In this document: positions 1 through 64,000 of the stretch, in pieces
Position numbering within the stretch: the first letter of the stretch is position 1
How the letters are laid out: every line of letters starts with the position of its first letter
Source: Bacteroidaceae bacterium
GTDB lineage: Bacteria > Bacteroidota > Bacteroidia > Bacteroidales > Bacteroidaceae
Direction: 5' to 3'
Length of the DNA stretch: 64,000 nt
Assembly: GCA_017529865.1 (NCBI GenBank)
Contig: JAFXNA010000016.1
Coordinates: forward strand, 1 to 64,000
Program-made: the position numbers and the translations under genes
Notes under the pieces: generated by a model
The model's input: only the letters and a program-made list of their open reading frames with translations
What the model was told of the DNA's origin: nothing
The model's database searches: none

Positions 1-1
1 C

Positions 2-133
2 AGGAAAGGGCATAACGGAACAAGGGGGTATGTCCTCCGTGAGAAGTCCCAGATGGATATTGAGAGGATGCATGCAACGACCTTGAATGCTGACATTGCT
101 GACATGCTGACATCAAATTCACAAACTATATAA
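2..133 (+). CDS. C-terminal 43 codons of a gene entering from the left edge, product not identified
   Basis: An open frame runs from the window edge to TAA at 131-133. The visible residues include RGYVLREK and end in ADIADMLTSNSQTI. The last dozen codons are made from a TGCTGACAT repeat, so the gene end overlaps a repeat. In Bacteroides, DUF4248-like genes such as the next one often follow a VapE/DUF3987 primase-like gene. That identity for this fragment is only inferred from context, because too little of the protein is present to recognise a domain. It could also be a chance open frame. Confidence 0.35.
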   Translation, partial: RKGHNGTRGYVLREKSQMDIERMHATTLNADIADMLTSNSQTI

Positions 134-232
134 TAAAAAACAAAAGAAAGAAAAGAATACCATATAAAAAAACAAATTATAAAGTTTATAAAAAACATGT
201 CAGCAATGTCAGCAATGTCAGCAATGTCAGCA
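88..232. repeat. 9-bp tandem repeats in opposite orientations
   Basis: TGCTGACAT occurs at 88-96, 97-105 and 105-113. Its reverse complement ATGTCAGCA occurs four times head to tail at 197-232. The two groups face each other across about 83 A/T-rich bases and could fold into a long hairpin after the upstream reading frame. No gene lies between them. Confidence 0.85.
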
Positions 233-249
233 ACCTGCACTCCCATCGT

Positions 250-315
250 ATTCAGCGTAAATACGACCTGAATTCAGCGTGCAAACGACCCGGATTCAGG
301 CTTCAAACCCAACGT
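250..315. repeat. Array A: three 22-bp tandem repeat units
   Basis: Units start at 250, 272 and 294, exactly 22 bases apart. Units 1 and 2 begin ATTCAGCGT and contain ACGACC; unit 3 begins ATTCAGGCTTCAAAC. The array ends 12 bases before the ATG at 327, so it occupies the promoter or leader of that gene. The same family recurs in the opposite orientation at 62077-62164. Confidence 0.8.
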
Positions 316-326
316 AATCAGTATAC

Positions 327-515
327 ATGATGAAAGCAATGACAAGACAGCAGTTAGCTGCGTATGCAGGGGTAGATGCAAGAACCCTGCGCAACTGGAT
401 CAAGCCCTACCAGGAACAACTCTGGCGCATGGGAATGCCAAAGGGTAAGGGTGCACTGCCTCCCAATGTGGTCAGGTGGATTGCAGACTACTATTGCATT
501 GATGTAGACCCGTAA
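327..515 (+). CDS. Small DUF4248-like protein with helix-turn-helix character
   Basis: This 62-residue protein has the segment YAGVDARTLRNWI, typical of a DNA-binding helix-turn-helix that recognises order-of-events motifs, and a C-terminal PNVVRWIADYY helix. The size and the xLRNWI...VxxIxxYY pattern match DUF4248, a Bacteroidales family of unknown role that often neighbours VapE-like primase genes and HU-like proteins. ATG codons at 327, 330 and 339 are all possible starts. No Shine-Dalgarno sequence is evident. A 22-bp repeat array lies directly upstream and could carry its control sites. Family assignment is from memory of the pattern, and function is unknown. Confidence 0.6.
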   Translation: MMKAMTRQQLAAYAGVDARTLRNWIKPYQEQLWRMGMPKGKGALPPNVVRWIADYYCIDVDP

Positions 516-708
516 ATCAACAAGAATCTACACGAATCCGCATGAATGGTCATATAGCGGAAAGTGCGCCTCCCAAATGTCGTACTTTTGTACTCGGTTA
601 AGAGACCAAGCCCCTCTCTGTATGAAGCACTTCGTGCCTCCTTTGGGGAGATAAACCTCCCGTCAATCCACTTTACACTATCAACTTTCAACTTTAATAA
701 GATGAACA
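516..708. other. Non-coding stretch with a dispersed-repeat fragment
   Basis: A -7-like box TACTTTTG lies at 583-590 on the plus strand but no gene follows it. Positions 609-655 hold a GC-rich repeat fragment with the hairpin GCACTTCGTGC and CCTTTGGGGAG. Positions 678-697 hold two TCAACTTT-type units, also seen inside radA. No convincing gene is seen. Confidence 0.45.
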
Positions 709-734
709 AAAGGCAGGATGTGAGTCCTGCCTTT
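709..734 (-). terminator. Intrinsic terminator of the GH9/GH43 operon
   Basis: AAAGGCAGGA (709-718) pairs with TCCTGCCTTT (725-734) across a 6-base loop. It lies 6 bases beyond the stop codon of the minus-strand GH9 gene. Read on the minus strand the hairpin is followed by TTGTTC, a weak U-tract. It could also stop plus-strand transcripts. Confidence 0.8.
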
Positions 735-739
735 GTTGT

Positions 740-3415
740 TCATTTTGTAGCCTTCATCAGTTTCTTCACTCGCTTCATGAGGGCTTTCGAAGGAAGGGGG
801 GCATCGCCGGTGGCGGCGAGGTGCCAGCGGACGGCCCATTGGAGCGACTCGCCTGGCTGAAGGAGGGTGTAGGCACCTTGGCTTTCGAGTTCGATGTAGG
901 TCTTGCCTGCATTGACGTAGACCTGCACTTCGGCTTCGCCTGGTGCGGCCTCGCCTGGACGGAGGTTCTGGAACTGCTTTAGGAGCAGGAAGCCATCGGC
1001 GCTGTAGGCGAGCCATCCGGCGGCGTTGGCATTGACCTTACGGTTCTGTGGTGCTTCGTCGGTCTTGTACCATGAGGCGCCGTAACTGTTGGTGAAGGTC
1101 ATGAGGTCGGCTGGCCAGATGCTGTCGACGGGCGCGTCGAAGAAGATGATGCCGTCGTCGTTAATGACGCGGGTAATCTCCCACGGAGCTACACGACGTG
1201 CAGCGGTGCCTTCGTTCTTGATGGAATAGGTGACGAGGAAGGTCCCGTCTTTCTCGGCGCGGAAGTCCTTGCTGACGCGGAGGCCCAGACGCTGCGAGAC
1301 GGGGCTGGTGATGGCGAGGTGATTGGCATCGTAGTGGTCGACGGCATAGGGTCGCTTATCGAATTCCTGTACGGGAGGCCAGTTCCATTCACGCTGCGGA
1401 CTGGTCCAGAACGTGCTGCCGAACCACTCAGGGCGTTGCAACTGCGAGATGACTTCATGGTCGGCATATCGAAGCGACAAGACTTTTCCGCCCTGCTGAA
1501 CATTGACTACCATCGTGACGTCACCACTCTTGAGGGCCACGGGATTGTCGGGCAAGGCGAGGGCATCGAGCCAACTGAGGAAGGCCACGAGCGAGGCGTT
1601 CCAGTTGATGGCAATCTCGTTAGAGGCGTACGACTCCTCGTCGTCGATGTATGACTCGTCGGGAACGTTCGACGGATAGACGGCGTTGTGCATGTCCTTC
1701 TTATCCTGCTGACCAGGATTGGGGCCTCCGACCAACATGCCCGGGAAAGGAGCCTCGACACCGTCGGCCGAACTGATGCGGTGGTGGGGATGCTTCGGAC
1801 TAAGTTCGCCAAAACCGGTGACGTAGCAATAGCCCGTCGCATTGCGACCCAGGAGGTAGTCGGCATTCATGAGGGCATACTGACGGTATTTGTCCGTGCC
1901 CAGCATCTTGTCGGCATAGAGTAGCGCAAAGCCTTGACAGCAGCATTTCTCGGCCAGACAGCCCCATCCGAAGTCGCCAGCGCTGTTGCCATAGGGTGAC
2001 TGGAACGACGACTCGTCCACACCCTTGATGGCATCGTCGCAGTAGGCTGTCAGCTGATTGAGCATGCGAACATGGAACTCGTCACTCAACGTTATAATCA
2101 TCTCGTCATTCGACTGAACATTCCCTACAAGCAGCTCTGCCAACCACTCGAAGGCTCCGAGTGCCGACACATTTCCCCAGGAGGGCGTAGAGAACTGACG
2201 AGGCTCGTACTGCCTCACATCGGTGAGATACGACGATTCTTTGGTCAGGCGGTAGAGTGCCGAGGCTGCCCAGAAGAATTCGTCGCGCGCATTGAAATCG
2301 CTGTAGGTGCCAGTGGTCACGGCTGGATCGCGCAGCTGGTTCTGGTTGTACATAGCCTGCGGATGGTCCTTCGCCCATTGGTAGGCCAGTTTCGCAGCCT
2401 TCTCGGCCTGAGCCACGAAGCCGGGATAGTCGCGCTGATAGGGAGCAAACAGACGAGCCGCATCGGCCATCACAGCCGCAAAATCGAGCGTTGCCGTCAC
2501 GCTCTTCGCTACGACGTACCGCTGTTGCTTGCACTCCGTCGGCATGATGAACGCCTCGAAGTTGGGGGTTGTGAGCTTGTGATAGACGCCACCGTCGTCG
2601 GGGTCCTGCATCGTGAGGAGCCAACGGAGGTTGAACATCATCTCGTCGAGGAAGTCGGGCGTCTGGTTGCCGCTCTCAGGGATGTCGGTGTCGAGGGTTG
2701 CGAAATAGTCGGTAAGTTGTTCGTAGGCAGCGAACATCAGGCCGATGCTGAACGCGGAGTTGACCACATACTTGTTGTAGTCGCCGGCATCGTACCAGCC
2801 GTAGGGCGAACTGATGACGGTACCTGCCGGACGCTTCTCAGTAGCTGCCGATGGATGGACGAGCACCTGCGTGTCAGGATGACCGAGCGGACGGTTGTAT
2901 GCCCCACCCCGTTCGATGGGCACACCCGAGCGGATGAGGTAGAACAGACGCAGCGAGGCCTTGGCGATGTCGCGATAAGGACGTTCGGACACCAGGATAT
3001 CAGTCGTTTGGTCGCCATAAACGAGTTGATAGCGTCCGGGTGTCGTTGCATTGTCAAGAATAGCAATGTACCGCATCTTGCCCGACAGAGGCGAGGCAAT
3101 CGGACGTACATTTCTCAAAGGCAGCGTCTTACCCTTGGGCCACTTAACCTTGCTATCAGGAAACATGTAATTGTCGGGCACCTTGACGTACCAAGGGAGG
3201 GGTTCACCCTCTAACACGATATACTTCTCCTGATCGGGGTAGTACCCCACTTGATTCTTGAGAATGCGCAATTGGTCGGGGCGGGATGCTACCTGATTCT
3301 CAATGATGCGCAATAGGTCGGGTTTGTTTATCCAATTCCCAAAAGGCAAAGCATTCTGTGCCTGCGCCAGGCTGAACGTTAAAGCGCTTAAAAGCAAACT
3401 TGCTAATCGTACCAT
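740..3415 (-). CDS. Secreted GH9 endoglucanase-type enzyme with C-terminal beta-sandwich domain
   Basis: This 891-residue enzyme is predicted to hydrolyse beta-1,4-glucan-type polymers. A signal peptide covers about residues 1-19. An Ig-like CelD_N-type domain follows (about 50-145), then the GH9 (alpha/alpha)6 barrel (about 150-615). The GH9 signature YDAGDYNKY places the catalytic Asp pair at 209 and 212. The acid residue is Glu600 in SYASNEIAINWN, and the PHHR motif lies near 543. Residues about 633-875 form an extra domain with GSTFWTSPQ, resembling DUF4380, a mutarotase-like beta-sandwich. That domain call is tentative. Residues 31-44 and 45-58 are a near-exact tandem duplication. The start is 24 bases after the transporter stop, so it is the last gene of the operon. 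The substrate could be cellulose, mixed-linkage glucan or xyloglucan. Confidence 0.92.
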   Translation of the reverse strand: MVRLASLLLSALTFSLAQAQNALPFGNWINKPDLLRIIENQVASRPDQLRILKNQVGYYPDQEKYIVLEGEPLPWYVKVPDNYMFPDSKVKWPKGKTLPLRNVRPIASPLSGKMRYIAILDNATTPGRYQLVYGDQTTDILVSERPYRDIAKASLRLFYLIRSGVPIERGGAYNRPLGHPDTQVLVHPSAATEKRPAGTVISSPYGWYDAGDYNKYVVNSAFSIGLMFAAYEQLTDYFATLDTDIPESGNQTPDFLDEMMFNLRWLLTMQDPDDGGVYHKLTTPNFEAFIMPTECKQQRYVVAKSVTATLDFAAVMADAARLFAPYQRDYPGFVAQAEKAAKLAYQWAKDHPQAMYNQNQLRDPAVTTGTYSDFNARDEFFWAASALYRLTKESSYLTDVRQYEPRQFSTPSWGNVSALGAFEWLAELLVGNVQSNDEMIITLSDEFHVRMLNQLTAYCDDAIKGVDESSFQSPYGNSAGDFGWGCLAEKCCCQGFALLYADKMLGTDKYRQYALMNADYLLGRNATGYCYVTGFGELSPKHPHHRISSADGVEAPFPGMLVGGPNPGQQDKKDMHNAVYPSNVPDESYIDDEESYASNEIAINWNASLVAFLSWLDALALPDNPVALKSGDVTMVVNVQQGGKVLSLRYADHEVISQLQRPEWFGSTFWTSPQREWNWPPVQEFDKRPYAVDHYDANHLAITSPVSQRLGLRVSKDFRAEKDGTFLVTYSIKNEGTAARRVAPWEITRVINDDGIIFFDAPVDSIWPADLMTFTNSYGASWYKTDEAPQNRKVNANAAGWLAYSADGFLLLKQFQNLRPGEAAPGEAEVQVYVNAGKTYIELESQGAYTLLQPGESLQWAVRWHLAATGDAPLPSKALMKRVKKLMKATK

Positions 3416-3439
3416 ATCTTAACTCCTTATTATTATATA

Positions 3440-4369
3440 TTATCCTAAGAAAAACAGACTCACACCCACGACCGAGATGACAGCTCCGAGGACGGCCCGC
3501 CACGTGATGCGCTCGCCGAAGAGCCAGTGGGAGGGTAGCAGGATGATGATGGGCGTCATCGCCATCAGGGTGGAAGCGATGCCGGCAGCCGTGTATTGTA
3601 CCGCCATGAGCGAGAAGCCCACACCCACGAAAGGCCCAAAGATAGTGGTGGCTGTTGCGACGGTCAGACCCTTACGGTCGTGCAGGGCATCGCGCAGCTG
3701 ACGGGTCTCCTTCCGGAGGCATAGCAACACCATGAATCCCACGAAGCCTGCAACACATCGGAAGAAGTTGGCGCTAAAGGGTACAAGCCAATCGGGCATC
3801 CCTGCTACAGGCTCGAAGTGGTTCATACCAATCTTGCTGAGGACCAGTCCCACACCCTGACAGAGAGCCGCCCCGATGGCGTAGAGCACACCTGAAAGCG
3901 GAAGACTGAGCGCCAGACGATGGTGCTCGCTACGTCCGAGGATGGAGATAGCGATACCCGACAGCGTAATCAGCATCGCCATCAGACTTAGCGAGGTAAG
4001 TTGCTGGCCCAGCGTCACCCACGCCATCAGGGCCGCAGCCAGCGGAGCGAGCGTCATGAAGAGCTGACCGAAACGTGAGCCTATGATGATGTAGCACTGG
4101 AAGAGGCAGAAGTCGCCGATGACATACCCCACCAATCCTGAGAGCAACATCCATCCGCACGCCTCCGACGAAGCCCCCGCAGGCAGCGGATTGCCCGTCA
4201 CCACCAGGAACAGCACAAGCGAGAACACCAGCGCCAACGACATCCGCAGCACATTGAGCGTGAGATTGCCCAACCGCTTCGATCCAAACTCGCTAAGCAG
4301 CGCGGTAGCCGTCCACGAGAATGCGACGCCAATCGATATCAGTTCACCTATGAATGACATATACTTCAA
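3440..4369 (-). CDS. EamA/DMT-family inner-membrane transporter
   Basis: The 309-residue protein has about ten hydrophobic segments in two repeated halves, as in the EamA (drug/metabolite transporter) family. GALISVVGVSLFFLG at the C-terminus and the GYVIGDFCLFQC segment fit the family. Such proteins export or import small metabolites and the substrate cannot be read from sequence. It lies between a GH43 gene (16 bases upstream) and a GH9 gene (24 bases downstream), all on the same strand. Carriage of a sugar or breakdown product is therefore plausible but unproven. Confidence 0.85.
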   Translation of the reverse strand: MKYMSFIGELISIGVAFSWTATALLSEFGSKRLGNLTLNVLRMSLALVFSLVLFLVVTGNPLPAGASSEACGWMLLSGLVGYVIGDFCLFQCYIIIGSRFGQLFMTLAPLAAALMAWVTLGQQLTSLSLMAMLITLSGIAISILGRSEHHRLALSLPLSGVLYAIGAALCQGVGLVLSKIGMNHFEPVAGMPDWLVPFSANFFRCVAGFVGFMVLLCLRKETRQLRDALHDRKGLTVATATTIFGPFVGVGFSLMAVQYTAAGIASTLMAMTPIIILLPSHWLFGERITWRAVLGAVISVVGVSLFFLG

Positions 4370-4385
4370 TCGCCATCAAACCTAC

Positions 4386-5381
4386 CTATTTAAATTCCTT
4401 TCCCAACACCAGCTTGTCTCCACCGAGGTCGATCTCGAAGAAATGAGGCGTGCGGACTGTGCGACCACGGCTGTCTTTCTCATGAAAATGAACCGACATC
4501 ATCCACTGGCCGTCGAAACGTTGGAACAGCATGGAGTGCCCATAGCCAGGAGGGGTGATAGGCTCCTTCTCCTGCACCCACGGGCCGTCGAGCGTACCGC
4601 TCTGGCTGTAAGCCACACCCTGCGTATAGACATCGTAGACCCACGACGTCCAGACCATACCCAATCGGCCTGTGCCCGTACGAAAAAGATAAGGACCGTC
4701 GGTCACCTTGTTCCATGTGATCTCCCCTTTATCGTTGCGCTCACGGCTCCAAGGGCTGTCGCTGGCTCGGAAGAGCACCTTCGGTTCGCCCACCGTACCA
4801 CTGAGGTCGGGCTTCAGCTCTATCTTCTCGATGGTGCCGTTCCAGTTCTGCAACCATTCGCCACAGAACACGAGGTAGGGCTTGCCATCCTTATCACGCC
4901 AGAAGGTTCCGTCGAGCGTAGGACGGTCGGCTGGCAGATAGGTAGCATCACCGAAAGCACGATAGGGCCCCATCGGGTTGTCGGCACGGAGCACCTGCGA
5001 GGCACGTCGCTCGATGACATTGCCACGTACGGTATCAATCTTCACCGCTTGGTTGGTAAACGTAGCAAAGTAATAGTACCAGCCATCGCCCGTCTGGTGC
5101 AATTCGGCTGCCCAAATCATCGGACGAGGTCCCATCCATGAGCCGGCTTCGAACTCCGTCACACGGAACGAACCTTCCCAGCGTCTCAGGTCGGTTGAGC
5201 GCCACATCATGCCGCCCGTACCCGTCATGTAGTACATTCCCGTCTTCTTGTCAGCCAACACGGCTGGGTCGCTCAAACGGATAGAATCGGTCGGCACATC
5301 CTTACGTGCCGTAAATCCTCGCTGTGCCTGTGCTCCCATCAGGGAACTGAGGAGGAGAAAGAAAAGTGTTATACGTTTCAT
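4386..5381 (-). CDS. Secreted GH43-family glycosidase (arabinanase/xylosidase type)
   Basis: The 331-residue protein begins with signal peptide MKRITLFFLLLSSLMGAQAQ. A five-bladed propeller follows: RLSDPAVLAD carries the likely general-base Asp, and LDGTFW the likely pKa-modulating Asp. The family's usual acid Glu would fall in TDGPYLFR, where the residue before Gly is Asp rather than Glu. Such a variant is known in some GH43-like proteins, so the exact catalytic residue is uncertain. Known GH43 members release arabinose or xylose from plant polysaccharides. An alternative ATG lies two codons upstream (5387). It sits in the GH9 operon, with a GC-rich palindromic repeat in the gap to the upstream GH9. 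Confidence 0.85.
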   Translation of the reverse strand: MKRITLFFLLLSSLMGAQAQRGFTARKDVPTDSIRLSDPAVLADKKTGMYYMTGTGGMMWRSTDLRRWEGSFRVTEFEAGSWMGPRPMIWAAELHQTGDGWYYYFATFTNQAVKIDTVRGNVIERRASQVLRADNPMGPYRAFGDATYLPADRPTLDGTFWRDKDGKPYLVFCGEWLQNWNGTIEKIELKPDLSGTVGEPKVLFRASDSPWSRERNDKGEITWNKVTDGPYLFRTGTGRLGMVWTSWVYDVYTQGVAYSQSGTLDGPWVQEKEPITPPGYGHSMLFQRFDGQWMMSVHFHEKDSRGRTVRTPHFFEIDLGGDKLVLGKEFK

Positions 5382-5406
5382 TGTCATTTCGTGATGTTTG
5401 GTAATT

Positions 5407-5443
5407 ACTCCCCACCCTTACGGGGAGGGGCTGGGAGCGGGTC
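5407..5443. repeat. G/C-rich palindromic element
   Basis: ACTCCCCACCCTTACGGGGA and the following GGGG-rich bases form a hairpin in the GH9-GH43 intergenic gap. It is the same family as copies at 10112-10201, 20734-20818, 57067-57178, 57250-57287, 57930-57972, 59668-59700 and 62015-62044. Confidence 0.85.
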
Positions 5444-5444
5444 T

Positions 5445-7895
5445 TTATTTCACAACTTCTTTGAATGCCGAACCGAAAATGATATACTGGGTGTTGCCGG
5501 CAATGGTTCCCTCGTTCTGTCCCCATAGGAATGGCCAGTCGTCGTAGTTCTCGAAGTGGTCGGGACGGCGGAACAGCAGTCCTGGCGCTACGTTACCCGG
5601 GATGAACGAGAAGTCGGCACGGTTGTTTCCATAGAACACCTGCTTGGGGCGTGCAGCACCCACCACGGCTACGAACGAATAGTTGTGGTAAGGGTGACAA
5701 CCGAAAAGCCAATCGGCAGTACGTACCACAGCGGCCTTGCTGATGATATCGGGGAAGTAGCGGCGAGCGATGCAGACGGTAGTACCGAAACTCAGCACCG
5801 CATTGCCTCCTGCCCAGTTACCCAGACCGATGGGCACACCGTATGGATTCTGTGTGGTCAGTCGCTCAATGTACTCGGCATAGCGCTGCACGTATGGTCG
5901 CAGTCGCTCCTTGTAAGCGGCATCCTTCAGCGGGATGCTGTCGAGAGCCGTCTGCATCGATGATGACACATTACGGTCGAGTGCCTCCCAGATAGAACGG
6001 TTGGTATTATTGTTGCGGTTGTTGTTGCGATTGTTATTCATGTTCCGACGCTGACCGCTTTCGGCTCTCAGACGTTCAGCCTGCTTCAAGGCACGATCGG
6101 CCAGCTCGTCATTATAACCTCTGAGCGCACGTGCAGCCGATGTAAACATGCCTGCTGCCTGCAAATCGAGACTGGGATTGCGTGTGGTGAAAGCCCACAT
6201 ATCATCGGGGGTACCGCTCGACTTACCATCGGCACTCACCTCGTAGGGCTTCAGCGACGGATCGTAGTGCAGACCGTCGGTGATGCTGGCTGCGTCGCCC
6301 AGATGGTGGTAGTTGTCGAGCACGCTGTTGGAGAGCGTCGAGGCCATGTGACCAATCTGTTCGGCCTGTGCCACGAGGTTCAGCACGCCATGTTCGACAA
6401 ACTGCAATACATCGGGCACTCCGTCAGGACGGTGGAGCTCCACATAGCGCTGCTCCTCGCTCACGAAGGTCTCATCACGCTGTGGCTTGAACAACTCCCA
6501 GATGCGAACAAAGTTCTGTACCACACTGACGTTCGAACTGGTCTCGATGTCAAAGTCGCCAGCATCGAAATAGCCACCGACATTCAGCCCCGGAATCAGT
6601 TCCAGCGGCTTGTATTTCGTATCGGTGCTTGCACCCTGTCGGTGCAGGTCGAAATGGTCGCTTTCAGGGGCTTGCAGATAACCCTCACGGAAAGGTTCAC
6701 CGTGCCACGTACGATAACCCTCAGTGACATACATGTGATTCATGTGGATTGGTACCCACACATCGGTCGTAGCATCGGTAATCTTGTCGTAGACATGTTC
6801 GTCGATGAGGAAGTCGTTGGTGCGGGTCTTGCTGTATTCGATGCAATACACACCCAGTTCCTTCACCTGCGAGAAGTCGAACTTCACATAATTATATTTA
6901 TAATAAGGTCCCCACGACTGGATGGCTCCCTTATAGGCTACCTCGGTGGTACCGTCATCCTTGATGCGGAGAAGCGAAGCCGACTGCTGAGGTTTGTCGT
7001 TCTTGTCTAGCTCGATGACCGCCACCTTCGGCATGTCGGGCATATATCCCACTTGTGAGAATCCGATGTTCGGCTCACGAATCCAGTTGGGGATGGCATT
7101 GGGTTCCACCATCCACGTCACCACCTTACCCGTCTTGCCGGCAGGCAGCACACTGCGCAGCACGAACCATCCGTTCTGTGCCAACATACGGCCGTCGAAC
7201 AGCTTCAGCTCGGCATCATCACTTGTGATATGAATCAGGCGTGAGGGGTCGTCGGTTGCAACTGCGAAGCTATGTCCTGTCTCAAGAGGCAGCGGGTCAA
7301 CGAAGCGATCGGTACCTCGGTCGTCGTAGGTCTTGAAGCCCTTGAACTGGCGTGGTTTCTCGCTGTTGGGACGTGTGGTTGTCAAACTGGTGGCATAGCG
7401 AGGGAAGCGTCCCAAGCGGTCGTCAACCTTGTAGGTCTTCAGCCAGTATTGCGAAGGGAGGAACTCCAGATTGAATCCTGCCTCACCTGCCAGTTTCTCA
7501 GGAACCGGTTTGTCGAGCCACACGGCAATCTCGACCGCCTTGCCTTTCGCTGTCACCACCACGCGGCTGTCGAAGTCATAGTCGTTGTAACGCATACCGA
7601 CTTCGATGGTTCCCTTTTCCTTGTCCACCTTGCGGCTGGTCATCGTAGGCACCAAGTCCCACTGCTCAGGGGTGTTATTCAAGCGAACAGCACCGCCCTG
7701 CACCGTTCGCACGCCATGATGGATGATTTCGATGCCCGAGTTCTTCTCGTCGTTGAATCCACCGTTGAAACTGTTACTGAACACTAACACGTTAACACCC
7801 TGGCGCTCGAAATACTCCAGGTCGTTCAACTTCAAATCTTGCGCCCTACTACTCGTCGTTGTCAGCAGCAGCGCATAAAAAAGTAGTCTCTTCAT
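5445..7895 (-). CDS. Secreted GH9-family glycosidase with long N-terminal domain
   Basis: This 816-residue protein starts with a signal peptide (about 1-18, ending SSRAQ). Residues about 20-265 form a beta-rich domain I do not recognise. A CelD_N-type Ig domain follows (about 275-365, beginning IGFSQVGYMP), then a GH9 catalytic barrel (about 375-815). GYFDAGDFD places the catalytic Asp pair at 444 and 447, and Glu795 in WGQNEGTIAGN matches the acid. A loop near residue 630 carries a low-complexity run of Asn and Arg (NNNRNNNRNNNTN). It differs from the downstream GH9 in lacking the C-terminal DUF4380-like domain. The gap to the lipoprotein gene upstream is 30 bases. Likely a beta-glucan or oligosaccharide hydrolase. 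Confidence 0.88.
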   Translation of the reverse strand: MKRLLFYALLLTTTSSRAQDLKLNDLEYFERQGVNVLVFSNSFNGGFNDEKNSGIEIIHHGVRTVQGGAVRLNNTPEQWDLVPTMTSRKVDKEKGTIEVGMRYNDYDFDSRVVVTAKGKAVEIAVWLDKPVPEKLAGEAGFNLEFLPSQYWLKTYKVDDRLGRFPRYATSLTTTRPNSEKPRQFKGFKTYDDRGTDRFVDPLPLETGHSFAVATDDPSRLIHITSDDAELKLFDGRMLAQNGWFVLRSVLPAGKTGKVVTWMVEPNAIPNWIREPNIGFSQVGYMPDMPKVAVIELDKNDKPQQSASLLRIKDDGTTEVAYKGAIQSWGPYYKYNYVKFDFSQVKELGVYCIEYSKTRTNDFLIDEHVYDKITDATTDVWVPIHMNHMYVTEGYRTWHGEPFREGYLQAPESDHFDLHRQGASTDTKYKPLELIPGLNVGGYFDAGDFDIETSSNVSVVQNFVRIWELFKPQRDETFVSEEQRYVELHRPDGVPDVLQFVEHGVLNLVAQAEQIGHMASTLSNSVLDNYHHLGDAASITDGLHYDPSLKPYEVSADGKSSGTPDDMWAFTTRNPSLDLQAAGMFTSAARALRGYNDELADRALKQAERLRAESGQRRNMNNNRNNNRNNNTNRSIWEALDRNVSSSMQTALDSIPLKDAAYKERLRPYVQRYAEYIERLTTQNPYGVPIGLGNWAGGNAVLSFGTTVCIARRYFPDIISKAAVVRTADWLFGCHPYHNYSFVAVVGAARPKQVFYGNNRADFSFIPGNVAPGLLFRRPDHFENYDDWPFLWGQNEGTIAGNTQYIIFGSAFKEVVK

Positions 7896-7925
7896 GATAG
7901 GTTTATTTTAAAGTATTACAATGAT

Positions 7926-8264
7926 TTATTCAAATTTCAGGTTCTTGATGAATTCCGCCAGCTTGGCATCGGTCAGAGCTTTCAGCGAATCCTTTGCCGG
8001 TTGTGATTTCGCCAACTCGGCATAATATGCACTCGAGTCATTACCCGAAATCAATGCCCGCCATTCGGGTGCCAGGTCGGTTATTCGCTGTTCGAAACCT
8101 CCTTCGTTCTGTAACTGTGCGATGTCCTCAATCGACTGTGCAGTCTTCACCTTCTCGGCATACTCGCGATAGATGGCAGCTTCTTTCTCGCCTACCGATG
8201 GTTCGTTGGCGCCACAGGCAACCAACAGCATCACGAAGGCAAATAATGGTATTAATCTGTTCAT
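7926..8264 (-). CDS. Small lipoprotein, first gene of the GH9/GH43 operon
   Basis: The 112-residue protein has a lipoprotein signal (MNRLIPLFAFVMLLVACG, with Cys as the lipid anchor). The rest is a helical region rich in Ala, Glu and Lys. The frame extends upstream to 8348, but ATG 8264 is preferred because a -7 box lies at 8294-8301 and the lipoprotein signal begins there. It resembles small DUF-type lipoproteins of Bacteroidales, but I cannot name a family. Function is unknown; being first in the operon it may help the enzymes at the outer membrane. Confidence 0.75.
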   Translation of the reverse strand: MNRLIPLFAFVMLLVACGANEPSVGEKEAAIYREYAEKVKTAQSIEDIAQLQNEGGFEQRITDLAPEWRALISGNDSSAYYAELAKSQPAKDSLKALTDAKLAEFIKNLKFE

Positions 8265-8293
8265 TTTCGTTTTGATTTTGATTGTAATTGGCG

Positions 8294-8324
8294 CAAAGAT
8301 AATAAAAAAATGGCTACGCCGAAC
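8294..8324 (-). promoter_or_regulatory. Promoter of the lipoprotein-GH9-GH43 operon
   Basis: Read on the minus strand, TATCTTTG (8301-8294) is a Bacteroidota -7 box. About 19 bases upstream the -33 region falls in AGTTCG, part of the recurrent motif AACTTTAGTTCG (about 8321-8332). The same arrangement is found before the toxin-antitoxin pair at 61827-61860. Confidence 0.7.
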
Positions 8325-8409
8325 TAAAGTTTCATAATTTTTAATCATAATTCCTAATTAATTGCGGTTTTAGGGAAAAATCCTCCACAAATTATGCCTT
8401 TTCCTAACG

Positions 8410-8436
8410 TTGTAAACAAAAAAAGCCGTACCTTTG
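8410..8436 (+). promoter_or_regulatory. Promoter of the Tyr-rich lipoprotein gene
   Basis: TTG at 8410-8412 and TACCTTTG at 8429-8436 match the -33 and -7 boxes with a 16-base spacer, slightly short. It diverges from the minus-strand operon promoter about 110 bases away. Confidence 0.65.
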
Positions 8437-8494
8437 CAACGCGAACCAGAACATAGGAGTCTGTTCGAAAATCAAATGTTGAACCACTAAAACA

Positions 8495-9211
8495 ATGACG
8501 CATATGAAAAATTCATATAAGAGAGCGCAGAACAAACTTGCTTGTTTTGCCGAACGAAAGAATTTTGGCCTAAAAGGCAAAAAGATTTCTACATTACTGA
8601 TTGGAATCCTCGCCATGATGTTCATCTCATGCGATGAGGATGTGATGACAGCTTATCGTCTCGAAGGCGACTGGTACGGTGACATGGGAATGTTCTACGG
8701 TTTCACTGACCGCTACGGACGTTACTATGAAGTGGATGCCTCTCAAACGAACATACGATTCTATTGGGATGGTGATGCACACGGACATGGTGAGCAGATT
8801 GATTTCTACGACTTCGGTCCCTATCGCTATCAAAGCTATTACTTCACATGGAGAGTCATCGAAGGTGTGATTCAGATGCGCTACCAGTTCGACAGGAACT
8901 TGGACTGCGACATCTACCGCTGGAGCATGAGTTATGAATACGACTCCTACACACGTCAGTACACCGATGTGTTCTCGGGTTATATCAACAACCAGACTCG
9001 TTTCCTGCTCTTCAAGCTGGATGACTTCAAAGGTTGGAATAGCTATAACAGCAGCTACGGATACGGCTATCAGTACTACAACAACTACACAGATTACTTC
9101 GATCCTTACTTTGACCCTTACAATCCTTACTATTACGCTCCAACACGTGGTGAACAGGCCGATAGTACTGTGATTATCAAGCGTGGCTCAAGGTTTTTCG
9201 AGAAGAAATAG
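8495..9211 (+). CDS. Tyr-rich putative lipoprotein, function unknown
   Basis: The 238-residue protein has a basic N-terminus, a hydrophobic stretch STLLIGILAMMFISC and a lipobox Cys followed by DED. The signal begins about 40 residues in, unusually late. ATG 8504 (MKNSYKR) is an equal start candidate. The body has a compact beta-type domain beginning RLEGDWYGDM, like lipocalin-type proteins of Bacteroidales. The C-terminal third is rich in Tyr, Asn and Asp (DPYFDPYNPYYY). A strong terminator follows, so the gene is transcribed alone. I do not recognise a named family. Confidence 0.75.
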   Translation: MTHMKNSYKRAQNKLACFAERKNFGLKGKKISTLLIGILAMMFISCDEDVMTAYRLEGDWYGDMGMFYGFTDRYGRYYEVDASQTNIRFYWDGDAHGHGEQIDFYDFGPYRYQSYYFTWRVIEGVIQMRYQFDRNLDCDIYRWSMSYEYDSYTRQYTDVFSGYINNQTRFLLFKLDDFKGWNSYNSSYGYGYQYYNNYTDYFDPYFDPYNPYYYAPTRGEQADSTVIIKRGSRFFEKK

Positions 9212-9233
9212 CCAACATTTTTACATTGCAACA

Positions 9234-9271
9234 AAGAAGAAGGTGTGTCATTTCCGACACATCTTCTTCTT
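9234..9271 (+). terminator. Strong intrinsic terminator
   Basis: AAGAAGAAGGTGTGTC (9234-9249) pairs with GACACATCTTCTTCTT (9256-9271), followed by GTTTTTTC. It ends the Tyr-rich lipoprotein transcript. Positions 9272-9440 up to the tamB promoter show nothing else. Confidence 0.92.
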
Positions 9272-9444
9272 GTTTTTTCAGCCCAGAATTATCAATTTTT
9301 GCCCTTTTCATCGTTGTTTTACCACCTGCTGCAACTATCGCAACAAAAAAGACTCAGCAAAAACGTAAAAAAACAGTTGTTCGTGCGTTCAGGCAGTCTG
9401 TAAGCATAAAATTGCTTGAATATGCACAAAATTTATGAAATAAT

Positions 9445-9475
9445 TTTGTGGAACGAAGAAATAATCGTACTTTTG
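9445..9475 (+). promoter_or_regulatory. Promoter of tamB-tamL
   Basis: TTTG at 9445-9448 and TACTTTTG at 9468-9475 are separated by exactly 19 bases, a consensus Bacteroidota promoter. Transcription would start near 9481. This rules out the in-frame start at 9448 and supports ATG 9523. Confidence 0.85.
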
Positions 9476-9522
9476 TCGGAAAATTGTTTAATTGGTTAAT
9501 TAGTAAATCGTATCATCGCTAC

Positions 9523-12500
9523 ATGGGCAAGAAAACAAAGAACATATTGAAAGCCGCTGGATGGGTGTTGCTGACACCAATCTGTTTGGTGCTGTTGCTC
9601 TTTGTTGCCCTCTACATCCCTCCTGTACAGAAGTGGGCAGTCGACCTTGCCGCCGATTACCTGAGCAGCGAAACCGGTATGCAGGTGAGTGTCGGTAGTG
9701 TCCGGCTGAAGTTTCCGCTCGACTTATCAATGGGCGATGTGCTGATAACAAGGAGTGCAGGAGTGCAGGAGTACAGGAGTACCAATGACACCATACTCGA
9801 TGCCAAGGAATTGCTGGCTTCGGTGCAAGCAATGCCGCTGTTGAAAGGCGAGGTGAAAATCGACTATGTAACCCTGACAAACACCAAGGTCAACACCCTT
9901 GACCTGATTGAATCGATGCAAATGAAGTATCAAGGCGAGAGCCTGAAAGTGAAGGACGTCAACTGGAACATGAATAACGGTAGATGCATCGTCTCCGACC
10001 TCAACCTGCAGACTTCCGACATCAATATCGCAATTGCCGACAGCGTACCCGAAGATACTACGGAGGAGGAAAGTATGCTGAAATGGGTAGACTTGCAGCA
10101 TGTAAGCATACAAAACCTCTCCCTAACCCTCTCCCAAGGAGAGGGAATCGAGAAAGCTGTTGACAAGACTTCTCCCCTTGGGGGAGATGAGAGAGGGGTT
10201 TCCATCAGCACCTACATCGGCAAAGCGAACACAAGCGTGCGGCTCGACCTCGAAAACGGGAACTACTATGTAGCACCCCTGAAGGCACAAGACTTCGAAT
10301 ACCAAATGGGAAACGGTCAGACAACCGACCTCAGCCTGCAGGCCACAGCCCTCTCCATCGACTCGCTGTCGTACCTAAGCACAGGCGACCTGTATGTAGA
10401 CTACGACTTAAACTCTTCACGCTTCACGCTAAACTCTTCACCTATCGACATTGACTCGCTTAGCGGTGTTTTCCGCATGGATAGCACAACACTCTATGTA
10501 GACAACACACGACTGAAGACTCCGAATTCCGACCTCAAAGTCGACATGCAGATGGACATGAATGCCTTTGACACAGGCCCAACAGCAGGCACTATGCGCA
10601 TCGATGCAGAGGGTGTGGTAAGCAAGAAAGACATCATGCCGTTTGCAGCCGACCTACCGAAGGAGATTGATGGCAAGTTGCCCGACCGACCCATCACATT
10701 GGCCATTTCGGCTGAAGGCAACATGCAGCACATGGACATCAGTCGGCTGAATGCCCACATGAACGGAGTGTTCGACATCAAAGGTCGTGGAGGAATGGAA
10801 AACGGCCGACTGAAAATTGAAGAAAGCCGACTGAGCTACGGACGCTCGAAAGCAATCGTCAAGGGCAGCTACGACATGGAAAGCGAAACCTACGACATCG
10901 ACATCAATGCCCAGAACCTCTATGTCAACGACTTTGTAGCCCTGAGCGATCCCTGCCACCTATCGGGTCATCTGAGAGCCAAAGGACGTGGATTCGACTT
11001 CACCTCACGCAGCACCTACACAAATGCGACACTCGACCTCAAGCATGTGGACTACGGCACATACTACCTCGACAACACCCACATGACGGCTTCGCTGAAG
11101 AACAACATCATCGCAGCCAACACCCACTTTGGCGACGAACGATTAGACGGCCAACTGGCGGTGGAAGGAACGATGAACAAGAAAGGTGTGGAAGCTACGA
11201 TGGCGCTCGATCTGCCATTCTCGGACTTGCAAGCACTAGGTCTATCGGCCGATCCGCTCACAGCTCATGCCACCCACGGCGATTTCAAGGTGAGCAGTAA
11301 CTACAAGGAACTGTTCCTCGCCGATGCAGCCGTCGAAGGTGTGGAAATAGTGCTGAAAGGCGATAGCCTGGTGACAGAGAAGTTCGACCTCCATGCTGAG
11401 ACGACCCAAGACACCACCACCATCCAGCTGACCACCAGCGACATGGACTTCGACTTCCGCAGCCCGAAGAACCTCTTCGCCGTCATCGACGACTTTACGA
11501 AAGTGGCTCAGACTGCACAGCAGCAGATGGAAAACCGCGATCTGAACATCAACCTGCTGAAGGAGATGATGCCAGAAACGACGCTGAGAGCAAATATCGG
11601 CAACAAGAATCCTATCAGTAAGTATCTGTTCATGCAAGGATTCCGATACGAGGAGGTGGCAGCCAACCTACACACATCAACCGAATACGGTCTTCAAGGC
11701 AATGCCCACGTCTACAACCTCATCACCGATGATTCGCTCCGGATTGACACCGTGCAGTTCGACCTCTATCAAGACTCAACCCAAATCAGCTACAACGTAG
11801 CAGTGTCGTGTCCTGATCAGGATGTCTGCTCGGCCTTCACAGCCTACCTCGACGGATATGTGTCACCACAATATGTCGACAGCCGACTCACCTACTTCAA
11901 TGCAGAGAAAGAGAAAGGTATCGACCTCGGTGTGCGAGGACTGATTACGACCGACAGTCTGCTACACCTCAGCCTCTACCCCAAGCAACCAATCATTGCC
12001 TACCGCACGTTCGAAGTGAACGACGACAACTACATAGACCTCTACCACAAGAACAAGCTGAAGGCCAATATTCTGATGCTATCAACCTCCGACAGCTGTA
12101 GCATCTCCATCTATGCCAATCCTGTCGACTCACAGATGCAGAACATCGAAGCCGTCATCAAGAACCTGAATATCGCAGAACTGCTGACAGTCATCCCGTT
12201 TGCACCGCAGATGGCAGGCTTGCTGAATGTCAGTGCCAACTACGTTCAGACCAGTGAAGGATTCACCATCAACGGAATGACAGAAGCTGACCGCTTCACA
12301 TACGAAGGCACAGGTCTCGGCAACCTGATGACAATGTTCAACTACCAACCGATGGGCGACCACGGGCACGACATCAACGCAATGATTTATCACAACGACG
12401 AGCATATCGGCATCCTGAAAGGAAACTACGACGTGACAAGCGAAGACCACCTGAACGCCACACTTATCCTTGACCACTTGCCCCTCGCAACCGTCAACGC

Positions 12501-14040
12501 CTTCATTGCCGACAACATCTTCGCACTCGACGGAACCATGAACGGAATGGTTTCGGTAACAGGCCATGTCGACTCGCTGCTCTTCAACGGTCAGCTGAAC
12601 CCAGAGAGTGTGCACGTCTACAGCGATATCTATTCGTTCAATCTGGCCGTAGCCGACGAACCCATCACATTCGATAAAAGTCACCTCACATTCAACGACA
12701 TCAAGATTATGGGTGCAGGACAGAATCCGCTCACAGTAAACGGATTCGTTGACTTTGCGGACCTCAACAATATCGCCATGAACCTCAGTCTGTATGGACA
12801 GAACTTCCTGGTGTTCGATGCGCCTCGTACCCGTCGCTCAGCTTTGTTCGGTAAACTCTACGGCGACTTCTTCGCTCGTGTGAACGGTACGACAAACGAC
12901 CTGAAGATTCGTGGACTGGTCAATGTGCTAAGTGCGACCGATATCACCTACATCATGACCAACACACCGTTGGCCGTTGATGATCGATTAGATGACATCG
13001 TCACTTTTGTCGACTTCTCAGCTCCACCCGACGAAGCAAAGCGTGTGCCTCGTACGTTCACAGGTATCGATATGCAGATAAACCTCGAAATCGAAGATGG
13101 CGTACAGGTACGCTGTGAGTTCAGTGCCGACAAACAGAGTTATGTGAATGTGCAGGGAAGCGGAAGTCTAACCATGACCTACTCGCCAGAAGGTGTGATC
13201 AACATGCTGGGCAAATATACTGTAAACGAAGGTGAGATGAAGTACACCCTGCCTATCATCCCTCTGAAGACGTTCACCTTGCAGAAAGGCAGCTACATCG
13301 AATTCACAGGTAAGCCAGGCAACCCAACGATGAACATCACAGCCACAGAGCAGACGAAAGCCAGTGTGAGCAATCTCGACGGCTCGAGCCGTTCCGTATT
13401 GTTCAATGTCGGACTGAAAGTATTCAATACGCTCGAGAACATGGGACTTGAGTTCACCATCGATGCACCTGAAGATCTCACCATCCAAAACGAGCTGGCA
13501 GGTATGACCACCGAAGAGAAGAACAAGCTGGCAGTCGCCCTGTTGGCTACTGGCATGTATCTGTCGACTTCCAACGAGAGTGGATTCAGCACTACGAACG
13601 CTTTGAACAATTTCCTTCAAGAAGAAATCAACAACATAGCTGGTAAGGCCATCAGCAGTGCGGTCAATGTCGACATGAGTGTGGGTATGGAACAGACCAA
13701 ACGCGATGACGGAACCACACGAACTGACTATTCTTTCAAGTTCTCCAAACGATTCTTCAGCGACCGTCTGAACGTCGTGGTAGGTGGACGTATCAATGCC
13801 GACGGAAACAGCAACCGCAGAGAATCAGGTGCCTATATCGACGACATCTCGCTCGAATGGCGACTCGACAAAGGTGGTACACAATACATCCGCATCTTCC
13901 ACGACAAGAACTACGATAACCTTGTAGAAGGCGAACTGACGGAGAATGGCGCAGGTATCGTACTGCGTAAGAAATTCGACAACCTGAGCGAACTGTTTAT
14001 CTGGAAAAAGAAGAAAAAGGATGATGAAGACAAAGAATAA
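9523..14040 (+). CDS. tamB: TamB-like translocation and assembly protein (DUF490)
   Basis: This 1505-residue protein is anchored by an N-terminal membrane helix (about residues 9-31, VLLTPICLVLLLFVALY). A very long beta-helical region follows, then a C-terminal TamB domain (about 1100-1480) with repeated short beta strands. TamB forms an envelope-spanning channel that, with TamA or TamL, assembles outer-membrane components or moves lipids. The length and the overlapping tamL downstream (20 bases) are typical. The start at 9523 is set by the promoter. A 90-base G/C-rich palindromic element (10112-10201) is translated in frame as about 30 residues (SLTLSQGEG...SPLGGDERGV). These look foreign to the rest of the protein. 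The reading frame is intact. Confidence 0.92.
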   Translation: MGKKTKNILKAAGWVLLTPICLVLLLFVALYIPPVQKWAVDLAADYLSSETGMQVSVGSVRLKFPLDLSMGDVLITRSAGVQEYRSTNDTILDAKELLASVQAMPLLKGEVKIDYVTLTNTKVNTLDLIESMQMKYQGESLKVKDVNWNMNNGRCIVSDLNLQTSDINIAIADSVPEDTTEEESMLKWVDLQHVSIQNLSLTLSQGEGIEKAVDKTSPLGGDERGVSISTYIGKANTSVRLDLENGNYYVAPLKAQDFEYQMGNGQTTDLSLQATALSIDSLSYLSTGDLYVDYDLNSSRFTLNSSPIDIDSLSGVFRMDSTTLYVDNTRLKTPNSDLKVDMQMDMNAFDTGPTAGTMRIDAEGVVSKKDIMPFAADLPKEIDGKLPDRPITLAISAEGNMQHMDISRLNAHMNGVFDIKGRGGMENGRLKIEESRLSYGRSKAIVKGSYDMESETYDIDINAQNLYVNDFVALSDPCHLSGHLRAKGRGFDFTSRSTYTNATLDLKHVDYGTYYLDNTHMTASLKNNIIAANTHFGDERLDGQLAVEGTMNKKGVEATMALDLPFSDLQALGLSADPLTAHATHGDFKVSSNYKELFLADAAVEGVEIVLKGDSLVTEKFDLHAETTQDTTTIQLTTSDMDFDFRSPKNLFAVIDDFTKVAQTAQQQMENRDLNINLLKEMMPETTLRANIGNKNPISKYLFMQGFRYEEVAANLHTSTEYGLQGNAHVYNLITDDSLRIDTVQFDLYQDSTQISYNVAVSCPDQDVCSAFTAYLDGYVSPQYVDSRLTYFNAEKEKGIDLGVRGLITTDSLLHLSLYPKQPIIAYRTFEVNDDNYIDLYHKNKLKANILMLSTSDSCSISIYANPVDSQMQNIEAVIKNLNIAELLTVIPFAPQMAGLLNVSANYVQTSEGFTINGMTEADRFTYEGTGLGNLMTMFNYQPMGDHGHDINAMIYHNDEHIGILKGNYDVTSEDHLNATLILDHLPLATVNAFIADNIFALDGTMNGMVSVTGHVDSLLFNGQLNPESVHVYSDIYSFNLAVADEPITFDKSHLTFNDIKIMGAGQNPLTVNGFVDFADLNNIAMNLSLYGQNFLVFDAPRTRRSALFGKLYGDFFARVNGTTNDLKIRGLVNVLSATDITYIMTNTPLAVDDRLDDIVTFVDFSAPPDEAKRVPRTFTGIDMQINLEIEDGVQVRCEFSADKQSYVNVQGSGSLTMTYSPEGVINMLGKYTVNEGEMKYTLPIIPLKTFTLQKGSYIEFTGKPGNPTMNITATEQTKASVSNLDGSSRSVLFNVGLKVFNTLENMGLEFTIDAPEDLTIQNELAGMTTEEKNKLAVALLATGMYLSTSNESGFSTTNALNNFLQEEINNIAGKAISSAVNVDMSVGMEQTKRDDGTTRTDYSFKFSKRFFSDRLNVVVGGRINADGNSNRRESGAYIDDISLEWRLDKGGTQYIRIFHDKNYDNLVEGELTENGAGIVLRKKFDNLSELFIWKKKKKDDEDKE
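10112..10201. repeat. G/C-rich palindromic element inside tamB
   Basis: Two inverted pairs (CCTCTCCC...GGAGAGGG and CTCCCCTTGGGGGAG) lie inside an outer AAACCTCTC/GAGAGGGGTTT stem. The element is 90 bases, a multiple of three, and keeps the tamB frame open. The architecture is nearly the same as at 20734-20818. Confidence 0.9.
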
Positions 14041-16357
14041 CTATATCGTAGGCCTGCTGATGATGGCTCTCCTCACCGCTTGCTCCACTACCAGCGGACT
14101 GCAAGAGGACGAGGTGCTGTATACAGGCATCAAGAAGATACGTGTGGAGGACAAGCAGAACACGTATGCCGAGAGTGTGGCCCTCACCGAAGTCGAGGCT
14201 GCATTGGCTTACGCGCCCAACAGCTCGTTCATGGGTAGTTCGTCTACGCGGTTCCCTATTTCTATCGGTCTGTGGGTCTACAACAAATACGTAAACAACC
14301 GCAAGAACGGATTTTCCAGATGGATGTTCGATACGTTTAGCACCACTCCCATCACCATGACGATGGTGAACCCAGAGACACGTGTGAAGGTTGCCACAAA
14401 CACCCTGCAGAACTACGGCTATTTCCAAGGAGATGTCAGCTACGATATACTGCCACAGAAGAATCCGAAGAAGGCGAAAATCAACTACAACATCAAACTG
14501 GGCGAACCCTATATGATTGATACCATCGAGTATATATTCCCAGCGCAACAAGACAGCATCGTCAGAGCTACAGCCAACGAATCGTTCATCAAGCAAGAGG
14601 GACAGTTCAGTGTGGTGGATCTCCAGTTAGAAAAAGAACGTCTGACCAACGAATTCCGCAATCAAGGCTATTATTTCTATCGCCCCGACTATATCAGATA
14701 CATCGCAGACTCAATGATGGTGCCACAGAAAGTGCAACTGCTCGTAGCACAAGACTACGACACTCCTGAGCGTGCGCAGCACAAATGGTACATCGGCAAC
14801 ATCAGCACCTATATCCGTACCCGTCAAGGGGGAGGCGAAGGTCGACCCATGGAGTTCAGCGACTCTACCGACCTGCGAGGACTGAAGATTGCATGGACAG
14901 GCGACAAAAACCCCATCAGCCCGCGTGTCATATTCCGCAACTTCCGTTTCTGGCGACGTCAGGAGTTCAGTCAAAGCAAACTAGAAGAGACTTTAGCCAA
15001 CCTCAGCAACATGCAGGTTTTCTCACGTTTGCAATTTACCTGTACCCCTCGAGATACGACCTCGACTTGCGACACACTTGACGTGCGGCTCGATGTAACG
15101 ATGGACCAATCCATCGAGGCAGAATTCGACTTCAACATCACACAAAAAAGCAATTCACAGATTGGGCCTAATGCCACCATCTTGCTCTCCAAGCGTAACG
15201 CCTTTGGACATGGTGAAACTTTTGCATTGAAATTGAAAGGGTCGTATGAATGGCTGACCAAGGGAGCACAGATGATGGCAGGACAAGACCAGATTAACTC
15301 CTACGAAGCAGGGGCTGGAATGTCCATCACCTATCCGTGGCTGGCGTTCCCAGGTCTGAGCAAGAAACGATTCCGCTATCCCACCTCGACCTCGTTCAAG
15401 TTCGACTTCGACCACCTGAACCGCTCGGGTTACTATCGCCTGCTCTCCTTCAATGCCGAGGCCACCTATGCATTCCAGACATCCAAGTCGTTCACCCATC
15501 GTGTCACACCCCTCTCACTCACATACGACCGTTTGGAACATACCACAGCGAAATTCGACTCTATCGCTATTCAAAACCGCGCCTTGCTCGTCAGTCTGGA
15601 GGATCAGTTCATCCCGGCTATGCAGTATGTCCTCACCTACAATAACAATTGGGACACACATCGCCGGTTCAATACATGGATGGAATTATCCTTCAAGGAG
15701 TCATCGAACCTCATCGCTGGGGTATCGACCTTGATGGGATGGAGAAAATTCAACGATAAAGAGAGGAAGATGTTTAGTACTCCCTACTCACAGTTCCTCA
15801 AACTGTCGCTCGACCTGCGCAACAAATACAAACTGACTGATAAGAGTCTGCTGGCCACTCGACTCTATGCGGGTGCGATGTGGAGCTATGGCAACAGCAG
15901 TTATGCTCCCTACAGCGAGATGTTCTATGTGGGTGGAGCAAACGACATCCGTGCTTTTGCAGCCCGAGCCATCGGACCAGGTAGCTATCACGATCCCAAA
16001 GGGCACAGCACCTATCTTGATCAGTCAGGCGACTTGAAACTCGAGGCCAATATCGAGTACCGATTCCATCTCGTCAGCAATCTCCACGGAGCTTTGTTCC
16101 TTGACGCGGGCAACGTATGGATACTATCTGAAGACTATTGGCATGTAGGTGGCAAGTTGTGGGATGGGGGCTTCTTCAAGAAAATTGCACTGGGTACAGG
16201 ATTCGGATTCCGCTACGACCTCGAATTCCTCGTGCTCCGTTTCGACCTCGGTATCGGCATCCATGCCCCTTACGACACAGGCAAGACCAGTTATTACAAC
16301 ATGCCGAAGTTCTGGGACAGTCTTGGCTTCCACTTTGCTGTAGGATATCCATTTTAG
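14021..16357 (+). CDS. tamL: TamL: lipoprotein BamA/TamA-family outer-membrane beta-barrel
   Basis: The 778-residue protein carries a lipoprotein signal (MMALLTACSTT, lipid Cys near residue 21), then POTRA-like domains and a C-terminal 16-strand barrel of the surface-antigen D15 type. It ends with an aromatic residue (HFAVGYPF), as expected for barrel insertion. VGGANDIRAF and the GTGFGFRYDL segment fit the family. In Bacteroidota the TamA partner is a lipoprotein called TamL, encoded next to tamB. The ATG overlaps the end of tamB by 20 bases, which suggests translational coupling. It would sit in the outer membrane and act with TamB. Confidence 0.9.
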   Translation: MMKTKNNYIVGLLMMALLTACSTTSGLQEDEVLYTGIKKIRVEDKQNTYAESVALTEVEAALAYAPNSSFMGSSSTRFPISIGLWVYNKYVNNRKNGFSRWMFDTFSTTPITMTMVNPETRVKVATNTLQNYGYFQGDVSYDILPQKNPKKAKINYNIKLGEPYMIDTIEYIFPAQQDSIVRATANESFIKQEGQFSVVDLQLEKERLTNEFRNQGYYFYRPDYIRYIADSMMVPQKVQLLVAQDYDTPERAQHKWYIGNISTYIRTRQGGGEGRPMEFSDSTDLRGLKIAWTGDKNPISPRVIFRNFRFWRRQEFSQSKLEETLANLSNMQVFSRLQFTCTPRDTTSTCDTLDVRLDVTMDQSIEAEFDFNITQKSNSQIGPNATILLSKRNAFGHGETFALKLKGSYEWLTKGAQMMAGQDQINSYEAGAGMSITYPWLAFPGLSKKRFRYPTSTSFKFDFDHLNRSGYYRLLSFNAEATYAFQTSKSFTHRVTPLSLTYDRLEHTTAKFDSIAIQNRALLVSLEDQFIPAMQYVLTYNNNWDTHRRFNTWMELSFKESSNLIAGVSTLMGWRKFNDKERKMFSTPYSQFLKLSLDLRNKYKLTDKSLLATRLYAGAMWSYGNSSYAPYSEMFYVGGANDIRAFAARAIGPGSYHDPKGHSTYLDQSGDLKLEANIEYRFHLVSNLHGALFLDAGNVWILSEDYWHVGGKLWDGGFFKKIALGTGFGFRYDLEFLVLRFDLGIGIHAPYDTGKTSYYNMPKFWDSLGFHFAVGYPF

Positions 16358-16399
16358 TAACGGAATTACGTTATAACGTCATAACGAAAAAACAATAAG

Positions 16400-17794
16400 A
16401 TGTCAAAAGAAAAAATCGCATTCGTATGTAGCTCGTGTGGCTACGACTCGCCCAAATGGATTGGACGCTGTCCGTCGTGTGGCGAATGGAACACATTCGT
16501 TGAGCAGAAGTTGGGAAAGGGGAAAAACGTCAACCCTCAACTCTCAACTTTCAACTCTCAACTGTCTTCCCCAATCTCCATGAGCAAGATAGAGACAAAC
16601 GAGGAACCACGCATCAACATGCACGACAACGAACTCAATCGTGTATTGGGTGGCGGTCTCGTACCTGGTTCGCTCACCCTCTTAGGCGGTGAACCAGGCA
16701 TCGGAAAATCCACCTTGATACTCCAGACCGTCCTACGTCTGAAGGACATGAAGGTGCTCTATGTCAGCGGCGAGGAGAGTGCGCGTCAGCTGAAGATGCG
16801 AGCCGACCGCATCATGGAGAGTACGAATGCACAATCCGTCCCTTCTTCCGACATCCAAGTCGTCTGCGAAGTGATGATAGAGCGGGTGTTCGAACATATC
16901 AAGGCTGTCAAGCCCGACCTCGTGGTTGTCGATTCCATCCAGACAATGGCTACAGAGGATGTGGAGAGTAGTCCTGGCAGCGTGAGTCAGATTCGTGAGT
17001 GTGCAGCCATGCTGCTGAAGTTCGCCAAAGAGACTGGTACACCAGTCATCATCATCGGACATATCAACAAGGAGGGAAGCATCGCAGGCCCGAAGATTCT
17101 GGAACACATGGTCGATACCGTCCTCCAATTCGAAGGCGACCAGCACTACATGTACCGTATCGTACGAGCCATCAAGAACCGCTTCGGCAGCACTGCCGAA
17201 CTAGGCATCTACGAGATGCGACAGAACGGACTGCGCGAAGTGACTAATCCATCCGAACTCCTGCTCAGCGACATCAAGAACCAAGAGGAACTGAGCGGTG
17301 TGGCCATCGCATCTGCCATCGAGGGTGTGCGTCCGCTACTCATCGAGACCCAGGCACTCGTCAGCACTGCCGCCTATGGCACTCCACAGCGCTCTGCTAC
17401 GGGTTTCGACCTGCGCCGACTCAACATGCTTTTGGCTGTACTCGAGAAACGTGTAGGCTTCAAACTGGGGCAGAAGGATGTCTATCTCAACATCGCAGGC
17501 GGCATCCGGGTTACCGATCCAGCCATCGACCTCAGCGTCATCGCCGCCGTCCTCTCGAGCAATGTCGATACAGGCATCGACCGTGATGTCTGCATGGCAG
17601 GCGAAGTAGGTCTGAGTGGTGAGATTCGTCCTGTCAGCCGCATCATGCAACGCATCGCCGAAGCTGAGAAACTCGGATTCAGCAAGATACTCATCCCAGC
17701 AGCCAACCTCAGCAGTCTCGACCGCACCCACTTCAAGATCGAAGTAAAAGGTGTCCGTCGTGTCGAAGAAGCCCTCCGCGAACTGTTCGGATAG
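16400..17794 (+). CDS. radA: DNA repair protein RadA (Sms)
   Basis: RadA is a RecA-like ATPase that promotes branch migration in recombinational repair. The 464-residue protein has a zinc finger (Cys10, 13, 24, 27), then Walker A GEPGIGKST at 97-104, the RadA-specific KNRFGS motif near 257, and a C-terminal Lon-protease-like domain. Between finger and ATPase, residues about 45-56 are encoded by CAACTCT/CAACTTT heptad-type repeats at 16533-16561 (NPQLSTFNSQLS). This lengthens the linker and is probably a repeat expansion. It follows tamL by 42 bases. No terminator is evident after it. Confidence 0.95.
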   Translation: MSKEKIAFVCSSCGYDSPKWIGRCPSCGEWNTFVEQKLGKGKNVNPQLSTFNSQLSSPISMSKIETNEEPRINMHDNELNRVLGGGLVPGSLTLLGGEPGIGKSTLILQTVLRLKDMKVLYVSGEESARQLKMRADRIMESTNAQSVPSSDIQVVCEVMIERVFEHIKAVKPDLVVVDSIQTMATEDVESSPGSVSQIRECAAMLLKFAKETGTPVIIIGHINKEGSIAGPKILEHMVDTVLQFEGDQHYMYRIVRAIKNRFGSTAELGIYEMRQNGLREVTNPSELLLSDIKNQEELSGVAIASAIEGVRPLLIETQALVSTAAYGTPQRSATGFDLRRLNMLLAVLEKRVGFKLGQKDVYLNIAGGIRVTDPAIDLSVIAAVLSSNVDTGIDRDVCMAGEVGLSGEIRPVSRIMQRIAEAEKLGFSKILIPAANLSSLDRTHFKIEVKGVRRVEEALRELFG

Positions 17795-17833
17795 TTTTTT
17801 CATGCCCATTTGCTAAAAATAGTAAATAGTAAA

Positions 17834-17863
17834 TTGTCAAATGGTAAATAATTCTTACCTTTG
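17834..17863 (+). promoter_or_regulatory. Promoter of gltX-waaA operon
   Basis: TTG 17834-17836 and TACCTTTG 17856-17863 are 19 bases apart. The intervening ATGGTAAATAATT is shared with the pckA promoter and with the dockerin-gene promoter. The -7 box overlaps a TTG that could be mistaken for a start at 17861. Confidence 0.85.
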
Positions 17864-17884
17864 TACCCTCAACACATCATCAAC

Positions 17885-19447
17885 ATGATTTCAGAAAGAA
17901 AAGTTCGTGTACGTTTCGCACCAAGTCCCACAGGACCGCTCCACATCGGCGGCGTACGTACAGCCCTGTATAACTACCTGTTCGCCAAGCAACATGGTGG
18001 CGACCTCATTTTCCGTATCGAGGACACAGACTCCACACGTTTCGTGCCTGGAGCCGAAGAGTATATCATCGAAGCCTTCCAGTGGTTAGGCATCAAGTTC
18101 GACGAGGGAGTATCCTTCGGAGGTAATCACGGCCCGTATCGCCAGAGCGAACGTCGTGAAATCTACAAGCAATACGTGCAGCAACTGCTCGACAACGACA
18201 AGGCGTACATAGCCTTCGACACCCCAGAGGAGCTGGATGCAAAGCGCGCAGAAATCGAGAACTTCCAGTACGATGCCAGCACACGAGGCATGATGCGCAA
18301 CTCGCTCACCTTGCCGAAGGAAGAGGTAGACCGCCTCATTGCTGAGGGACATCAGTATGTCGTACGCTTCAAGATTGAGCCAGGACGCGATGTACATGTC
18401 GATGACATCATTCGTGGCGACGTCAGCATCAACTCATCGATTCTTGATGATAAAGTGCTCTACAAGAGTGCCGATCAGTTGCCGACCTACCACCTTGCCA
18501 ACATCGTAGATGACCACCTCATGGAAGTCACCCACGTGATTCGTGGCGAGGAATGGTTGCCAAGTGCTCCGCTCCATGTGCTGCTCTACGAAGCGTTCGG
18601 ATGGACCGACACGATGCCTCGATTCGCCCACCTGCCCCTGCTGCTCAAACCTGTAGGCAATGGCAAGCTGTCGAAGCGCGATGGCGACAAACTCGGTTTC
18701 CCAGTCTTCCCACTCGAATGGCATGATCCTAAGAGTGGCGAGGTATCATCGGGCTATCGCGAGAAAGGTTATCTGCCCGAAGCGGTAGTCAACTTCTTGG
18801 CATTGCTCGGCTGGAATCCAGGCAACGATCAGGAAATCATGACAATGGACGAGATGATTCGTCTGTTCGACCTCTCGAAATGCAGCAAAGCCGGAGCACG
18901 GTTCGACTATATCAAGGGCATGTGGTTCAACCACCAGTATCTGCTCATGCGCCCAGCCATCGACTGGACACCCGAGTTCGACAAGATACTGAAGGCTGAA
19001 GGCATCGAATCGCCACCGGAACGCGAGGCGCAGGTGGTAGAGATGATGAAGCTGAAGGTCATCGAGTATGTCGACAGCGACAACAACAAGAAGAAACGCA
19101 ACATCAGTTTCGTCAGCGACCTATGGCCACTCTGCAAGTTCTTCTTCGTAGCCCCGGAAACCTTCGACAAAGAAGATAAGTTCGTACGCAAGAGTTGGAA
19201 GGAAGACACAGCACGCGAGATGGACGAGTTGATCGGTGTGCTGATGGCCGTCGACCGTTTCACCGTCGAAGAAATCAAAGATATGGTAGAAGCATGGTGC
19301 GAAGCCACAGGCCGCAAGCCTTGGAACGCATGGCGTGTAGCCCTCGTGGGTGCAGGTCAAGGTCCCGATATGTACGAACTCGCTGCCTTCCTCGGCAAGG
19401 ACGAAACCATCCGCCGCATGCAGACTGCAATTGAGAAGTTAGGATGA
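17885..19447 (+). CDS. gltX: Glutamyl-tRNA synthetase
   Basis: The enzyme charges tRNA-Glu with glutamate, and sometimes tRNA-Gln in bacteria that use transamidation. The 520-residue class I synthetase has the HIGH-type motif [12 protein letters not shown] near its N-terminus and the KMSKS-type motif KLSKR. It ends in a helical anticodon-binding domain. ATG 17885 (MISERK) is chosen because the promoter places the transcript start near 17868. The stop overlaps the waaA start by 4 bases, so the two genes are coupled. Confidence 0.96.
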
Positions 19448-20772
19448 GAAAACAAACCATATTCTCCAAAATCGATGAGAAAATCCAAATCGTCTGCTAC
19501 ACCATTGGTATGTACATCTTCACCATGGGTGCCATCTTTGCTGCCCTCTTCGTGAAGAAAATACGCCATCAGGTAAAAGGAGACGCGGGGACTTGGATCA
19601 AACTCCATAAATACATCAAAAAGGACGATAAGATTGTGTGGTTCCACGCAGCCTCCTTGGGTGAGTTCGAGCAAGGCCGTCTGCTCATGGAGCTTGTGCG
19701 GAAAAACCTGCCCGAATACAAGATACTACTCACGTTCTTCTCCCCCTCTGGATACGAAGTACGGAAGGACTACGAAGGAGCCGACATCGTGTGCTACCTG
19801 CCATTCGACACACCAGGCAATGCTGCTTCATTCCTACGATTGACTCATCCCGAAATCGCCATCTTCATCAAGTACGAGTTTTGGTACCACTACCTCCATC
19901 GTGCACACAAGCGTGGCGCGAAAGTCTATAGCGTCAGCAGCATCTTCCGCGAAGACCAGCATTTCTTCAAGTGGTATGGCATGACCCAACCCCTCTATCA
20001 GTTCGACTACTTCTTCGTGCAGAACCAGGAATCAAAAGACCTACTGGAGCAGCGTTTGGGTCTCGACAACGTCATGATCGTAGGCGACACCCGCTTCGAC
20101 CGCGTCATCAAAATCAAGCAGCGGTCAGCCAATCTTCCCGTTGTCAAGACTTTTGTCGATGACAAGCCCACTTTCATCGCAGGCAGCAGCTGGCAACCCG
20201 ATGAAGACATCTACATCCCCTACTTCGCCAACCACCGCGATTGGAAACTCATCATCGCACCCCATAAGATTACAGGCCATCGCCTCAATGAGTTACGCAC
20301 CGCACTAGCAGGACGCAAGGTCATCTTCTACTCCGAAATCACCACTGAAGACGGACAGCAAGCTGTTGACGACAGCGTACTTCGCGATGCAGAAGTCCTC
20401 ATCGTCGACTGCTTCGGCAAACTCTCGTCCATCTATCGTTACGGAAAGCTCGCCCTCGTTGGCGGAGGATTCGGAGCTGGTATCCACAACGTGCCCGAAG
20501 CCGCCGTATACGGCATCCCCGTCGTGTTCGGTCCTAACAACAAGAAGTTCCAGGAAGCACAAGCCCTGCTCCAATGCAAAGGCTCCTTCGAATTCACCGA
20601 TGCAGCATCGTTCACCGCATTGGTCGACGACTTCATCCAGCATCCCGACAAGATGACTGCCGCAGGCCAGGCCGCTAGTCAGTACATCTACGGAAACGCA
20701 GGAGCTGTCGAGAAATGCTACAAAGAAATATTTAAAACCTCCCCCGCCCCCTCCCAAGGAGGGGAGTCGTAA
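19444..20772 (+). CDS. waaA: 3-deoxy-D-manno-octulosonic acid (Kdo) transferase
   Basis: WaaA (KdtA) adds Kdo to lipid A precursors at the inner membrane, an essential step in lipopolysaccharide synthesis. The 442-residue GT30 enzyme has an N-terminal hydrophobic anchor ([18 protein letters not shown]), the [12 protein letters not shown] motif with catalytic-type Glu, and C-terminal [15 protein letters not shown] and FGPNNKKF motifs that bind CMP-Kdo. The ATGA overlap with gltX shows an operon. The last dozen residues ([12 protein letters not shown]) and the stop codon are supplied by a G/C-rich palindromic element, so the natural C-terminus has been replaced or extended. Confidence 0.95.
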
Positions 20773-20818
20773 GCAATATCCCAATCTTCTCCCCTTGGGG
20801 GAGATTAGAGAGGGGTTT
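20734..20818. repeat. G/C-rich palindromic element overlapping the waaA 3' end
   Basis: This has the same two-stem architecture as the tamB copy. CCTCCCCC...GGAGGGG and CTCCCCTTGGGGGAG are enclosed by AAACCTC/GAGGGGTTT. It supplies the waaA stop codon (20770-20772) and separates waaA from the next gene. Confidence 0.9.
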
Positions 20819-20830
20819 AATTATATTATC

Positions 20831-21349
20831 ATGCCTTTAATCAAAACCGTCTGCGGCAAGACCCCAAAGTGGGGCAACGACTGCTACTTCTCAGAAAACG
20901 CCACTATCGTAGGCGATGTCACCATGGGCGACCAGTGTACCGTATGGTTCAATGCCGTTGTGCGAGGCGATGTCAACTACATCCGCATCGGCAACCGAGT
21001 CAACATACAAGACGGCAGCTGTCTCCATACCCTCTATCAGAAAGCAGCACTCGAGATAGGCGACGACGTCACCATCGGACATAACGTCACCCTCCATGGC
21101 TGCACCGTTCACAACTGCGCCCTCATCGGCATGGGAGCCACCGTGCTCGATCATGCAGACATCGGCGAAGGCGCCATCATCGCCGCAGGAGCCCTTGTAC
21201 TCCAAAACACAAAGGTCGGTCCAGGTGAACTATGGGGCGGAGTACCCGCCAAATTCATCAAGAAGGTCGATCCTGAGCAAGCCAAGGAACTCAACCAAGG
21301 CATCGCCAGCCACTACATCATGTACAAAGACTGGTATAAAGACGAATAA
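20831..21349 (+). CDS. Gamma-carbonic-anhydrase-family hexapeptide-repeat protein
   Basis: The 172-residue protein is a left-handed beta-helix of hexapeptide repeats with a C-terminal helix. The three zinc-ligand His residues of the family are visible in CLHTLYQ and TIGHNVTLHG. Members hydrate CO2 or act as CaiE/PaaY/YrdA-type thioesterase-like proteins, and the true substrate cannot be read here. The frame extends upstream but that part is repeat sequence; ATG 20831 gives the usual N-terminus (MPLIK). It is co-directional with gltX-waaA, likely on the same transcript. Confidence 0.88.
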   Translation: MPLIKTVCGKTPKWGNDCYFSENATIVGDVTMGDQCTVWFNAVVRGDVNYIRIGNRVNIQDGSCLHTLYQKAALEIGDDVTIGHNVTLHGCTVHNCALIGMGATVLDHADIGEGAIIAAGALVLQNTKVGPGELWGGVPAKFIKKVDPEQAKELNQGIASHYIMYKDWYKDE

Positions 21350-21364
21350 TGATACAAACACAAT

Positions 21365-21394
21365 GAGAGCAGGAACCATATCAGCCCTGCTCTC
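21365..21394. terminator. Hairpin between converging operons
   Basis: GAGAGCAGG (21365-21373) pairs with CCTGCTCTC (21386-21394). It lies 15 bases after the carbonic-anhydrase-like gene and 35 bases beyond the last capsule gene, so it may end both transcripts. The U-tract is poor. Confidence 0.6.
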
Positions 21395-21429
21395 GTTGTT
21401 AATCCAATATCCCTTCTATTCCTTTTTAT

Positions 21430-22833
21430 TTAATAGGCATTTTTGTCATGAACAAAGAATGTTTTGAACGTTATCCAAATGATACGAATGTCAAGCCAGA
21501 TGCTCCAATGCTCAATGTACCAAATATCACGTCTTACACGTTCTTCCATCTGCCACAGTTCCTTCGTTTCACCACGATAACCCGTCACTTGAGCGTAACC
21601 TGTTATACCTGGTCTCACAAAATGGCGCACCATATACTCCCCTATCTGACGTGAGTATATATCTGTATGCGACAGCATATGAGGTCTCGGCCCCACGACA
21701 CTCATATCCCCTTTCAGCACATTCCAAAATTGTGGGAGTTCATCAATATTCATTTTGCGCATGAAGTTTCCAAAGGGGAACTTTCTTGGATCATTCTTCT
21801 TAGCCTGAATCAAATCTGCATTTTTGTTCACATGCATCGAACGAAATTTATAGCACATAAAGTTTTTCCCATCCAATCCTGTGCGATGTTGACAGAAAAA
21901 CACAGGACCAGGACTTTGCAACTTTATCATAACGAACACGAAAGGAAACAATAGTCCCGTCAGTGCCAATCCTATGATTGATACTACAATGTCAAACAAT
22001 CGTTTTACAATTCGATTCGGCAAGAATTGTAACGGACTCTCATGTGTTGTAAACACCTCAATGTCATTGATATACTCCCTTGTCAAGTTCAAAGAAATTG
22101 TTTCTACCGATACCGGAACATAAAAGAATCTTGTCACTTGGCTATCACAATGCTGAGACAATAGCTTAATAGTGTCACGTTCGTGTCGTGAAAGACAGAC
22201 ATACAACTCATCACCAAAGGTCACTTCGTTGCCTTGTCTGATGTCTTCCATCATACCCTTAATTGTTCCCAACCAAGGCATTCCCATGGTCTCCTGATTC
22301 TCATCAGCATAATAGCCCCTTACTCTGTAACCTGTAGTCGGGTTTTTCAATAGTTGTTCATAGAGTCTACACAACTCACTGTCAGAACCAACCAAAGTCA
22401 CCGTTCTGGAGTTACGTCCATTACTTCGGAAGTGCTTCAAAGCGTTTCTCTCCAGTAGTCTTACCACAACCAATACACAGAAGTACAACATACCGATGAC
22501 TACCAATAGCCATCCAGAACCGGTCCAGTACATTATATGCCTCATGAATATATATGCAATAACTACTTGTGTCAATGTCAAGTAGACAAGCCTTCTTAAA
22601 ATATCACCAGCAGACACCAAACGTTGATGAATAATTGTATGGAAATACACTTCGCTCACTAATAGAGAGACATTACATATAAAAAGGAATAAACGTTTGT
22701 TCTCCCAATTCCAATCCTCCACCTTCATGAACTCCATAGAAATACATAACAACACAATATTCAACAGCACGAAATCGCCAACGATCACTGCCCACATTAT
22801 CAATGTATTTGTTCGATTATTACGACTACTCAT
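21430..22833 (-). CDS. Undecaprenyl-phosphate sugar phosphotransferase (WcaJ-like), initiating transferase
   Basis: This 467-residue membrane enzyme begins polysaccharide assembly by transferring a sugar-1-phosphate to undecaprenyl phosphate. The N-terminal half has several membrane segments and a Rossmann-like region. The C-terminal half is the bacterial phosphoglycosyltransferase domain: KRLFDIVVS anchor, SPGPVFFCQHRTG, YKFRSM, and the Asp-Glu dyad in NIDELPQFWNVLKGDMS, then VGPRP. It is the last gene of the capsule operon. The sugar (glucose, galactose or a HexNAc) cannot be told. Confidence 0.92.
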   Translation of the reverse strand: MSSRNNRTNTLIMWAVIVGDFVLLNIVLLCISMEFMKVEDWNWENKRLFLFICNVSLLVSEVYFHTIIHQRLVSAGDILRRLVYLTLTQVVIAYIFMRHIMYWTGSGWLLVVIGMLYFCVLVVVRLLERNALKHFRSNGRNSRTVTLVGSDSELCRLYEQLLKNPTTGYRVRGYYADENQETMGMPWLGTIKGMMEDIRQGNEVTFGDELYVCLSRHERDTIKLLSQHCDSQVTRFFYVPVSVETISLNLTREYINDIEVFTTHESPLQFLPNRIVKRLFDIVVSIIGLALTGLLFPFVFVMIKLQSPGPVFFCQHRTGLDGKNFMCYKFRSMHVNKNADLIQAKKNDPRKFPFGNFMRKMNIDELPQFWNVLKGDMSVVGPRPHMLSHTDIYSRQIGEYMVRHFVRPGITGYAQVTGYRGETKELWQMEERVRRDIWYIEHWSIWLDIRIIWITFKTFFVHDKNAY

Positions 22834-22869
22834 AATACAACCAATCTTTGTATATCAAACAATTAGCAA

Positions 22870-23595
22870 TTATCTTTCACGCCAGATATACCATAGGAAC
22901 AACGGAATCCCAATAATATATCTTCTCCACATTCTCTTTGGTTCGATCAATAGCCGGTAAAGCCATTCCAGTCCATGCTCCTGCCACCATATTGGCGCTC
23001 TACGTATTGTTCCTGCATAAAAGTCAAATACAGCTCCGATTGTTCCCACATGACACAGAATATCTAGTTCCTTCCAATGCTCATACGTCCATTTCTCCTG
23101 CTTGGGAGCAGTCATTCCAATCCACAACAAGTCAGGATTTGCCTTATTAATTGCATTGATGATTTTTTCATTATCCTCTTTGGAAAACTCAGGTTTATAT
23201 GGTGGGGAGAATGTGACAACGTCAAGGTTTGGATAATCTCTGGTACATTGCTCTTTTATCTGTGATAAAACCATTTCTGATGACCCCATAAACATCACCC
23301 GCTTCTTTCCGTTAAGGCTATCGTTTAACCGTTGCATTTCGCAGGAGAAAAGGTCCCATCCTGCAATTCTCTCTATCGGTTGGCTTTTTGCCTTCAGCCA
23401 TTTACATGCCATCACAATGGAAAAACCGTCTGGAATCAAAAAACCACCCTTGGCTAGGCTCGTAGCAAAGGCCTCATCCTTTTGTGCTACATTATATGAG
23501 TGCGCATTTAACGTGTTTATTAACACCTTCCCTTCGGGTAAGCCTCTCAGAGCGCCTCTCGATTCTATGAGGTCCAGTTCTTGAAGTCTCAGCAT
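22870..23595 (-). CDS. WecG/TagA/CpsF-family glycosyltransferase (GT26)
   Basis: The 241-residue protein matches the GT26 family that adds ManNAc-type residues to lipid-linked sugars. It has the LIPDG motif, GSSEM near the nucleotide site, PKQEKW, GAVFDFYAG and the C-terminal EWLYRLLIEPKRMWRRY amphipathic segment. It is usually the second sugar-adding enzyme after the initiating transferase, and the adjacent WcaJ-like gene 36 bases downstream fits that. Confidence 0.9.
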   Translation of the reverse strand: MLRLQELDLIESRGALRGLPEGKVLINTLNAHSYNVAQKDEAFATSLAKGGFLIPDGFSIVMACKWLKAKSQPIERIAGWDLFSCEMQRLNDSLNGKKRVMFMGSSEMVLSQIKEQCTRDYPNLDVVTFSPPYKPEFSKEDNEKIINAINKANPDLLWIGMTAPKQEKWTYEHWKELDILCHVGTIGAVFDFYAGTIRRAPIWWQEHGLEWLYRLLIEPKRMWRRYIIGIPLFLWYIWRER

Positions 23596-23650
23596 ATAAA
23601 TAGAAGAGTGTGATAAAATGGGGATAATCGCAGTTTTTTTTTACTTTGTC

Positions 23651-24688
23651 TCATCTTAACGATTCATATATGTTTGCCACCTGCTTAGTGACAGTGTTGA
23701 GGTTGAACTTTTCTGAAGCCATTTTTGCGGACGAAGCAGATAATTTTTCCCTTAACGCCCCATCATTCATTATTAGGTCGAGTTTTTCTGCCAGCGTATC
23801 GATGTCACTGGGATTGAACAACAGCATATTCTCTCCGTCTATAGCTACGTCTGAAATTCCGCCTACAGGCGTTGTAACAACAGGTAGTCTGTATGCCCAT
23901 GCATCTAATACAGCCATAGGGAACCCTTCAGCATAACTTGGTAGACAGAAAACAGAAGCCTGTTTATAAGCCTTGTCTTTATTCTCTCCACTAATCCAGC
24001 CTAGCAATTCAACCTGATTTTCAATCCCCAACTCCCTGGCTAAAACACGGGCTTTTTGAACCTCTCCGTTTCCAGACAACGCAATCTTCCAGTCGGGATG
24101 TTTGGGTGCGACTTTGGCGAAAGCATTGATTAGGTCAGCATACCCTTTTCGTTGGTTCAGAGTACCTGCATAGAGAATACTGTTGGTTTTCTCGTATTTT
24201 TGTGCATAGGTAATCGTTGGACAAGGATTATAAATCACTTTTATACGGTCGCCTAAATGGAACTTCTCATCAACCACTTCTTTCCAATAATTGGAAAGTA
24301 CCACCACGACATCTGCGCCACAGAACAACTTACGATATAGCAGACTGTATGGTCCATTGATGGTCGTAGCTGACGAAAACGAGTGAAAGTGCATTACAAT
24401 TTTCTTTCCCAACCATTTGGCCAAGCGGAAGAAAACAAGTTTCCTAAGGGCCGAAGGAGGTTCGCTCACATGGATATGCACAATATCGGCACCGGGTAAA
24501 AAAGTCAAATACTCTACAAATCCCCTTATCGCATAGATAAATTTCCATAAAATACCTTTATCCACGTGAGTTTGGATCCATCTGCAATGATATTTCGACC
24601 ACTGCGCCCCAGCTTCATGCGCTTTTACGACAGAGGTTATTCCGCCACGTGTCTTACGTGATGTTGCTACTACGAGTACTCTGCCCAT
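23651..24688 (-). CDS. GT4-family glycosyltransferase
   Basis: The 345-residue GT-B enzyme has an N-terminal acceptor domain beginning VLVVATSRKTRGG and a C-terminal nucleotide-sugar domain with YAGTLNQRKGYADLI. The EX7E motif appears as EGFPMAVLD, with Asp in place of the second Glu. PVGGISDV follows. It presumably adds one hexose or HexNAc of the capsule repeat unit at the cytoplasmic face. Confidence 0.92.
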   Translation of the reverse strand: MGRVLVVATSRKTRGGITSVVKAHEAGAQWSKYHCRWIQTHVDKGILWKFIYAIRGFVEYLTFLPGADIVHIHVSEPPSALRKLVFFRLAKWLGKKIVMHFHSFSSATTINGPYSLLYRKLFCGADVVVVLSNYWKEVVDEKFHLGDRIKVIYNPCPTITYAQKYEKTNSILYAGTLNQRKGYADLINAFAKVAPKHPDWKIALSGNGEVQKARVLARELGIENQVELLGWISGENKDKAYKQASVFCLPSYAEGFPMAVLDAWAYRLPVVTTPVGGISDVAIDGENMLLFNPSDIDTLAEKLDLIMNDGALREKLSASSAKMASEKFNLNTVTKQVANIYESLR

Positions 24689-24754
24689 CGTTTATCCTCC
24701 ATATAATATCACTGTGATTTCAAAACTCAACTCAAGAATGTTTCAAACCAATGT

Positions 24755-24823
24755 TCACTCCTTATTATTTATAATTTTTGCTGGAACATCACCTACAGCC
24801 AAAATAGCTTTTTTCTCCATCAT
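24755..24823 (-). pseudogene. Possible remnant of a hexapeptide acyltransferase C-terminus
   Basis: An open stretch encodes MMEKKAILAVGDVPAKIINN, whose VGDVPAKII core resembles the last turn and tail (VGVPAKIIK) of CysE/Maa-type acetyltransferases. Only 22 codons remain, in the 136-base gap between two GT4 genes, so it looks like a deletion scar. Similarity is short and could be chance. Confidence 0.35.
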
Positions 24824-24824
24824 G

Positions 24825-25949
24825 TCAATTATTTAAAGCTTCGTTGTAAAGTTCGAGATACCTACGGGCTGTTACCTTTACGTCGTAATTAGCAGCAACT
24901 TGGTTTCTTGCCTCCTTTGCCTTTTCGAGACATTCACTATAGTTGTTGATAATATATTCTATCTGGTCAGCCAGGCTGTTTTCGTCTCCACAATCGAACA
25001 CCCAGCCGTAGCGATCATCTTCTGTAACCTCAGCCGGTCCCTGTCCCGACGAGACCAATACAGGCACATTCGCGGCCATTGCCTCTGCAACAGTGAGTCC
25101 GAAACCCTCAAATCGCGACGGTTGGACGAACAGGTCATAGTCCTTCAGATGACTCATAACATACTCTTGCGGCTGCGTTCCAAGGAACGTTACCCGACCT
25201 TCAAGTCCATACTCTCGTGTCATGTTTTCCAAATACTCACGCGAAATGCCATCACCTATAAAGTCTATTTTCAGGCTATAACCTTTCTGCACCAGTTTTC
25301 TTGCCGCTCCCAGCAGCAAGTCCTGTCCCTTCTCCTCGTGCAATAGCCTGCTCACCTGCACTATACGCAGCAGTCCGTCATACATTTTGCTGTTCCGTTG
25401 CTCAAACTGTTGAGAAAAAATACCATTGTACACAACAGTGGAGTTTACTCCATACTGCTCTTTCATAGCCTTTGCCACAGACTTGCTTATGGCAAACACT
25501 CTGTTAACACGGTTCGAGTTGTGCATATTGCCTAGCGAGTGAAATAGAGACTTCTGAAGGATACGCACAGGCCAGAGCGGTGAACCAAATTTACCAAACG
25601 GAAAAGCGTGAGCTGTTAAGCAAACAAGAGTCCGGCTGCTTTTAATCCAATGTCTGTCAAGGAAATCAAATATCGCACCGTCGTGGATATGAATTACATT
25701 TGGACCTATGTCGGTAAGAACCGTATTCAACTTCTTCATAAAGAGGAAACTCCTTGAGCTGGGGCTTCTCTTCATCAATATGAGACGAACCTTTGAACTT
25801 AGTCTTTCTATCAGTTTTTCATTTATTAAATCGTTTACTATCACCACAGAAACGTCAGCCCCTTGCACAGCCTGCTCGTTTGCAATGTTTACGAGCAACG
25901 TCTCTATGCCTCCATAGTCTAAAGACCAGTTGACATGAACTACCTTCAT
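24825..25949 (-). CDS. GT4-family glycosyltransferase
   Basis: The 374-residue GT-B enzyme starts MKVVHVNWSLDYGGIETLL, the usual GT4 N-terminus, so ATG 25949 is preferred over the upstream in-frame ATG at 25997. The C-terminal domain has VSRLLHEEKGQDLLL and a proper EX7E motif (EGFGLTVAE), then SSGQGPAEV. It is a retaining sugar transferase for the capsule repeat unit. It follows the acetyltransferase-like gene by 37 bases. Confidence 0.92.
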   Translation of the reverse strand: MKVVHVNWSLDYGGIETLLVNIANEQAVQGADVSVVIVNDLINEKLIERLSSKVRLILMKRSPSSRSFLFMKKLNTVLTDIGPNVIHIHDGAIFDFLDRHWIKSSRTLVCLTAHAFPFGKFGSPLWPVRILQKSLFHSLGNMHNSNRVNRVFAISKSVAKAMKEQYGVNSTVVYNGIFSQQFEQRNSKMYDGLLRIVQVSRLLHEEKGQDLLLGAARKLVQKGYSLKIDFIGDGISREYLENMTREYGLEGRVTFLGTQPQEYVMSHLKDYDLFVQPSRFEGFGLTVAEAMAANVPVLVSSGQGPAEVTEDDRYGWVFDCGDENSLADQIEYIINNYSECLEKAKEARNQVAANYDVKVTARRYLELYNEALNN

Positions 25950-25986
25950 GATATGGCTATTAGTTATTCGTGAATTACTCTTGGTA

Positions 25987-26604
25987 TCATTGGTCAATAG
26001 GATATGGATTTACTATATATTCCGAATGCTTGTTTGGTCCGACCCTTCGTGCAGGGTTTCCCACGTATGTGCTATCGGCCAACAGGTCTTTCACCACAAT
26101 AGTGCCTGCTCCTATTGTTACATTGCTTCCTATAGACACCTTATCAACCACACAGACATTAGGTCCTATATACACATTGTTGCCTATTGTAGCTCCTTGC
26201 TTGGCATTGGTTCCTATCGTGGTGAAGTGGCTCAGGTTGACGTTGTTACCTATCACGGTGTGTACCGACACTCTGAGATATTCATGACCGATATATAAAC
26301 CATAGCCTACACGCTTTGAGTTAAAGCTGATTCCATAGTGCAGTCTGTAATGACGAAGTGCGAACTTAGCCATGAGCCGCAGCCAGCCACCCTGATGTGC
26401 CGATACTCTTGCCCAAAACGATGCAGCAAGGGTTGGGGTTTTCAGCGTTTGGAGATAAATCTTCCATACGGGAACCATCTTGCCCGACCTCCGATAGAAA
26501 TCGCTCTTGATAAGTTCTGCGACATCCTTGTAACTCTCGGGAATAGGTACTACGATCTCTTCCGCTTTACTATCGCTAATTATGCTATATTTCTCTTTTT
26601 TCAT
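25987..26604 (-). CDS. Serine-acetyltransferase-like hexapeptide acyltransferase
   Basis: The 205-residue protein has an N-terminal helical part and a C-terminal left-handed beta-helix (VHTVIGNNVNLSHFTTIG, IGPNVCVVDKVSIGSN). It ends in YVGNPARRV, as in CysE-type enzymes. In a capsule locus such proteins usually O- or N-acetylate a sugar, or feed O-acetyl-serine-like chemistry. Its start overlaps the pyruvyltransferase stop by 4 bases, so the two genes are coupled. Confidence 0.85.
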   Translation of the reverse strand: MKKEKYSIISDSKAEEIVVPIPESYKDVAELIKSDFYRRSGKMVPVWKIYLQTLKTPTLAASFWARVSAHQGGWLRLMAKFALRHYRLHYGISFNSKRVGYGLYIGHEYLRVSVHTVIGNNVNLSHFTTIGTNAKQGATIGNNVYIGPNVCVVDKVSIGSNVTIGAGTIVVKDLLADSTYVGNPARRVGPNKHSEYIVNPYPIDQ

Positions 26605-27650
26605 TTTGTGTGTTCACAAAGAAAATCCCTGGCTTGTTTACGTATTTTTTCTATCTTTTTCTCAACCTCTTGGAAATCGGCGTTCTTGGAGAGAACTTTC
26701 TCTAGGGTTTCTCTCAGCTGTGTTTTGTCTTCACAGATGTGATCCTCGAGTCCGAGCTGTTTCAGCAGGTTTCTCTGCCTTGTCTGCTTTCCTTTCAACG
26801 GTATCGCCACAAAGTGCTTGTGGAACAATATACAGAACACCATGCAGTGGAACGATTGGCTCACTACTATTCGTGCATACCTAATAGAGTTGAGCCAGTC
26901 CTTTACCGATACAAACATCCGTCGCACAAACCCAGGGTACCCGTGGAACGACATCATGGTCACAGCTTTCATGCCATGATCCTTGGCAAAGTCTGCAAGA
27001 ATAGCCTGTTCCTCATCGTCGCGCACAAAGGGGAAATACAGCAGTTCGTTAGTTTCGCGATGCTGATCATAATCCCCGCATAGTTCATCATATGAAGTCA
27101 AAAGCAATGTAGGGTCTGCTACTTTAACTGCCTCAACTCCGAACACATCGCGACAGATGTTTACTGCAGTCTCTTCCCTCACACTTATCGCCTCAAACTT
27201 ACCAAGCAACATCTTCACTTCGTCGGTTAGCTCGGGGTTTTGCCACTCGGCATATCCGAAACTTGCGGCGTATGATATTCGTCTTGCACCTTCGGGAAGG
27301 AACGAAAAAAAATATATGAGAGGGTTAGAGCGACTTGTAATTCTGGTGTTCCACACTTGGTCGGAGCCTACTATATAGAGGTCGCTGCCAGGACAGTTGG
27401 CACGCAAGTCGTCAACAGTCTTGTAGGTTCTAGTAAATATGTTGAGATACTTGCGACGAAAGCGGACAAGCCAGAACTTTTCAGGCAGTCGCAGCAAGTG
27501 CGAATACCATGACTTGGGTGGCTGGGGCAACTCGGCATCGATGATACTCACTTCGTGTCCGATATCCTGCAGTGTCTTGCACAGGGCATAGCACTGTAGG
27601 TTGGCTCCAAAGTTTGTCTCTTTTGAGAAAGTTAAGATAGATACTTTCAT
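26601..27650 (-). CDS. Polysaccharide pyruvyl transferase family protein
   Basis: The 349-residue protein begins VSILTFSKETNFGANLQCYAL and contains IVGSDQVWN, SVREETAVNI, ADPTLLL and SQSFHCMVFCILF, the marks of the CsaB-like family. Members transfer a pyruvyl ketal from phosphoenolpyruvate to a sugar, adding negative charge. It overlaps the acetyltransferase-like gene by 4 bases. Some family members in such loci act on other substrates. Confidence 0.9.
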   Translation of the reverse strand: MKVSILTFSKETNFGANLQCYALCKTLQDIGHEVSIIDAELPQPPKSWYSHLLRLPEKFWLVRFRRKYLNIFTRTYKTVDDLRANCPGSDLYIVGSDQVWNTRITSRSNPLIYFFSFLPEGARRISYAASFGYAEWQNPELTDEVKMLLGKFEAISVREETAVNICRDVFGVEAVKVADPTLLLTSYDELCGDYDQHRETNELLYFPFVRDDEEQAILADFAKDHGMKAVTMMSFHGYPGFVRRMFVSVKDWLNSIRYARIVVSQSFHCMVFCILFHKHFVAIPLKGKQTRQRNLLKQLGLEDHICEDKTQLRETLEKVLSKNADFQEVEKKIEKIRKQARDFLCEHTK

Positions 27651-27740
27651 GATTATTCGTCCTTAACTCTTAATTTAAGTTTCGCCTGTTTATAATATGC
27701 TAAACAACAGCACAGAAGTTCCTCTTCGAGGCACATTTAA

Positions 27741-29174
27741 TTAGATGCCGAAAGAATCAAGCTGCGAATCTCTTCGATGTTCTTGCATGGTCTTATTCAC
27801 GAAGTCGGGTCTTCGACCCTTTCTTTTATAATGCCAAGCATTTATATTACTTGCGAAACTTGAGACTCTTAATTTAACATTAGAATAGCGTATATATTCT
27901 ATTAACAAATAGACGAAGAACAGCTGCATATTACCATACAAGTGGTCGTTCTTGAAGGAAATGATTATCAGGAACAGATAGAACAAGAAAGATGCCATCG
28001 TTATATCTGTTTTATTACTGTTCTTATAAAAGTATTTTATGATTTCCCAGGAAAAGAAAAGCAGGAGTGCTATTCCCAACAATCCAAAGCGCATCAAGGG
28101 ATTCAGCCATGCAAGATCACCAGAGGTGATTTGATCGTATCTATGAATATCCCGTCTATAAGAACCTAAAGTAAAATTAAACTGCTCCGTATATGGAGAA
28201 TCTTCATGACGTGTACCGATTCCAAAAACAATGTACCGCGGATTGCGTAACATGTAATCAACCCTTTCCGTCAACAACTTGACACGAAAAGACAGTGTAC
28301 CACTATCATTCTCGTAATCGTTTTTCCTAATCTTCTCAAAATCCATGTCTGCAACTTCTTCTATGTCATCTATCGTTGACGTGTCGTTTACTTCTTCTTC
28401 AAATCGAGCCATTATGGCATTACCTGCTACCATAAATACTACAACCCCTATCATGCAATACTGAAAAAACTGTTTCTTTTTATTTGTCATAATCAGATAC
28501 ACCCCAACACAAATCAGGTAACCTAACATTACAGCCCGATGCTGAGAAAGAACAATGGCCATCAAAAAGGACAGTAATAGTACAACTGTACGCCATTTGC
28601 TGAATTTTAGCCTGATTGTTGCAAGAAACATAAAGAAATAAGCGAGATAGGGAATGTTACGGAGGCGTGTTTCTCCCATAGCTGCGTGCTGGAGGATTTT
28701 AATATTGAGAAGTGGTTGCAAATCAAAAAGCACAGTTGACACGATTGTAATTGAGGCTATTTGCTTAAGCAAACGCCTTACCTCCCATCCTTTTAGTTCC
28801 TGAACAAGCCAGAAAGAGAAGAAAGGTATATAAGTGCGATAGTTTGCGAGAGCAAATGAAAAGAGCTCTTCCTTCAGCGCAATGGTGCGGACAAACTCTA
28901 ATGTTATATACAAGCCAATGATAGTAACGACTGTATAAATCTTGATTTGTGGTTTGAAGAATTTCCAATTACCTTTATATATGTTCAAAAGAGCAACTGC
29001 GAACAGATACACCACAGCAAAGTCGGTGTACTTCACAGGACACCAATCCAGACTCAGGAAATGGAAACCACCTGTAAGCAAGAAGAAGAACACGAATGTC
29101 CCTCGTCCCTTACGCCCATTTACATACTGGACCAGTCCGTATAACAGTATGAATATACAGGCTAATAATATCAT
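27741..29174 (-). CDS. Wzy-like O-antigen polymerase or ligase-like membrane protein
   Basis: The 477-residue protein has about a dozen membrane segments and a large loop between residues about 260 and 360 (FEEEVNDTSTIDDIEEV...). This topology fits Wzy polymerases and WaaL-type ligases, both poorly conserved. No sequence signature separates the two. Its presence with an ABC transporter pair is unusual, because ABC-dependent export normally needs no Wzy. It starts 2 bases after the nitroreductase stop. The C-terminal 40 residues are basic. Confidence 0.75.
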   Translation of the reverse strand: MILLACIFILLYGLVQYVNGRKGRGTFVFFFLLTGGFHFLSLDWCPVKYTDFAVVYLFAVALLNIYKGNWKFFKPQIKIYTVVTIIGLYITLEFVRTIALKEELFSFALANYRTYIPFFSFWLVQELKGWEVRRLLKQIASITIVSTVLFDLQPLLNIKILQHAAMGETRLRNIPYLAYFFMFLATIRLKFSKWRTVVLLLSFLMAIVLSQHRAVMLGYLICVGVYLIMTNKKKQFFQYCMIGVVVFMVAGNAIMARFEEEVNDTSTIDDIEEVADMDFEKIRKNDYENDSGTLSFRVKLLTERVDYMLRNPRYIVFGIGTRHEDSPYTEQFNFTLGSYRRDIHRYDQITSGDLAWLNPLMRFGLLGIALLLFFSWEIIKYFYKNSNKTDITMASFLFYLFLIIISFKNDHLYGNMQLFFVYLLIEYIRYSNVKLRVSSFASNINAWHYKRKGRRPDFVNKTMQEHRRDSQLDSFGI

Positions 29175-29176
29175 CC

Positions 29177-30157
29177 TTAAACTATTTTGTATATTGTTTC
29201 GTGCTCAACTCTTTGGCTGCCTGTAACCATGAATTTCTCTGGTGCTTTGCCAATAGAGATAAATACAGTTGGAATTTCACTCTCTGAATATCCAACAATC
29301 TCTCTAAGCTTTCTCTGCTTTTTTATTGAAAGATGGGCATTCAACGTACAAGCACAAATCCCATAATAGTGAAGAGCATAGAGCAGGTTCATTGTGAATA
29401 TACCGGCATCAAGAAACGCAGAATTTCTGTTGTAGCACAGCCAAAAACTCATATCTGCCGTAATCAACAGGATTCTGTCAGCGAGATGGCCAAATCCTCG
29501 ATTGCCATTTTGAATATCCAGAACAGCTTTTTTCTTATCTTCTGTTGTGATGACATATACCTTGACACATTGCCTATTGCACGCAGATGGGGCTGTTTGA
29601 GCAAGATGGATAGCATTGACAATGGCCTCGTCAGGAACTTTTTTATCAGAATACCATCGTACAGAATGGCGTGAAAGGGCAAAGTCCTTGAAATTATCTG
29701 TGGGGGCAAAGTATTCGGACTTTGTGGTTTCATAACATAGCTTTGTATCATACAACTTGCTCTTCTTCATTTCTTGTATCCCTTTGATGATATCATCTGG
29801 CAGCTCAAAATGATTGTCTACATGCAAGTTGTAATACTGTGCCAGAATGTCAATCGAGCACTGTGTTTCGATATGATTAGGCGAATAATCCTTGATATAT
29901 TTTCCACATTTGTCGATAATATTTCTCACTCTTTCATATCCGAAACCCAATCTATGCCCCGGCATAGTGATGCCTTTCTCCAGCACATGGTTGGCAACCA
30001 TCAGTTCTGCTAAATTTTCTTTTTGGTTTCTCTTCACAGAATAGCTATGCCAAAGATCCTTACACATCCAATAAAGCGTTTGCCCTAAAAGTGGGAAAAA
30101 ATGCTTGATGGCTCTTAACTGTTCTAATATAAAGGCAGGAAATATACTTCTTTTCAT
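29177..30157 (-). CDS. Nitroreductase-family flavoprotein of a capsule locus
   Basis: The 326-residue protein has an N-terminal helical region (about 1-150, including EKGITMPGHRLGFGYERV) and a C-terminal nitroreductase fold. SRHSVRWYSDKKV and TAPSACNRQ supply FMN-binding residues. Nitroreductases reduce or oxidise small substrates with NAD(P)H. The N-terminal extension is typical of members found beside ATP-grasp and pyruvyltransferase genes in polysaccharide clusters. The substrate is unknown. It could act on an activated amino acid or sugar. Confidence 0.85.
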   Translation of the reverse strand: MKRSIFPAFILEQLRAIKHFFPLLGQTLYWMCKDLWHSYSVKRNQKENLAELMVANHVLEKGITMPGHRLGFGYERVRNIIDKCGKYIKDYSPNHIETQCSIDILAQYYNLHVDNHFELPDDIIKGIQEMKKSKLYDTKLCYETTKSEYFAPTDNFKDFALSRHSVRWYSDKKVPDEAIVNAIHLAQTAPSACNRQCVKVYVITTEDKKKAVLDIQNGNRGFGHLADRILLITADMSFWLCYNRNSAFLDAGIFTMNLLYALHYYGICACTLNAHLSIKKQRKLREIVGYSESEIPTVFISIGKAPEKFMVTGSQRVEHETIYKIV

Positions 30158-30181
30158 ATTCTACAGTTTTTAGACATCTAA

Positions 30182-31357
30182 CTATTTCTTCAATCTGGAA
30201 AGTGTTTTATTCACAATATTATTAACTACAATTGTCCACATCTTCTTATTTGGCTTAGGATCCAAAAAATCGGCTATCATCAAAATGTCTGATTGTTTCC
30301 TCTTCTCTTTATACTTCTTAAATGTAATGGAACCATCCATAACGTCAATGAGTCCGACCTTCTCGTTAAAGAACGTTTTATTACTATTCGGCAATGTATC
30401 AAATTTACCCAAATCGCCACCAAGCAACGAACAGACAATCATATCAGGTACATTCACCCCCGATTTGAAAATGCCATATCCGTATGCGGCATATCGGAAA
30501 TTCACCTCCACGAAATAATATTTCCCCCGACTCACTATAAAATCTAAATTACAGATGCCGACATAACAAGTTTTCGTCAAAAACAATTTGATTGCTTGTA
30601 TGAGTTCTCGATTGTTTGCTGGACAGATTTGTCCCCTCATAGAAATACCGCCTTTAGGATTTCTCCCCATTTCAAGGAATTCCACGATGGCAGGTATTGC
30701 GCATTCGGTCTGCGAGGAAAAGGTGATAACGCCAACTTCTTTGTCAATATCCAGATATTCCTCCGCACATAAGTCAAAAACACCAGCCCGTTTGCATAGA
30801 GTTAGCAAATCGTTCAATTCCTGGGTACAACTACATTTCTTTTGATATTGTTTTTTGCTCTTGTAACTTAAGGCTCCTTTTACAAAGCATGGGTATTCTA
30901 TGTCCTCTGGGATGACAAAGTCTCCATCGACGAAAGATATTTCCCATGTTTTTGGTACATTCAATCCTGCTTCAGCAGCAACCTTTTTCTGAAGGACTTT
31001 GTTCATCAGCCTTGTGATACCTCCTTCTCGCCCGTTGATACTGGGGATAATAAAATATTTGCTTAACTTCGACAACGATTGATCAATTAGGTAAACCATA
31101 TTGTCTGTTAATGGCATGAGTATGGGCTTTTGCACATCATCTCTACATTTGTCAATCAACAAACCAATTAAGTTTGCTGCTTTGGTAAAGTAATAGGTAC
31201 TAACATATTTACTATAGTAATCAAGAGGCTTCATCTTGAATATGTTCTTTCCTGATACATGAATAGAGATAATTTTATAACCCGACTCACCGAAAGAGCG
31301 AATCAACCCCAACTTAATAATGTCAGCACTTCCTATGACTATAATTGTTGGTTTCAT
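30182..31357 (-). CDS. ATP-grasp ligase (carbamoyl-phosphate-synthase-like)
   Basis: The 391-residue protein has a Rossmann-like N-terminus (IIVIGSADIIKLGLIRSFG), then an ATP-grasp fold: YPCFVKGALS with the ATP-binding Lys, EEYLDIDKEVGVI, and FVEVNFR near the Mg-binding Glu/Asn. Such enzymes join a carboxylate to an amine by way of an acyl phosphate. It is about 30 percent alike to the next gene by eye, so the two are a paralogous pair. The likely role is amide-bond formation on a capsule sugar or amino acid. Confidence 0.85.
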   Translation of the reverse strand: MKPTIIVIGSADIIKLGLIRSFGESGYKIISIHVSGKNIFKMKPLDYYSKYVSTYYFTKAANLIGLLIDKCRDDVQKPILMPLTDNMVYLIDQSLSKLSKYFIIPSINGREGGITRLMNKVLQKKVAAEAGLNVPKTWEISFVDGDFVIPEDIEYPCFVKGALSYKSKKQYQKKCSCTQELNDLLTLCKRAGVFDLCAEEYLDIDKEVGVITFSSQTECAIPAIVEFLEMGRNPKGGISMRGQICPANNRELIQAIKLFLTKTCYVGICNLDFIVSRGKYYFVEVNFRYAAYGYGIFKSGVNVPDMIVCSLLGGDLGKFDTLPNSNKTFFNEKVGLIDVMDGSITFKKYKEKRKQSDILMIADFLDPKPNKKMWTIVVNNIVNKTLSRLKK

Positions 31358-31387
31358 GTTTTTGTTTCAAGCCTCAGGTTTCAAGTA

Positions 31388-32596
31388 TCAGGAATATCGA
31401 ATACCAAGAACATGAAGTACTCGCTTTGCTATTCTTTTATAACTAAACAATAGGTCTCTTACTTGCTTTTCAAATATCTTATAGGGGGCAACGTCCGTCT
31501 CATTCTTGATAAAGAGGATGTCAGCTTCGGTAAGCTGTTTCCTATATTTACGGAACGACATACATCCTTCAGCAAAATCATCCAAGACCATCTTCTCATT
31601 TACAAATGAGGCTGCATGGGTGACCGCTTGCGCCATATCGTCCGTACTCTCTCTGCAAATCGCTTTTACGAACATGGCTGGCAAATTGACGCCAGCATTC
31701 AATATGGCAACACCAGAACCGCCAATACGAAGATTCATCTCATCAAAATAGAATATGCCGTTACTCTCAAGGAAGTCTATATCGAAAATGCCGACGAATC
31801 CCATTTGACGAATGAAGTCTGAGAACTTGCCTATTAGGTCTTCAAATCCATCTATCGGCATTACTTTACCTGTCATAGCTATCCCTTTATGGCTTTGGCA
31901 TTCCCGCTGAAACTCAATAATTCCCGGTATCACTACATCTTTTCCATCGGAAAACCCAAGTATGGCATATTCTTGTTCGATGTCAATATAGTCCTCCACA
32001 AGTATTTTTTGAATGCCATTCTTTTCAGCAATTCCCAACACTTTTTGCAAAGCTATAGCGTTATCACATCGTTGAAGACATTTTTTACCAGCCCCAATAG
32101 ATGAAATGGGCTTGGTAAAACATGGATATCGTATACTATCAGGCATTACGTAGCCTTTTCCTTTTTTCTCAATAACAACAGAGTCCGCAGCATTCAATCC
32201 AACACGAAGAGCTAGTTCTTTCTGATTGGCTTTATCCATCCAATAGCCAATTGAATTAATCTCGTTATGAATATATGGAACAGAGAAATGCTTCTTTATC
32301 TCCTCATCATCAATGGCAAGGGCAGCGAAGTCACTCGTTGGGATAATAATGGGGTTCTGACCTTTCACCGCACATTTCTCCAAAAGCAGCTTGACCAAAC
32401 CTTTTTCTCCCTCCTGTCTGTTGAAGTACAAGATATCGTTTACATATTTGCTATAGCCATCAAGAGGTTTTGAAGGGCAATCATTTCCATAGAACCCAAC
32501 ATGTATGATTGTTACCTCGCATTCAAGAGAGGCGACTGCTCTTATGACGCCTAATCGGGTGCTATAACTGTTTCCTATGACAATAACACTAGGCAT
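31388..32596 (-). CDS. ATP-grasp ligase, paralogue of the neighbour
   Basis: The 402-residue protein shares the layout of the previous gene: VIVIGNSYSTRLGVIRAV, YPCFTKPISSIGAGKK, VEDYIDIEQEYAI and FYFDEMNLRIGGSG with the metal-binding Glu and Asn. It overlaps the GNAT stop by 8 bases. Together with the neighbour it suggests two successive ligation steps, or one heteromeric enzyme. Substrate unknown. Confidence 0.85.
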   Translation of the reverse strand: MPSVIVIGNSYSTRLGVIRAVASLECEVTIIHVGFYGNDCPSKPLDGYSKYVNDILYFNRQEGEKGLVKLLLEKCAVKGQNPIIIPTSDFAALAIDDEEIKKHFSVPYIHNEINSIGYWMDKANQKELALRVGLNAADSVVIEKKGKGYVMPDSIRYPCFTKPISSIGAGKKCLQRCDNAIALQKVLGIAEKNGIQKILVEDYIDIEQEYAILGFSDGKDVVIPGIIEFQRECQSHKGIAMTGKVMPIDGFEDLIGKFSDFIRQMGFVGIFDIDFLESNGIFYFDEMNLRIGGSGVAILNAGVNLPAMFVKAICRESTDDMAQAVTHAASFVNEKMVLDDFAEGCMSFRKYRKQLTEADILFIKNETDVAPYKIFEKQVRDLLFSYKRIAKRVLHVLGIRYS

Positions 32597-33158
32597 ATAT
32601 TCTGTAACGAACCTTTTGTTTGAATTTGGACAAATGGAACCTCAAATTGACATACCAGGAGAGATATGGACAGCCATTCAGCCATTTGGCCATTACCACA
32701 TTAAAATGGTCCTTACATGCCATATAGCTAATCAGACGATAGCCCTCCTTCTTTTTTATTTCTATCATCTTCATGTTCCGTTCATTCGTGTCAGCAACCA
32801 GAACGGAATAGTTATTCTCCTTCGCATACAGCTCTCGTTTTTCATTCAAAGAACGATAGATGCCTTTCCCCTCATAGTCGGGTAGAATGGCAGCAAAACA
32901 CACATGTCCACATTTACCATCAGCATACCAATGGTTGGCATTGCTTTTTATGAGGCCTACTGTTCCGACGACATTATCTTCATCCATTGCCACAAACATC
33001 TTACCTTCTTTCCCTATCTTTTTCCGAATCCCGTCTCCTGACAATGCGGGGAATGCCATTATGATGCCATTCTCCCTGTTCTTTTCATGGGCAGCCCATA
33101 AGACATCATGTATCTCATCCCATGACACCCAATCGGGTTTTTCTATGATACTAATCAT
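32589..33158 (-). CDS. GNAT-family N-acetyltransferase
   Basis: The 189-residue protein has the GNAT core: KMFVAMDEDNVVGTVGLI, then LPDYEGKGIYRSLNEK as the acetyl-CoA-binding loop (Q/RxxGxG/A variant YEGKGI), and VADTNERNMKMIEIKKKEGY as the C-terminal strand and helix. It likely acylates an amino group of a sugar or amino-acid substituent. It lies between two ATP-grasp types and overlaps the ATP-grasp gene downstream. Confidence 0.85.
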   Translation of the reverse strand: MISIIEKPDWVSWDEIHDVLWAAHEKNRENGIIMAFPALSGDGIRKKIGKEGKMFVAMDEDNVVGTVGLIKSNANHWYADGKCGHVCFAAILPDYEGKGIYRSLNEKRELYAKENNYSVLVADTNERNMKMIEIKKKEGYRLISYMACKDHFNVVMAKWLNGCPYLSWYVNLRFHLSKFKQKVRYRIYA

Positions 33159-33177
33159 TACTTACAATGTACAAAAA

Positions 33178-34314
33178 CTATATATAATAGTTTCTCATAT
33201 TCATGCACTTCATAGTAACAGGAGTCCAAGTATTCTTTCTGCTCATTGCATCCTTTAATATCATTTCCGTGTACTCCCCGAATGCAGGGCCATTGGCTGA
33301 CTGGCTTAAATCAGGATTCAAATTGAGTTCTATCATAACAGGAGAGCCATCTTCTTCGATAGCGATGTCCCAACCAATCATATTGAAATAGGGTAACTGC
33401 ATATGACTTTGTTTGACCATCTCAATTGCCTTATTATATGAAGGGACCTTATAGCCATCCAGTTTAATTCCTGTATCTGTGAATTCCACATTATCCACAC
33501 CAGGTGCACCGTATGCATATTTCCCGATAGAGCCATCGGGATGAATGATTGCACTGATGCCACCCGCACTTTCATTATCTATATTCATGCCCTTACGTCC
33601 TATCCGAATCACAGTATAAACCGTTTTCACCTCCATGCCCGTACGGTAAGTAACAATCCTTATGGTATTGACAGAACTGCTGTTTAAAGCTTTCATATCT
33701 GGATGCTGCACAATCACTTGCTGAACAAGATAGTCTGCAAAATACTCATGAAACAGCTCTTCAAGAGCTTGTTTGTTATCCACGATTCCATCCTCGATAT
33801 GAACTTTTCTCACACCATTTCCTCTGCCTGTTAACGATGGTTTTATGATTACATCTCCCAAATCTCTACATAGATGAATAGCCTCCTCTTTTGTGATAGG
33901 TTGACCTTCTGCATAGAAATACCCGCCCATGTTTTTTACATAAATCTTTGGTTGATGAGTATGAGGCAAAGTAACGTCTGTCATGTTCTTGTCGTTATAG
34001 GCAAGATGTAGAGGATAGACATTCAATCGGCCAATAATCTGATGTTTGTATTCACTAGTTGGAATGTATAATTTAGAATAATTACCTGTTCTGGAATAAA
34101 AATATTGATGCCATTCTATGGGAACCTCATGTCCTAATAATGCTTTGTAATAGTCTTGAATCTCCTTTATTTGCTCATTTGAAAGCTTCTTTTGGGTTTT
34201 TAGTTTCGAATAGCTATTTCTAATCTTATGAATCGGTCTTTGATCAGCAGCATATTCCTGATAACGATAAACCCATGACAACACTTTACGGAAAATTCTG
34301 TTTGGTATCTTCAT
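33178..34314 (-). CDS. Sugar-transfer-associated ATP-grasp protein
   Basis: The 378-residue protein carries the ATP-grasp signatures of the PF14397-type family. KPSLTGRGNGVRKV binds ATP, SSVNTIRIVTYRTG and IGRKGMNIDNESAGG form the core, and GWDIAIEEDGSPVMIELNLNPDL carries the metal ligands. Members sit in capsule and exopolysaccharide clusters and are presumed to attach amino acids or other carboxylates. It is a paralogue of the next gene upstream on the strand (34331-35482). Confidence 0.87.
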   Translation of the reverse strand: MKIPNRIFRKVLSWVYRYQEYAADQRPIHKIRNSYSKLKTQKKLSNEQIKEIQDYYKALLGHEVPIEWHQYFYSRTGNYSKLYIPTSEYKHQIIGRLNVYPLHLAYNDKNMTDVTLPHTHQPKIYVKNMGGYFYAEGQPITKEEAIHLCRDLGDVIIKPSLTGRGNGVRKVHIEDGIVDNKQALEELFHEYFADYLVQQVIVQHPDMKALNSSSVNTIRIVTYRTGMEVKTVYTVIRIGRKGMNIDNESAGGISAIIHPDGSIGKYAYGAPGVDNVEFTDTGIKLDGYKVPSYNKAIEMVKQSHMQLPYFNMIGWDIAIEEDGSPVMIELNLNPDLSQSANGPAFGEYTEMILKDAMSRKNTWTPVTMKCMNMRNYYI

Positions 34315-34330
34315 TTCACATCACTTATAC

Positions 34331-35482
34331 TCATTGATTATACTTTGCCATTAATCTCTTATTTTTAAAAGGAAGCCGCCATGAGCCTGTTGCATAGTTC
34401 TTGCCTGTTGCCTTCCATGCAAAATAGCAGTCCCGAATCTCATTGCGCCAACCACGACGGATAAAAAACTGACCAGTACGGTCCCAAAAATCATTCACTT
34501 CAATAACGATAGGACCTTCATCAGTAATCGCAATATCCCAGCCAGCCGCCTTACAATATGGAAAGCACTCTTGGAAATGAAGCACTTGCTCAACAATATC
34601 ATTCCATTTTTCAATCTTCACACCTTCAAGTAAAGTCCCTGTATCAGGATGATGGGAAATAGCTTTCACATTTCGCCATCCGTTAAATTCAGTTACATAC
34701 TTTATCTCTCCTGTAGCAATATCCACACAGGCATCGATATTACCACCACTGCCAGCATTGTCAACACATCTTCCACGTCGTCCAAACTTCATCCATATAC
34801 CAGCCATACGCGCTTTCCCGTCTGGATACAAGACTGTCATAAACCTTATAGTGTTTACAGACGAAGAATTAAAAGCAGAAAACTGAGTTATCTGCTTGAT
34901 GACGCTCTCAAAGATAATTGGATTCTGGCCTAAAATATCTGATAATTTAATCACCTCATTATTAAAAAGTATCAGTTTACAATCATCCGTTTCATATTCA
35001 AGGTGAGTCACTAAATAGACATTATTACCATGCGAACTCTCTGTTGGCTTAACAACGCACTCCGTCACATTCTTTGCTTTCAAAATACGACACACATCAA
35101 ATAAGCGATTGGCAATCTCGTTGCTCTCTATAACTTTTCCCTCTGGCTGATAATAGCAATATAGTTCAGCTTTCCTCACACCTGTATTCTCCAGTATTTT
35201 ATGTGTCAAATATTTGTTGCGTGCAAGACTATAATATTTGATAGGATTCAAATAATCCAGATAATAGCGCTGTTCGTTCAATCCAAGGAAGGTCTGTCGG
35301 AACTCATCTGACTGCTTCTCAAATTCAAAATCTTTATACTCGTCATGGGTAAGTCCCTTTTTTCGATAAAGGCTCAAATAGTCAAAGAATACATGTACTC
35401 TCATCCCCGTGCTAATATTCGGATATTTAGTAACCCACTTAAAGGTCTTCCACCATCTCTTAATCATAGATCTGATAGTCAT
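34331..35482 (-). CDS. Sugar-transfer-associated ATP-grasp protein, second copy
   Basis: The 383-residue protein has VKPTESSHGNNVYLV, SSSVNTIRFMTVLYPDG, GRRGRCVDNAGSGGN and GWDIAITDEGPIVIEVNDFWDR, the same order of motifs as the downstream paralogue. The metal-site residues differ (EVNDFWD versus ELNLNPD), so substrate specificity probably differs. It is 16 bases from the paralogue and 55 bases from the dehydrogenase-like gene. Confidence 0.87.
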   Translation of the reverse strand: MTIRSMIKRWWKTFKWVTKYPNISTGMRVHVFFDYLSLYRKKGLTHDEYKDFEFEKQSDEFRQTFLGLNEQRYYLDYLNPIKYYSLARNKYLTHKILENTGVRKAELYCYYQPEGKVIESNEIANRLFDVCRILKAKNVTECVVKPTESSHGNNVYLVTHLEYETDDCKLILFNNEVIKLSDILGQNPIIFESVIKQITQFSAFNSSSVNTIRFMTVLYPDGKARMAGIWMKFGRRGRCVDNAGSGGNIDACVDIATGEIKYVTEFNGWRNVKAISHHPDTGTLLEGVKIEKWNDIVEQVLHFQECFPYCKAAGWDIAITDEGPIVIEVNDFWDRTGQFFIRRGWRNEIRDCYFAWKATGKNYATGSWRLPFKNKRLMAKYNQ

Positions 35483-35537
35483 TATTCCTCTATTAATTCA
35501 TTTTCCTGCACTTTCTTATTCTTCTTGTCACAGGTCT

Positions 35538-36620
35538 TTAATGTATGGCCTGTTTGATGTCATCTACTGTTACCTCATCCCTACCCAATAAATATTGAAT
35601 CGTGCGCGACTGAGTCTTCAAATTCTTTCCTAACAAAGCAGAGGCTAATGTCAATATACTCTCTTGGATGCTAGTGTCGTATCCCAGCACTTTTCCAATA
35701 GAGATATATAGACCAAGCCCCATGGGGACATCTTCATTCAGATAACGGTGATTAATAACTGACGGTCCTTTGTTGCTCGAATCAGCAAAGGAACGGAACA
35801 CATCCATCGCAGGAATACTCAAATCTTCGGCATTACGCCATTTTGCAGCCTCAAAATAGTCAAGCGGTTCACAACCGAAAGCCTCAAGTATCTTGTTCTT
35901 ATGCTTGTCAAATTCCTGTATGACACGCACTACTGAAGGTGTGAATGCCTCACGATACATCCAAAACTCACCACCACTATGCTCAATACGGGATGCAGAG
36001 AAAATAATTCCTATCGGATGGACTATCATATTGGGATTGTGAAGCGCTGACTCAAGGATGTGCTTCCTTAAATATTTCGTGTTGCCGAACAGTTGGGATA
36101 ACTTTTTTAATACCTCTTCGGCTTTGCAGACCGGTAGCACAGAAATAGCATTACGAGGATTGTAAAATGTGATACGGACGAAGCTACCATCAACAATCCG
36201 CCCGTTATACGCTGTTGTTTCCCATTCACTGTAAACGACATCAGCCTTGATATGTTTCTTGAAGATAAGACTCCCCATATAACCCGGACACAATACAATC
36301 AACTGGCCGTCACGCACATACGGGGCAATCAACCTGGCAACATGCTCATGCTGACTTGTAGTTGTCATCACCATTATGACGTCAGCAAAGTCAATAGCCT
36401 TTTTAACATCACGCGTGATAAATTGCATCTTGGCTTTGAACGTATTCCCATAATTGGTCAAATCCACAACATCATATTCACTTTTCTCTGATATGCTACT
36501 GAAGAAATCCATGTTCCCATAGTCTGATGTCTTCAATACCCCTACAGGAAAGCCTTTTTCATAAATCTTTGCGGCATGTATCAGTCCTGAATTACCGCTT
36601 CCAATAACCAAAACTTTCAT
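35538..36620 (-). CDS. Opine (octopine/nopaline)-dehydrogenase-like NAD(P)-dependent oxidoreductase
   Basis: The 360-residue protein begins with a Rossmann fold (VLVIGSGNSGLIHAA, GxGxxG). It ends in a helical domain with ALHNPNMIVHPIGI, the signature of the octopine dehydrogenase domain. These enzymes reductively couple an amino acid to a 2-keto acid, giving N-(carboxyalkyl) amino acids. In a polysaccharide cluster the product could be attached to a sugar, as with carboxyethyl-lysine in some O-antigens. Substrates cannot be read. It is followed directly by the ATP-grasp genes, which could perform the attachment. Confidence 0.82.
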   Translation of the reverse strand: MKVLVIGSGNSGLIHAAKIYEKGFPVGVLKTSDYGNMDFFSSISEKSEYDVVDLTNYGNTFKAKMQFITRDVKKAIDFADVIMVMTTTSQHEHVARLIAPYVRDGQLIVLCPGYMGSLIFKKHIKADVVYSEWETTAYNGRIVDGSFVRITFYNPRNAISVLPVCKAEEVLKKLSQLFGNTKYLRKHILESALHNPNMIVHPIGIIFSASRIEHSGGEFWMYREAFTPSVVRVIQEFDKHKNKILEAFGCEPLDYFEAAKWRNAEDLSIPAMDVFRSFADSSNKGPSVINHRYLNEDVPMGLGLYISIGKVLGYDTSIQESILTLASALLGKNLKTQSRTIQYLLGRDEVTVDDIKQAIH

Positions 36621-36636
36621 TATTTTGAGATCTGGT

Positions 36637-37638
36637 TTAATGACAATTTATTTTTCTTCTCAATCTACGAATAGGATAAGTCACACACATTATGTAATAA
36701 TTGTGTTCCATGCATCTAATAATTTCATTATCCCACTTTATCTTTTTCCAATATTCCCTTTCCATTTGGTCTATATAATCGACCATTATCTGATAGCTTT
36801 TCCGATTGTGATGCTGATAATGCTGCATCATGAACTTATGTGCCCAACGAACAATCTCCTCGCTAATTATATGTACATAATGGTCATCCTTTCCTGCAAA
36901 AAAATCCCTCATAGCCAAACGTGAAATCATAGCATGAATCTGATATGTTACATTATTCATATAATCATAGGTGATAGAATGGGAAATATCCCTACGGTAA
37001 TGATACAAAAACGCATTTATCCCGTCAACCTTTCTTGAGAAATAGATTAAAGGGACAATTAGCTGAAAGTCATCACGGCCATTAATTCCCTCAATACACT
37101 TGATATGATTGACTGTGAACAATTCTCTTCTGATTAACCGACGCCAAACAGAAGCTCCACGTTTGCCTCTTAGAATCATCTCTAACAAAGTCTCCCTATC
37201 CAAGTCCCAGCCACCGTCAAAGTATTCTCTCACTTCGCCCCTTGCAAAATGTGCATAAGCACGACAGGTAACAATATCTGCATCAGTTTCCTGTTGTTTC
37301 TTTACCAATACTTCAACGGCATTTGTGTCCACCCAATCATCAGAATCCACCCAAAAAAGGAAGACTCCTTTGCAGTTATCAATCAATGTGTTTCGTGCAG
37401 CAGCAGAGCCTCGGTTTCGCTCATGGTGAATAATCCGAATTTGTTCTGACCGCTGAGGATAATCTTTCATCACCTCCTTCAGCTTCTGGATACTGGCATC
37501 AGGTGAACAATCGTCACAAAAGATGAACTCCATATTATCGTAGGTCTGCTCAAATAGGCTCTGCGCACATCGTTCTATGTATTTCTCTGCTTGGTAAACA
37601 GGAACTAAAACACTCACTAAAGGATTAGCCATATTCAA
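36637..37638 (-). CDS. GT2-family glycosyltransferase
   Basis: The 333-residue GT-A enzyme has VSVLVPVYQAEKYIERCAQSL at the N-terminus and the DXD-type FWVDSDDWVD motif. The basic C-terminal half would bind membrane. It uses a nucleotide sugar with inversion. It is one of four GT2 genes in tandem. The gap to the next gene upstream is 12 bases. Confidence 0.92.
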   Translation of the reverse strand: MNMANPLVSVLVPVYQAEKYIERCAQSLFEQTYDNMEFIFCDDCSPDASIQKLKEVMKDYPQRSEQIRIIHHERNRGSAAARNTLIDNCKGVFLFWVDSDDWVDTNAVEVLVKKQQETDADIVTCRAYAHFARGEVREYFDGGWDLDRETLLEMILRGKRGASVWRRLIRRELFTVNHIKCIEGINGRDDFQLIVPLIYFSRKVDGINAFLYHYRRDISHSITYDYMNNVTYQIHAMISRLAMRDFFAGKDDHYVHIISEEIVRWAHKFMMQHYQHHNRKSYQIMVDYIDQMEREYWKKIKWDNEIIRCMEHNYYIMCVTYPIRRLRRKINCH

Positions 37639-37650
37639 AAAAGAATTGCT

Positions 37651-38634
37651 TTATCTTCTGTGATTGCGTCTATAAATAATCTTGGCAGCAATCTTTGAAG
37701 GTATCAAATAATAGAGATTTGCCAATTGAGCCCGAGGATGCAAACCTACGGCCTTAACACGATAGAGTAGTGAGAATTGGGTTGCTTTGCGCAATAGACA
37801 ATAATCCTGTATAAACTGACTACGATTATTCTGTACTGGTTTTAATATACGCCAGAAGAAATACTGCACCAATCTGTATGCACTTGATAAGCAAATGTTT
37901 CTATCCATCAGAAAGTTACGCATCTCTGCAACGATAATCCTTAGTGCTTCCCGCTTTCTCTTTTTGGCATCAATCGAAGTAGTAATACTATTATCCCTTA
38001 TATAATAAATGTATGTCATTTGATTAACGACTCTTAATGATTGAGCCAAACATGCCACTTGAAAACTCCATAATTCATCCTCATGTAGCAAACCTGCTTT
38101 GAAATGCAACCCTTGTTCGAAGATAAATGCTGCCCGGTAGAGTTTATTTGGAACAATCATATTCCAATCTCTACGATAGCCATCCATAATTTCTTCACCT
38201 ATAAGTACTTCACCGTCATTCAGCTTCAAGTTTAGCTGTTTACCCAACCGGTCATCGCCAATAGTATGTGTATTCCCCACAATAAGATCATATCGTTCTT
38301 CGTTAATCGGAAACATCAGTTTCTCTATACAATCTGTAGTGATTTCGTCGTCCGAATCCAAGAAAAAAAGATAATCACCTGTTGCAGCTTCCATACCTGT
38401 GTTACGTGCTGCAGAAAGTCCCCGATTACACTCATGATGGAGTATGCAGAAATGGATTGGACCATGATAGCTGGCTACCATTCGTTCTACAATATCCATA
38501 CTTCTATCCACTCCACAATCGTCCACTATCAAGCACTGTATGCAACCTTGATAGGTCTGCTCCATCACGCTTTTCAAGCATCGCTCAATGTATGGTTCTA
38601 CATTGTAACACGGGATAATAATAGAGACTTTCAT
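37651..38634 (-). CDS. GT2-family glycosyltransferase
   Basis: The 327-residue GT-A enzyme opens VSIIIPCYNVEPYIERCLKSV and has the metal-binding FFLDSDDEIT motif and GLSAARNTG. The C-terminal half is helical and basic. Its start overlaps the stop of the next GT2 gene upstream by 4 bases, so the two are translationally coupled. Confidence 0.92.
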   Translation of the reverse strand: MKVSIIIPCYNVEPYIERCLKSVMEQTYQGCIQCLIVDDCGVDRSMDIVERMVASYHGPIHFCILHHECNRGLSAARNTGMEAATGDYLFFLDSDDEITTDCIEKLMFPINEERYDLIVGNTHTIGDDRLGKQLNLKLNDGEVLIGEEIMDGYRRDWNMIVPNKLYRAAFIFEQGLHFKAGLLHEDELWSFQVACLAQSLRVVNQMTYIYYIRDNSITTSIDAKKRKREALRIIVAEMRNFLMDRNICLSSAYRLVQYFFWRILKPVQNNRSQFIQDYCLLRKATQFSLLYRVKAVGLHPRAQLANLYYLIPSKIAAKIIYRRNHRR

Positions 38635-39587
38635 TTAAATGACCTTAACCCTAACCTACCCATCCATTTATTGACAAACCTCTGTCTTTTTGCTTTCCGT
38701 CGTCTCGTTTGCTCTTGAGCAATCAATTTCTCAACTGTCGCATTTGTGATGCCATATTCAGAAAAAATATTCAGGCATTTATCATATAGAAGTTTTTTGC
38801 CCTGTTCCTTTAGTTTTATCAGACTCCTTGCTTCCCATTGAAGCCATTTTAATGCTACCGGCAAATTATGATCAAGGAAAAAACGTTCTCTTTCTGCCAA
38901 CACTCTTGCTCGGTCCAGAATCTTTTCATCGGTCAAAGTGTAGGTTATGGAATCGGATCTATATGTCATGCAATAGATTGCCCTCGCATCTACAATGATT
39001 GTCTTTGCATAATGGCCTGTCAGATAAGAAAATTTCGAATCATTGAGTATCGTTGTCTCTTGAAAACGGATGCCCCTTTCGCTTACTATTTTACGCCTAA
39101 TTAATTTACCCCATGGTACACCTGCAACATATCTCAAGAGCATTTCCCCCATCGCAGCATCATCAGCATATTTTTGAAAATAACCGTTATAATCATTAGC
39201 TCTTTTTGTATTCGTATAATAATCGCTATCAAGGCTGGATGCTCTGAAAAAAGCTATATCTGCCTCACAATCTGCATACTCATTAAGTACATCATTGAGG
39301 CAATAAGAAAAGAAATCATCAGCATCGGCAAACAACAGCCATTTACCTTTCGCATGTTCCATACCGACATTTCGCGCACGCCCTGCTCCCCGTCCTGACT
39401 TGTCGAAGATAATGGTTGTATCAGAACGCTCCAATCCTGGGAAACGGCTAAAGTCCACCTGTTCAGGATTACTATTGTCATCCACCACAATGACTTCGAG
39501 GTCAGGACGCTGCGGTATCGAGTCCAGGCAACGTTGCAACAGCTGTGGAATGTCACGATGCGGAATAATAATGCTATAGGTCATCAT
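38631..39587 (-). CDS. GT2-family glycosyltransferase (first of a duplicated pair)
   Basis: The 318-residue enzyme begins MMTYSIIIPHRDIPQLLQRC. Start 39587 is chosen because the frame further upstream runs into the previous gene, and the paralogue starts at the same motif. The DXD motif is FADADDFF, with GAGRARN before it. The first 100 residues are almost identical to those of the gene at 39610-40602 while the C-terminal half has drifted. A recent duplication or gene conversion is likely. Confidence 0.92.
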   Translation of the reverse strand: MMTYSIIIPHRDIPQLLQRCLDSIPQRPDLEVIVVDDNSNPEQVDFSRFPGLERSDTTIIFDKSGRGAGRARNVGMEHAKGKWLLFADADDFFSYCLNDVLNEYADCEADIAFFRASSLDSDYYTNTKRANDYNGYFQKYADDAAMGEMLLRYVAGVPWGKLIRRKIVSERGIRFQETTILNDSKFSYLTGHYAKTIIVDARAIYCMTYRSDSITYTLTDEKILDRARVLAERERFFLDHNLPVALKWLQWEARSLIKLKEQGKKLLYDKCLNIFSEYGITNATVEKLIAQEQTRRRKAKRQRFVNKWMGRLGLRSFK

Positions 39588-39609
39588 TTGCAAAAGATTA
39601 CGGACACTT

Positions 39610-40602
39610 TCATGAAAAGACATTAAACAGAAGATGGCGAAAAGGAGAAAAAAATACTCGTTTAATCTGATCCAGTTTCGCATCAATCACTCGACGTTTG
39701 TTTTTCGCCCGAACTTCAAGTATCCTTTGGGCTATCATCTCTTCTATTACCGTCGCAGGAAATGAGAAATCAGAAAATATTTCCATACATCTGTCGTACA
39801 GAATTTTTTTTTCTTCTCTTTTGAGTAATATCAAGTTATCTATAATCTCCCTATTCTGATACTTAAATGCAGGATATATATTATGGTCAACAAAAAAACG
39901 TTCCTTTTCAGCAACTACTCTTACGCGGTCTAAAATCTTCTCATCGGTCAGAGTGCGGGAAAGAGAATTCTGCCTGTTTGTCAAGCAATATATTGCCCGA
40001 AAATCTACTGCGATAGTATTGGCATAAAAACCTGTCAAATATCCAAACTTGGTATCTTCGTGTATCTTTGTCTCTTGAAATTTAATATTATTACTAGTCA
40101 CCATTTCACGTCTTACCAACTTACCCCATGCCACCCCAGAGACATATCGTAATTTCTTTTCACCTTCAGCCTTGTTTGCAAGATATTCCTTAAAATAAGC
40201 ATTGTAGAAATCACCCCTATTTGAATTAACATAATAAACACTATCTATACTTGAAATTCGAGAAAAAATGATGTCAGAATCATCATCTGCATACTCGTCA
40301 AGCACGTTGTTTAAGCAGTAATTAAAAAAATCGTCTGCATCAGCAAACAGCAACCATTTCCCTTTCGCTTGCTTTAAACCGATATTTCGAGCACGCCCTG
40401 CTCCCAATCCAGACTTGTCGAAGACAATCGTCGTATCCGCACGATCCTGGCCTGGAAACCGGCTAAAATCAACCAATTCCGGGTTACTATTGTCATCCAC
40501 TACAATGACTTCAAGGTCTGGACGTTGCGGTATCGAGTCCAGACAACGTTGCAACAGCTGTGGAATATCACGATGAGGAATAATAATGCTATATGTTATC
40601 AT
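39610..40602 (-). CDS. GT2-family glycosyltransferase (second of a duplicated pair)
   Basis: The 330-residue enzyme starts MITYSIIIPHRDIPQLLQRC and has LFADADDFFNYC as DXD motif. It is the tandem paralogue of the gene downstream; the two are near identical over the N-terminal 100 residues. C-terminal divergence suggests different acceptor sugars. It is 22 bases from each flanking gene. Confidence 0.92.
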   Translation of the reverse strand: MITYSIIIPHRDIPQLLQRCLDSIPQRPDLEVIVVDDNSNPELVDFSRFPGQDRADTTIVFDKSGLGAGRARNIGLKQAKGKWLLFADADDFFNYCLNNVLDEYADDDSDIIFSRISSIDSVYYVNSNRGDFYNAYFKEYLANKAEGEKKLRYVSGVAWGKLVRREMVTSNNIKFQETKIHEDTKFGYLTGFYANTIAVDFRAIYCLTNRQNSLSRTLTDEKILDRVRVVAEKERFFVDHNIYPAFKYQNREIIDNLILLKREEKKILYDRCMEIFSDFSFPATVIEEMIAQRILEVRAKNKRRVIDAKLDQIKRVFFSPFRHLLFNVFS

Positions 40603-40624
40603 TTGCTAAAGAAATGTTGTTTGG

Positions 40625-41599
40625 TTAGAATAAGTTCGTAACATATTTCGATAAACACTTCATGTGATTTTTATAATATGCTGCCTTTCCTCTGCAAGAT
40701 ACGTAAGGGTTGAATAATAACTGATAGAACAATTCGGGGAAATATGGCAGCCATAGCTTATAATATTTAGAAATATTAATCCTATTAAGCATTCCCATTT
40801 TTCCTTTATATTTCTGGTAGTCTATTTCTTTTTGCCAGCGGTCATCGTTGTGCATACAAAAAAAGGCTTCCAATGTCCTAATGTTTTCTACCCATTGAAA
40901 ATGGTGACGTATAACGTCTTCTTCTCCCTGGGGATGAGTAATAGAAGTGCTGTTTTCAAAATAATTATAATATGCTTTATCAATGTATCCGATGGTACGA
41001 CAATAATACATTTGTTCTACAACAAGTGCCATATCCTCTCCCAAATTCATACCATCAAAAGGATATATTATTTTGTTGTCGGCATATATCGCTCTTTTGA
41101 ATAGCTTATTTACCAAAGTCCATGGTGATTTATTCATCAACATATCTTTAATGAATAAGTTAACACTATCAAAGTTCAAACCTTTTAGATATTTGATTCC
41201 CGATTTCCCAACAATCTTTATATCACAAATAACTACATCCAAATCACCTTCCATTGCTACATGCCACATGTCACTTAGCATACTATCCTCAATCCAGTCA
41301 TCACTGTCAATTTGAATAACATAATCACCAGTAGCCATCTTCATTCCATGACGACGCACCGTTAGTATACCACTATTATTAGGCATCTGCTCAATCCTAA
41401 CAATCCAATCCTTATCAACAATACGCTGATGATACTCATCAATAAGTTCCTTTAATATTCCTACCGACCCATCAGGTGTGCAATCATCAATGAAAAGATA
41501 TTCCACCCCGTCAAGTGTTTGTTCAAACAAACTTCGAACACAACGCTCGATAAATGCTTCAACTTTATAGACGGGAACAATGACTGTTATTCTTGGCAT
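40625..41599 (-). CDS. GT2-family glycosyltransferase
   Basis: The 324-residue enzyme opens ITVIVPVYKVEAFIERCVRSL and has IQIDSDDWIEDS as DXD motif. The C-terminal half has aromatic-rich helices. It is the first glycosyltransferase gene after the ABC transporter ATPase, 27 bases away. Confidence 0.92.
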   Translation of the reverse strand: MPRITVIVPVYKVEAFIERCVRSLFEQTLDGVEYLFIDDCTPDGSVGILKELIDEYHQRIVDKDWIVRIEQMPNNSGILTVRRHGMKMATGDYVIQIDSDDWIEDSMLSDMWHVAMEGDLDVVICDIKIVGKSGIKYLKGLNFDSVNLFIKDMLMNKSPWTLVNKLFKRAIYADNKIIYPFDGMNLGEDMALVVEQMYYCRTIGYIDKAYYNYFENSTSITHPQGEEDVIRHHFQWVENIRTLEAFFCMHNDDRWQKEIDYQKYKGKMGMLNRINISKYYKLWLPYFPELFYQLLFNPYVSCRGKAAYYKNHMKCLSKYVTNLF

Positions 41600-41626
41600 A
41601 TAAATTTAGTTAATTTGAAGAACAAT

Positions 41627-42919
41627 TTAATGTACCGACCAAGAATAATCGCATAAAACGACTTTGCCTAACAAATGAGAGCCGATGTTCTTTCCCCTTC
41701 CAAAAAAATCATCCTCTTCTACTTTTAGTTTTATGACATCTCTTAAGCAGTCACCACATATAATACTAATAAGTGGGTTTTTAGCATTTGCCCATAATGT
41801 TAGTCTATAGATTCCAGCCGTCAATGGTAATTTAGGGATGTCAAGGTCTGCTTCATGTATTCCCGGCGTGAGTTTGAACTCATCCATCGTTATATGTGAA
41901 GAAAAATTCATAATTGGATCCCCATACATGTTATTGACATCTATTGCAACATAACATTGGTCTGCACCCTTCTCAACTTTCATTTTCAAACGAATTCGCA
42001 GGAATTTCCCACAATGGGGAGTAATGGGCTCATTTGCCTCATTAAGAAATGAAATATCAACAAACTTTAGCAAACCATTGGTTTTGTCTGTACGTGGAAT
42101 TTCTTCCAAGGGCAAACCAGAATAATTGTCTGCATAAGCTTTTAAGTAATAGTCTACAGCTTCATTTGCAGTACCCTGAAAATTAAACATCCCATCCTTT
42201 AGCACGACACCTGATTTGCATAAACTGCGGACTGCAGCCATATTATGAGAAACAAAAAGGACTGTACGGCCGCCTGACGCAACTTCTCCCATCTTTCCGA
42301 TAGCTTTTTTCTGGAATTCCGCATCCCCCACAGCTAACACCTCATCGACTACCAAAATCTCTGGTTCTAGGTGTGCTGCGACAGCAAAGCCGAGTCGGAC
42401 AGTCATACCACTAGAATAACGTTTAACAGGGGTGTCAATATAGCGTTCACAACCTGAAAAGTCTACAATCTCATCCAGTTTTCGTGAAATCTCTGCCTTG
42501 GTCATGCCCATAATCGCCCCATTCATATAGATATTCTCACGGCCAGTCATCTCAGGATGGAAACCGGTACCCACTTCCAATAAGGAAGCAATGCGTCCAC
42601 GCACCTTGATGGTTCCGGTAGTAGGCATAGTTACACGAGAAAGCAACTTCAGCAATGTACTTTTACCTGCACCATTCTTACCAATGATACCCACCACATC
42701 ACCTTCCTCAACGGAGAAGTTGATGTCTTTCAATGCCCAGACATATTCACTATGTCCTTTCTGTGAGCGGACGTTGGTTTCTCCAATCTTAAGATACGGA
42801 TCTTCTTTGTGGAGCACATTCATCGCCCACCACCGGTTCAAGTCGTGTTTAATTGTTCCTGTGGAAACTAAGCCTAGCCGATATTGTTTACCTATATTTT
42901 CGAATTCTATTGCTTTCAT
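41627..42919 (-). CDS. wzt: Polysaccharide ABC transporter ATPase (Wzt-like) with C-terminal sugar-binding domain
   Basis: The 430-residue protein powers export of the finished polysaccharide across the inner membrane. Walker A is GKNGAGKSTLLKLL, the signature is YSSGMTVRLGFAVA, and Walker B is EILVVDEVLAVGD. Residues about 260-430 form a Wzt C-terminal beta-sandwich that recognises the polymer end in homologues. It pairs with Wzm (43405-44286), but a four-helix-bundle gene and telomere-like TTAACCC repeats lie between. Confidence 0.93.
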   Translation of the reverse strand: MKAIEFENIGKQYRLGLVSTGTIKHDLNRWWAMNVLHKEDPYLKIGETNVRSQKGHSEYVWALKDINFSVEEGDVVGIIGKNGAGKSTLLKLLSRVTMPTTGTIKVRGRIASLLEVGTGFHPEMTGRENIYMNGAIMGMTKAEISRKLDEIVDFSGCERYIDTPVKRYSSGMTVRLGFAVAAHLEPEILVVDEVLAVGDAEFQKKAIGKMGEVASGGRTVLFVSHNMAAVRSLCKSGVVLKDGMFNFQGTANEAVDYYLKAYADNYSGLPLEEIPRTDKTNGLLKFVDISFLNEANEPITPHCGKFLRIRLKMKVEKGADQCYVAIDVNNMYGDPIMNFSSHITMDEFKLTPGIHEADLDIPKLPLTAGIYRLTLWANAKNPLISIICGDCLRDVIKLKVEEDDFFGRGKNIGSHLLGKVVLCDYSWSVH

Positions 42920-42959
42920 TATGATGACCTTAACATTAACCTTAACCCTAACAGGGAAC
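42920..42959. repeat. Telomere-like hexamer repeats
   Basis: CTTAACATTAACCTTAACCC-type units (roughly TTAACC) occupy most of the 40-base gap between wzt and the four-helix-bundle gene. Related runs are at 43372-43403 and 38638-38656. Confidence 0.75.
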
Positions 42960-43334
42960 TTAATTCTTGGGGTTACGGAGGGTGTTGATTAAACCATGGA
43001 GTTGTTTTTCTATTTCTGCCAACTTGGCATGAAGGTCTTGATAGAGTTCTGGTGCGATATAATTGACATTCCTCGATATTAATAATTGTGTCTCAACTTC
43101 GAATGCAGAACCAAGTGAATGATCTAGGAAATGAGCAAATTCAGCATCCGATGGTTTTGCTGCTCCTTCAGCAATATTACTGCTAATGGACACCACGGCT
43201 CGTTGTAGCTGATCACATAATCCTTTCTTCTCAAACCACGGCATTCTTCCCGTTACTTCATAAACATATGTGGCATAATCCACTGAATCCTGCCACACCT
43301 TATATTTCCTAAAATTTCTCGCCGAATCTGCCAT
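42960..43334 (-). CDS. Four-helix-bundle protein (S23/TIGR02436-type)
   Basis: The 124-residue protein is all-helical, with KVWQDSVDYATYVYEVT, LCDQLQRAVVSISSNIAEGAAK and LLISRNVNYI segments typical of the four-helix-bundle family first found in rRNA intervening sequences. Its function is unknown. Similar genes are scattered as stand-alone inserts. Here one splits wzm from wzt, flanked by short repeats on both sides, so it looks like a small insertion. Confidence 0.87.
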   Translation of the reverse strand: MADSARNFRKYKVWQDSVDYATYVYEVTGRMPWFEKKGLCDQLQRAVVSISSNIAEGAAKPSDAEFAHFLDHSLGSAFEVETQLLISRNVNYIAPELYQDLHAKLAEIEKQLHGLINTLRNPKN

Positions 43335-43404
43335 CTTCTATATTATTCTTTTATCGATAAAGATAGCGTTAAAGTTATCATTAGGGTTATCGTTAGCGTT
43401 AAAC

Positions 43405-44286
43405 CTAAACAGTATCCATAAAAGAACGCTGCACCTTATTAAATATAACTACGCCAAAGACTAGGAGGAGGATCATAAATAAGAAACTATAGCCTAAAGC
43501 ACCCCAAGAGAAGTAGCCCTGCCCTAAAGTAATATATTTAAATGCTTCAATAATGGAAGTTATTGGATTTGCAAGCATCAATGTACGCAGTGTTCCCTCC
43601 GACACCATACTGATGGGATAAACTATCGGCGTAGCATACATCCACAACTGAACAATGAACGTAAAGAGGATACGCAAATCTCGGTATTTCGTAGTCATCG
43701 ATGACACCAAGATGCCAAAACCAAGACCAAGACCTGCTAACATAACGACCAAAACCAAAACCAACACCAAAACCAAAACTGGAGTGAGGAAAGATGGTTC
43801 CGAGAACATATTACCAAGATGAATGTTACTTCCGTTAAAGTAATAATACAAGTATATGGCAATGAATAACCCTAATTGTACGCCAAAACGTAGCAGGTTG
43901 CTGAGCACGGTAGAGATAGGCAAGACCAAACGCGGGAAGTAAACTTTTCCGAACATGTTCTGATTGGCAATAAAGGTATTAGAAGTCTGATTAAGACAAT
44001 TTGCAAAATATAACCAACAGACATTTCCTGCCATATAGAACAATGCCTGAGGTATACCATCGGTACTCATCTTGGCAATACCACCGAATACAACCATATT
44101 CATGATAACCGTCAGTATGGGCTGTATCACATACCATAGCGGACCTAGAATAGTCTGCTTATACTGAACCACGACATCACGCTTGACAAACAGCTGTATC
44201 AAGTCGCGATAACGCCATATCTCACCAAGGTCAACGCTCCACAGCTTCTGGTGTGGTTTTATAATTAATGTCCAATCGTCTTTCAT
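43405..44286 (-). CDS. wzm: Polysaccharide ABC transporter permease (Wzm-like)
   Basis: The 293-residue membrane protein has six predicted membrane segments and the ABC2-type WRYRDLIQLFVKRDVVVQYKQT N-terminal region. YRDLRILFTFIVQLWMYATPIVYP matches the permease core. A Val-Leu run (VLVLVLVLVLVV) near residue 170 is coded by a hexanucleotide ACCAAA-type repeat at 43748-43782, which may vary in length between strains. It precedes wzt and completes the exporter. Confidence 0.93.
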   Translation of the reverse strand: MKDDWTLIIKPHQKLWSVDLGEIWRYRDLIQLFVKRDVVVQYKQTILGPLWYVIQPILTVIMNMVVFGGIAKMSTDGIPQALFYMAGNVCWLYFANCLNQTSNTFIANQNMFGKVYFPRLVLPISTVLSNLLRFGVQLGLFIAIYLYYYFNGSNIHLGNMFSEPSFLTPVLVLVLVLVLVVMLAGLGLGFGILVSSMTTKYRDLRILFTFIVQLWMYATPIVYPISMVSEGTLRTLMLANPITSIIEAFKYITLGQGYFSWGALGYSFLFMILLLVFGVVIFNKVQRSFMDTV

Positions 44287-44494
44287 TATGTGTTCAGGGC
44301 AAAGAACCCTTTGATGATAGAGGTAATAGTTTGGGGAGATTACTATACGGAATAATTACTGCTCAATCGCTATTAAATGACGAAGCATGCTTTACAATAT
44401 GTAACAGATCAAAAACTCCTACTGTAAAAATTGTTTTCATAATTATTATCGAAAGACTATTTGCTCAACTCAAAACGCATCATAATTAACCATC

Positions 44495-44510
44495 GACTCA
44501 AAAATGAGTC
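44495..44510 (-). terminator. Hairpin between wza and wzm, possible attenuator
   Basis: GACTCA (44495-44500) pairs with TGAGTC (44505-44510), about 5 bases beyond the wza stop, in a gap of 229 bases with no gene. The pairing is short and the U-tract weak, so it may only slow transcription. The rest of 44287-44494 shows nothing. Confidence 0.4.
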
Positions 44511-44515
44511 ATCAA

Positions 44516-45319
44516 CTACTTAAGAATATTATACAGTAGTGCCGTCAAGGAAATCAAGATGCTCGTGCCAGTCATCCACATTGACGTAGTTCGACCCACA
44601 TCTGAGTTGCGAGCCTTCACCTTGTTAGGTTCTACATAGATGATATCGTTCTGCTGAAGATAATAATAGGGTGAGTTAATTATTTCCGCATCATTCAGAT
44701 TGAGTGTGTAAACATTCTTTTGACCGTTTTCATCTTCACGAATCAGTTTCACACGGTCACGAACACCATATATGCTCAAATCTCCAGCCTGAGCTAAGGC
44801 TTCGAAGATATTAATCTTCTCATTGCCCACTGTAAACATACCCGGTCTATTAACTTCACCAAGCACAGAAATCTTATAGTTAGCCATTCGAACAGTGACG
44901 ATGGGGTTCTCTTCTGCATTTAAAAAACGTCGGATCTTTTCATGGATGAGTTGCTCGCATTCTGATTTGGTGAGACCTCCCACTTTAAGCGTTCCCACGA
45001 CAGGAAACTCTATACATCCGTTATTATCAACCAGATAAGTCTGGAGAGCGCGGTTAGAGCTCATGCTCTGGCTGCCACTGCTGGAACGTAGAGTTGCAGA
45101 AACCACCAAGTTGAATGGTGCAGATGCTTCAGGATTAACAGTATTGACTGTTATCATAAGGATGTCTTTTGGCATGATACGGGCATCATATAAAACTTCC
45201 GAACGGGAGAAATCAACTGTGTCGCTATTCTGAATATAAGCGACATTCTTGGAGCTACTGCAAGACATCAGCAGCAGTAAAGAAAAGGCAACAAATGCCA
45301 AAACATAAATTCTTTTCAT
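44516..45319 (-). CDS. wza: Polysaccharide export outer-membrane lipoprotein (Wza-like)
   Basis: The 267-residue protein has a lipoprotein signal (LLLLMSCSSSKN), a Poly_export domain with LYDARIMPKDILMITV, and an SLBB-type domain (ISVLGEVNRPGMF). It would form the outer-membrane exit pore for polysaccharide. One terminal membrane segment (MTGTSILISLTALLYNIL) closes the protein. It works with the Wzc-like kinase encoded upstream. Confidence 0.93.
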   Translation of the reverse strand: MKRIYVLAFVAFSLLLLMSCSSSKNVAYIQNSDTVDFSRSEVLYDARIMPKDILMITVNTVNPEASAPFNLVVSATLRSSSGSQSMSSNRALQTYLVDNNGCIEFPVVGTLKVGGLTKSECEQLIHEKIRRFLNAEENPIVTVRMANYKISVLGEVNRPGMFTVGNEKINIFEALAQAGDLSIYGVRDRVKLIREDENGQKNVYTLNLNDAEIINSPYYYLQQNDIIYVEPNKVKARNSDVGRTTSMWMTGTSILISLTALLYNILK

Positions 45320-45338
45320 CTTATTTTATTTAATATTA

Positions 45339-45788
45339 TCAGCTTTCAACTTTGAAAAAATGCCACCAACGCTTCTGTTGCATTTGAGGCTCACCATAAT
45401 CTTTCACACCCGAATAAGCCTCGTCGATGAGGTGTCTCCACTTCTTGTTTTTGGAAATCATAGAGTAGATGGTTCCCCAATCAGGCAGTCCACCTAAGTT
45501 GCGATCATCGATAAAGATATCTGCCTTCAGCTTACGTGTGAAGTGTGGATTATTATCCGTCGTCTCCTCTGGATAGTCATGATTGACTGCATAGAACTCC
45601 ACACCATGCTCACGGCACCACACAATGGCATCATCGAGAAGTTGCCCTTCGCGACAGGTCCAAAGGACGATACGATGGTGATCACGGATGAGCATCTTCA
45701 AGGTCTCAATAGCAAAAGGACGCTCTTCCCCAATCTCCGGATATTTATTCTCAACGATAGTTCCGTCGAAATCTACTGCGATAAGCAT
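45339..45788 (-). CDS. Small HAD-type phosphatase
   Basis: The 149-residue protein has the HAD catalytic motif VDFDGTIVENKYP with two Asp residues, WTCREGQLL as motif II and DIFIDDRNLGG with the acidic motif IV. The family hydrolyses phosphate esters of small molecules, and Bacteroides homologues occur in polysaccharide loci. It may dephosphorylate a sugar phosphate. It lies between wza and wzc, 19 and 76 bases away. Confidence 0.88.
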   Translation of the reverse strand: MLIAVDFDGTIVENKYPEIGEERPFAIETLKMLIRDHHRIVLWTCREGQLLDDAIVWCREHGVEFYAVNHDYPEETTDNNPHFTRKLKADIFIDDRNLGGLPDWGTIYSMISKNKKWRHLIDEAYSGVKDYGEPQMQQKRWWHFFKVES

Positions 45789-45864
45789 CGTTTAATTTAC
45801 TATTTGACGATTTACTATTTTCTATATAATATCTTTTGGGAGGTGATAAAATCGTAAATTGATT

Positions 45865-48408
45865 TTACTTCTTAATACTGTCATCGTCTTTGTTGCCATA
45901 GTGCGATTCCGCATACTGGCCATAATTGCCATAGCTTCCGTAGTTACCATAGCTGTACTTGCCATAACTTCCATAACCATAACGGCCATACTTACCATAA
46001 CGGCCATAACCATAATAATAGCCGTTCTTGCGACGTGACATGTCGATGCCATTCAAGATGACACATGGATTAGGTAATTTCTGCTCTTTTGCCAAAGTGT
46101 TGAGAAGCCCCACTGCTGACTTATGTGTGTAATCCGCTCTACATACAAAGACAGTGATGTCTGCGTGTTGACCTATCTGGAGAGTGTCTGTTACTATTCC
46201 CACAGGAGCTGTATCGAAAATCACATAATCGTATTGAGCACGAAGCATATCAACAATCTGATGAAAATTATCACGGGCCAACAGTTCTGTGGGGTTCGGT
46301 GGCACTGGACCTGCTAAAAGGAGATCGAGGTTAGCGTTCACACCAGAATTCAGAATTTGGGCATTGAGTGCCGTCTGAGAGACTTCATCAAGTGTCAGGA
46401 GTGGTGTAATACCTTTAGACTGTTCAGAGATGTCGAAAAGACGTCCCAATGCCGGCCTGCGGATATCAAGACCACAAAGAATGACCTTCTTACCCAATAA
46501 GGCAAACGAAACAGCAAGGTTGGCAGCATTGAAGGTTTTACCTTCACTAGAAATACTTGAGGTAAAGAGAATCACCTTTTGGTCACCTTGCAACATAAAC
46601 TGGATATTGGTACGCATGGAGCGGAATATCTCATCAATCTGATTATTCTTATTGGCTTGAACAACAATGCCCGCCTTGTCCTTGACATTTTCTGAAGCGA
46701 TTGCCACATCGGCAATGATAGGCAGGTCAGTTAGACGAGCCAAGTCTTCATGCCCCTCTATCTTGTAACGGAACAACGAAATGATCCATAAACATAAAGC
46801 AGGAATCAAGAAACCAAGAAGGACGGCAGACAGCAGGATAATCAAATTCTTCGGACTGACTTTACCCTCATTGAGCGGTTCATCAACCAGCTTTCCATTA
46901 TCTGCTGTTGCAGCCAGAGCGATACTGTTCTCTTCACGTTTCTGAAGCAGCAACATGTAGAGTGTGGATTTGACATCCTGCTGGCGTCCAACCTGATTAA
47001 GAACACGCTCCTGAATTGGTGCTGCCGACACACGACCTTGGAACTTGGCAAACTGTGACTGGATACCCTGACGTCGTATATCAGCTGAACTGCGAGCTTG
47101 GAGCAAAGCTGTTTGGATACTTCTCTGCAATTCATCTATGGTCGCAGTCAATGTCTTTACCTGTGGAGCCTCTTCGCTAGCCGACATCAACAGGCGGTTA
47201 CGGTCCTGGACAGCCTGATTATAATTGTTGATAAGACTGGTCGTGGCCCCATCGGACACTCCTACGTTCGAAGGGATGATCTGGTATTTATTACCGGGAT
47301 TGTTGACATATTCGCGCATGTAGTCAAGCATTTGTACTTGGGAGTTTGCTTCGGAGAGACGGGCAGAGAACTCATTAGACATCTGTACCGACTGGGAAGC
47401 ATCGGAAAGTGAGGTTACTGCATTCTGCTGCTTAAACTGCTGTATCTTTTCCTCAGTGCTTCCTAATTCCTTATCTATCTTGACCATGCGGTCATTGATA
47501 AATTCCTCCGTACGCATGGCTACCTCATTCTTTTCTGCATTGGCCTGACGATTGTAGCAGATGGAGAGTTGGCGTAGTACATCCACCCCTCTTCGATAGT
47601 TATTATCTTTGAGTGTCAACAATGCAATGTCAGTACGTTTCGTTGTAGGTTTAATGGTCAACCTGGAAAGGTACGAGGTGGCAACTTGCATGGGAGGACT
47701 GATAGTGACTATGTACACTTGTCCTTCCTCAAGCTTCTTGCCCGGGACTGCAGTCATCGTCAACGTGCCAAGGCGAGTCTTTATAGTATCAGGAAGTGAT
47801 TTGGCACGGTGTTGAAAAGGGATAGGATCACCTGCTCCTGCTTTCAGGGTACCGGAAATCATATAGTTTGTTCCCTCACGCCATACTTCCATCTTCAACC
47901 ACTGACTACTCTCCAAGTAAGCAATGTCGAGAGAATCGAGATGTTCTGGATCAAGGTCAATGCTAAAAGGCTGATTCTTATAGACAATAACATCTTTGAG
48001 ACCATCCTCACGACGGTACTCTGTGTAAAGCTTCAGGTCTTTCACCACATCACGAAGGAGAATACGTGAACGCAGGACTTCAACTTCATTTTCAATACCC
48101 GATGAATTACTCAAGTATCCCAAATCTTCAACATCGGACAACATTTGGGATGCACTTTTCTTCTTACCGTCATTATTCTTAACCAGCATACGAGCCGATA
48201 CTTGATAAACAGGCTCTGCATAATGCAAATAAATGATAGCACCTAAAACGCAGATGATAAGGGATAGTAAAAACCAGTGCCAGTTGAGCACTAATGCAGA
48301 GAAGATTGTCTGGAAATTCAGACGAAAACGTCTACCGCCACTAGCAGTATTATCTTCAGCTAATAATTCCTCGAGGTCTTCGAGGGAGATTTTCATTTCT
48401 TGTGACAT
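45865..48408 (-). CDS. wzc: Polysaccharide co-polymerase and tyrosine autokinase (Wzc-like)
   Basis: The 847-residue protein joins a Wzz-type chain-length domain with two membrane helices (near 35-55 and 525-550), a coiled coil, and a BY-kinase domain. The kinase has Walker A SISSEGKTF, Walker A' VILCGLDIRRP and Walker B VIFDTAP. The C-terminal tail (about 797-847) is a run of Gly-Tyr repeats (YGRYGKYGRYG, YGSYGNYG) coded by short DNA repeats. Tyrosine clusters there are the usual autophosphorylation site. It controls chain length and export with Wza, and follows upxY by 5 bases. Confidence 0.92.
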   Translation of the reverse strand: MSQEMKISLEDLEELLAEDNTASGGRRFRLNFQTIFSALVLNWHWFLLSLIICVLGAIIYLHYAEPVYQVSARMLVKNNDGKKKSASQMLSDVEDLGYLSNSSGIENEVEVLRSRILLRDVVKDLKLYTEYRREDGLKDVIVYKNQPFSIDLDPEHLDSLDIAYLESSQWLKMEVWREGTNYMISGTLKAGAGDPIPFQHRAKSLPDTIKTRLGTLTMTAVPGKKLEEGQVYIVTISPPMQVATSYLSRLTIKPTTKRTDIALLTLKDNNYRRGVDVLRQLSICYNRQANAEKNEVAMRTEEFINDRMVKIDKELGSTEEKIQQFKQQNAVTSLSDASQSVQMSNEFSARLSEANSQVQMLDYMREYVNNPGNKYQIIPSNVGVSDGATTSLINNYNQAVQDRNRLLMSASEEAPQVKTLTATIDELQRSIQTALLQARSSADIRRQGIQSQFAKFQGRVSAAPIQERVLNQVGRQQDVKSTLYMLLLQKREENSIALAATADNGKLVDEPLNEGKVSPKNLIILLSAVLLGFLIPALCLWIISLFRYKIEGHEDLARLTDLPIIADVAIASENVKDKAGIVVQANKNNQIDEIFRSMRTNIQFMLQGDQKVILFTSSISSEGKTFNAANLAVSFALLGKKVILCGLDIRRPALGRLFDISEQSKGITPLLTLDEVSQTALNAQILNSGVNANLDLLLAGPVPPNPTELLARDNFHQIVDMLRAQYDYVIFDTAPVGIVTDTLQIGQHADITVFVCRADYTHKSAVGLLNTLAKEQKLPNPCVILNGIDMSRRKNGYYYGYGRYGKYGRYGYGSYGKYSYGNYGSYGNYGQYAESHYGNKDDDSIKK

Positions 48409-48413
48409 ATTTA

Positions 48414-49004
48414 TTAATTTTTCATTTTCAATTCTTCGCTCTCCGTCAGATAGCGGAGATGTTTACTTGGTACGTCAATGATGGCAGGAGCAATCTCTCT
48501 GCCCATAGGTAATACCACACATCGAACACCTCCTATCCGTTTGATCTTGCCAACAACGCCAGCAAATTCTCCCTCAATGATCTGCACAGTCCGACTGGGT
48601 TTACAGGCATAGTTCAAATTATCGAGAAAAATTATCTTTTCGTTTTCCCGGGCAGTCACTCGCTTGTAATCCTCCATTTGCTTATCGGGAATGTACAGAA
48701 CTTCGTGGCGACGGTCGTATTTCTCATCGTATACAGGATGCATAACAAACCGCAGCGGTTCGAACAACTCGAGGTTACTTTTGAGACGCACTAAGTTTGT
48801 AAATGTGGAACGAACGAAGATGTAATTTAACAGACATGGCGCAAAGTCCATCTTTGTCATATTGACCTTGATGAAGCCAAGCGGCACGTATGTCTCATCG
48901 ACTTCATCCTGCATATTAAGGCGTTCCATCATCGTCTCCAATCGTGAAAGGCTAGAGTTTCGTATACGCATGGGAAACCAGTGGAGACTGCTTTTAGTAA
49001 ACAT
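48414..49004 (-). CDS. UpxY-type NusG-like antiterminator of the capsule operon
   Basis: The 196-residue protein has a NusG N-terminal domain (WFPMRIRNSSLSRLETMMERL, FAPCLLNYIFVRST) and a C-terminal KOW-type motif (IIEGEFAGVVGKIKRIGG). UpxY proteins in Bacteroides allow RNA polymerase to read through its own long capsule operon. The frame extends to a TTG at 49037, but ATG 49004 follows an AAGGAGGGAGG Shine-Dalgarno-like stretch. It is the first gene of the operon. No UpxZ partner gene was found. It needs about 165 bases of leader to act on. Confidence 0.9.
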   Translation of the reverse strand: MFTKSSLHWFPMRIRNSSLSRLETMMERLNMQDEVDETYVPLGFIKVNMTKMDFAPCLLNYIFVRSTFTNLVRLKSNLELFEPLRFVMHPVYDEKYDRRHEVLYIPDKQMEDYKRVTARENEKIIFLDNLNYACKPSRTVQIIEGEFAGVVGKIKRIGGVRCVVLPMGREIAPAIIDVPSKHLRYLTESEELKMKN

Positions 49005-49145
49005 CGTCACAGCCTCCCTCCTTTCGAGTGAAGACAAACTCTTGGGGTCACCACAAAAGTGAATGCGGAGACAGCGAAAAAGCTTTCATAAAATCTTGTC
49101 CGTAATGTACTGAACTCAAGTGACATATCGTGACAATTCCATCTT

Positions 49146-49180
49146 AATCCCTTAAAGGGATTTAGATTTTTGCAAAGGTA
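49146..49180 (-). promoter_or_regulatory. Capsule promoter and operator palindrome
   Basis: On the minus strand, TACCTTTG (49180-49173) is the -7 box, and the -33 region is weak. AATCCCTT-A-AAGGGATT (49146-49162) is an 8-bp inverted repeat that falls just inside the predicted transcript start near 49167, where a repressor or hairpin could act. The leader to the ATG is about 165 bases. Confidence 0.55.
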
Positions 49181-49396
49181 CGAAATTATCATGAATTTAG
49201 CATCAAAAAAGCAGAAAAAAAAGCATACAATACTTCTTTTTCCAGTTATTTACATAGAATTTGACTTGGTCCATGATTGCACAAACAATATTTAGGGACC
49301 TATTATTCATGAGTTAACGTGAATTCGATGAGACTTTAGTTCGACGAACAACAAAACGAGTAAACTCAACAGATAACATAGGTGACCACCCTCAAC

Positions 49397-49474
49397 TAAC
49401 ATATGTTCAAGAGTCAGGGAACATATGTTCAAGAATCAAAGAACATATGTTCATCACCGCTCGAACATATGTTC
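49397..49474. repeat. Array B: four palindromes GAACATATGTTC at 22-bp spacing
   Basis: Copies start at 49397 (first base T instead of G), 49419, 49441 and 49463, exactly 22 bases apart. The 10-base spacers differ in sequence. This lies about 220 bases upstream of the capsule promoter and 138 bases downstream of the DUF2795-like gene. The region 49208-49396 also holds a lone ACTTTAGTTCGACG at 49333-49346 and no gene. Confidence 0.92.
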
Positions 49475-49572
49475 ATAAAAAGGGGTGGTAAAATGATTAT
49501 ATTTTACGCATTTGTCTTCCGTTTTCTTTATTATAATTCATCGAGCTGACATTAAGTTAAAGGGGAGAAAAA

Positions 49573-49602
49573 AAACGATGCGACATTGCTGTCACATCGT
49601 TT
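49573..49602 (-). terminator. Terminator of the DUF2795-like gene
   Basis: AAACGATGCGACA (49573-49585) pairs with TGTCACATCGTTT (49590-49602), followed on the minus strand by TTTTTT. It sits 10 bases after the stop codon. Confidence 0.9.
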
Positions 49603-49611
49603 CTGTTTCTA

Positions 49612-49833
49612 TTAATACTCTTCTTCGTCCCAAAGGAAATCCTCTTTGGATGGGTAGTCCGGCCATATCTCTTCGATGTTCTCGTATACGTCGCCTTCGT
49701 CTTCGATTTCCTGTAAGTTCTCGAGTACCTCCAGTGGTGCTCCCGATCGGATTGCATAGTCTATCAATTCGTCTTTGGTTGCTGGCCAAGGAGCATCCTC
49801 CAGTTTAGTTGCCAATTCCAGTGTCCAATACAT
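49612..49833 (-). CDS. Small DUF2795-family protein
   Basis: The 73-residue acidic protein has WPATKDELIDYAIRSGAP and LENLQEIEDEGDVYENIEEIW, the DUF2795 pattern. These small proteins are common in bacteria and their role is unknown. It has its own promoter (TAATTTTG at 49889-49896, minus) and its own terminator, so it is a free-standing gene. Confidence 0.85.
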   Translation of the reverse strand: MYWTLELATKLEDAPWPATKDELIDYAIRSGAPLEVLENLQEIEDEGDVYENIEEIWPDYPSKEDFLWDEEEY

Positions 49834-49888
49834 AGGCAGATGCTTTTGTGGTTTATGGTAATTTAGGTTATTGATTTCTTTTGAGCCG

Positions 49889-49919
49889 CAAAATTACAAT
49901 AAATATTTGTAACGGCAAG
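49889..49919 (-). promoter_or_regulatory. Promoter of the DUF2795-like gene
   Basis: On the minus strand, TAATTTTG (49896-49889) and CTTG (49919-49916) are 19 bases apart. They match the -7 box and a relaxed -33 box. Confidence 0.65.
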
Positions 49920-49971
49920 CGTTTTTATGAAAAATTTTACCTACATTCGCATTTTTTTTACATAATAGGCA

Positions 49972-50005
49972 AATAAGGTATCCAGCAAGTGCCGAATACC
50001 TTATT
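49972..50005 (-). terminator. Terminator downstream of GH31
   Basis: AATAAGGTAT (49972-49981) pairs with ATACCTTATT (49996-50005) across a 14-base loop. It lies about 50 bases beyond the GH31 stop codon. Confidence 0.8.
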
Positions 50006-50055
50006 ATTTATTAAGAAAGGGGCAGTAATTGATGCCCTTCATTTGAGGTGTTACA

Positions 50056-52380
50056 TCAGAATCGTACAGTGGTCTTTGCTCCTCGGTAGTCGACGGTCTT
50101 TTGCTGACCATCGGGCAGAACAACGGTGAACTTACGCGATTGGAGCATGCCTGGATAACTGCCTTGACGGGCACCGATGGTGAGGGTGCGACTCTTGTCG
50201 CTCCAATCGAAGGTGATGGTGGCGTATGTACCCTTCTCATAGTTGTAGCTGTCGCCTTCGTCCTCATAGAGCATGAACCGCCCGTTAGCTCCTGGGTAGA
50301 CGCGCAGTTCGAGGTTGTCCCATGACTTCTCGCCTACATACTGCATTTCCGGTCCAAGTGGCAGGATGCCGCCTGCACGTACAAACATCGGTACACGATC
50401 GAAGGATGTCTGCAGTTCTACGTTCTGTCCTCCTTGGTAGCGACGGCCTGTCCAGAAGTCGTACCACTCGGCACCCTTCGGCAGGTACTTGGTTGCGGTT
50501 TTGGTGGCAGTGAAGTCGACTGCTCCTGTAGCGCCGCCATCGGTTGCATTCTGACGGTTCCAGCCTGTCATCTCATTGGTGCGGATAATGCGTTCCTCGG
50601 TGTATTGTGGACTGACAATCGGACAGGCAAGGATGCTGTGGCCAAACATGAACTCATCGGTCATATCCCACACCTGCTTGTCGGCAGCAAAGTCAGCAAA
50701 GAGCGGACGCATGTAGCTGTCGTTGTTGGAGGTTACCTGCCAAGCAAGGCTATAGAGATAAGGAATGAGACGATAGCGCAAACGGATCTGCTTCTCGATA
50801 GCATCATATACTGGCTCACCTTTCTTTCCGAACTGCCAGATCTCGCGTGGTGCATCGGCACCATGACTGCGGAATACAGGACAGAACAAACCATACTGCA
50901 TCCAGCGCACATAGAGTTCCTGGAACTGTGGGTTGCGTGGTGCAGAGCCACCTCCACGAGTATTGTAAGATCCACAGAAGAAGCCACCGATATCAGTGTT
51001 GAAGTTGGGGTTGCCTGTCAGTGTGTAGCTCAATCCTGCAGGTACTTGCTTACGCAGCATGTCCCATGATGAGTTGACGTCGCCACTCCACATGTTGGAA
51101 CCATAGTGCTGCTGTCCGGCATAGGAAGAGCGGGTCATAATGAATACACGCTTGCCACGGTCGTCCTTACGCTGTGACTGATAGATGCCTCGAACGGTCT
51201 CCAATGGGAAGGCATTGCGCAGTGAGCGCCATGTACCGCCCGTCACAGGATGAGCATAGTCGCTCTCCTTGGGATTGAAGAAGTCGGGATCGGTAGAGTC
51301 CATCCACCAAGCATCCGTACCATAGTCGTAGAGAGTCTTGAGGTATTTCCAGTAAATGTCGCGAGCCACAGGACTGAAAGCGTCGTAGACCTTCACACCT
51401 GAGGGGTACTTCATGTCGGGTGGCCAAACATGTGAGATTCCACTCTGAGGCCATGTCTCGATAGGCAGCAAGAGGCCTTTCTCGTCCAACTCGCGGAACT
51501 GCTGAGTCATCGGTCCAAAGCTTGCCCAAATACTAATCATGAAGTGTGCATGTTTCTTGTGAACATTATCTATCATCTGCTTGCCATTGGAGAAATCCTC
51601 TGCAAGGAAATCCATTGCATTCCACAGATAGTTGCTTCCCCAATACTGCCAGTCTTGAATGATACCATCGAGGGGCACTTGCAACTCACGATACTGGTCG
51701 ACGATGCCCTCGGTCTCGCGGGCTGTCTTATAGCGTTCCTTCGACTGCCAGTAGCCGAACGTCCAGAGCGGGAACATCGGTACATCGCCTGAAAGGTAGC
51801 GCATCTGGGCAATCACTCCGTCGGCAGAGCCGCCATACATAAAGTAATAGTCGACGCCATCGCCTACCTCGGCATCGAAGGTCATTCCGTTGGCATTATC
51901 TTCGAAAAGGGTTGGTGAATAGTTCTCCCAATAGATACCCCAGCCCTTAATAGACTGCAGTACATTCATGAAGTCCTCGAGATTGGACTGCTCCATGCGT
52001 TTGCTCTCACCACGGCGGTTCATCTTACCATTCTGGATGGTACCAAGTCCGTAGATGGCCTCATCTTTATCGAGAGTGAAGGTCTGGCGTGCTTCCTTGA
52101 CATCGCAGTTCTTCTCTTGAAGCAGCACGGTTCCTTTGGCAGTGAGGAAGGTAAGGTTGCCCTGAGCGTCCTGCTTGATGGTAAGTTCTTTGCTCTTCCA
52201 TTGGCCATTAGAGGCAGACCAACCTTTATCCATTGGCTTTGCGGTTACAACAAGTGTTTTCGTAGGTTGTCCTTTGACTACATGTACAATCGAGGGCGTA
52301 AAGAACTCAATCTTCACGTCCTGTGCCCAACTGACTGTTGTTGTCAGCAGCGCACCTAAAACGAATAGAGTTTTCTTCAT
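50056..52380 (-). CDS. Secreted GH31 alpha-glycosidase (alpha-xylosidase/alpha-glucosidase)
   Basis: The 774-residue enzyme begins with a signal peptide (about 1-20, ending SWAQ). An N-terminal beta domain precedes the (beta/alpha)8 barrel and C-terminal beta domains. The likely nucleophile is Asp361 in WWMDSTDPDF, and the likely acid/base is Asp434 in WSGDVNSSWD. The motifs fit GH31 enzymes of Bacteroidota that release xylose or glucose with alpha linkage. An alpha-xylosidase role would fit xyloglucan use with the GH9/GH43 operon, but the genes are 40 kb apart. It is transcribed alone. Confidence 0.93.
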   Translation of the reverse strand: MKKTLFVLGALLTTTVSWAQDVKIEFFTPSIVHVVKGQPTKTLVVTAKPMDKGWSASNGQWKSKELTIKQDAQGNLTFLTAKGTVLLQEKNCDVKEARQTFTLDKDEAIYGLGTIQNGKMNRRGESKRMEQSNLEDFMNVLQSIKGWGIYWENYSPTLFEDNANGMTFDAEVGDGVDYYFMYGGSADGVIAQMRYLSGDVPMFPLWTFGYWQSKERYKTARETEGIVDQYRELQVPLDGIIQDWQYWGSNYLWNAMDFLAEDFSNGKQMIDNVHKKHAHFMISIWASFGPMTQQFRELDEKGLLLPIETWPQSGISHVWPPDMKYPSGVKVYDAFSPVARDIYWKYLKTLYDYGTDAWWMDSTDPDFFNPKESDYAHPVTGGTWRSLRNAFPLETVRGIYQSQRKDDRGKRVFIMTRSSYAGQQHYGSNMWSGDVNSSWDMLRKQVPAGLSYTLTGNPNFNTDIGGFFCGSYNTRGGGSAPRNPQFQELYVRWMQYGLFCPVFRSHGADAPREIWQFGKKGEPVYDAIEKQIRLRYRLIPYLYSLAWQVTSNNDSYMRPLFADFAADKQVWDMTDEFMFGHSILACPIVSPQYTEERIIRTNEMTGWNRQNATDGGATGAVDFTATKTATKYLPKGAEWYDFWTGRRYQGGQNVELQTSFDRVPMFVRAGGILPLGPEMQYVGEKSWDNLELRVYPGANGRFMLYEDEGDSYNYEKGTYATITFDWSDKSRTLTIGARQGSYPGMLQSRKFTVVLPDGQQKTVDYRGAKTTVRF

Positions 52381-52430
52381 AATAAATGGGTTGTTTACTT
52401 TTATTTTTAGTTAGTTTCTGTTTCCGTTTG

Positions 52431-52438
52431 CAAAGATA
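52431..52438 (-). promoter_or_regulatory. -7 box of the GH31 gene
   Basis: On the minus strand, TATCTTTG (52438-52431) lies about 50 bases before the ATG. No clear -33 box is seen; the upstream sequence is AT-rich with repeated AATTATA. Between this box and the pckA promoter (52439-52560), short repeats TGTACAATGTACAAT and AAAAGTGAA occur, without a gene. Confidence 0.65.
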
Positions 52439-52566
52439 GTAATAATTTATAATTTATAATGTACAATGTACAATAAAATGCGCAAAATTGCCAAATGAGT
52501 GTAGCAATGAGCGTCAAAAAAGAGAAAAGTGAAGAGTGAAAAGTGAAAAAAGGTGAATGGTAAATG

Positions 52567-52594
52567 GTCGAATGGTAAATAATTCGTACCTTTG
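52567..52594 (+). promoter_or_regulatory. Promoter of pckA
   Basis: TACCTTTG at 52587-52594 is the -7 box, with ATGGTAAATAATTCG just upstream. This matches the gltX promoter over 26 bases with few differences. The -33 site is TGGTC, a relaxed match. The leader to the ATG is about 93 bases. Confidence 0.8.
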
Positions 52595-52691
52595 TATTGA
52601 TTTTTAGGATTTGCGGACGAGTGCCGCCCAAAATGGCACTTGCAATCACCCAAAAAGAGATTAATTTTTAATAACTTAAAGCATATAAAAA

Positions 52692-54305
52692 ATGGCAGCA
52701 TTAGACTTAACTAAGTACGGCATCACAGGTTCAACCGTGATTGCACACAATCCTTCATTCGAGGAACTTTACAAGGCAGAAGTTGACCCATCACTCACTG
52801 GTTATGAGGTAGGTCAGGAAACTGAGCTTGGCGCAGTAAACGTGATGACAGGTGTCTTCACAGGTCGTTCACCTAAGGACAAGTACATCGTTGACGATGC
52901 TCAGAGCCACGATAAGGTATGGTGGACTACTGAGGGTTACAAGAACGACAACCACCCAATGACAGAAGAAGTATGGGCTAAGGTAAAGGACATCGCTATC
53001 AAGGAGCTTTCAAACAAGCAGCTTTATGTAGTTGACGCATTCTGCGGCGCAAACGAAGCAACTCGTCTTGCTGTACGTTTCATCGTAGAGGTAGCTTGGC
53101 AGGCACATTTCATCAAGAACATGTTCATCCAGCCAACTGAAGCTGAACTCGCTACATTCGAGCCAAACTTCGTTATCTTCAATGCATCAAAGGCAAAGGT
53201 TGAGAACTACAAGGAACTCGGCCTTAACTCAGATACTTGTGTTGCATTCAACACAACCAGCCGTGAGCAGGTAATCATCAATACTTGGTACGGTGGTGAA
53301 ATGAAGAAGGGTATGTTCTCAATGCAGAACTACTACCTCCCACTTCAGGGCATCGCTTCAATGCACTGCTCAGCTAACACCGACATGGAAGGCAAGAACA
53401 CTGCTATCTTCTTCGGTCTTTCAGGTACAGGTAAGACTACCCTTTCAACCGATCCTAAGCGTCTGCTGATTGGTGACGATGAGCACGGATGGGATGACGA
53501 AGGAGTATTCAACCTCGAAGGTGGTTGCTACGCTAAGGTTATCAACCTGTCAAAGGAGAACGAGCCTGACATCTATGGTGCTATCAAGCGCAACGCTCTC
53601 TTGGAGAACGTAACTGTAGACAAGGACGGTAAGATTGACTTCGCAGACAAGAGCGTAACAGAGAACACTCGTGTCAGCTACCCAATTGACCACATCAACA
53701 ACATCGTAAAGAAGGTTGCAGGCAAGAGCGCAGGTCCAGCTGCAAAGAACGTCATCTTCCTCAGCGCAGATGCATTCGGTGTACTGCCTCCAGTATCTAT
53801 CCTGACTCCTGAGCAGACTCAGTACTACTTCCTCTCTGGTTTCACTGCAAAGTTGGCAGGTACAGAGCGTGGTATTACTGAACCAACTCCTACCTTCTCT
53901 GCTTGCTTCGGCCAGGCATTCCTCGAGCTGCACCCAACAAAGTATGCTGAGGAACTCGTAAAGAAGATGCAGAAGAGTGGCGCAAAGGCTTACCTCGTAA
54001 ACACTGGTTGGAACGGAACAGGCAAGCGTATCTCTATTCCTGACACTCGTGGTATCATCGACGCTATCCTCGATGGTTCAATCCTCAAGGCTGAGACCAA
54101 GAAGATTCCATTCTTCGACTTCGAAGTACCAACAGCTCTGCCAAACGTAAACCCAGCTATCCTCGATCCTCGCGACACTTACGCAGATCCTAAGACTTGG
54201 GAAGAGAAGGCAAAAGACCTCGCTGGTCGCTTCATCAAGAACTTCGACAAGTACACCACTAACGAAGCTGGTAAGGCTCTCGTTGCTGCTGGTCCAAAGC
54301 TCTAA
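52692..54305 (+). CDS. pckA: ATP-dependent phosphoenolpyruvate carboxykinase
   Basis: PckA converts oxaloacetate and ATP to phosphoenolpyruvate and CO2, or runs in reverse. In Bacteroidales the reverse direction fixes CO2 on the way to succinate. The 537-residue protein has Walker [10 protein letters not shown] (242-250), the [10 protein letters not shown] active-site motif near 57 and [14 protein letters not shown] near the Mn site. Codon use is biased to a few codons (CTT/TTC), as in a highly expressed gene. It is transcribed alone, with a strong terminator. Confidence 0.97.
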
Positions 54306-54335
54306 GACAACACAGGGTTACGACATATTTATGCG

Positions 54336-54365
54336 AAAGGCGACATCCAATTGGGTGCCGCCTTT
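54336..54365 (+). terminator. Terminator of pckA
   Basis: AAAGGCGACATCC pairs with GGGTGCCGCCTTT around a short loop, then TCTTTTTATCC. It is a strong rho-independent terminator. Confidence 0.92.
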
Positions 54366-54394
54366 CTTTTTATCCGCATATCTTATTTCACACT

Positions 54395-54844
54395 TTAACT
54401 TAGAGTTGCAACCATTCTCTGAATAGTAGTCTTCACAAGTTCACAAACAGCAGTCTTGCTCAAGTATGCTAAACCAGCTATCGTCTCGTCGTCGTAACGG
54501 TAGACAATAGTCTTATCGCCATCGTATGTATAATTTGCTGCATCATCATCATCCTGATAATCTTCCCAAGCATATTTTGCAATCTGCTTTGTAGGATAGA
54601 CAGTAGTCAGTGCCATAGCTGTGCACTTGCCATTAGCAAATGTGGCTTCACCGATGAAGGTTACTAAACCTGCGTTCTGAACGTTAACAGACTCCTGATA
54701 CTTGTAATAGTTGTCTTGATTAATCTCCTGCTGTTGTTGTTGGTTGTTGCCACCACCATTGTCGTCATCGTCATCACTACCGCAAGCGGTGAAAGTAAGT
54801 GTAGCTGCAAGAAGCATCATACACATGTACATGAATTTTTTCAT
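54395..54844 (-). CDS. Putative lipoprotein with Asp/Asn/Gln-rich linker, function unknown
   Basis: The 149-residue protein has a lipoprotein signal (MLLAATLTFTACGSD). A low-complexity linker DDDDDNGGGNNQQQQQ follows, then a small beta-type domain with Tyr and Asp. Acidic linkers after the lipid Cys are common in surface-exposed lipoproteins of Bacteroidota (the SDDDD-like export signal), so it is probably displayed on the cell surface. I do not recognise the domain. A -7 box TACCTTTG lies at 54913-54920 (minus). Confidence 0.75.
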   Translation of the reverse strand: MKKFMYMCMMLLAATLTFTACGSDDDDDNGGGNNQQQQQEINQDNYYKYQESVNVQNAGLVTFIGEATFANGKCTAMALTTVYPTKQIAKYAWEDYQDDDDAANYTYDGDKTIVYRYDDETIAGLAYLSKTAVCELVKTTIQRMVATLS

Positions 54845-55035
54845 ACTGTTTTTTGATTTAGTTTGTTATTAATAATTGATAAAACTTTTCTGATCGATTT
54901 GATTTACGTGGGCAAAGGTAGTAATTTTTTCCGTTAGGATGTTAATATTTTATAAATAATTGCTATTTCGTCAATTATTTACAATGATTTTCATGTATTT
55001 TGACACAAAATGCAACGACTTTCAGTTTTTCTTGT

Positions 55036-55043
55036 TATCTTTG
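55036..55043 (+). promoter_or_regulatory. -7 box of the M3 peptidase gene
   Basis: TATCTTTG lies 30 bases before the ATG at 55073. No clear -33 site is seen. It shows that the in-frame start at 55010 lies outside the transcript. Confidence 0.65.
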
Positions 55044-55072
55044 CAATGATATTAACTCAATCAAATCGCATT

Positions 55073-57067
55073 ATGAAGAAAATCCTAACAATTGCTATTG
55101 CAGTTATGACAATGAGTGCATGTACTACACGTGTAAATCCGTTCCTCACGGAATGGGATACCCCTTATGGCATACCGCCATTCGACGAAATCCAAGTTGA
55201 CGATTACATCCCTGCCATCAAGGAGGGAATCGCTCAGCAACAGAAGGAAATTGATGCTATCACCTCGAACCCAGAAGCACCCACATTCGAGAACACTATC
55301 GCTCCTTACGAAGAGAGCGGTGAAATTCTGGCAAAGGTCGCAGGCGTATTGTACAACATCACCGAGACTGACCGTACAGACGAGTTGGATTCTGTGATGG
55401 AAGCAGCCATCCCGCTGATGACGGAACATAGCGACAACATCGCTTTCAACAAGGCTCTGTATGAACGTGTTGCAGCCATCTGGAATGGCGACCAAAGCAA
55501 TCTTACACGGGAGCAGCAGATGGTACTGAAGAAACACTTCGAGAGTTTCGAGCGCAGCGGTATCGGACTGCCGGAGGACCAACAGGCTCGTCTACGTGAA
55601 ATCAATACGGAGATGGCTACGAAGACCCAGAAGATTGGTAACAACATCCTGAGCGAAAGCAATGCCTTCAAGGAGAAGTTCGGCATCAGTGTATCGGACT
55701 ACCCCAACGCAATGACCACGACGGAAGATCGTGACTTGAGACGTCAGATGTTCGAGGCTTACACTACACGTGGCCACAACGGCAACGAGTTCGACAACCG
55801 TCAGTTGATTCTTGACGTGATGGATTTGCGCATTGAGAAAGCGCAGATTATGGGTTACAACAATCCGGCTGAGTTCATCCTTGAACCGAAGATGGCACAC
55901 GACCCCGAAACAGTGGACACGTTCCTCGATGGCATCATGAAGGCTGCAGTGAAGAAGGCAAAGGAAGAAGTGTACGACATGCAGAAGGTGATGGACGAAG
56001 ACATTGCAGCCGGTAAACTCCCTGCTGGCAGCAAAATAGAGCCTTGGGACTGGTGGTACTATGCAGAGAAGGTGCGCAAGCTGAAATACGACCTCGATGA
56101 GGAACAGACGAAGCCTTATTTCAAACTCGAAAACGTGGTCAATGGCATCTTCATTGCTGCCAAGACACTCTATGGAGTGAATATGGAGAAACTGGAGGGT
56201 GTACCTGCCTATAATAAAGATAAGGTGACAACCTACAAGGTGACAGACGATAAGGGCGAGCTGCTCGGTATCTTCACTACAGACTATTTGCCACGCGAAA
56301 GCAAACGCGGCGGAGCATGGATGAACAACATCCGTGACCAAAAGGTGGATGCAAAGGGCAATATGATTCGACCCATCATCGTCAATGTCGGCAACCTGGA
56401 GGAATACCTCACTGTGGACGAAGTACAAACCGTGTTCCACGAATTCGGACACGCCCTTCACGGACTACTCACACAGTGCCACTACCCCAGCGTCAGCGGT
56501 ACGAGCGTCACTCGTGACTTCGTGGAGATGTTCTCGCAGTTCAACGAAAACTGGGCCTTCCAGCCCGAACTCCTTGCTCAGTATGCAAAGAACGAGAAGG
56601 GTGAAGTCATCCCACAGGAACTCGTAGACAAAATCAACAACTCGCTGAAGTTCAACCAAGGATTCATGACTACCGAACTCTGTGCAGCCTCTATCCTCGA
56701 TATGGCATGGCATGAGTTGGAAGGCGTGGAAGGACTGAACCTCGATGCCTTCGAAAGTAAAGTGTGCGAAGATATGGGACTGATTCATGAAATAGTTCCA
56801 CGTTACCGCACCACCTACTTCAACCACATCTTCTCCAGCGGCTATAGTGCCGGCTACTACGGCTACCTGTGGTCAGAAGTGCTCGACAAGGATGCCTTCT
56901 CTATCTTCGAAGCATCAGGCAATGTGTGGAACCTCGACCTCGCCAAGAAGTTCAAGGAAATCTTCCTCGAGCGTGGTGGCAGCGAAGAACCGATGACTCT
57001 CTACAAGGAATTCGCAGGACGCGAACCCGACAGCAATGCCTTCCTCGAGGGAAGAGGACTGAAGTAA
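55073..57067 (+). CDS. dcp: M3-family peptidyl-dipeptidase (Dcp-like), lipoprotein
   Basis: The 664-residue metallopeptidase removes dipeptides from peptide C-termini. A lipoprotein-type signal (AIAVMTMSACTT) anchors it, probably in the periplasm. The zinc motif HEFGHALHG lies in the later half, in FHEFGHALHGLLTQ, followed by the third zinc ligand Glu in SQFNENWAF. ATG 55073 is chosen from the promoter and signal. The stop is followed directly by a G/C-rich palindromic repeat. Confidence 0.95.
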   Translation: MKKILTIAIAVMTMSACTTRVNPFLTEWDTPYGIPPFDEIQVDDYIPAIKEGIAQQQKEIDAITSNPEAPTFENTIAPYEESGEILAKVAGVLYNITETDRTDELDSVMEAAIPLMTEHSDNIAFNKALYERVAAIWNGDQSNLTREQQMVLKKHFESFERSGIGLPEDQQARLREINTEMATKTQKIGNNILSESNAFKEKFGISVSDYPNAMTTTEDRDLRRQMFEAYTTRGHNGNEFDNRQLILDVMDLRIEKAQIMGYNNPAEFILEPKMAHDPETVDTFLDGIMKAAVKKAKEEVYDMQKVMDEDIAAGKLPAGSKIEPWDWWYYAEKVRKLKYDLDEEQTKPYFKLENVVNGIFIAAKTLYGVNMEKLEGVPAYNKDKVTTYKVTDDKGELLGIFTTDYLPRESKRGGAWMNNIRDQKVDAKGNMIRPIIVNVGNLEEYLTVDEVQTVFHEFGHALHGLLTQCHYPSVSGTSVTRDFVEMFSQFNENWAFQPELLAQYAKNEKGEVIPQELVDKINNSLKFNQGFMTTELCAASILDMAWHELEGVEGLNLDAFESKVCEDMGLIHEIVPRYRTTYFNHIFSSGYSAGYYGYLWSEVLDKDAFSIFEASGNVWNLDLAKKFKEIFLERGGSEEPMTLYKEFAGREPDSNAFLEGRGLK

Positions 57068-57178
57068 ACAGACCCTCCCCCTTACCCCTCCCTTCTCTCC
57101 CCCTTTGGGGGAGTGCGAAGGGGGAGAATCCGTTTTGTCCCCCCTCAGTCCCCCGTAGGGGGAAGACTGAGGGGAGTA
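57067..57178. repeat. G/C-rich palindromic elements after dcp
   Basis: Two stacked hairpins (CTCCCCCTTTGGGGGAG and CCCCTCAGTCCCCC...GACTGAGGGG) follow the dcp stop. The first 28 bases (57067-57094) are an exact inverted copy of 57945-57972, on the other side of the pseudouridine synthase gene. Confidence 0.9.
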
Positions 57179-57198
57179 GTTACCATAAGGCAGAAAGA

Positions 57199-57227
57199 AA
57201 ACAGCTTCTCGATTTGAGGAGCTGTTT
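57199..57227 (+). terminator. Hairpin ending the dcp transcript
   Basis: AAACAGCT (57199-57206) pairs with AGCTGTTT (57220-57227), with a GAGG/CTTC extension. It overlaps the stop of the converging pseudouridine synthase gene by two bases. It could act in either direction. Confidence 0.7.
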
Positions 57228-57918
57228 ATCGTTTACTTTTACCTTCATTCCTCCCTCCCCATTCAGGGGGAGCGGGGAGGGGGGCTGTCTTTAGCTCAAG
57301 GAAAATTTCTTTTTTAGAAACAGGGTGAATGAACTGCATCGAGTGTGCTTGCAGACTGATGCTACCGTCAGGATTGCTGCGCTTCGCACCATACTTCAAG
57401 TCGCCCTTGATGGGACAGCCGATCTTCGCCAACTGACAGCGAATCTGATGGTGACGCCCCGTCTTCAAGTTGACTTCTATAAGGTGATAGTTGTCCGAAT
57501 GACCGATGACACGATAGTCCAGCTCCGCCCGCTTCGAGTGCGGCACCTCGCGGTCATAGGCATACGAACGATTCTGTTTTTCATTTCTCACGAGCCAATG
57601 CACGAGCGTTCCCTGCGGTTCGGCAGGGCAATTCTTCGTCACGGCCCAATAGGTCTTGTGTACCTGTCCCTCAGCAAACATCTTGTTGAGACGTGCCAAG
57701 GCCTTGCTGGTACGGGCAAAAAGAACCAGACCGCTCACAGGGCGGTCCAGTCTATGAACGACACCAAGGAAGACGTCGCCTGGCTTAGCATACGCTTCCT
57801 TGATATATTGCTTCACCGTTTCACTCAGCGGAGTGTCGCCAGTCTTATCGCCCTGAACAATCTCTCCACTTTCCTTCGCTACAACGATGATATGGTTGTC
57901 CTCGTATATTACCTCCAT
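57226..57918 (-). CDS. RluA-family RNA pseudouridine synthase
   Basis: The 230-residue enzyme isomerises uridine to pseudouridine in rRNA or tRNA. The catalytic Asp lies in VVHRLDRPVSGLVLF, with the conserved NLKTGRHHQIRCQLA motif near the end. No S4 domain is present, so it is of the single-domain RluA/RluC-like type, and the target site is unknown. The last 19 residues (APLPAPPEWGG...) are encoded by a G/C-rich palindromic element at 57250-57287. The gene is flanked by exact 28-bp inverted repeats. Confidence 0.9.
   Translation of the reverse strand: MEVIYEDNHIIVVAKESGEIVQGDKTGDTPLSETVKQYIKEAYAKPGDVFLGVVHRLDRPVSGLVLFARTSKALARLNKMFAEGQVHKTYWAVTKNCPAEPQGTLVHWLVRNEKQNRSYAYDREVPHSKRAELDYRVIGHSDNYHLIEVNLKTGRHHQIRCQLAKIGCPIKGDLKYGAKRSNPDGSISLQAHSMQFIHPVSKKEIFLELKTAPLPAPPEWGGRNEGKSKR
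57250..57287. repeat. G/C-rich palindromic element at the 3' end of the pseudouridine synthase gene
   Basis: CTCCCTCCCC...GGGGAGGGGGG forms a hairpin with CATTCAGG in the loop region. It is translated in frame as the protein's C-terminal tail. Confidence 0.85.
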
Positions 57919-57929
57919 AGTCTCTCTAA

Positions 57930-57972
57930 CTACTCCCCGCCCTAAAGGGAGGGGTAAGGGGGAGGGTCTGTT
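57930..57972. repeat. G/C-rich palindromic element after fabG
   Basis: ACTCCCCGCCCTAAAGGGAG opens the element, which then continues as GGGTAAGGGGGAGGGTCTG. Positions 57945-57972 are the exact inverted partner of 57067-57094. It abuts the fabG stop codon. Confidence 0.9.
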
Positions 57973-58729
57973 ACATATTCATTCCACCGTCAATCTGAAT
58001 CACCTGACCCGATACATAGCTCGACATATCAGATGCAAGGAACAGACATACGTTGGCGATATCCTCAACCTGACCGCCACGACGGAGCGGAATCTTCTTC
58101 ATCCAGTCAGCACGGATTTCCTCTGGCAGCTGAGCAGTCATCGCAGTCTCAATGAATCCAGGAGCCACAGCATTAGCACGAACACCCTTAGGTCCGAGTT
58201 CCTGAGCGATAGACTTAGCCAGACCAATCATACCAGCCTTCGAAGCCGAGTAGTTGCACTGACCAGCATTACCATGAACACCTACTACAGATGACATGTT
58301 GATGATGGAACCACTGCGTTGGCGCAACATGATAGGAGCACAAGCATGGATGAAGTTGAATGCAGACTTCAGGTTCACATTCAGCACAGCATCCCACTGC
58401 TGCTCACTCATACGCAACATCAATCCGTCCTTGGTGATACCAGCGTTGTTCACCAGAATATCGATAGAACCGAAATCCTCCTTGATTTGGTTCACAACTT
58501 TCTCTGTCTCAGCAAAGTCAGCAGCATTGCCAGCGTAAGCGCGACAAGTCACACCCACAGCCTCAATCTCCTTACGGGTAGCCTCCAGACCAGCTGCCAT
58601 TTCATCATTCAATACCAAATCGGTGAATGCAATGTTTGCACCCTCAGCAGCGAACTTCAGCGCTACTGCCTTACCGATTCCACGTGCGGCACCCGTAATC
58701 AGCGCCGTCTTTCCTTCCAATAATTTCAT
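57971..58729 (-). CDS. fabG: 3-oxoacyl-ACP reductase
   Basis: FabG reduces 3-oxoacyl-ACP with NADPH in fatty-acid elongation. The 252-residue short-chain dehydrogenase has the cofactor motif TGAARGIG, the NNAG motif, and the catalytic Ser-Tyr-Lys in MSSVVG...YSASK. ATG 58729 (MKLLEGKTALITG) is chosen because the upstream extension runs into the tetR gene. It starts 4 bases after the tetR stop, so the two share a transcript. Confidence 0.95.
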   Translation of the reverse strand: MKLLEGKTALITGAARGIGKAVALKFAAEGANIAFTDLVLNDEMAAGLEATRKEIEAVGVTCRAYAGNAADFAETEKVVNQIKEDFGSIDILVNNAGITKDGLMLRMSEQQWDAVLNVNLKSAFNFIHACAPIMLRQRSGSIINMSSVVGVHGNAGQCNYSASKAGMIGLAKSIAQELGPKGVRANAVAPGFIETAMTAQLPEEIRADWMKKIPLRRGGQVEDIANVCLFLASDMSSYVSGQVIQIDGGMNM

Positions 58730-58733
58730 AACT

Positions 58734-59333
58734 TTAATATCTAAAATCATTTCTATATCGTTCATTTCCCATAGCCTTGTTCACCATACGGAACACGTAA
58801 GGATACAGCTCCTCTGGCGAACTGACACCGATACGTCCGAAGATGTAAGGCACTTCACAACCCTTCAGGCAATAGTGAGTAATCATCGCCATCAGTTTCA
58901 CGTTACGGATGTCAAACACACCCTTGTCATTACCTTCGTTCATCACACGGCGAAGCAGAACCATCTCGTTGCGGTCGAAATTCTTGCGCACACTCTCCAC
59001 CTTCCACACATCGCGGAAGAACTCAGCACGCAGGTTTCCGTTGCGGTACACTGCCTCCTTCACAAATTCTAGATGAGCAAAGAACAACTTCACCATCTTC
59101 TTCTCAGGCGACATGTCCTGACGAGCCACTTCCTCCATACGACTCGACAGACGATCCAACTCACTTTGGATGACTGCAAGATAAATCTCATCCTTGCTGC
59201 TGAAATACGTGTAAAGCGTACGGCGTCCCTTTCCAGAGGCTGTAGCAATCTCGTTCATTGTTGTGGCCTCGAATCCGTTCTTGGCAAACAACTGACGCGC
59301 CGTATCCACCAATAAATTTCTTGTTTTCTGCAT
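58734..59333 (-). CDS. TetR-family transcriptional regulator
   Basis: The 199-residue protein has the TetR helix-turn-helix, TTMNEIATASGKGRRTLYTYFSS, near residues 25-45, and a helical ligand domain. Its position directly before fabG in one transcript suggests control of fatty-acid metabolism, as with FadR- or FabR-like TetR proteins, but the ligand is unknown. A promoter lies 65 bases upstream. Confidence 0.92.
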   Translation of the reverse strand: MQKTRNLLVDTARQLFAKNGFEATTMNEIATASGKGRRTLYTYFSSKDEIYLAVIQSELDRLSSRMEEVARQDMSPEKKMVKLFFAHLEFVKEAVYRNGNLRAEFFRDVWKVESVRKNFDRNEMVLLRRVMNEGNDKGVFDIRNVKLMAMITHYCLKGCEVPYIFGRIGVSSPEELYPYVFRMVNKAMGNERYRNDFRY

Positions 59334-59397
59334 CGTTTGTGTCTTTTATCAGTAAGTTGTAAGCCGTAAGCAATAAGTGCCATAAGCTAACAGAGTG

Positions 59398-59429
59398 CAA
59401 ATTTACAGCAAAACGAAGAAATCACCAAA
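59398..59429 (-). promoter_or_regulatory. Promoter of tetR-fabG
   Basis: On the minus strand, TTTG (59429-59426) and TAAATTTG (59405-59398) are 20 bases apart. They match -33 and -7 boxes well. Confidence 0.75.
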
Positions 59430-59463
59430 TTTTTTGCACACTTTTTTCAATTTGAGCCAAAAA

Positions 59464-59574
59464 AGCGGCTGTACCTCTTCGAAATGGCCTACTTCAATTG
59501 CACTCTGCTTGCACGCATTTTGAATACTGCCGACATTTTGCATGAATGCGCTGCAACCAAGAAGTACAGCCGCT
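59464..59574. repeat. About 111-base element with 11-bp terminal inverted repeats
   Basis: AGCGGCTGTAC (59464-59474) is matched by GTACAGCCGCT (59564-59574). The interior has no gene of credible composition. It lies upstream of the tetR promoter. Positions 59575-59667 hold nothing recognised, and 59668-59700 is a G/C-rich palindromic element. Confidence 0.75.
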
Positions 59575-59667
59575 GTACTCCTTGAAGACAACGGCTGAAC
59601 ATACTGAATACAGAAAGAAATCTGTTTGAGCACCTTTTTTGACTCTCTGTTCCCTTCTATTTATAGC

Positions 59668-59700
59668 ATCCCCCTTGAGGGGGGACGGGAGAGGGGCTGG
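59668..59700. repeat. G/C-rich palindromic element
   Basis: CATCCCCCTTGAGGGGGGAC is followed by GGGAGAGGGGC. It lies 7 bases beyond the stop codon of the cohesin-like gene on the minus strand and may act as its terminator. Confidence 0.8.
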
Positions 59701-59707
59701 TAGGTTT

Positions 59708-60274
59708 CTACTTCACCATTACCTTTTTGCCATCCACGATGTTGATGCCTTTCAGCATATCATCAGTCTTCTGACCAGCAAGGTTATAGGTCGACTTGAT
59801 GGTCTTAGGTGACGATACATGATTGATGTTGGTTGTGATTTCCCAAGAGACATCATTGCATGTATGGCTTACGGCATCTGCTGTGGCTGTGCGAATCGTG
59901 TAGAGTTTTCCGTTAGAGGAGGCGGAAGTACTACCCATTTTTACAGGAATGCGAAGCAATTCGCCATCCATGAACGGATTTTGATCCATACTGTAGAGCA
60001 CGAACAGGTGGTCACCGTTATCGAGTGTCTCAACATTGAGGGTGTGCCCGTTCGTGGCTGCTCCAAGTGTTACATCGCTTTCTGCTAAGGTCATACCTTC
60101 AGGCAGTGCGAGGTTGAATTGTAGAGCAGTCATTAAAGTACCTTCTGAAAGGCTGACCACCAATTCCGTCTCTTCGCCCGTCTGTGCCTCAATGTTTGCT
60201 ACCGAGAGGCTCTGGGCACGGCAGTCGGCTGTTATCATCGCCAACAATATTATAATTGTATATAGTCTTTTCAT
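59708..60274 (-). CDS. Secreted protein with a cohesin-like domain
   Basis: The 188-residue protein has a signal peptide (MKRLYTIIILLAMITADCRAQ). The domain at about 22-145 is rich in beta strands: SVANIEAQTGEETELVVSL, then ALQFNLALPEGM. This is the pattern of type-I cohesin modules. The C-terminal tail (YNLAGQKTDD...GKKVMVK) matches the conserved terminal motif of secreted Prevotella proteins, probably a surface sorting signal. It is encoded 15 bases after a dockerin-like gene. Cohesin identity is from pattern only. Confidence 0.7.
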   Translation of the reverse strand: MKRLYTIIILLAMITADCRAQSLSVANIEAQTGEETELVVSLSEGTLMTALQFNLALPEGMTLAESDVTLGAATNGHTLNVETLDNGDHLFVLYSMDQNPFMDGELLRIPVKMGSTSASSNGKLYTIRTATADAVSHTCNDVSWEITTNINHVSSPKTIKSTYNLAGQKTDDMLKGINIVDGKKVMVK

Positions 60275-60289
60275 GTCTTTCTTTAAATT

Positions 60290-60790
60290 TTAATTATGAA
60301 CAATTTTAATATATTCATCAAAAGTTGGTGCAGCTCCTCTTAAAATAGAATATCCTGTAACACCAGATGTTATTTGATCTGTCTTATCTATAAATATTAA
60401 TTCATTATCATCTAAATCAAGAAGGTTAAATTGTCCAACCCATGATGTTGGGCATACAATATAAATGTTATTTTCTACAGATCCAACATATTGAGAATTA
60501 GAATAAATATCATTTATACTTGTTACAGTTGGTAATTTAGACAAGTCTAAATTATATGACATACCTGATTTACCAACTTTTGACTCATCTTTTCCTACAT
60601 ACCAATAATAAGTAGGAGTTTCAGCAGTCCCTCCAGCTTCCTTCATGATCTTGATGATTTCATTAATATCTGCCACATCAACCTTGCCGTCACCATTCAC
60701 ATCACCTTTCAGCGGAGTGTTCTCACTCTGTGCAAAAGCACTTGCGCTCAGCAGTATCGCTGCCAGCAACATCATAAACTTTGTCTTCAT
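60290..60790 (-). CDS. Secreted protein with a dockerin-like motif
   Basis: The 166-residue protein has a signal peptide (MLLAAILLSASAFAQ), then the calcium-binding dockerin half-motif GDVNGDGKVDVADINEIIK. A C-terminal domain beginning YYWYVGKDESKVG completes it. Only one dockerin repeat is seen, where classical dockerins have two. The C-terminal domain (60293-60610) is markedly AT-rich compared with the N-terminus, so it may have come from elsewhere. It is transcribed with the cohesin-like gene behind a long structured leader. Confidence 0.75.
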   Translation of the reverse strand: MKTKFMMLLAAILLSASAFAQSENTPLKGDVNGDGKVDVADINEIIKIMKEAGGTAETPTYYWYVGKDESKVGKSGMSYNLDLSKLPTVTSINDIYSNSQYVGSVENNIYIVCPTSWVGQFNLLDLDDNELIFIDKTDQITSGVTGYSILRGAAPTFDEYIKIVHN

Positions 60791-60868
60791 ACGAATTCTA
60801 TTTTTGATTGTTAATACTTGATTTGATTAATGCACAATAAAAAAACGTGGACAAATTACTTCGTCTAC

Positions 60869-60989
60869 GTTGTTCGAGGTATTGGGGATAACCTTAGTAG
60901 CTTAAACGAGTAAATGCCCACGCCAAACGGCGTGAACTATCTACTTCAGTTCTTGCTACTGTTGTCTAATTCCCCAATTATCGAACAAC
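60869..60989 (-). ncRNA. Structured leader RNA candidate
   Basis: Nested inverted repeats define a branched fold. P1 is GTTGTTCGA (60869-60877) with TCGAACAAC (60981-60989). P1b is TTGGGGA (60882-60888) with TCCCCAA (60971-60977). P2 is AGTAGC (60896-60901) with GCTACT (60955-60960). P3 is CACGCC/GGCGTG (60919-60934) and P4 is GAACT/AGTTC (60934-60952). It lies inside the 5' leader of the dockerin-like gene (promoter 61064-61071, ATG 60790), so strand is inferred from that. I cannot name a family. Confidence 0.6.
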
Positions 60990-61063
60990 AAGAATCAAAA
61001 GTGAATGTTCATCCAATATGTTCGCCCACCCTTCAGTCACGCATGACATCCGAATGGACGCTG

Positions 61064-61093
61064 CAAAGATAATAATTATTTACCATTTCAGCA
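61064..61093 (-). promoter_or_regulatory. Promoter of the dockerin-cohesin operon
   Basis: On the minus strand, TATCTTTG (61071-61064) is preceded by ATGGTAAATAATTAT, the same cassette as in the gltX and pckA promoters. It gives a leader of about 270 bases. GTCA-CGCA-TGAC at 61036-61047 is a small hairpin within it. Confidence 0.7.
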
Positions 61094-61130
61094 TTTACCA
61101 TTTACCATTTTTCTGAAATTCCTGTGTTTT

Positions 61131-61161
61131 TCTCGTCAAAATACTTCGTTTTTGCTGTTTG
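61131..61161. repeat. 31-bp direct repeat, copy 1 (partner at 61915-61945)
   Basis: The copies differ at 3 of 31 positions and share CAAAATACTTC and TTTTTGCT. They flank the toxin-antitoxin module. Confidence 0.85.
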
Positions 61162-61274
61162 TACATTATAAATGGTAATACACTTACTCTCATCTAAAGC
61201 AACACAAAAAACAAATCTCAGAGAATCATCTCCGAGATTGTAGGATGTTTCAGAAAAAAGGTTGGAATAAAAAA

Positions 61275-61575
61275 TTACTTTCTCTTATACACTCTCAACG
61301 ATTTTCGCTCTGATGATCGAATACTCAACATGGTTATGCGACGAGTATTGTAACGAAAGATAACCGTAAAACCCATCACATAGAAGAAACGGACATCCGA
61401 ACGTGTTGAAGGGCCACTCGCTGTAGGCGTCTGAGCGACTCGCTGAATATCCTCAAGCAGACAAACTTATGAGATGTCTGCTATATTGATCAGAACCATT
61501 ACGTTCATCATAGAAGGTCAGTATCTTCTGAAGTTGAACGGTGAAACGACGGCTGAACTGAATCAATCGAGCCAT
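61275..61575 (-). pseudogene. RelE/ParE-type toxin gene broken by a frameshift
   Basis: From ATG 61575 the frame encodes MARLIQFSRRFTVQLQKILT, then FYDERNGSDQYSRHLI, and stops soon after. The other frame continues with VCLLEDIQRVAQTP, then RFFYVMGFTVIFRYN, and ends RVYKRK with a stop at 61275-61277. Joined, the product has the size and strand order of RelE/ParE toxins. The total of 301 bases is one over a multiple of three, so a single inserted base (or two lost) breaks it. It overlaps the antitoxin end by 13 bases, as in intact type II modules. Confidence 0.75.
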
Positions 61576-61805
61576 TTGGCAAATTGTGTTTTGAATTCAC
61601 TCATGGTCACTACATCACCATGATCCACTTCTGCAATCTCTTCTTCGATATCTGCGGTGACTTGTAATACACCATCCTTAATCTGTGCATGAGCAATACC
61701 GCTTGGTATGGCAACATCTACCGTATTCGCAACAGCAATAGCAGGTTCGCTTGCCATCACCACATCTTGTGCTTCTGCAGATTGTACATAATCCTTTTTT
61801 GCCAT
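61563..61805 (-). CDS. Antitoxin of a type II toxin-antitoxin pair
   Basis: The 80-residue acidic protein starts MAKKDYVQSAEAQ (ATG 61805; an upstream ATG lies inside the promoter) and ends FKTQFAKWLD. It has no clear DNA-binding fold that I recognise. Its role is inferred from overlap with the RelE/ParE-like gene and from its size. The toxin is broken, so the antitoxin may now be an orphan. Confidence 0.6.
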   Translation of the reverse strand: MAKKDYVQSAEAQDVVMASEPAIAVANTVDVAIPSGIAHAQIKDGVLQVTADIEEEIAEVDHGDVVTMSEFKTQFAKWLD

Positions 61806-61826
61806 AACGATTGAGTTTTGTTGGTG

Positions 61827-61860
61827 CAAAGATACTTAATTAAATTGACTCCGTCGAACT
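61827..61860 (-). promoter_or_regulatory. Promoter of the toxin-antitoxin pair
   Basis: On the minus strand, TATCTTTG (61834-61827) is the -7 box and AGTTCG of the ACTTTAGTTCGACG motif falls at the -33 position, 21 bases upstream. The same arrangement is at 8294-8324. Confidence 0.7.
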
Positions 61861-61868
61861 AAAGTTTC
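61844..61868. repeat. 25-bp perfect inverted repeat, left copy
   Basis: Its exact reverse complement is at 62348-62372. The central part ACTTTAGTTCGACG also occurs at 49333-49346 and, with one difference, near 8317-8332. Confidence 0.95.
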
Positions 61869-61914
61869 ATAATTCATATTTTTTAATGCATAATTTTCGA
61901 TTATTTGATGCATT

Positions 61915-61945
61915 TCTCTTCAAAATACTTCATTTTTGCTATTTG
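61915..61945. repeat. 31-bp direct repeat, copy 2
   Basis: Partner of 61131-61161, on the other side of the toxin-antitoxin genes. Confidence 0.85.
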
Positions 61946-62014
61946 ACACCTATAAGTAATGGTTATGGGTTATAGGTTATTGAAAAAATAGCTTAGTAGG
62001 TTAATAGCTTAGTA

Positions 62015-62044
62015 GCCCCTCTCCAACTCCCCCGAGGGGGAGAG
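62015..62044. repeat. G/C-rich palindromic element
   Basis: CCCCTCTCCAACTCCCCCGA is followed by GGGGGAGAG. It is preceded by short CTTAGTAG repeats. Confidence 0.8.
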
Positions 62045-62076
62045 AACTAGATTAATAGATTATTAAAAATGTAAAA

Positions 62077-62164
62077 GTGAAGAGTTTGAAGGCTGAATAC
62101 GAAGCGTTTGGAGCCTAAATGCGGGTCGAATTTACGCTGAATTCGAAGGGTTTGCACGCAGAAA
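62077..62164. repeat. Array C: four 22-bp tandem repeat units
   Basis: Units at 62077, 62099, 62121 and 62143 are each exactly 22 bases. Features shared between units are GAAG/GGGT, GTTTG, ACGC or GCC, then TGAAT or AAAT. They are the reverse-orientation family of array A at 250-315. An open frame here is only repeat sequence. Confidence 0.8.
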
Positions 62165-62347
62165 GAAAGACTGAAAAAAATAATGTTTTGCGTTTTTTCG
62201 CGAGACCTAACATTGAAAATCCGTAATTCATTCTGTTTTAATGAGTTAAGCACAAAAATCGCACCTCAAGACCTAACATAAAACCTAACGTGAACCTAAC
62301 ATAAGACCTAACATAGAAGTCAGAATATGTCGCCCTTACTGGGCTGA

Positions 62348-62372
62348 GAAACTTTAGTTCGACGGAGTCAAT
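62348..62372. repeat. 25-bp perfect inverted repeat, right copy
   Basis: Exact reverse complement of 61844-61868. Confidence 0.95.
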
Positions 62373-62384
62373 GATGGGATGTCA

Positions 62385-62436
62385 TTACCTATAGGGTTGA
62401 CACCCTATCCTATAATATTTCACCCCGTTGGGGTTA
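62385..62436. repeat. Extragenic palindromic element
   Basis: ATAGGGT/ACCCTAT (62391-62408) is followed by CCCCGTTGGGG (62423-62433). The two hairpins are joined by CCTATAATATTTCA. This layout resembles extragenic palindromes seen repeatedly in Bacteroidales, from memory. Confidence 0.6.
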
Positions 62437-62671
62437 AATTTTAAAGGTTAACAGGGGATTAACGAGAACTATGATGGTGATGTGTGTTAGGTCTATGTTA
62501 GGTCTTATGTTACCTCTCGTGTTAGGTCTTTGGAAGCCTAAAACATCCTTGCAGGTATCTACAGAAGTATTTTTAGAGCAAATCGTGTTAGGTCTTCGAA
62601 AAAATATAATCAAATCCGATAAATTGACACATCAGTAAATGGTAAATGTTGAATACCGTCTGTCGACTTGT

Positions 62672-62737
62672 TCCCACATTGGGAACCAAACAGTCCCACG
62701 TTGGGGATCAAACAGTCCCTCATTGGGACTGAGAAAA
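62672..62737. repeat. Array D: three palindromes TCCCNCNTTGGGA at 22-bp spacing
   Basis: Units begin at 62672, 62694 and 62716. The palindromes are TCCCACATTGGGA, TCCCACGTTGGGG and TCCCTCATTGGGA. The first two units share the 7-base spacer end CAAACAG. It lies just outside the rpoC terminator. Confidence 0.9.
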
Positions 62738-62738
62738 A

Positions 62739-62771
62739 GAACAGGCTCACGATTTGCTCGTCAGCCTGTTC
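62739..62771 (-). terminator. Terminator of the rpoC operon
   Basis: GAACAGGCT (62739-62747) pairs with AGCCTGTTC (62763-62771), with an inner CGA/TCG extension, then TTTTTCTC on the minus strand. It is 24 bases beyond the rpoC stop. Confidence 0.92.
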
Positions 62772-62794
62772 AGATTTAATGTCGCTATATTATT

Positions 62795-64000
62795 TTAGCG
62801 GAAGTCGTCGAAACGTGGGAAGGTGATGTCGGGTGAGTAGGAACGACGCATGTTGAGCAGGTCTTCCTTTGAACCGACAATGATCTTCTCGAACTCGCGG
62901 AGACCTGTTCCTGCAGGAATGAGGTGTCCACAAATCACGTTCTCCTTCATACCCTCGAGTGGGTCGCTCTTGCCGCTGATAGCTGCTTCGTTGAGCACCT
63001 TGGTGGTCTCCTGGAATGATGCTGCCGACATGAAGCTGGTTGCTCCCAATGCAGCACGTGTGATACCCTGGAGAATCTGTGTCGAGGTTGCTGGTACGGC
63101 ATCGCGTGCCTGTACAAGCTTGAGGTCACGACGCTTGAGGCTTGAGTTCTCATCGCGCAACTTACGAGCTGTGACAATCATACCACGCTGCATCGTGTCG
63201 CTGTCGCCTGCATCGGTAACAATCTTCTTGCCCCAGATGCGGTCGTTCTCCTCGTGGAACTCGAGTTTGTCGACGATACCACCTTCGAGGAAGCGTGTAT
63301 CACCTGGGTCTTTGATGGCTACCTTACGCATCATCTGGCGTACGATGATTTCGAAGTGCTTGTCGTTGATTGACACACCTTGCATACGGTAAACGTCTTG
63401 TACCTGGTTGACGATATGTTCCTGAACAGCGGTAGGACCCTTGATGGCGAGGATGTCGGCTGGTGTGACTGCTCCATCGGAGAGTGGTGTACCAGCACGA
63501 ACATAGTCGTTCTCCTGTACCAGAATCTGCTTTGACAATGGGATGAGGTAACGACGCTCGTCGCCCACACGTGAGGTGAGGATGACTTCACGATTGCCTC
63601 GCTTGATCTTACCCATGGTGATCTCTCCATCGATTTCAGCCACAACTGCTGGGTTGGATGGGTTACGTGCCTCGAACAGCTCGGTAACACGTGGCAGACC
63701 ACCTGTGATATCGGCAGAGGTACCTACGCTACGTGGAATCTTGATGAGTACGTCACCGGCCTTGACTTTCTGTCCGTCCTCAATTGAGATGTGTCCATTG
63801 ATTGGGAAGTTGTAGGTACGGAGCACTTCTCCACCCTTTCCGATGATGTGACATACTGGCACCATTGCCTTATCACGTGATTCCTGTACGATGAGGTCAC
63901 GCAGACCTGTGGTTGCATCGGCATCGACACGATAGGTGACACCTTCGACAACGCCTTCGAACTGAGCCTTTCCTTCGAACTCGGTTACGATAACTGCGTT
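62795..64000 (-). CDS. rpoC: RNA polymerase beta' subunit, C-terminal part (runs off the right edge)
   Basis: About 401 residues are visible in one frame from 64000 to the stop at 62795. They include [26 protein letters not shown], the conserved C-terminal G-region of beta' near the trigger-loop base, and [26 protein letters not shown]. The end is [16 protein letters not shown] and a short tail [13 protein letters not shown]. The frame is open to the edge, so the start lies outside. It is the main catalytic subunit, with rpoB expected further right. Confidence 0.97.

Follow-up and report, generated by a model that had tools for sequence, protein, structure and literature searches.

The array of palindromes upstream of a capsule operon in this Bacteroidaceae genome is probably one copy of a dispersed, MITE-like element that is short and non-coding, lies between genes and has a phased row of dimer sites as its body. 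The array lies in a window of 64,000 nucleotides, the whole stretch of DNA that was analyzed. A first-pass annotation of the window had described four identical palindromes, and the starts at 49397, 49419, 49441 and 49463 and the exact 22-bp spacing were confirmed on the window sequence. Three of the sites are exact copies of GAACATATGTTC, but the first is one base off. The parts of the array are as follows.

49374 to 49385, no strand: degenerate fifth site TAACATAGGTGA, with 4 mismatches, 23 bp upstream of site 1
49385 to 49391, plus strand: left arm of an inverted repeat that flanks the array, ACCACCC
49397 to 49408, no strand: palindromic site 1, TAACATATGTTC, with one deviating base
49419 to 49430, no strand: palindromic site 2, GAACATATGTTC
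49441 to 49452, no strand: palindromic site 3, GAACATATGTTC
49463 to 49474, no strand: palindromic site 4, GAACATATGTTC
49483 to 49489, minus strand: right arm of the inverted repeat, GGGTGGT on the plus strand

The window copy of the element thus spans about 105 bp (49385-49489), and its inverted-repeat flanks are 7 bp only. The window contains three site pairs at 22-bp spacing if up to two mismatches are allowed; none turned up in 40 simulated sequences matched to it in dinucleotide composition.

A search of the whole assembly for the 12-mer alone, at any spacing, gave 14 exact copies of GAACATATGTTC (reversed control, 0). Random occurrence off the 22-bp spacing, which the first-pass annotation had named as one finding that would count against it, was not seen: all 14 copies fall within five 22-bp arrays, at the following contig positions.

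C17:13767: array
C27:163: array
C30:12108: array
C36:110593: array
C56: the array of the window

Outside the window, one array lies near pyrD and an LRR gene, one behind a tRNA-His gene, one where a GH28/GH88 gene ends, and one next to a gene that has no Pfam match. The degenerate fifth site of the window is homologous to TCACCTATGTTC in the C17 copy and to TCATCTATGTCC in the C30 copy. Among these three copies, palindromes are identical at 47-48 of 48 positions versus 12-21 of 30 for the spacers, a pattern consistent with the proposed selection on a palindromic site of dimer type. Within the window, conservation is indeed limited to the palindromes. Comparison across genomes, however, reveals a weak second symmetric center in the 10-bp spacers, RTNGGCCNAY, 11 bp from the palindrome centers; 76% of spacers (n=162) contain GGC or GCC, versus 13% expected.

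A search of related genomes for the 12-mer at 22-bp spacing, together with a record of the neighboring genes, had been suggested as a check. Arrays were indeed found, with a patchy distribution, but the link to capsule genes did not hold and the neighbors were mixed. Two adjacent sites were present in 3 of 150 relatives, and a scan of GTDB genomes revealed arrays in several Bacteroidales MAGs from the rumen or gut. The number of site pairs was 132 in RGIG9171 (a 2.4-Mb genome), 82 in RUI435, 54 in RGIG1657, 40 in SUG954 and 16 in RUG11139, with 0 in the control for every genome. As a rough control for spacing, a 21-bp site-pair pattern, which had two more fixed bases, gave 0 matches in RGIG9171 versus 124 for the 22-bp pattern. 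The arrays are nearly always intergenic and occur in every orientation of neighboring genes, and no gene family recurs beside them in the other genomes. Their placement along contigs is irregular, with close clusters, and on this ground evenly spaced chromosome-organizing sites were rejected. In SUG954, unusually rich mosaics of several interspersed intergenic repeats surround arrays (L114, L033, L083).

An alternative that we regard as unlikely, though the strongest of those considered, is that the arrays are a host chromosome element, in which a nucleoid or domain-forming protein recognizes a specific sequence and selection preserves its sites at many loci. The strict 22-bp register favors it, as does the preference for four sites, which is the commonest copy number (31 of the 68 arrays counted outside RGIG9171), and so does the conservation of the palindromes and, in RGIG9171, of the spacers, which exceeds that of the flanks. 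Among 48 copies in RGIG9171, identity was 99.6% in the cores, 84% in the spacers and 56% in the flanking 36 bp; the core value is partly so by construction, because the search pattern required two of the four cores and allowed three mismatches in the other two. Against a host function of this kind stand the very patchy distribution, the variation in copy number, from 5 to more than 50 between genomes, the irregular and clustered positions already described, and the comparison of the window genome with its relative G014, in which no array positions common to the two were seen.

The proximity of the array to a capsule operon (Wzc/Poly_export), headed by a UpxY-like gene, had invited a regulatory reading. 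The array sits between this gene and the 3' end of a DUF2795 gene, both on the minus strand, and the surroundings relevant to this reading are listed below.

48414 to 49037, minus strand: gene for a UpxY-like transcription antiterminator, which heads the capsule operon (NF033644, E 1e-15, under that model's curated cut-off); a neighbor, outside the element
49173 to 49207, minus strand: likely upxY/capsule promoter, with TTTG at 49207 and TACCTTTG at 49180-49173, about 165 bp from the array
49297 to 49563, no strand: segment with the array that has no counterpart in the relative G006, between two conserved blocks (query matches 1-267 and 539-913)
49615 to 49836, minus strand: gene for a small DUF2795 protein (PF11387, E 6e-18), its 3' end toward the array; a neighbor, outside the element

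The stretch at 49173-49207 is presumably a promoter by the Bacteroidales consensus as generally known. A regulator that binds the array and thereby controls the upxY-wzc operon would find its sites about 165 bp upstream of this likely promoter, on the same strand. However, G006, which belongs to the same genus, conserves the upxY promoter region (window 49030-49296, 85% DNA identity, with the promoter inside the block) and the adjoining region of the upstream DUF2795 gene (window 49568-49942, 90% DNA identity); between the two blocks it has unrelated sequence, and the array is missing. The association of the array with the capsule promoter is thus not conserved in this comparison. The tRNA-His locus presents a similar picture: it measures 13 bp in G006, with 91-96% identity on both sides, versus about 280 bp including the array in the window genome, and the array is missing there from G013 and G014 as well. 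At the C30 locus, no alignable empty site was obtained in relatives. The missing arrays could in principle also reflect loss. Just before the array at the tRNA-His locus, the 3' end of the tRNA gene and its terminator are duplicated in tandem, with two extra partial copies (L137:5380-5590).

Because G006 lacks the array, the tRNA-His sites are empty in relatives, and the remaining four arrays of the genome sit at unrelated loci, we dropped the claim of the first-pass annotation that the array is a control element for the capsule; its other suggestion, that a structural DNA-binding protein binds here, was kept as a possibility. With mixed genes adjoining arrays elsewhere, an operator of the capsule operon is very improbable, and any effect on the operon would be incidental to where the window copy landed.

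About as improbable is an RNA element, in which transcribed palindromes would form hairpins that act as a terminator or attenuator. The predicted RNA fold is very stable (z about -8), but this says little, because tandem palindromes inevitably give such stability and the changes in sites and flanks are almost entirely uncompensated. Among 106 symmetric position pairs with variation, none was changed on both sides; compensation was seen in 2 of 134 cases between neighboring sites and in 3 of 99 between nested partners. In RGIG9171, inverted flanks pair within an element no better than between elements, and odd copy numbers are common. No known RNA family matched over its gathering score. Since single-sided changes are never compensated, they point to double-stranded protein-binding sites rather than RNA hairpins. 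The best explanation of the sites, as judged from their sequence, is that they would be read as double-stranded DNA by a symmetric dimer. The 22-bp register is close to two helical turns, so that dimers would align on one face of the helix; the first-pass annotation had proposed this arrangement, and the analysis supports it. No candidate for a protein that binds the array was found.

The Gram-positive LexA box has the form GAAC-N4-GTTC. GAACATATGTTC matches this form exactly and occurs as a 12-mer in the literature on the Gram-positive SOS response, but an SOS operator is scarcely credible: no LexA_DNA_bind match was found in the window genome or in four of the five array-rich genomes (RUI435 alone had one, just over the cut-off), the window genome has no single 12-mers outside arrays, and the site differs from the SOS motifs of Bacteroidetes, whose LexA is CI-like and recognizes GGA-N5-TCC or CTAA-N5-TTAG (PMC8565304).

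The reading of the array as a MITE-like element is supported by its shortness, its lack of coding capacity, its multiple intergenic copies and the empty sites at two loci (window and tRNA-His), at which no clean target-site duplication is readable. According to this model, the element has as its body palindromic sites, as a rule four, that follow one another in strict 22-bp register. Each palindrome would bind a homodimer of a trans-acting protein, and neighboring dimers would sit on the same face of the DNA at a distance of two helical turns and would probably bind cooperatively. The element probably spreads as a non-autonomous unit, mobilized in trans by an enzyme that acts on its ends. We call it MITE-like, and not a MITE, because no cognate transposase or autonomous parent was found. 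No transposase lies within the arrays or recurs beside them. A search for an autonomous parent or transposase with the ends seen in RGIG1657 was negative in draft assemblies, in which absence is weak evidence, and the sole widely spaced pair of these ends in RGIG1657 encloses ordinary cellular genes.

The ends themselves vary. Arrays often have imperfect inverted repeats on either side; these flanks are AAAATTGTTTTCAGAA in RGIG9171 and GGTTCTTCTGCAATTTAGTTGAAA in RGIG1657, as against ACCACCC/GGGTGGT in the window; terminal inverted repeats are clear in RGIG1657, imperfect in RGIG9171 and not obvious in RUI435. That ends differ between genomes, and that in RGIG9171 they are less conserved than the array, is unlike a young MITE. 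An origin from phages or plasmids was also considered and rejected: there was no phage record, the only plasmid match was a weak one of 37 bases (Arthrobacter), and three IMG/VR contigs had isolated AT-rich or unrelated pairs. On one IMG/VR contig (L229:3704-6150), an integrase-like gene is followed by AACATATGTT repeats and then by a microvirus-like gene, and these repeats may be an attachment site.

Elements of about 145-180 bp lie between the inverted ends GGTTCTTCTGCAATTTAGTTGAAA in RGIG1657. The same ends also enclose elements of about 145 bp in which TATCTTAAGATA replaces GAACATATGTTC in the same 22-bp register, and these retain a vestige, ..TATAGGTTC, at the first position. With ends and register unchanged but a different palindrome in place, the two subfamilies appear to have undergone a swap of binding specificity. 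Units resembling GAAGTTAACTT occur among the arrays of SUG954, again in 22-bp register. The window genome and its genus have further 22-bp arrays, with GAGTTAACTC/GAATTAATTC, GAATCGATTC or TTCCC-N6-GGGAA as palindromes; palindrome statistics covered selected stretches. Among 22-bp palindrome arrays with differing cores, the RGIG1657 pair is the only one with common ends.

Several observations concern these additional arrays. GAGTTAACTC/GAATTAATTC and GAATCGATTC are found at 22 bp in repeat blocks (L134:7100-7275 and L136:5030-5090), the first pair being common to C17 and C30. TTCCC-N6-GGGAA forms a separate array family with a unit every 22 bp, in the window genome (C1:187133-187214, C14:35677-35736, C14:122415-122496 and C52:47640-47699) and in the relatives G001, G003 and G006; its centers vary (ACGTAG, CTACGT, CCTAAG, TCCTAG). 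One TTCCC array has a gene for a Y1 (RAYT-like) transposase about 3 kb away, at C14:32129-32473, and a link between this gene and the TTCCC family is possible.

A more tentative idea, which we consider possible but rather doubtful, is that all these arrays represent an undescribed class of genome-wide Bacteroidales elements, in which cores on a 22-bp lattice are exchanged wholesale and co-evolve with cooperative dimeric proteins. The exchanged cores would be GAACATATGTTC, TATCTTAAGATA, GAAGTTAACTTC, GAATCGATTC and TTCCC-N6-GGGAA, with the register kept throughout and the ends kept in one genome. Such exchange would reflect rapid co-evolution with a family of dimeric DNA-binding proteins that silence, tether or mobilize the elements.

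Our analysis corrects a tempting regulatory reading: what lies upstream of the capsule operon is probably a dispersed element. The arrays further suggest that abundant Bacteroidales of the rumen and gut have an uncharacterized DNA-binding protein that acts as a dimer, for which some genomes offer dozens of defined targets; these arrays allow direct pull-down of the protein. Swapped cores on a fixed lattice would provide a natural experiment on the co-evolution of DNA-binding specificity and dispersed repeats.

Several known systems resemble the element in part. Operator arrays of dimeric repressors also consist of palindromic sites for dimers with a phase of two helical turns, but the arrays described here are dispersed and have no recurrent target gene. 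REP/BIME sequences with their RAYT transposases are likewise dispersed extragenic palindromes. However, the arrays here have no hairpin loop inside the palindrome, and we rejected a REP/RAYT system: Y1_Tnp, present in the window genome and SUG954, is absent from RGIG9171, RGIG1657, RUI435 and RUG11139, so that a RAYT-type Y1 transposase is missing from four of the five array-rich genomes. PINSR, a 188-bp repeat with over 170 copies in Prevotella intermedia/nigrescens, is similar in its Prevotella lineage and in being intergenic, non-coding and patchy between species; it differs, in a comparison by description and not by sequence, in that it was reported without terminal inverted repeats (PMC4755523).

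The closest parallel in the literature is the MITE BrickBuilt of Porphyromonas gingivalis, which is dispersed in about 19 copies and has a body of tandem 23-nt units (AGAYCATARTATCCTCTCRTRTG, a non-palindromic consensus), inverted-repeat ends (GAGACCTTTGCA) that match the IS5 family, and no transposase inside (PMC4596501). Both are dispersed, intergenic and non-coding in Bacteroidales, with a tandem body of near-equal period, no internal transposase, and inverted-repeat ends, which vary in clarity in the element described here. In contrast to the 23-nt unit of BrickBuilt, the element described here has a conserved palindrome and a drifting spacer at 22 bp, mostly four sites versus up to 22.8 unit copies (PMC4596501), ends that are unlike the published table and gave no identified IS match versus IS5-type ends, and a palindrome that appears to be swapped between subfamilies.
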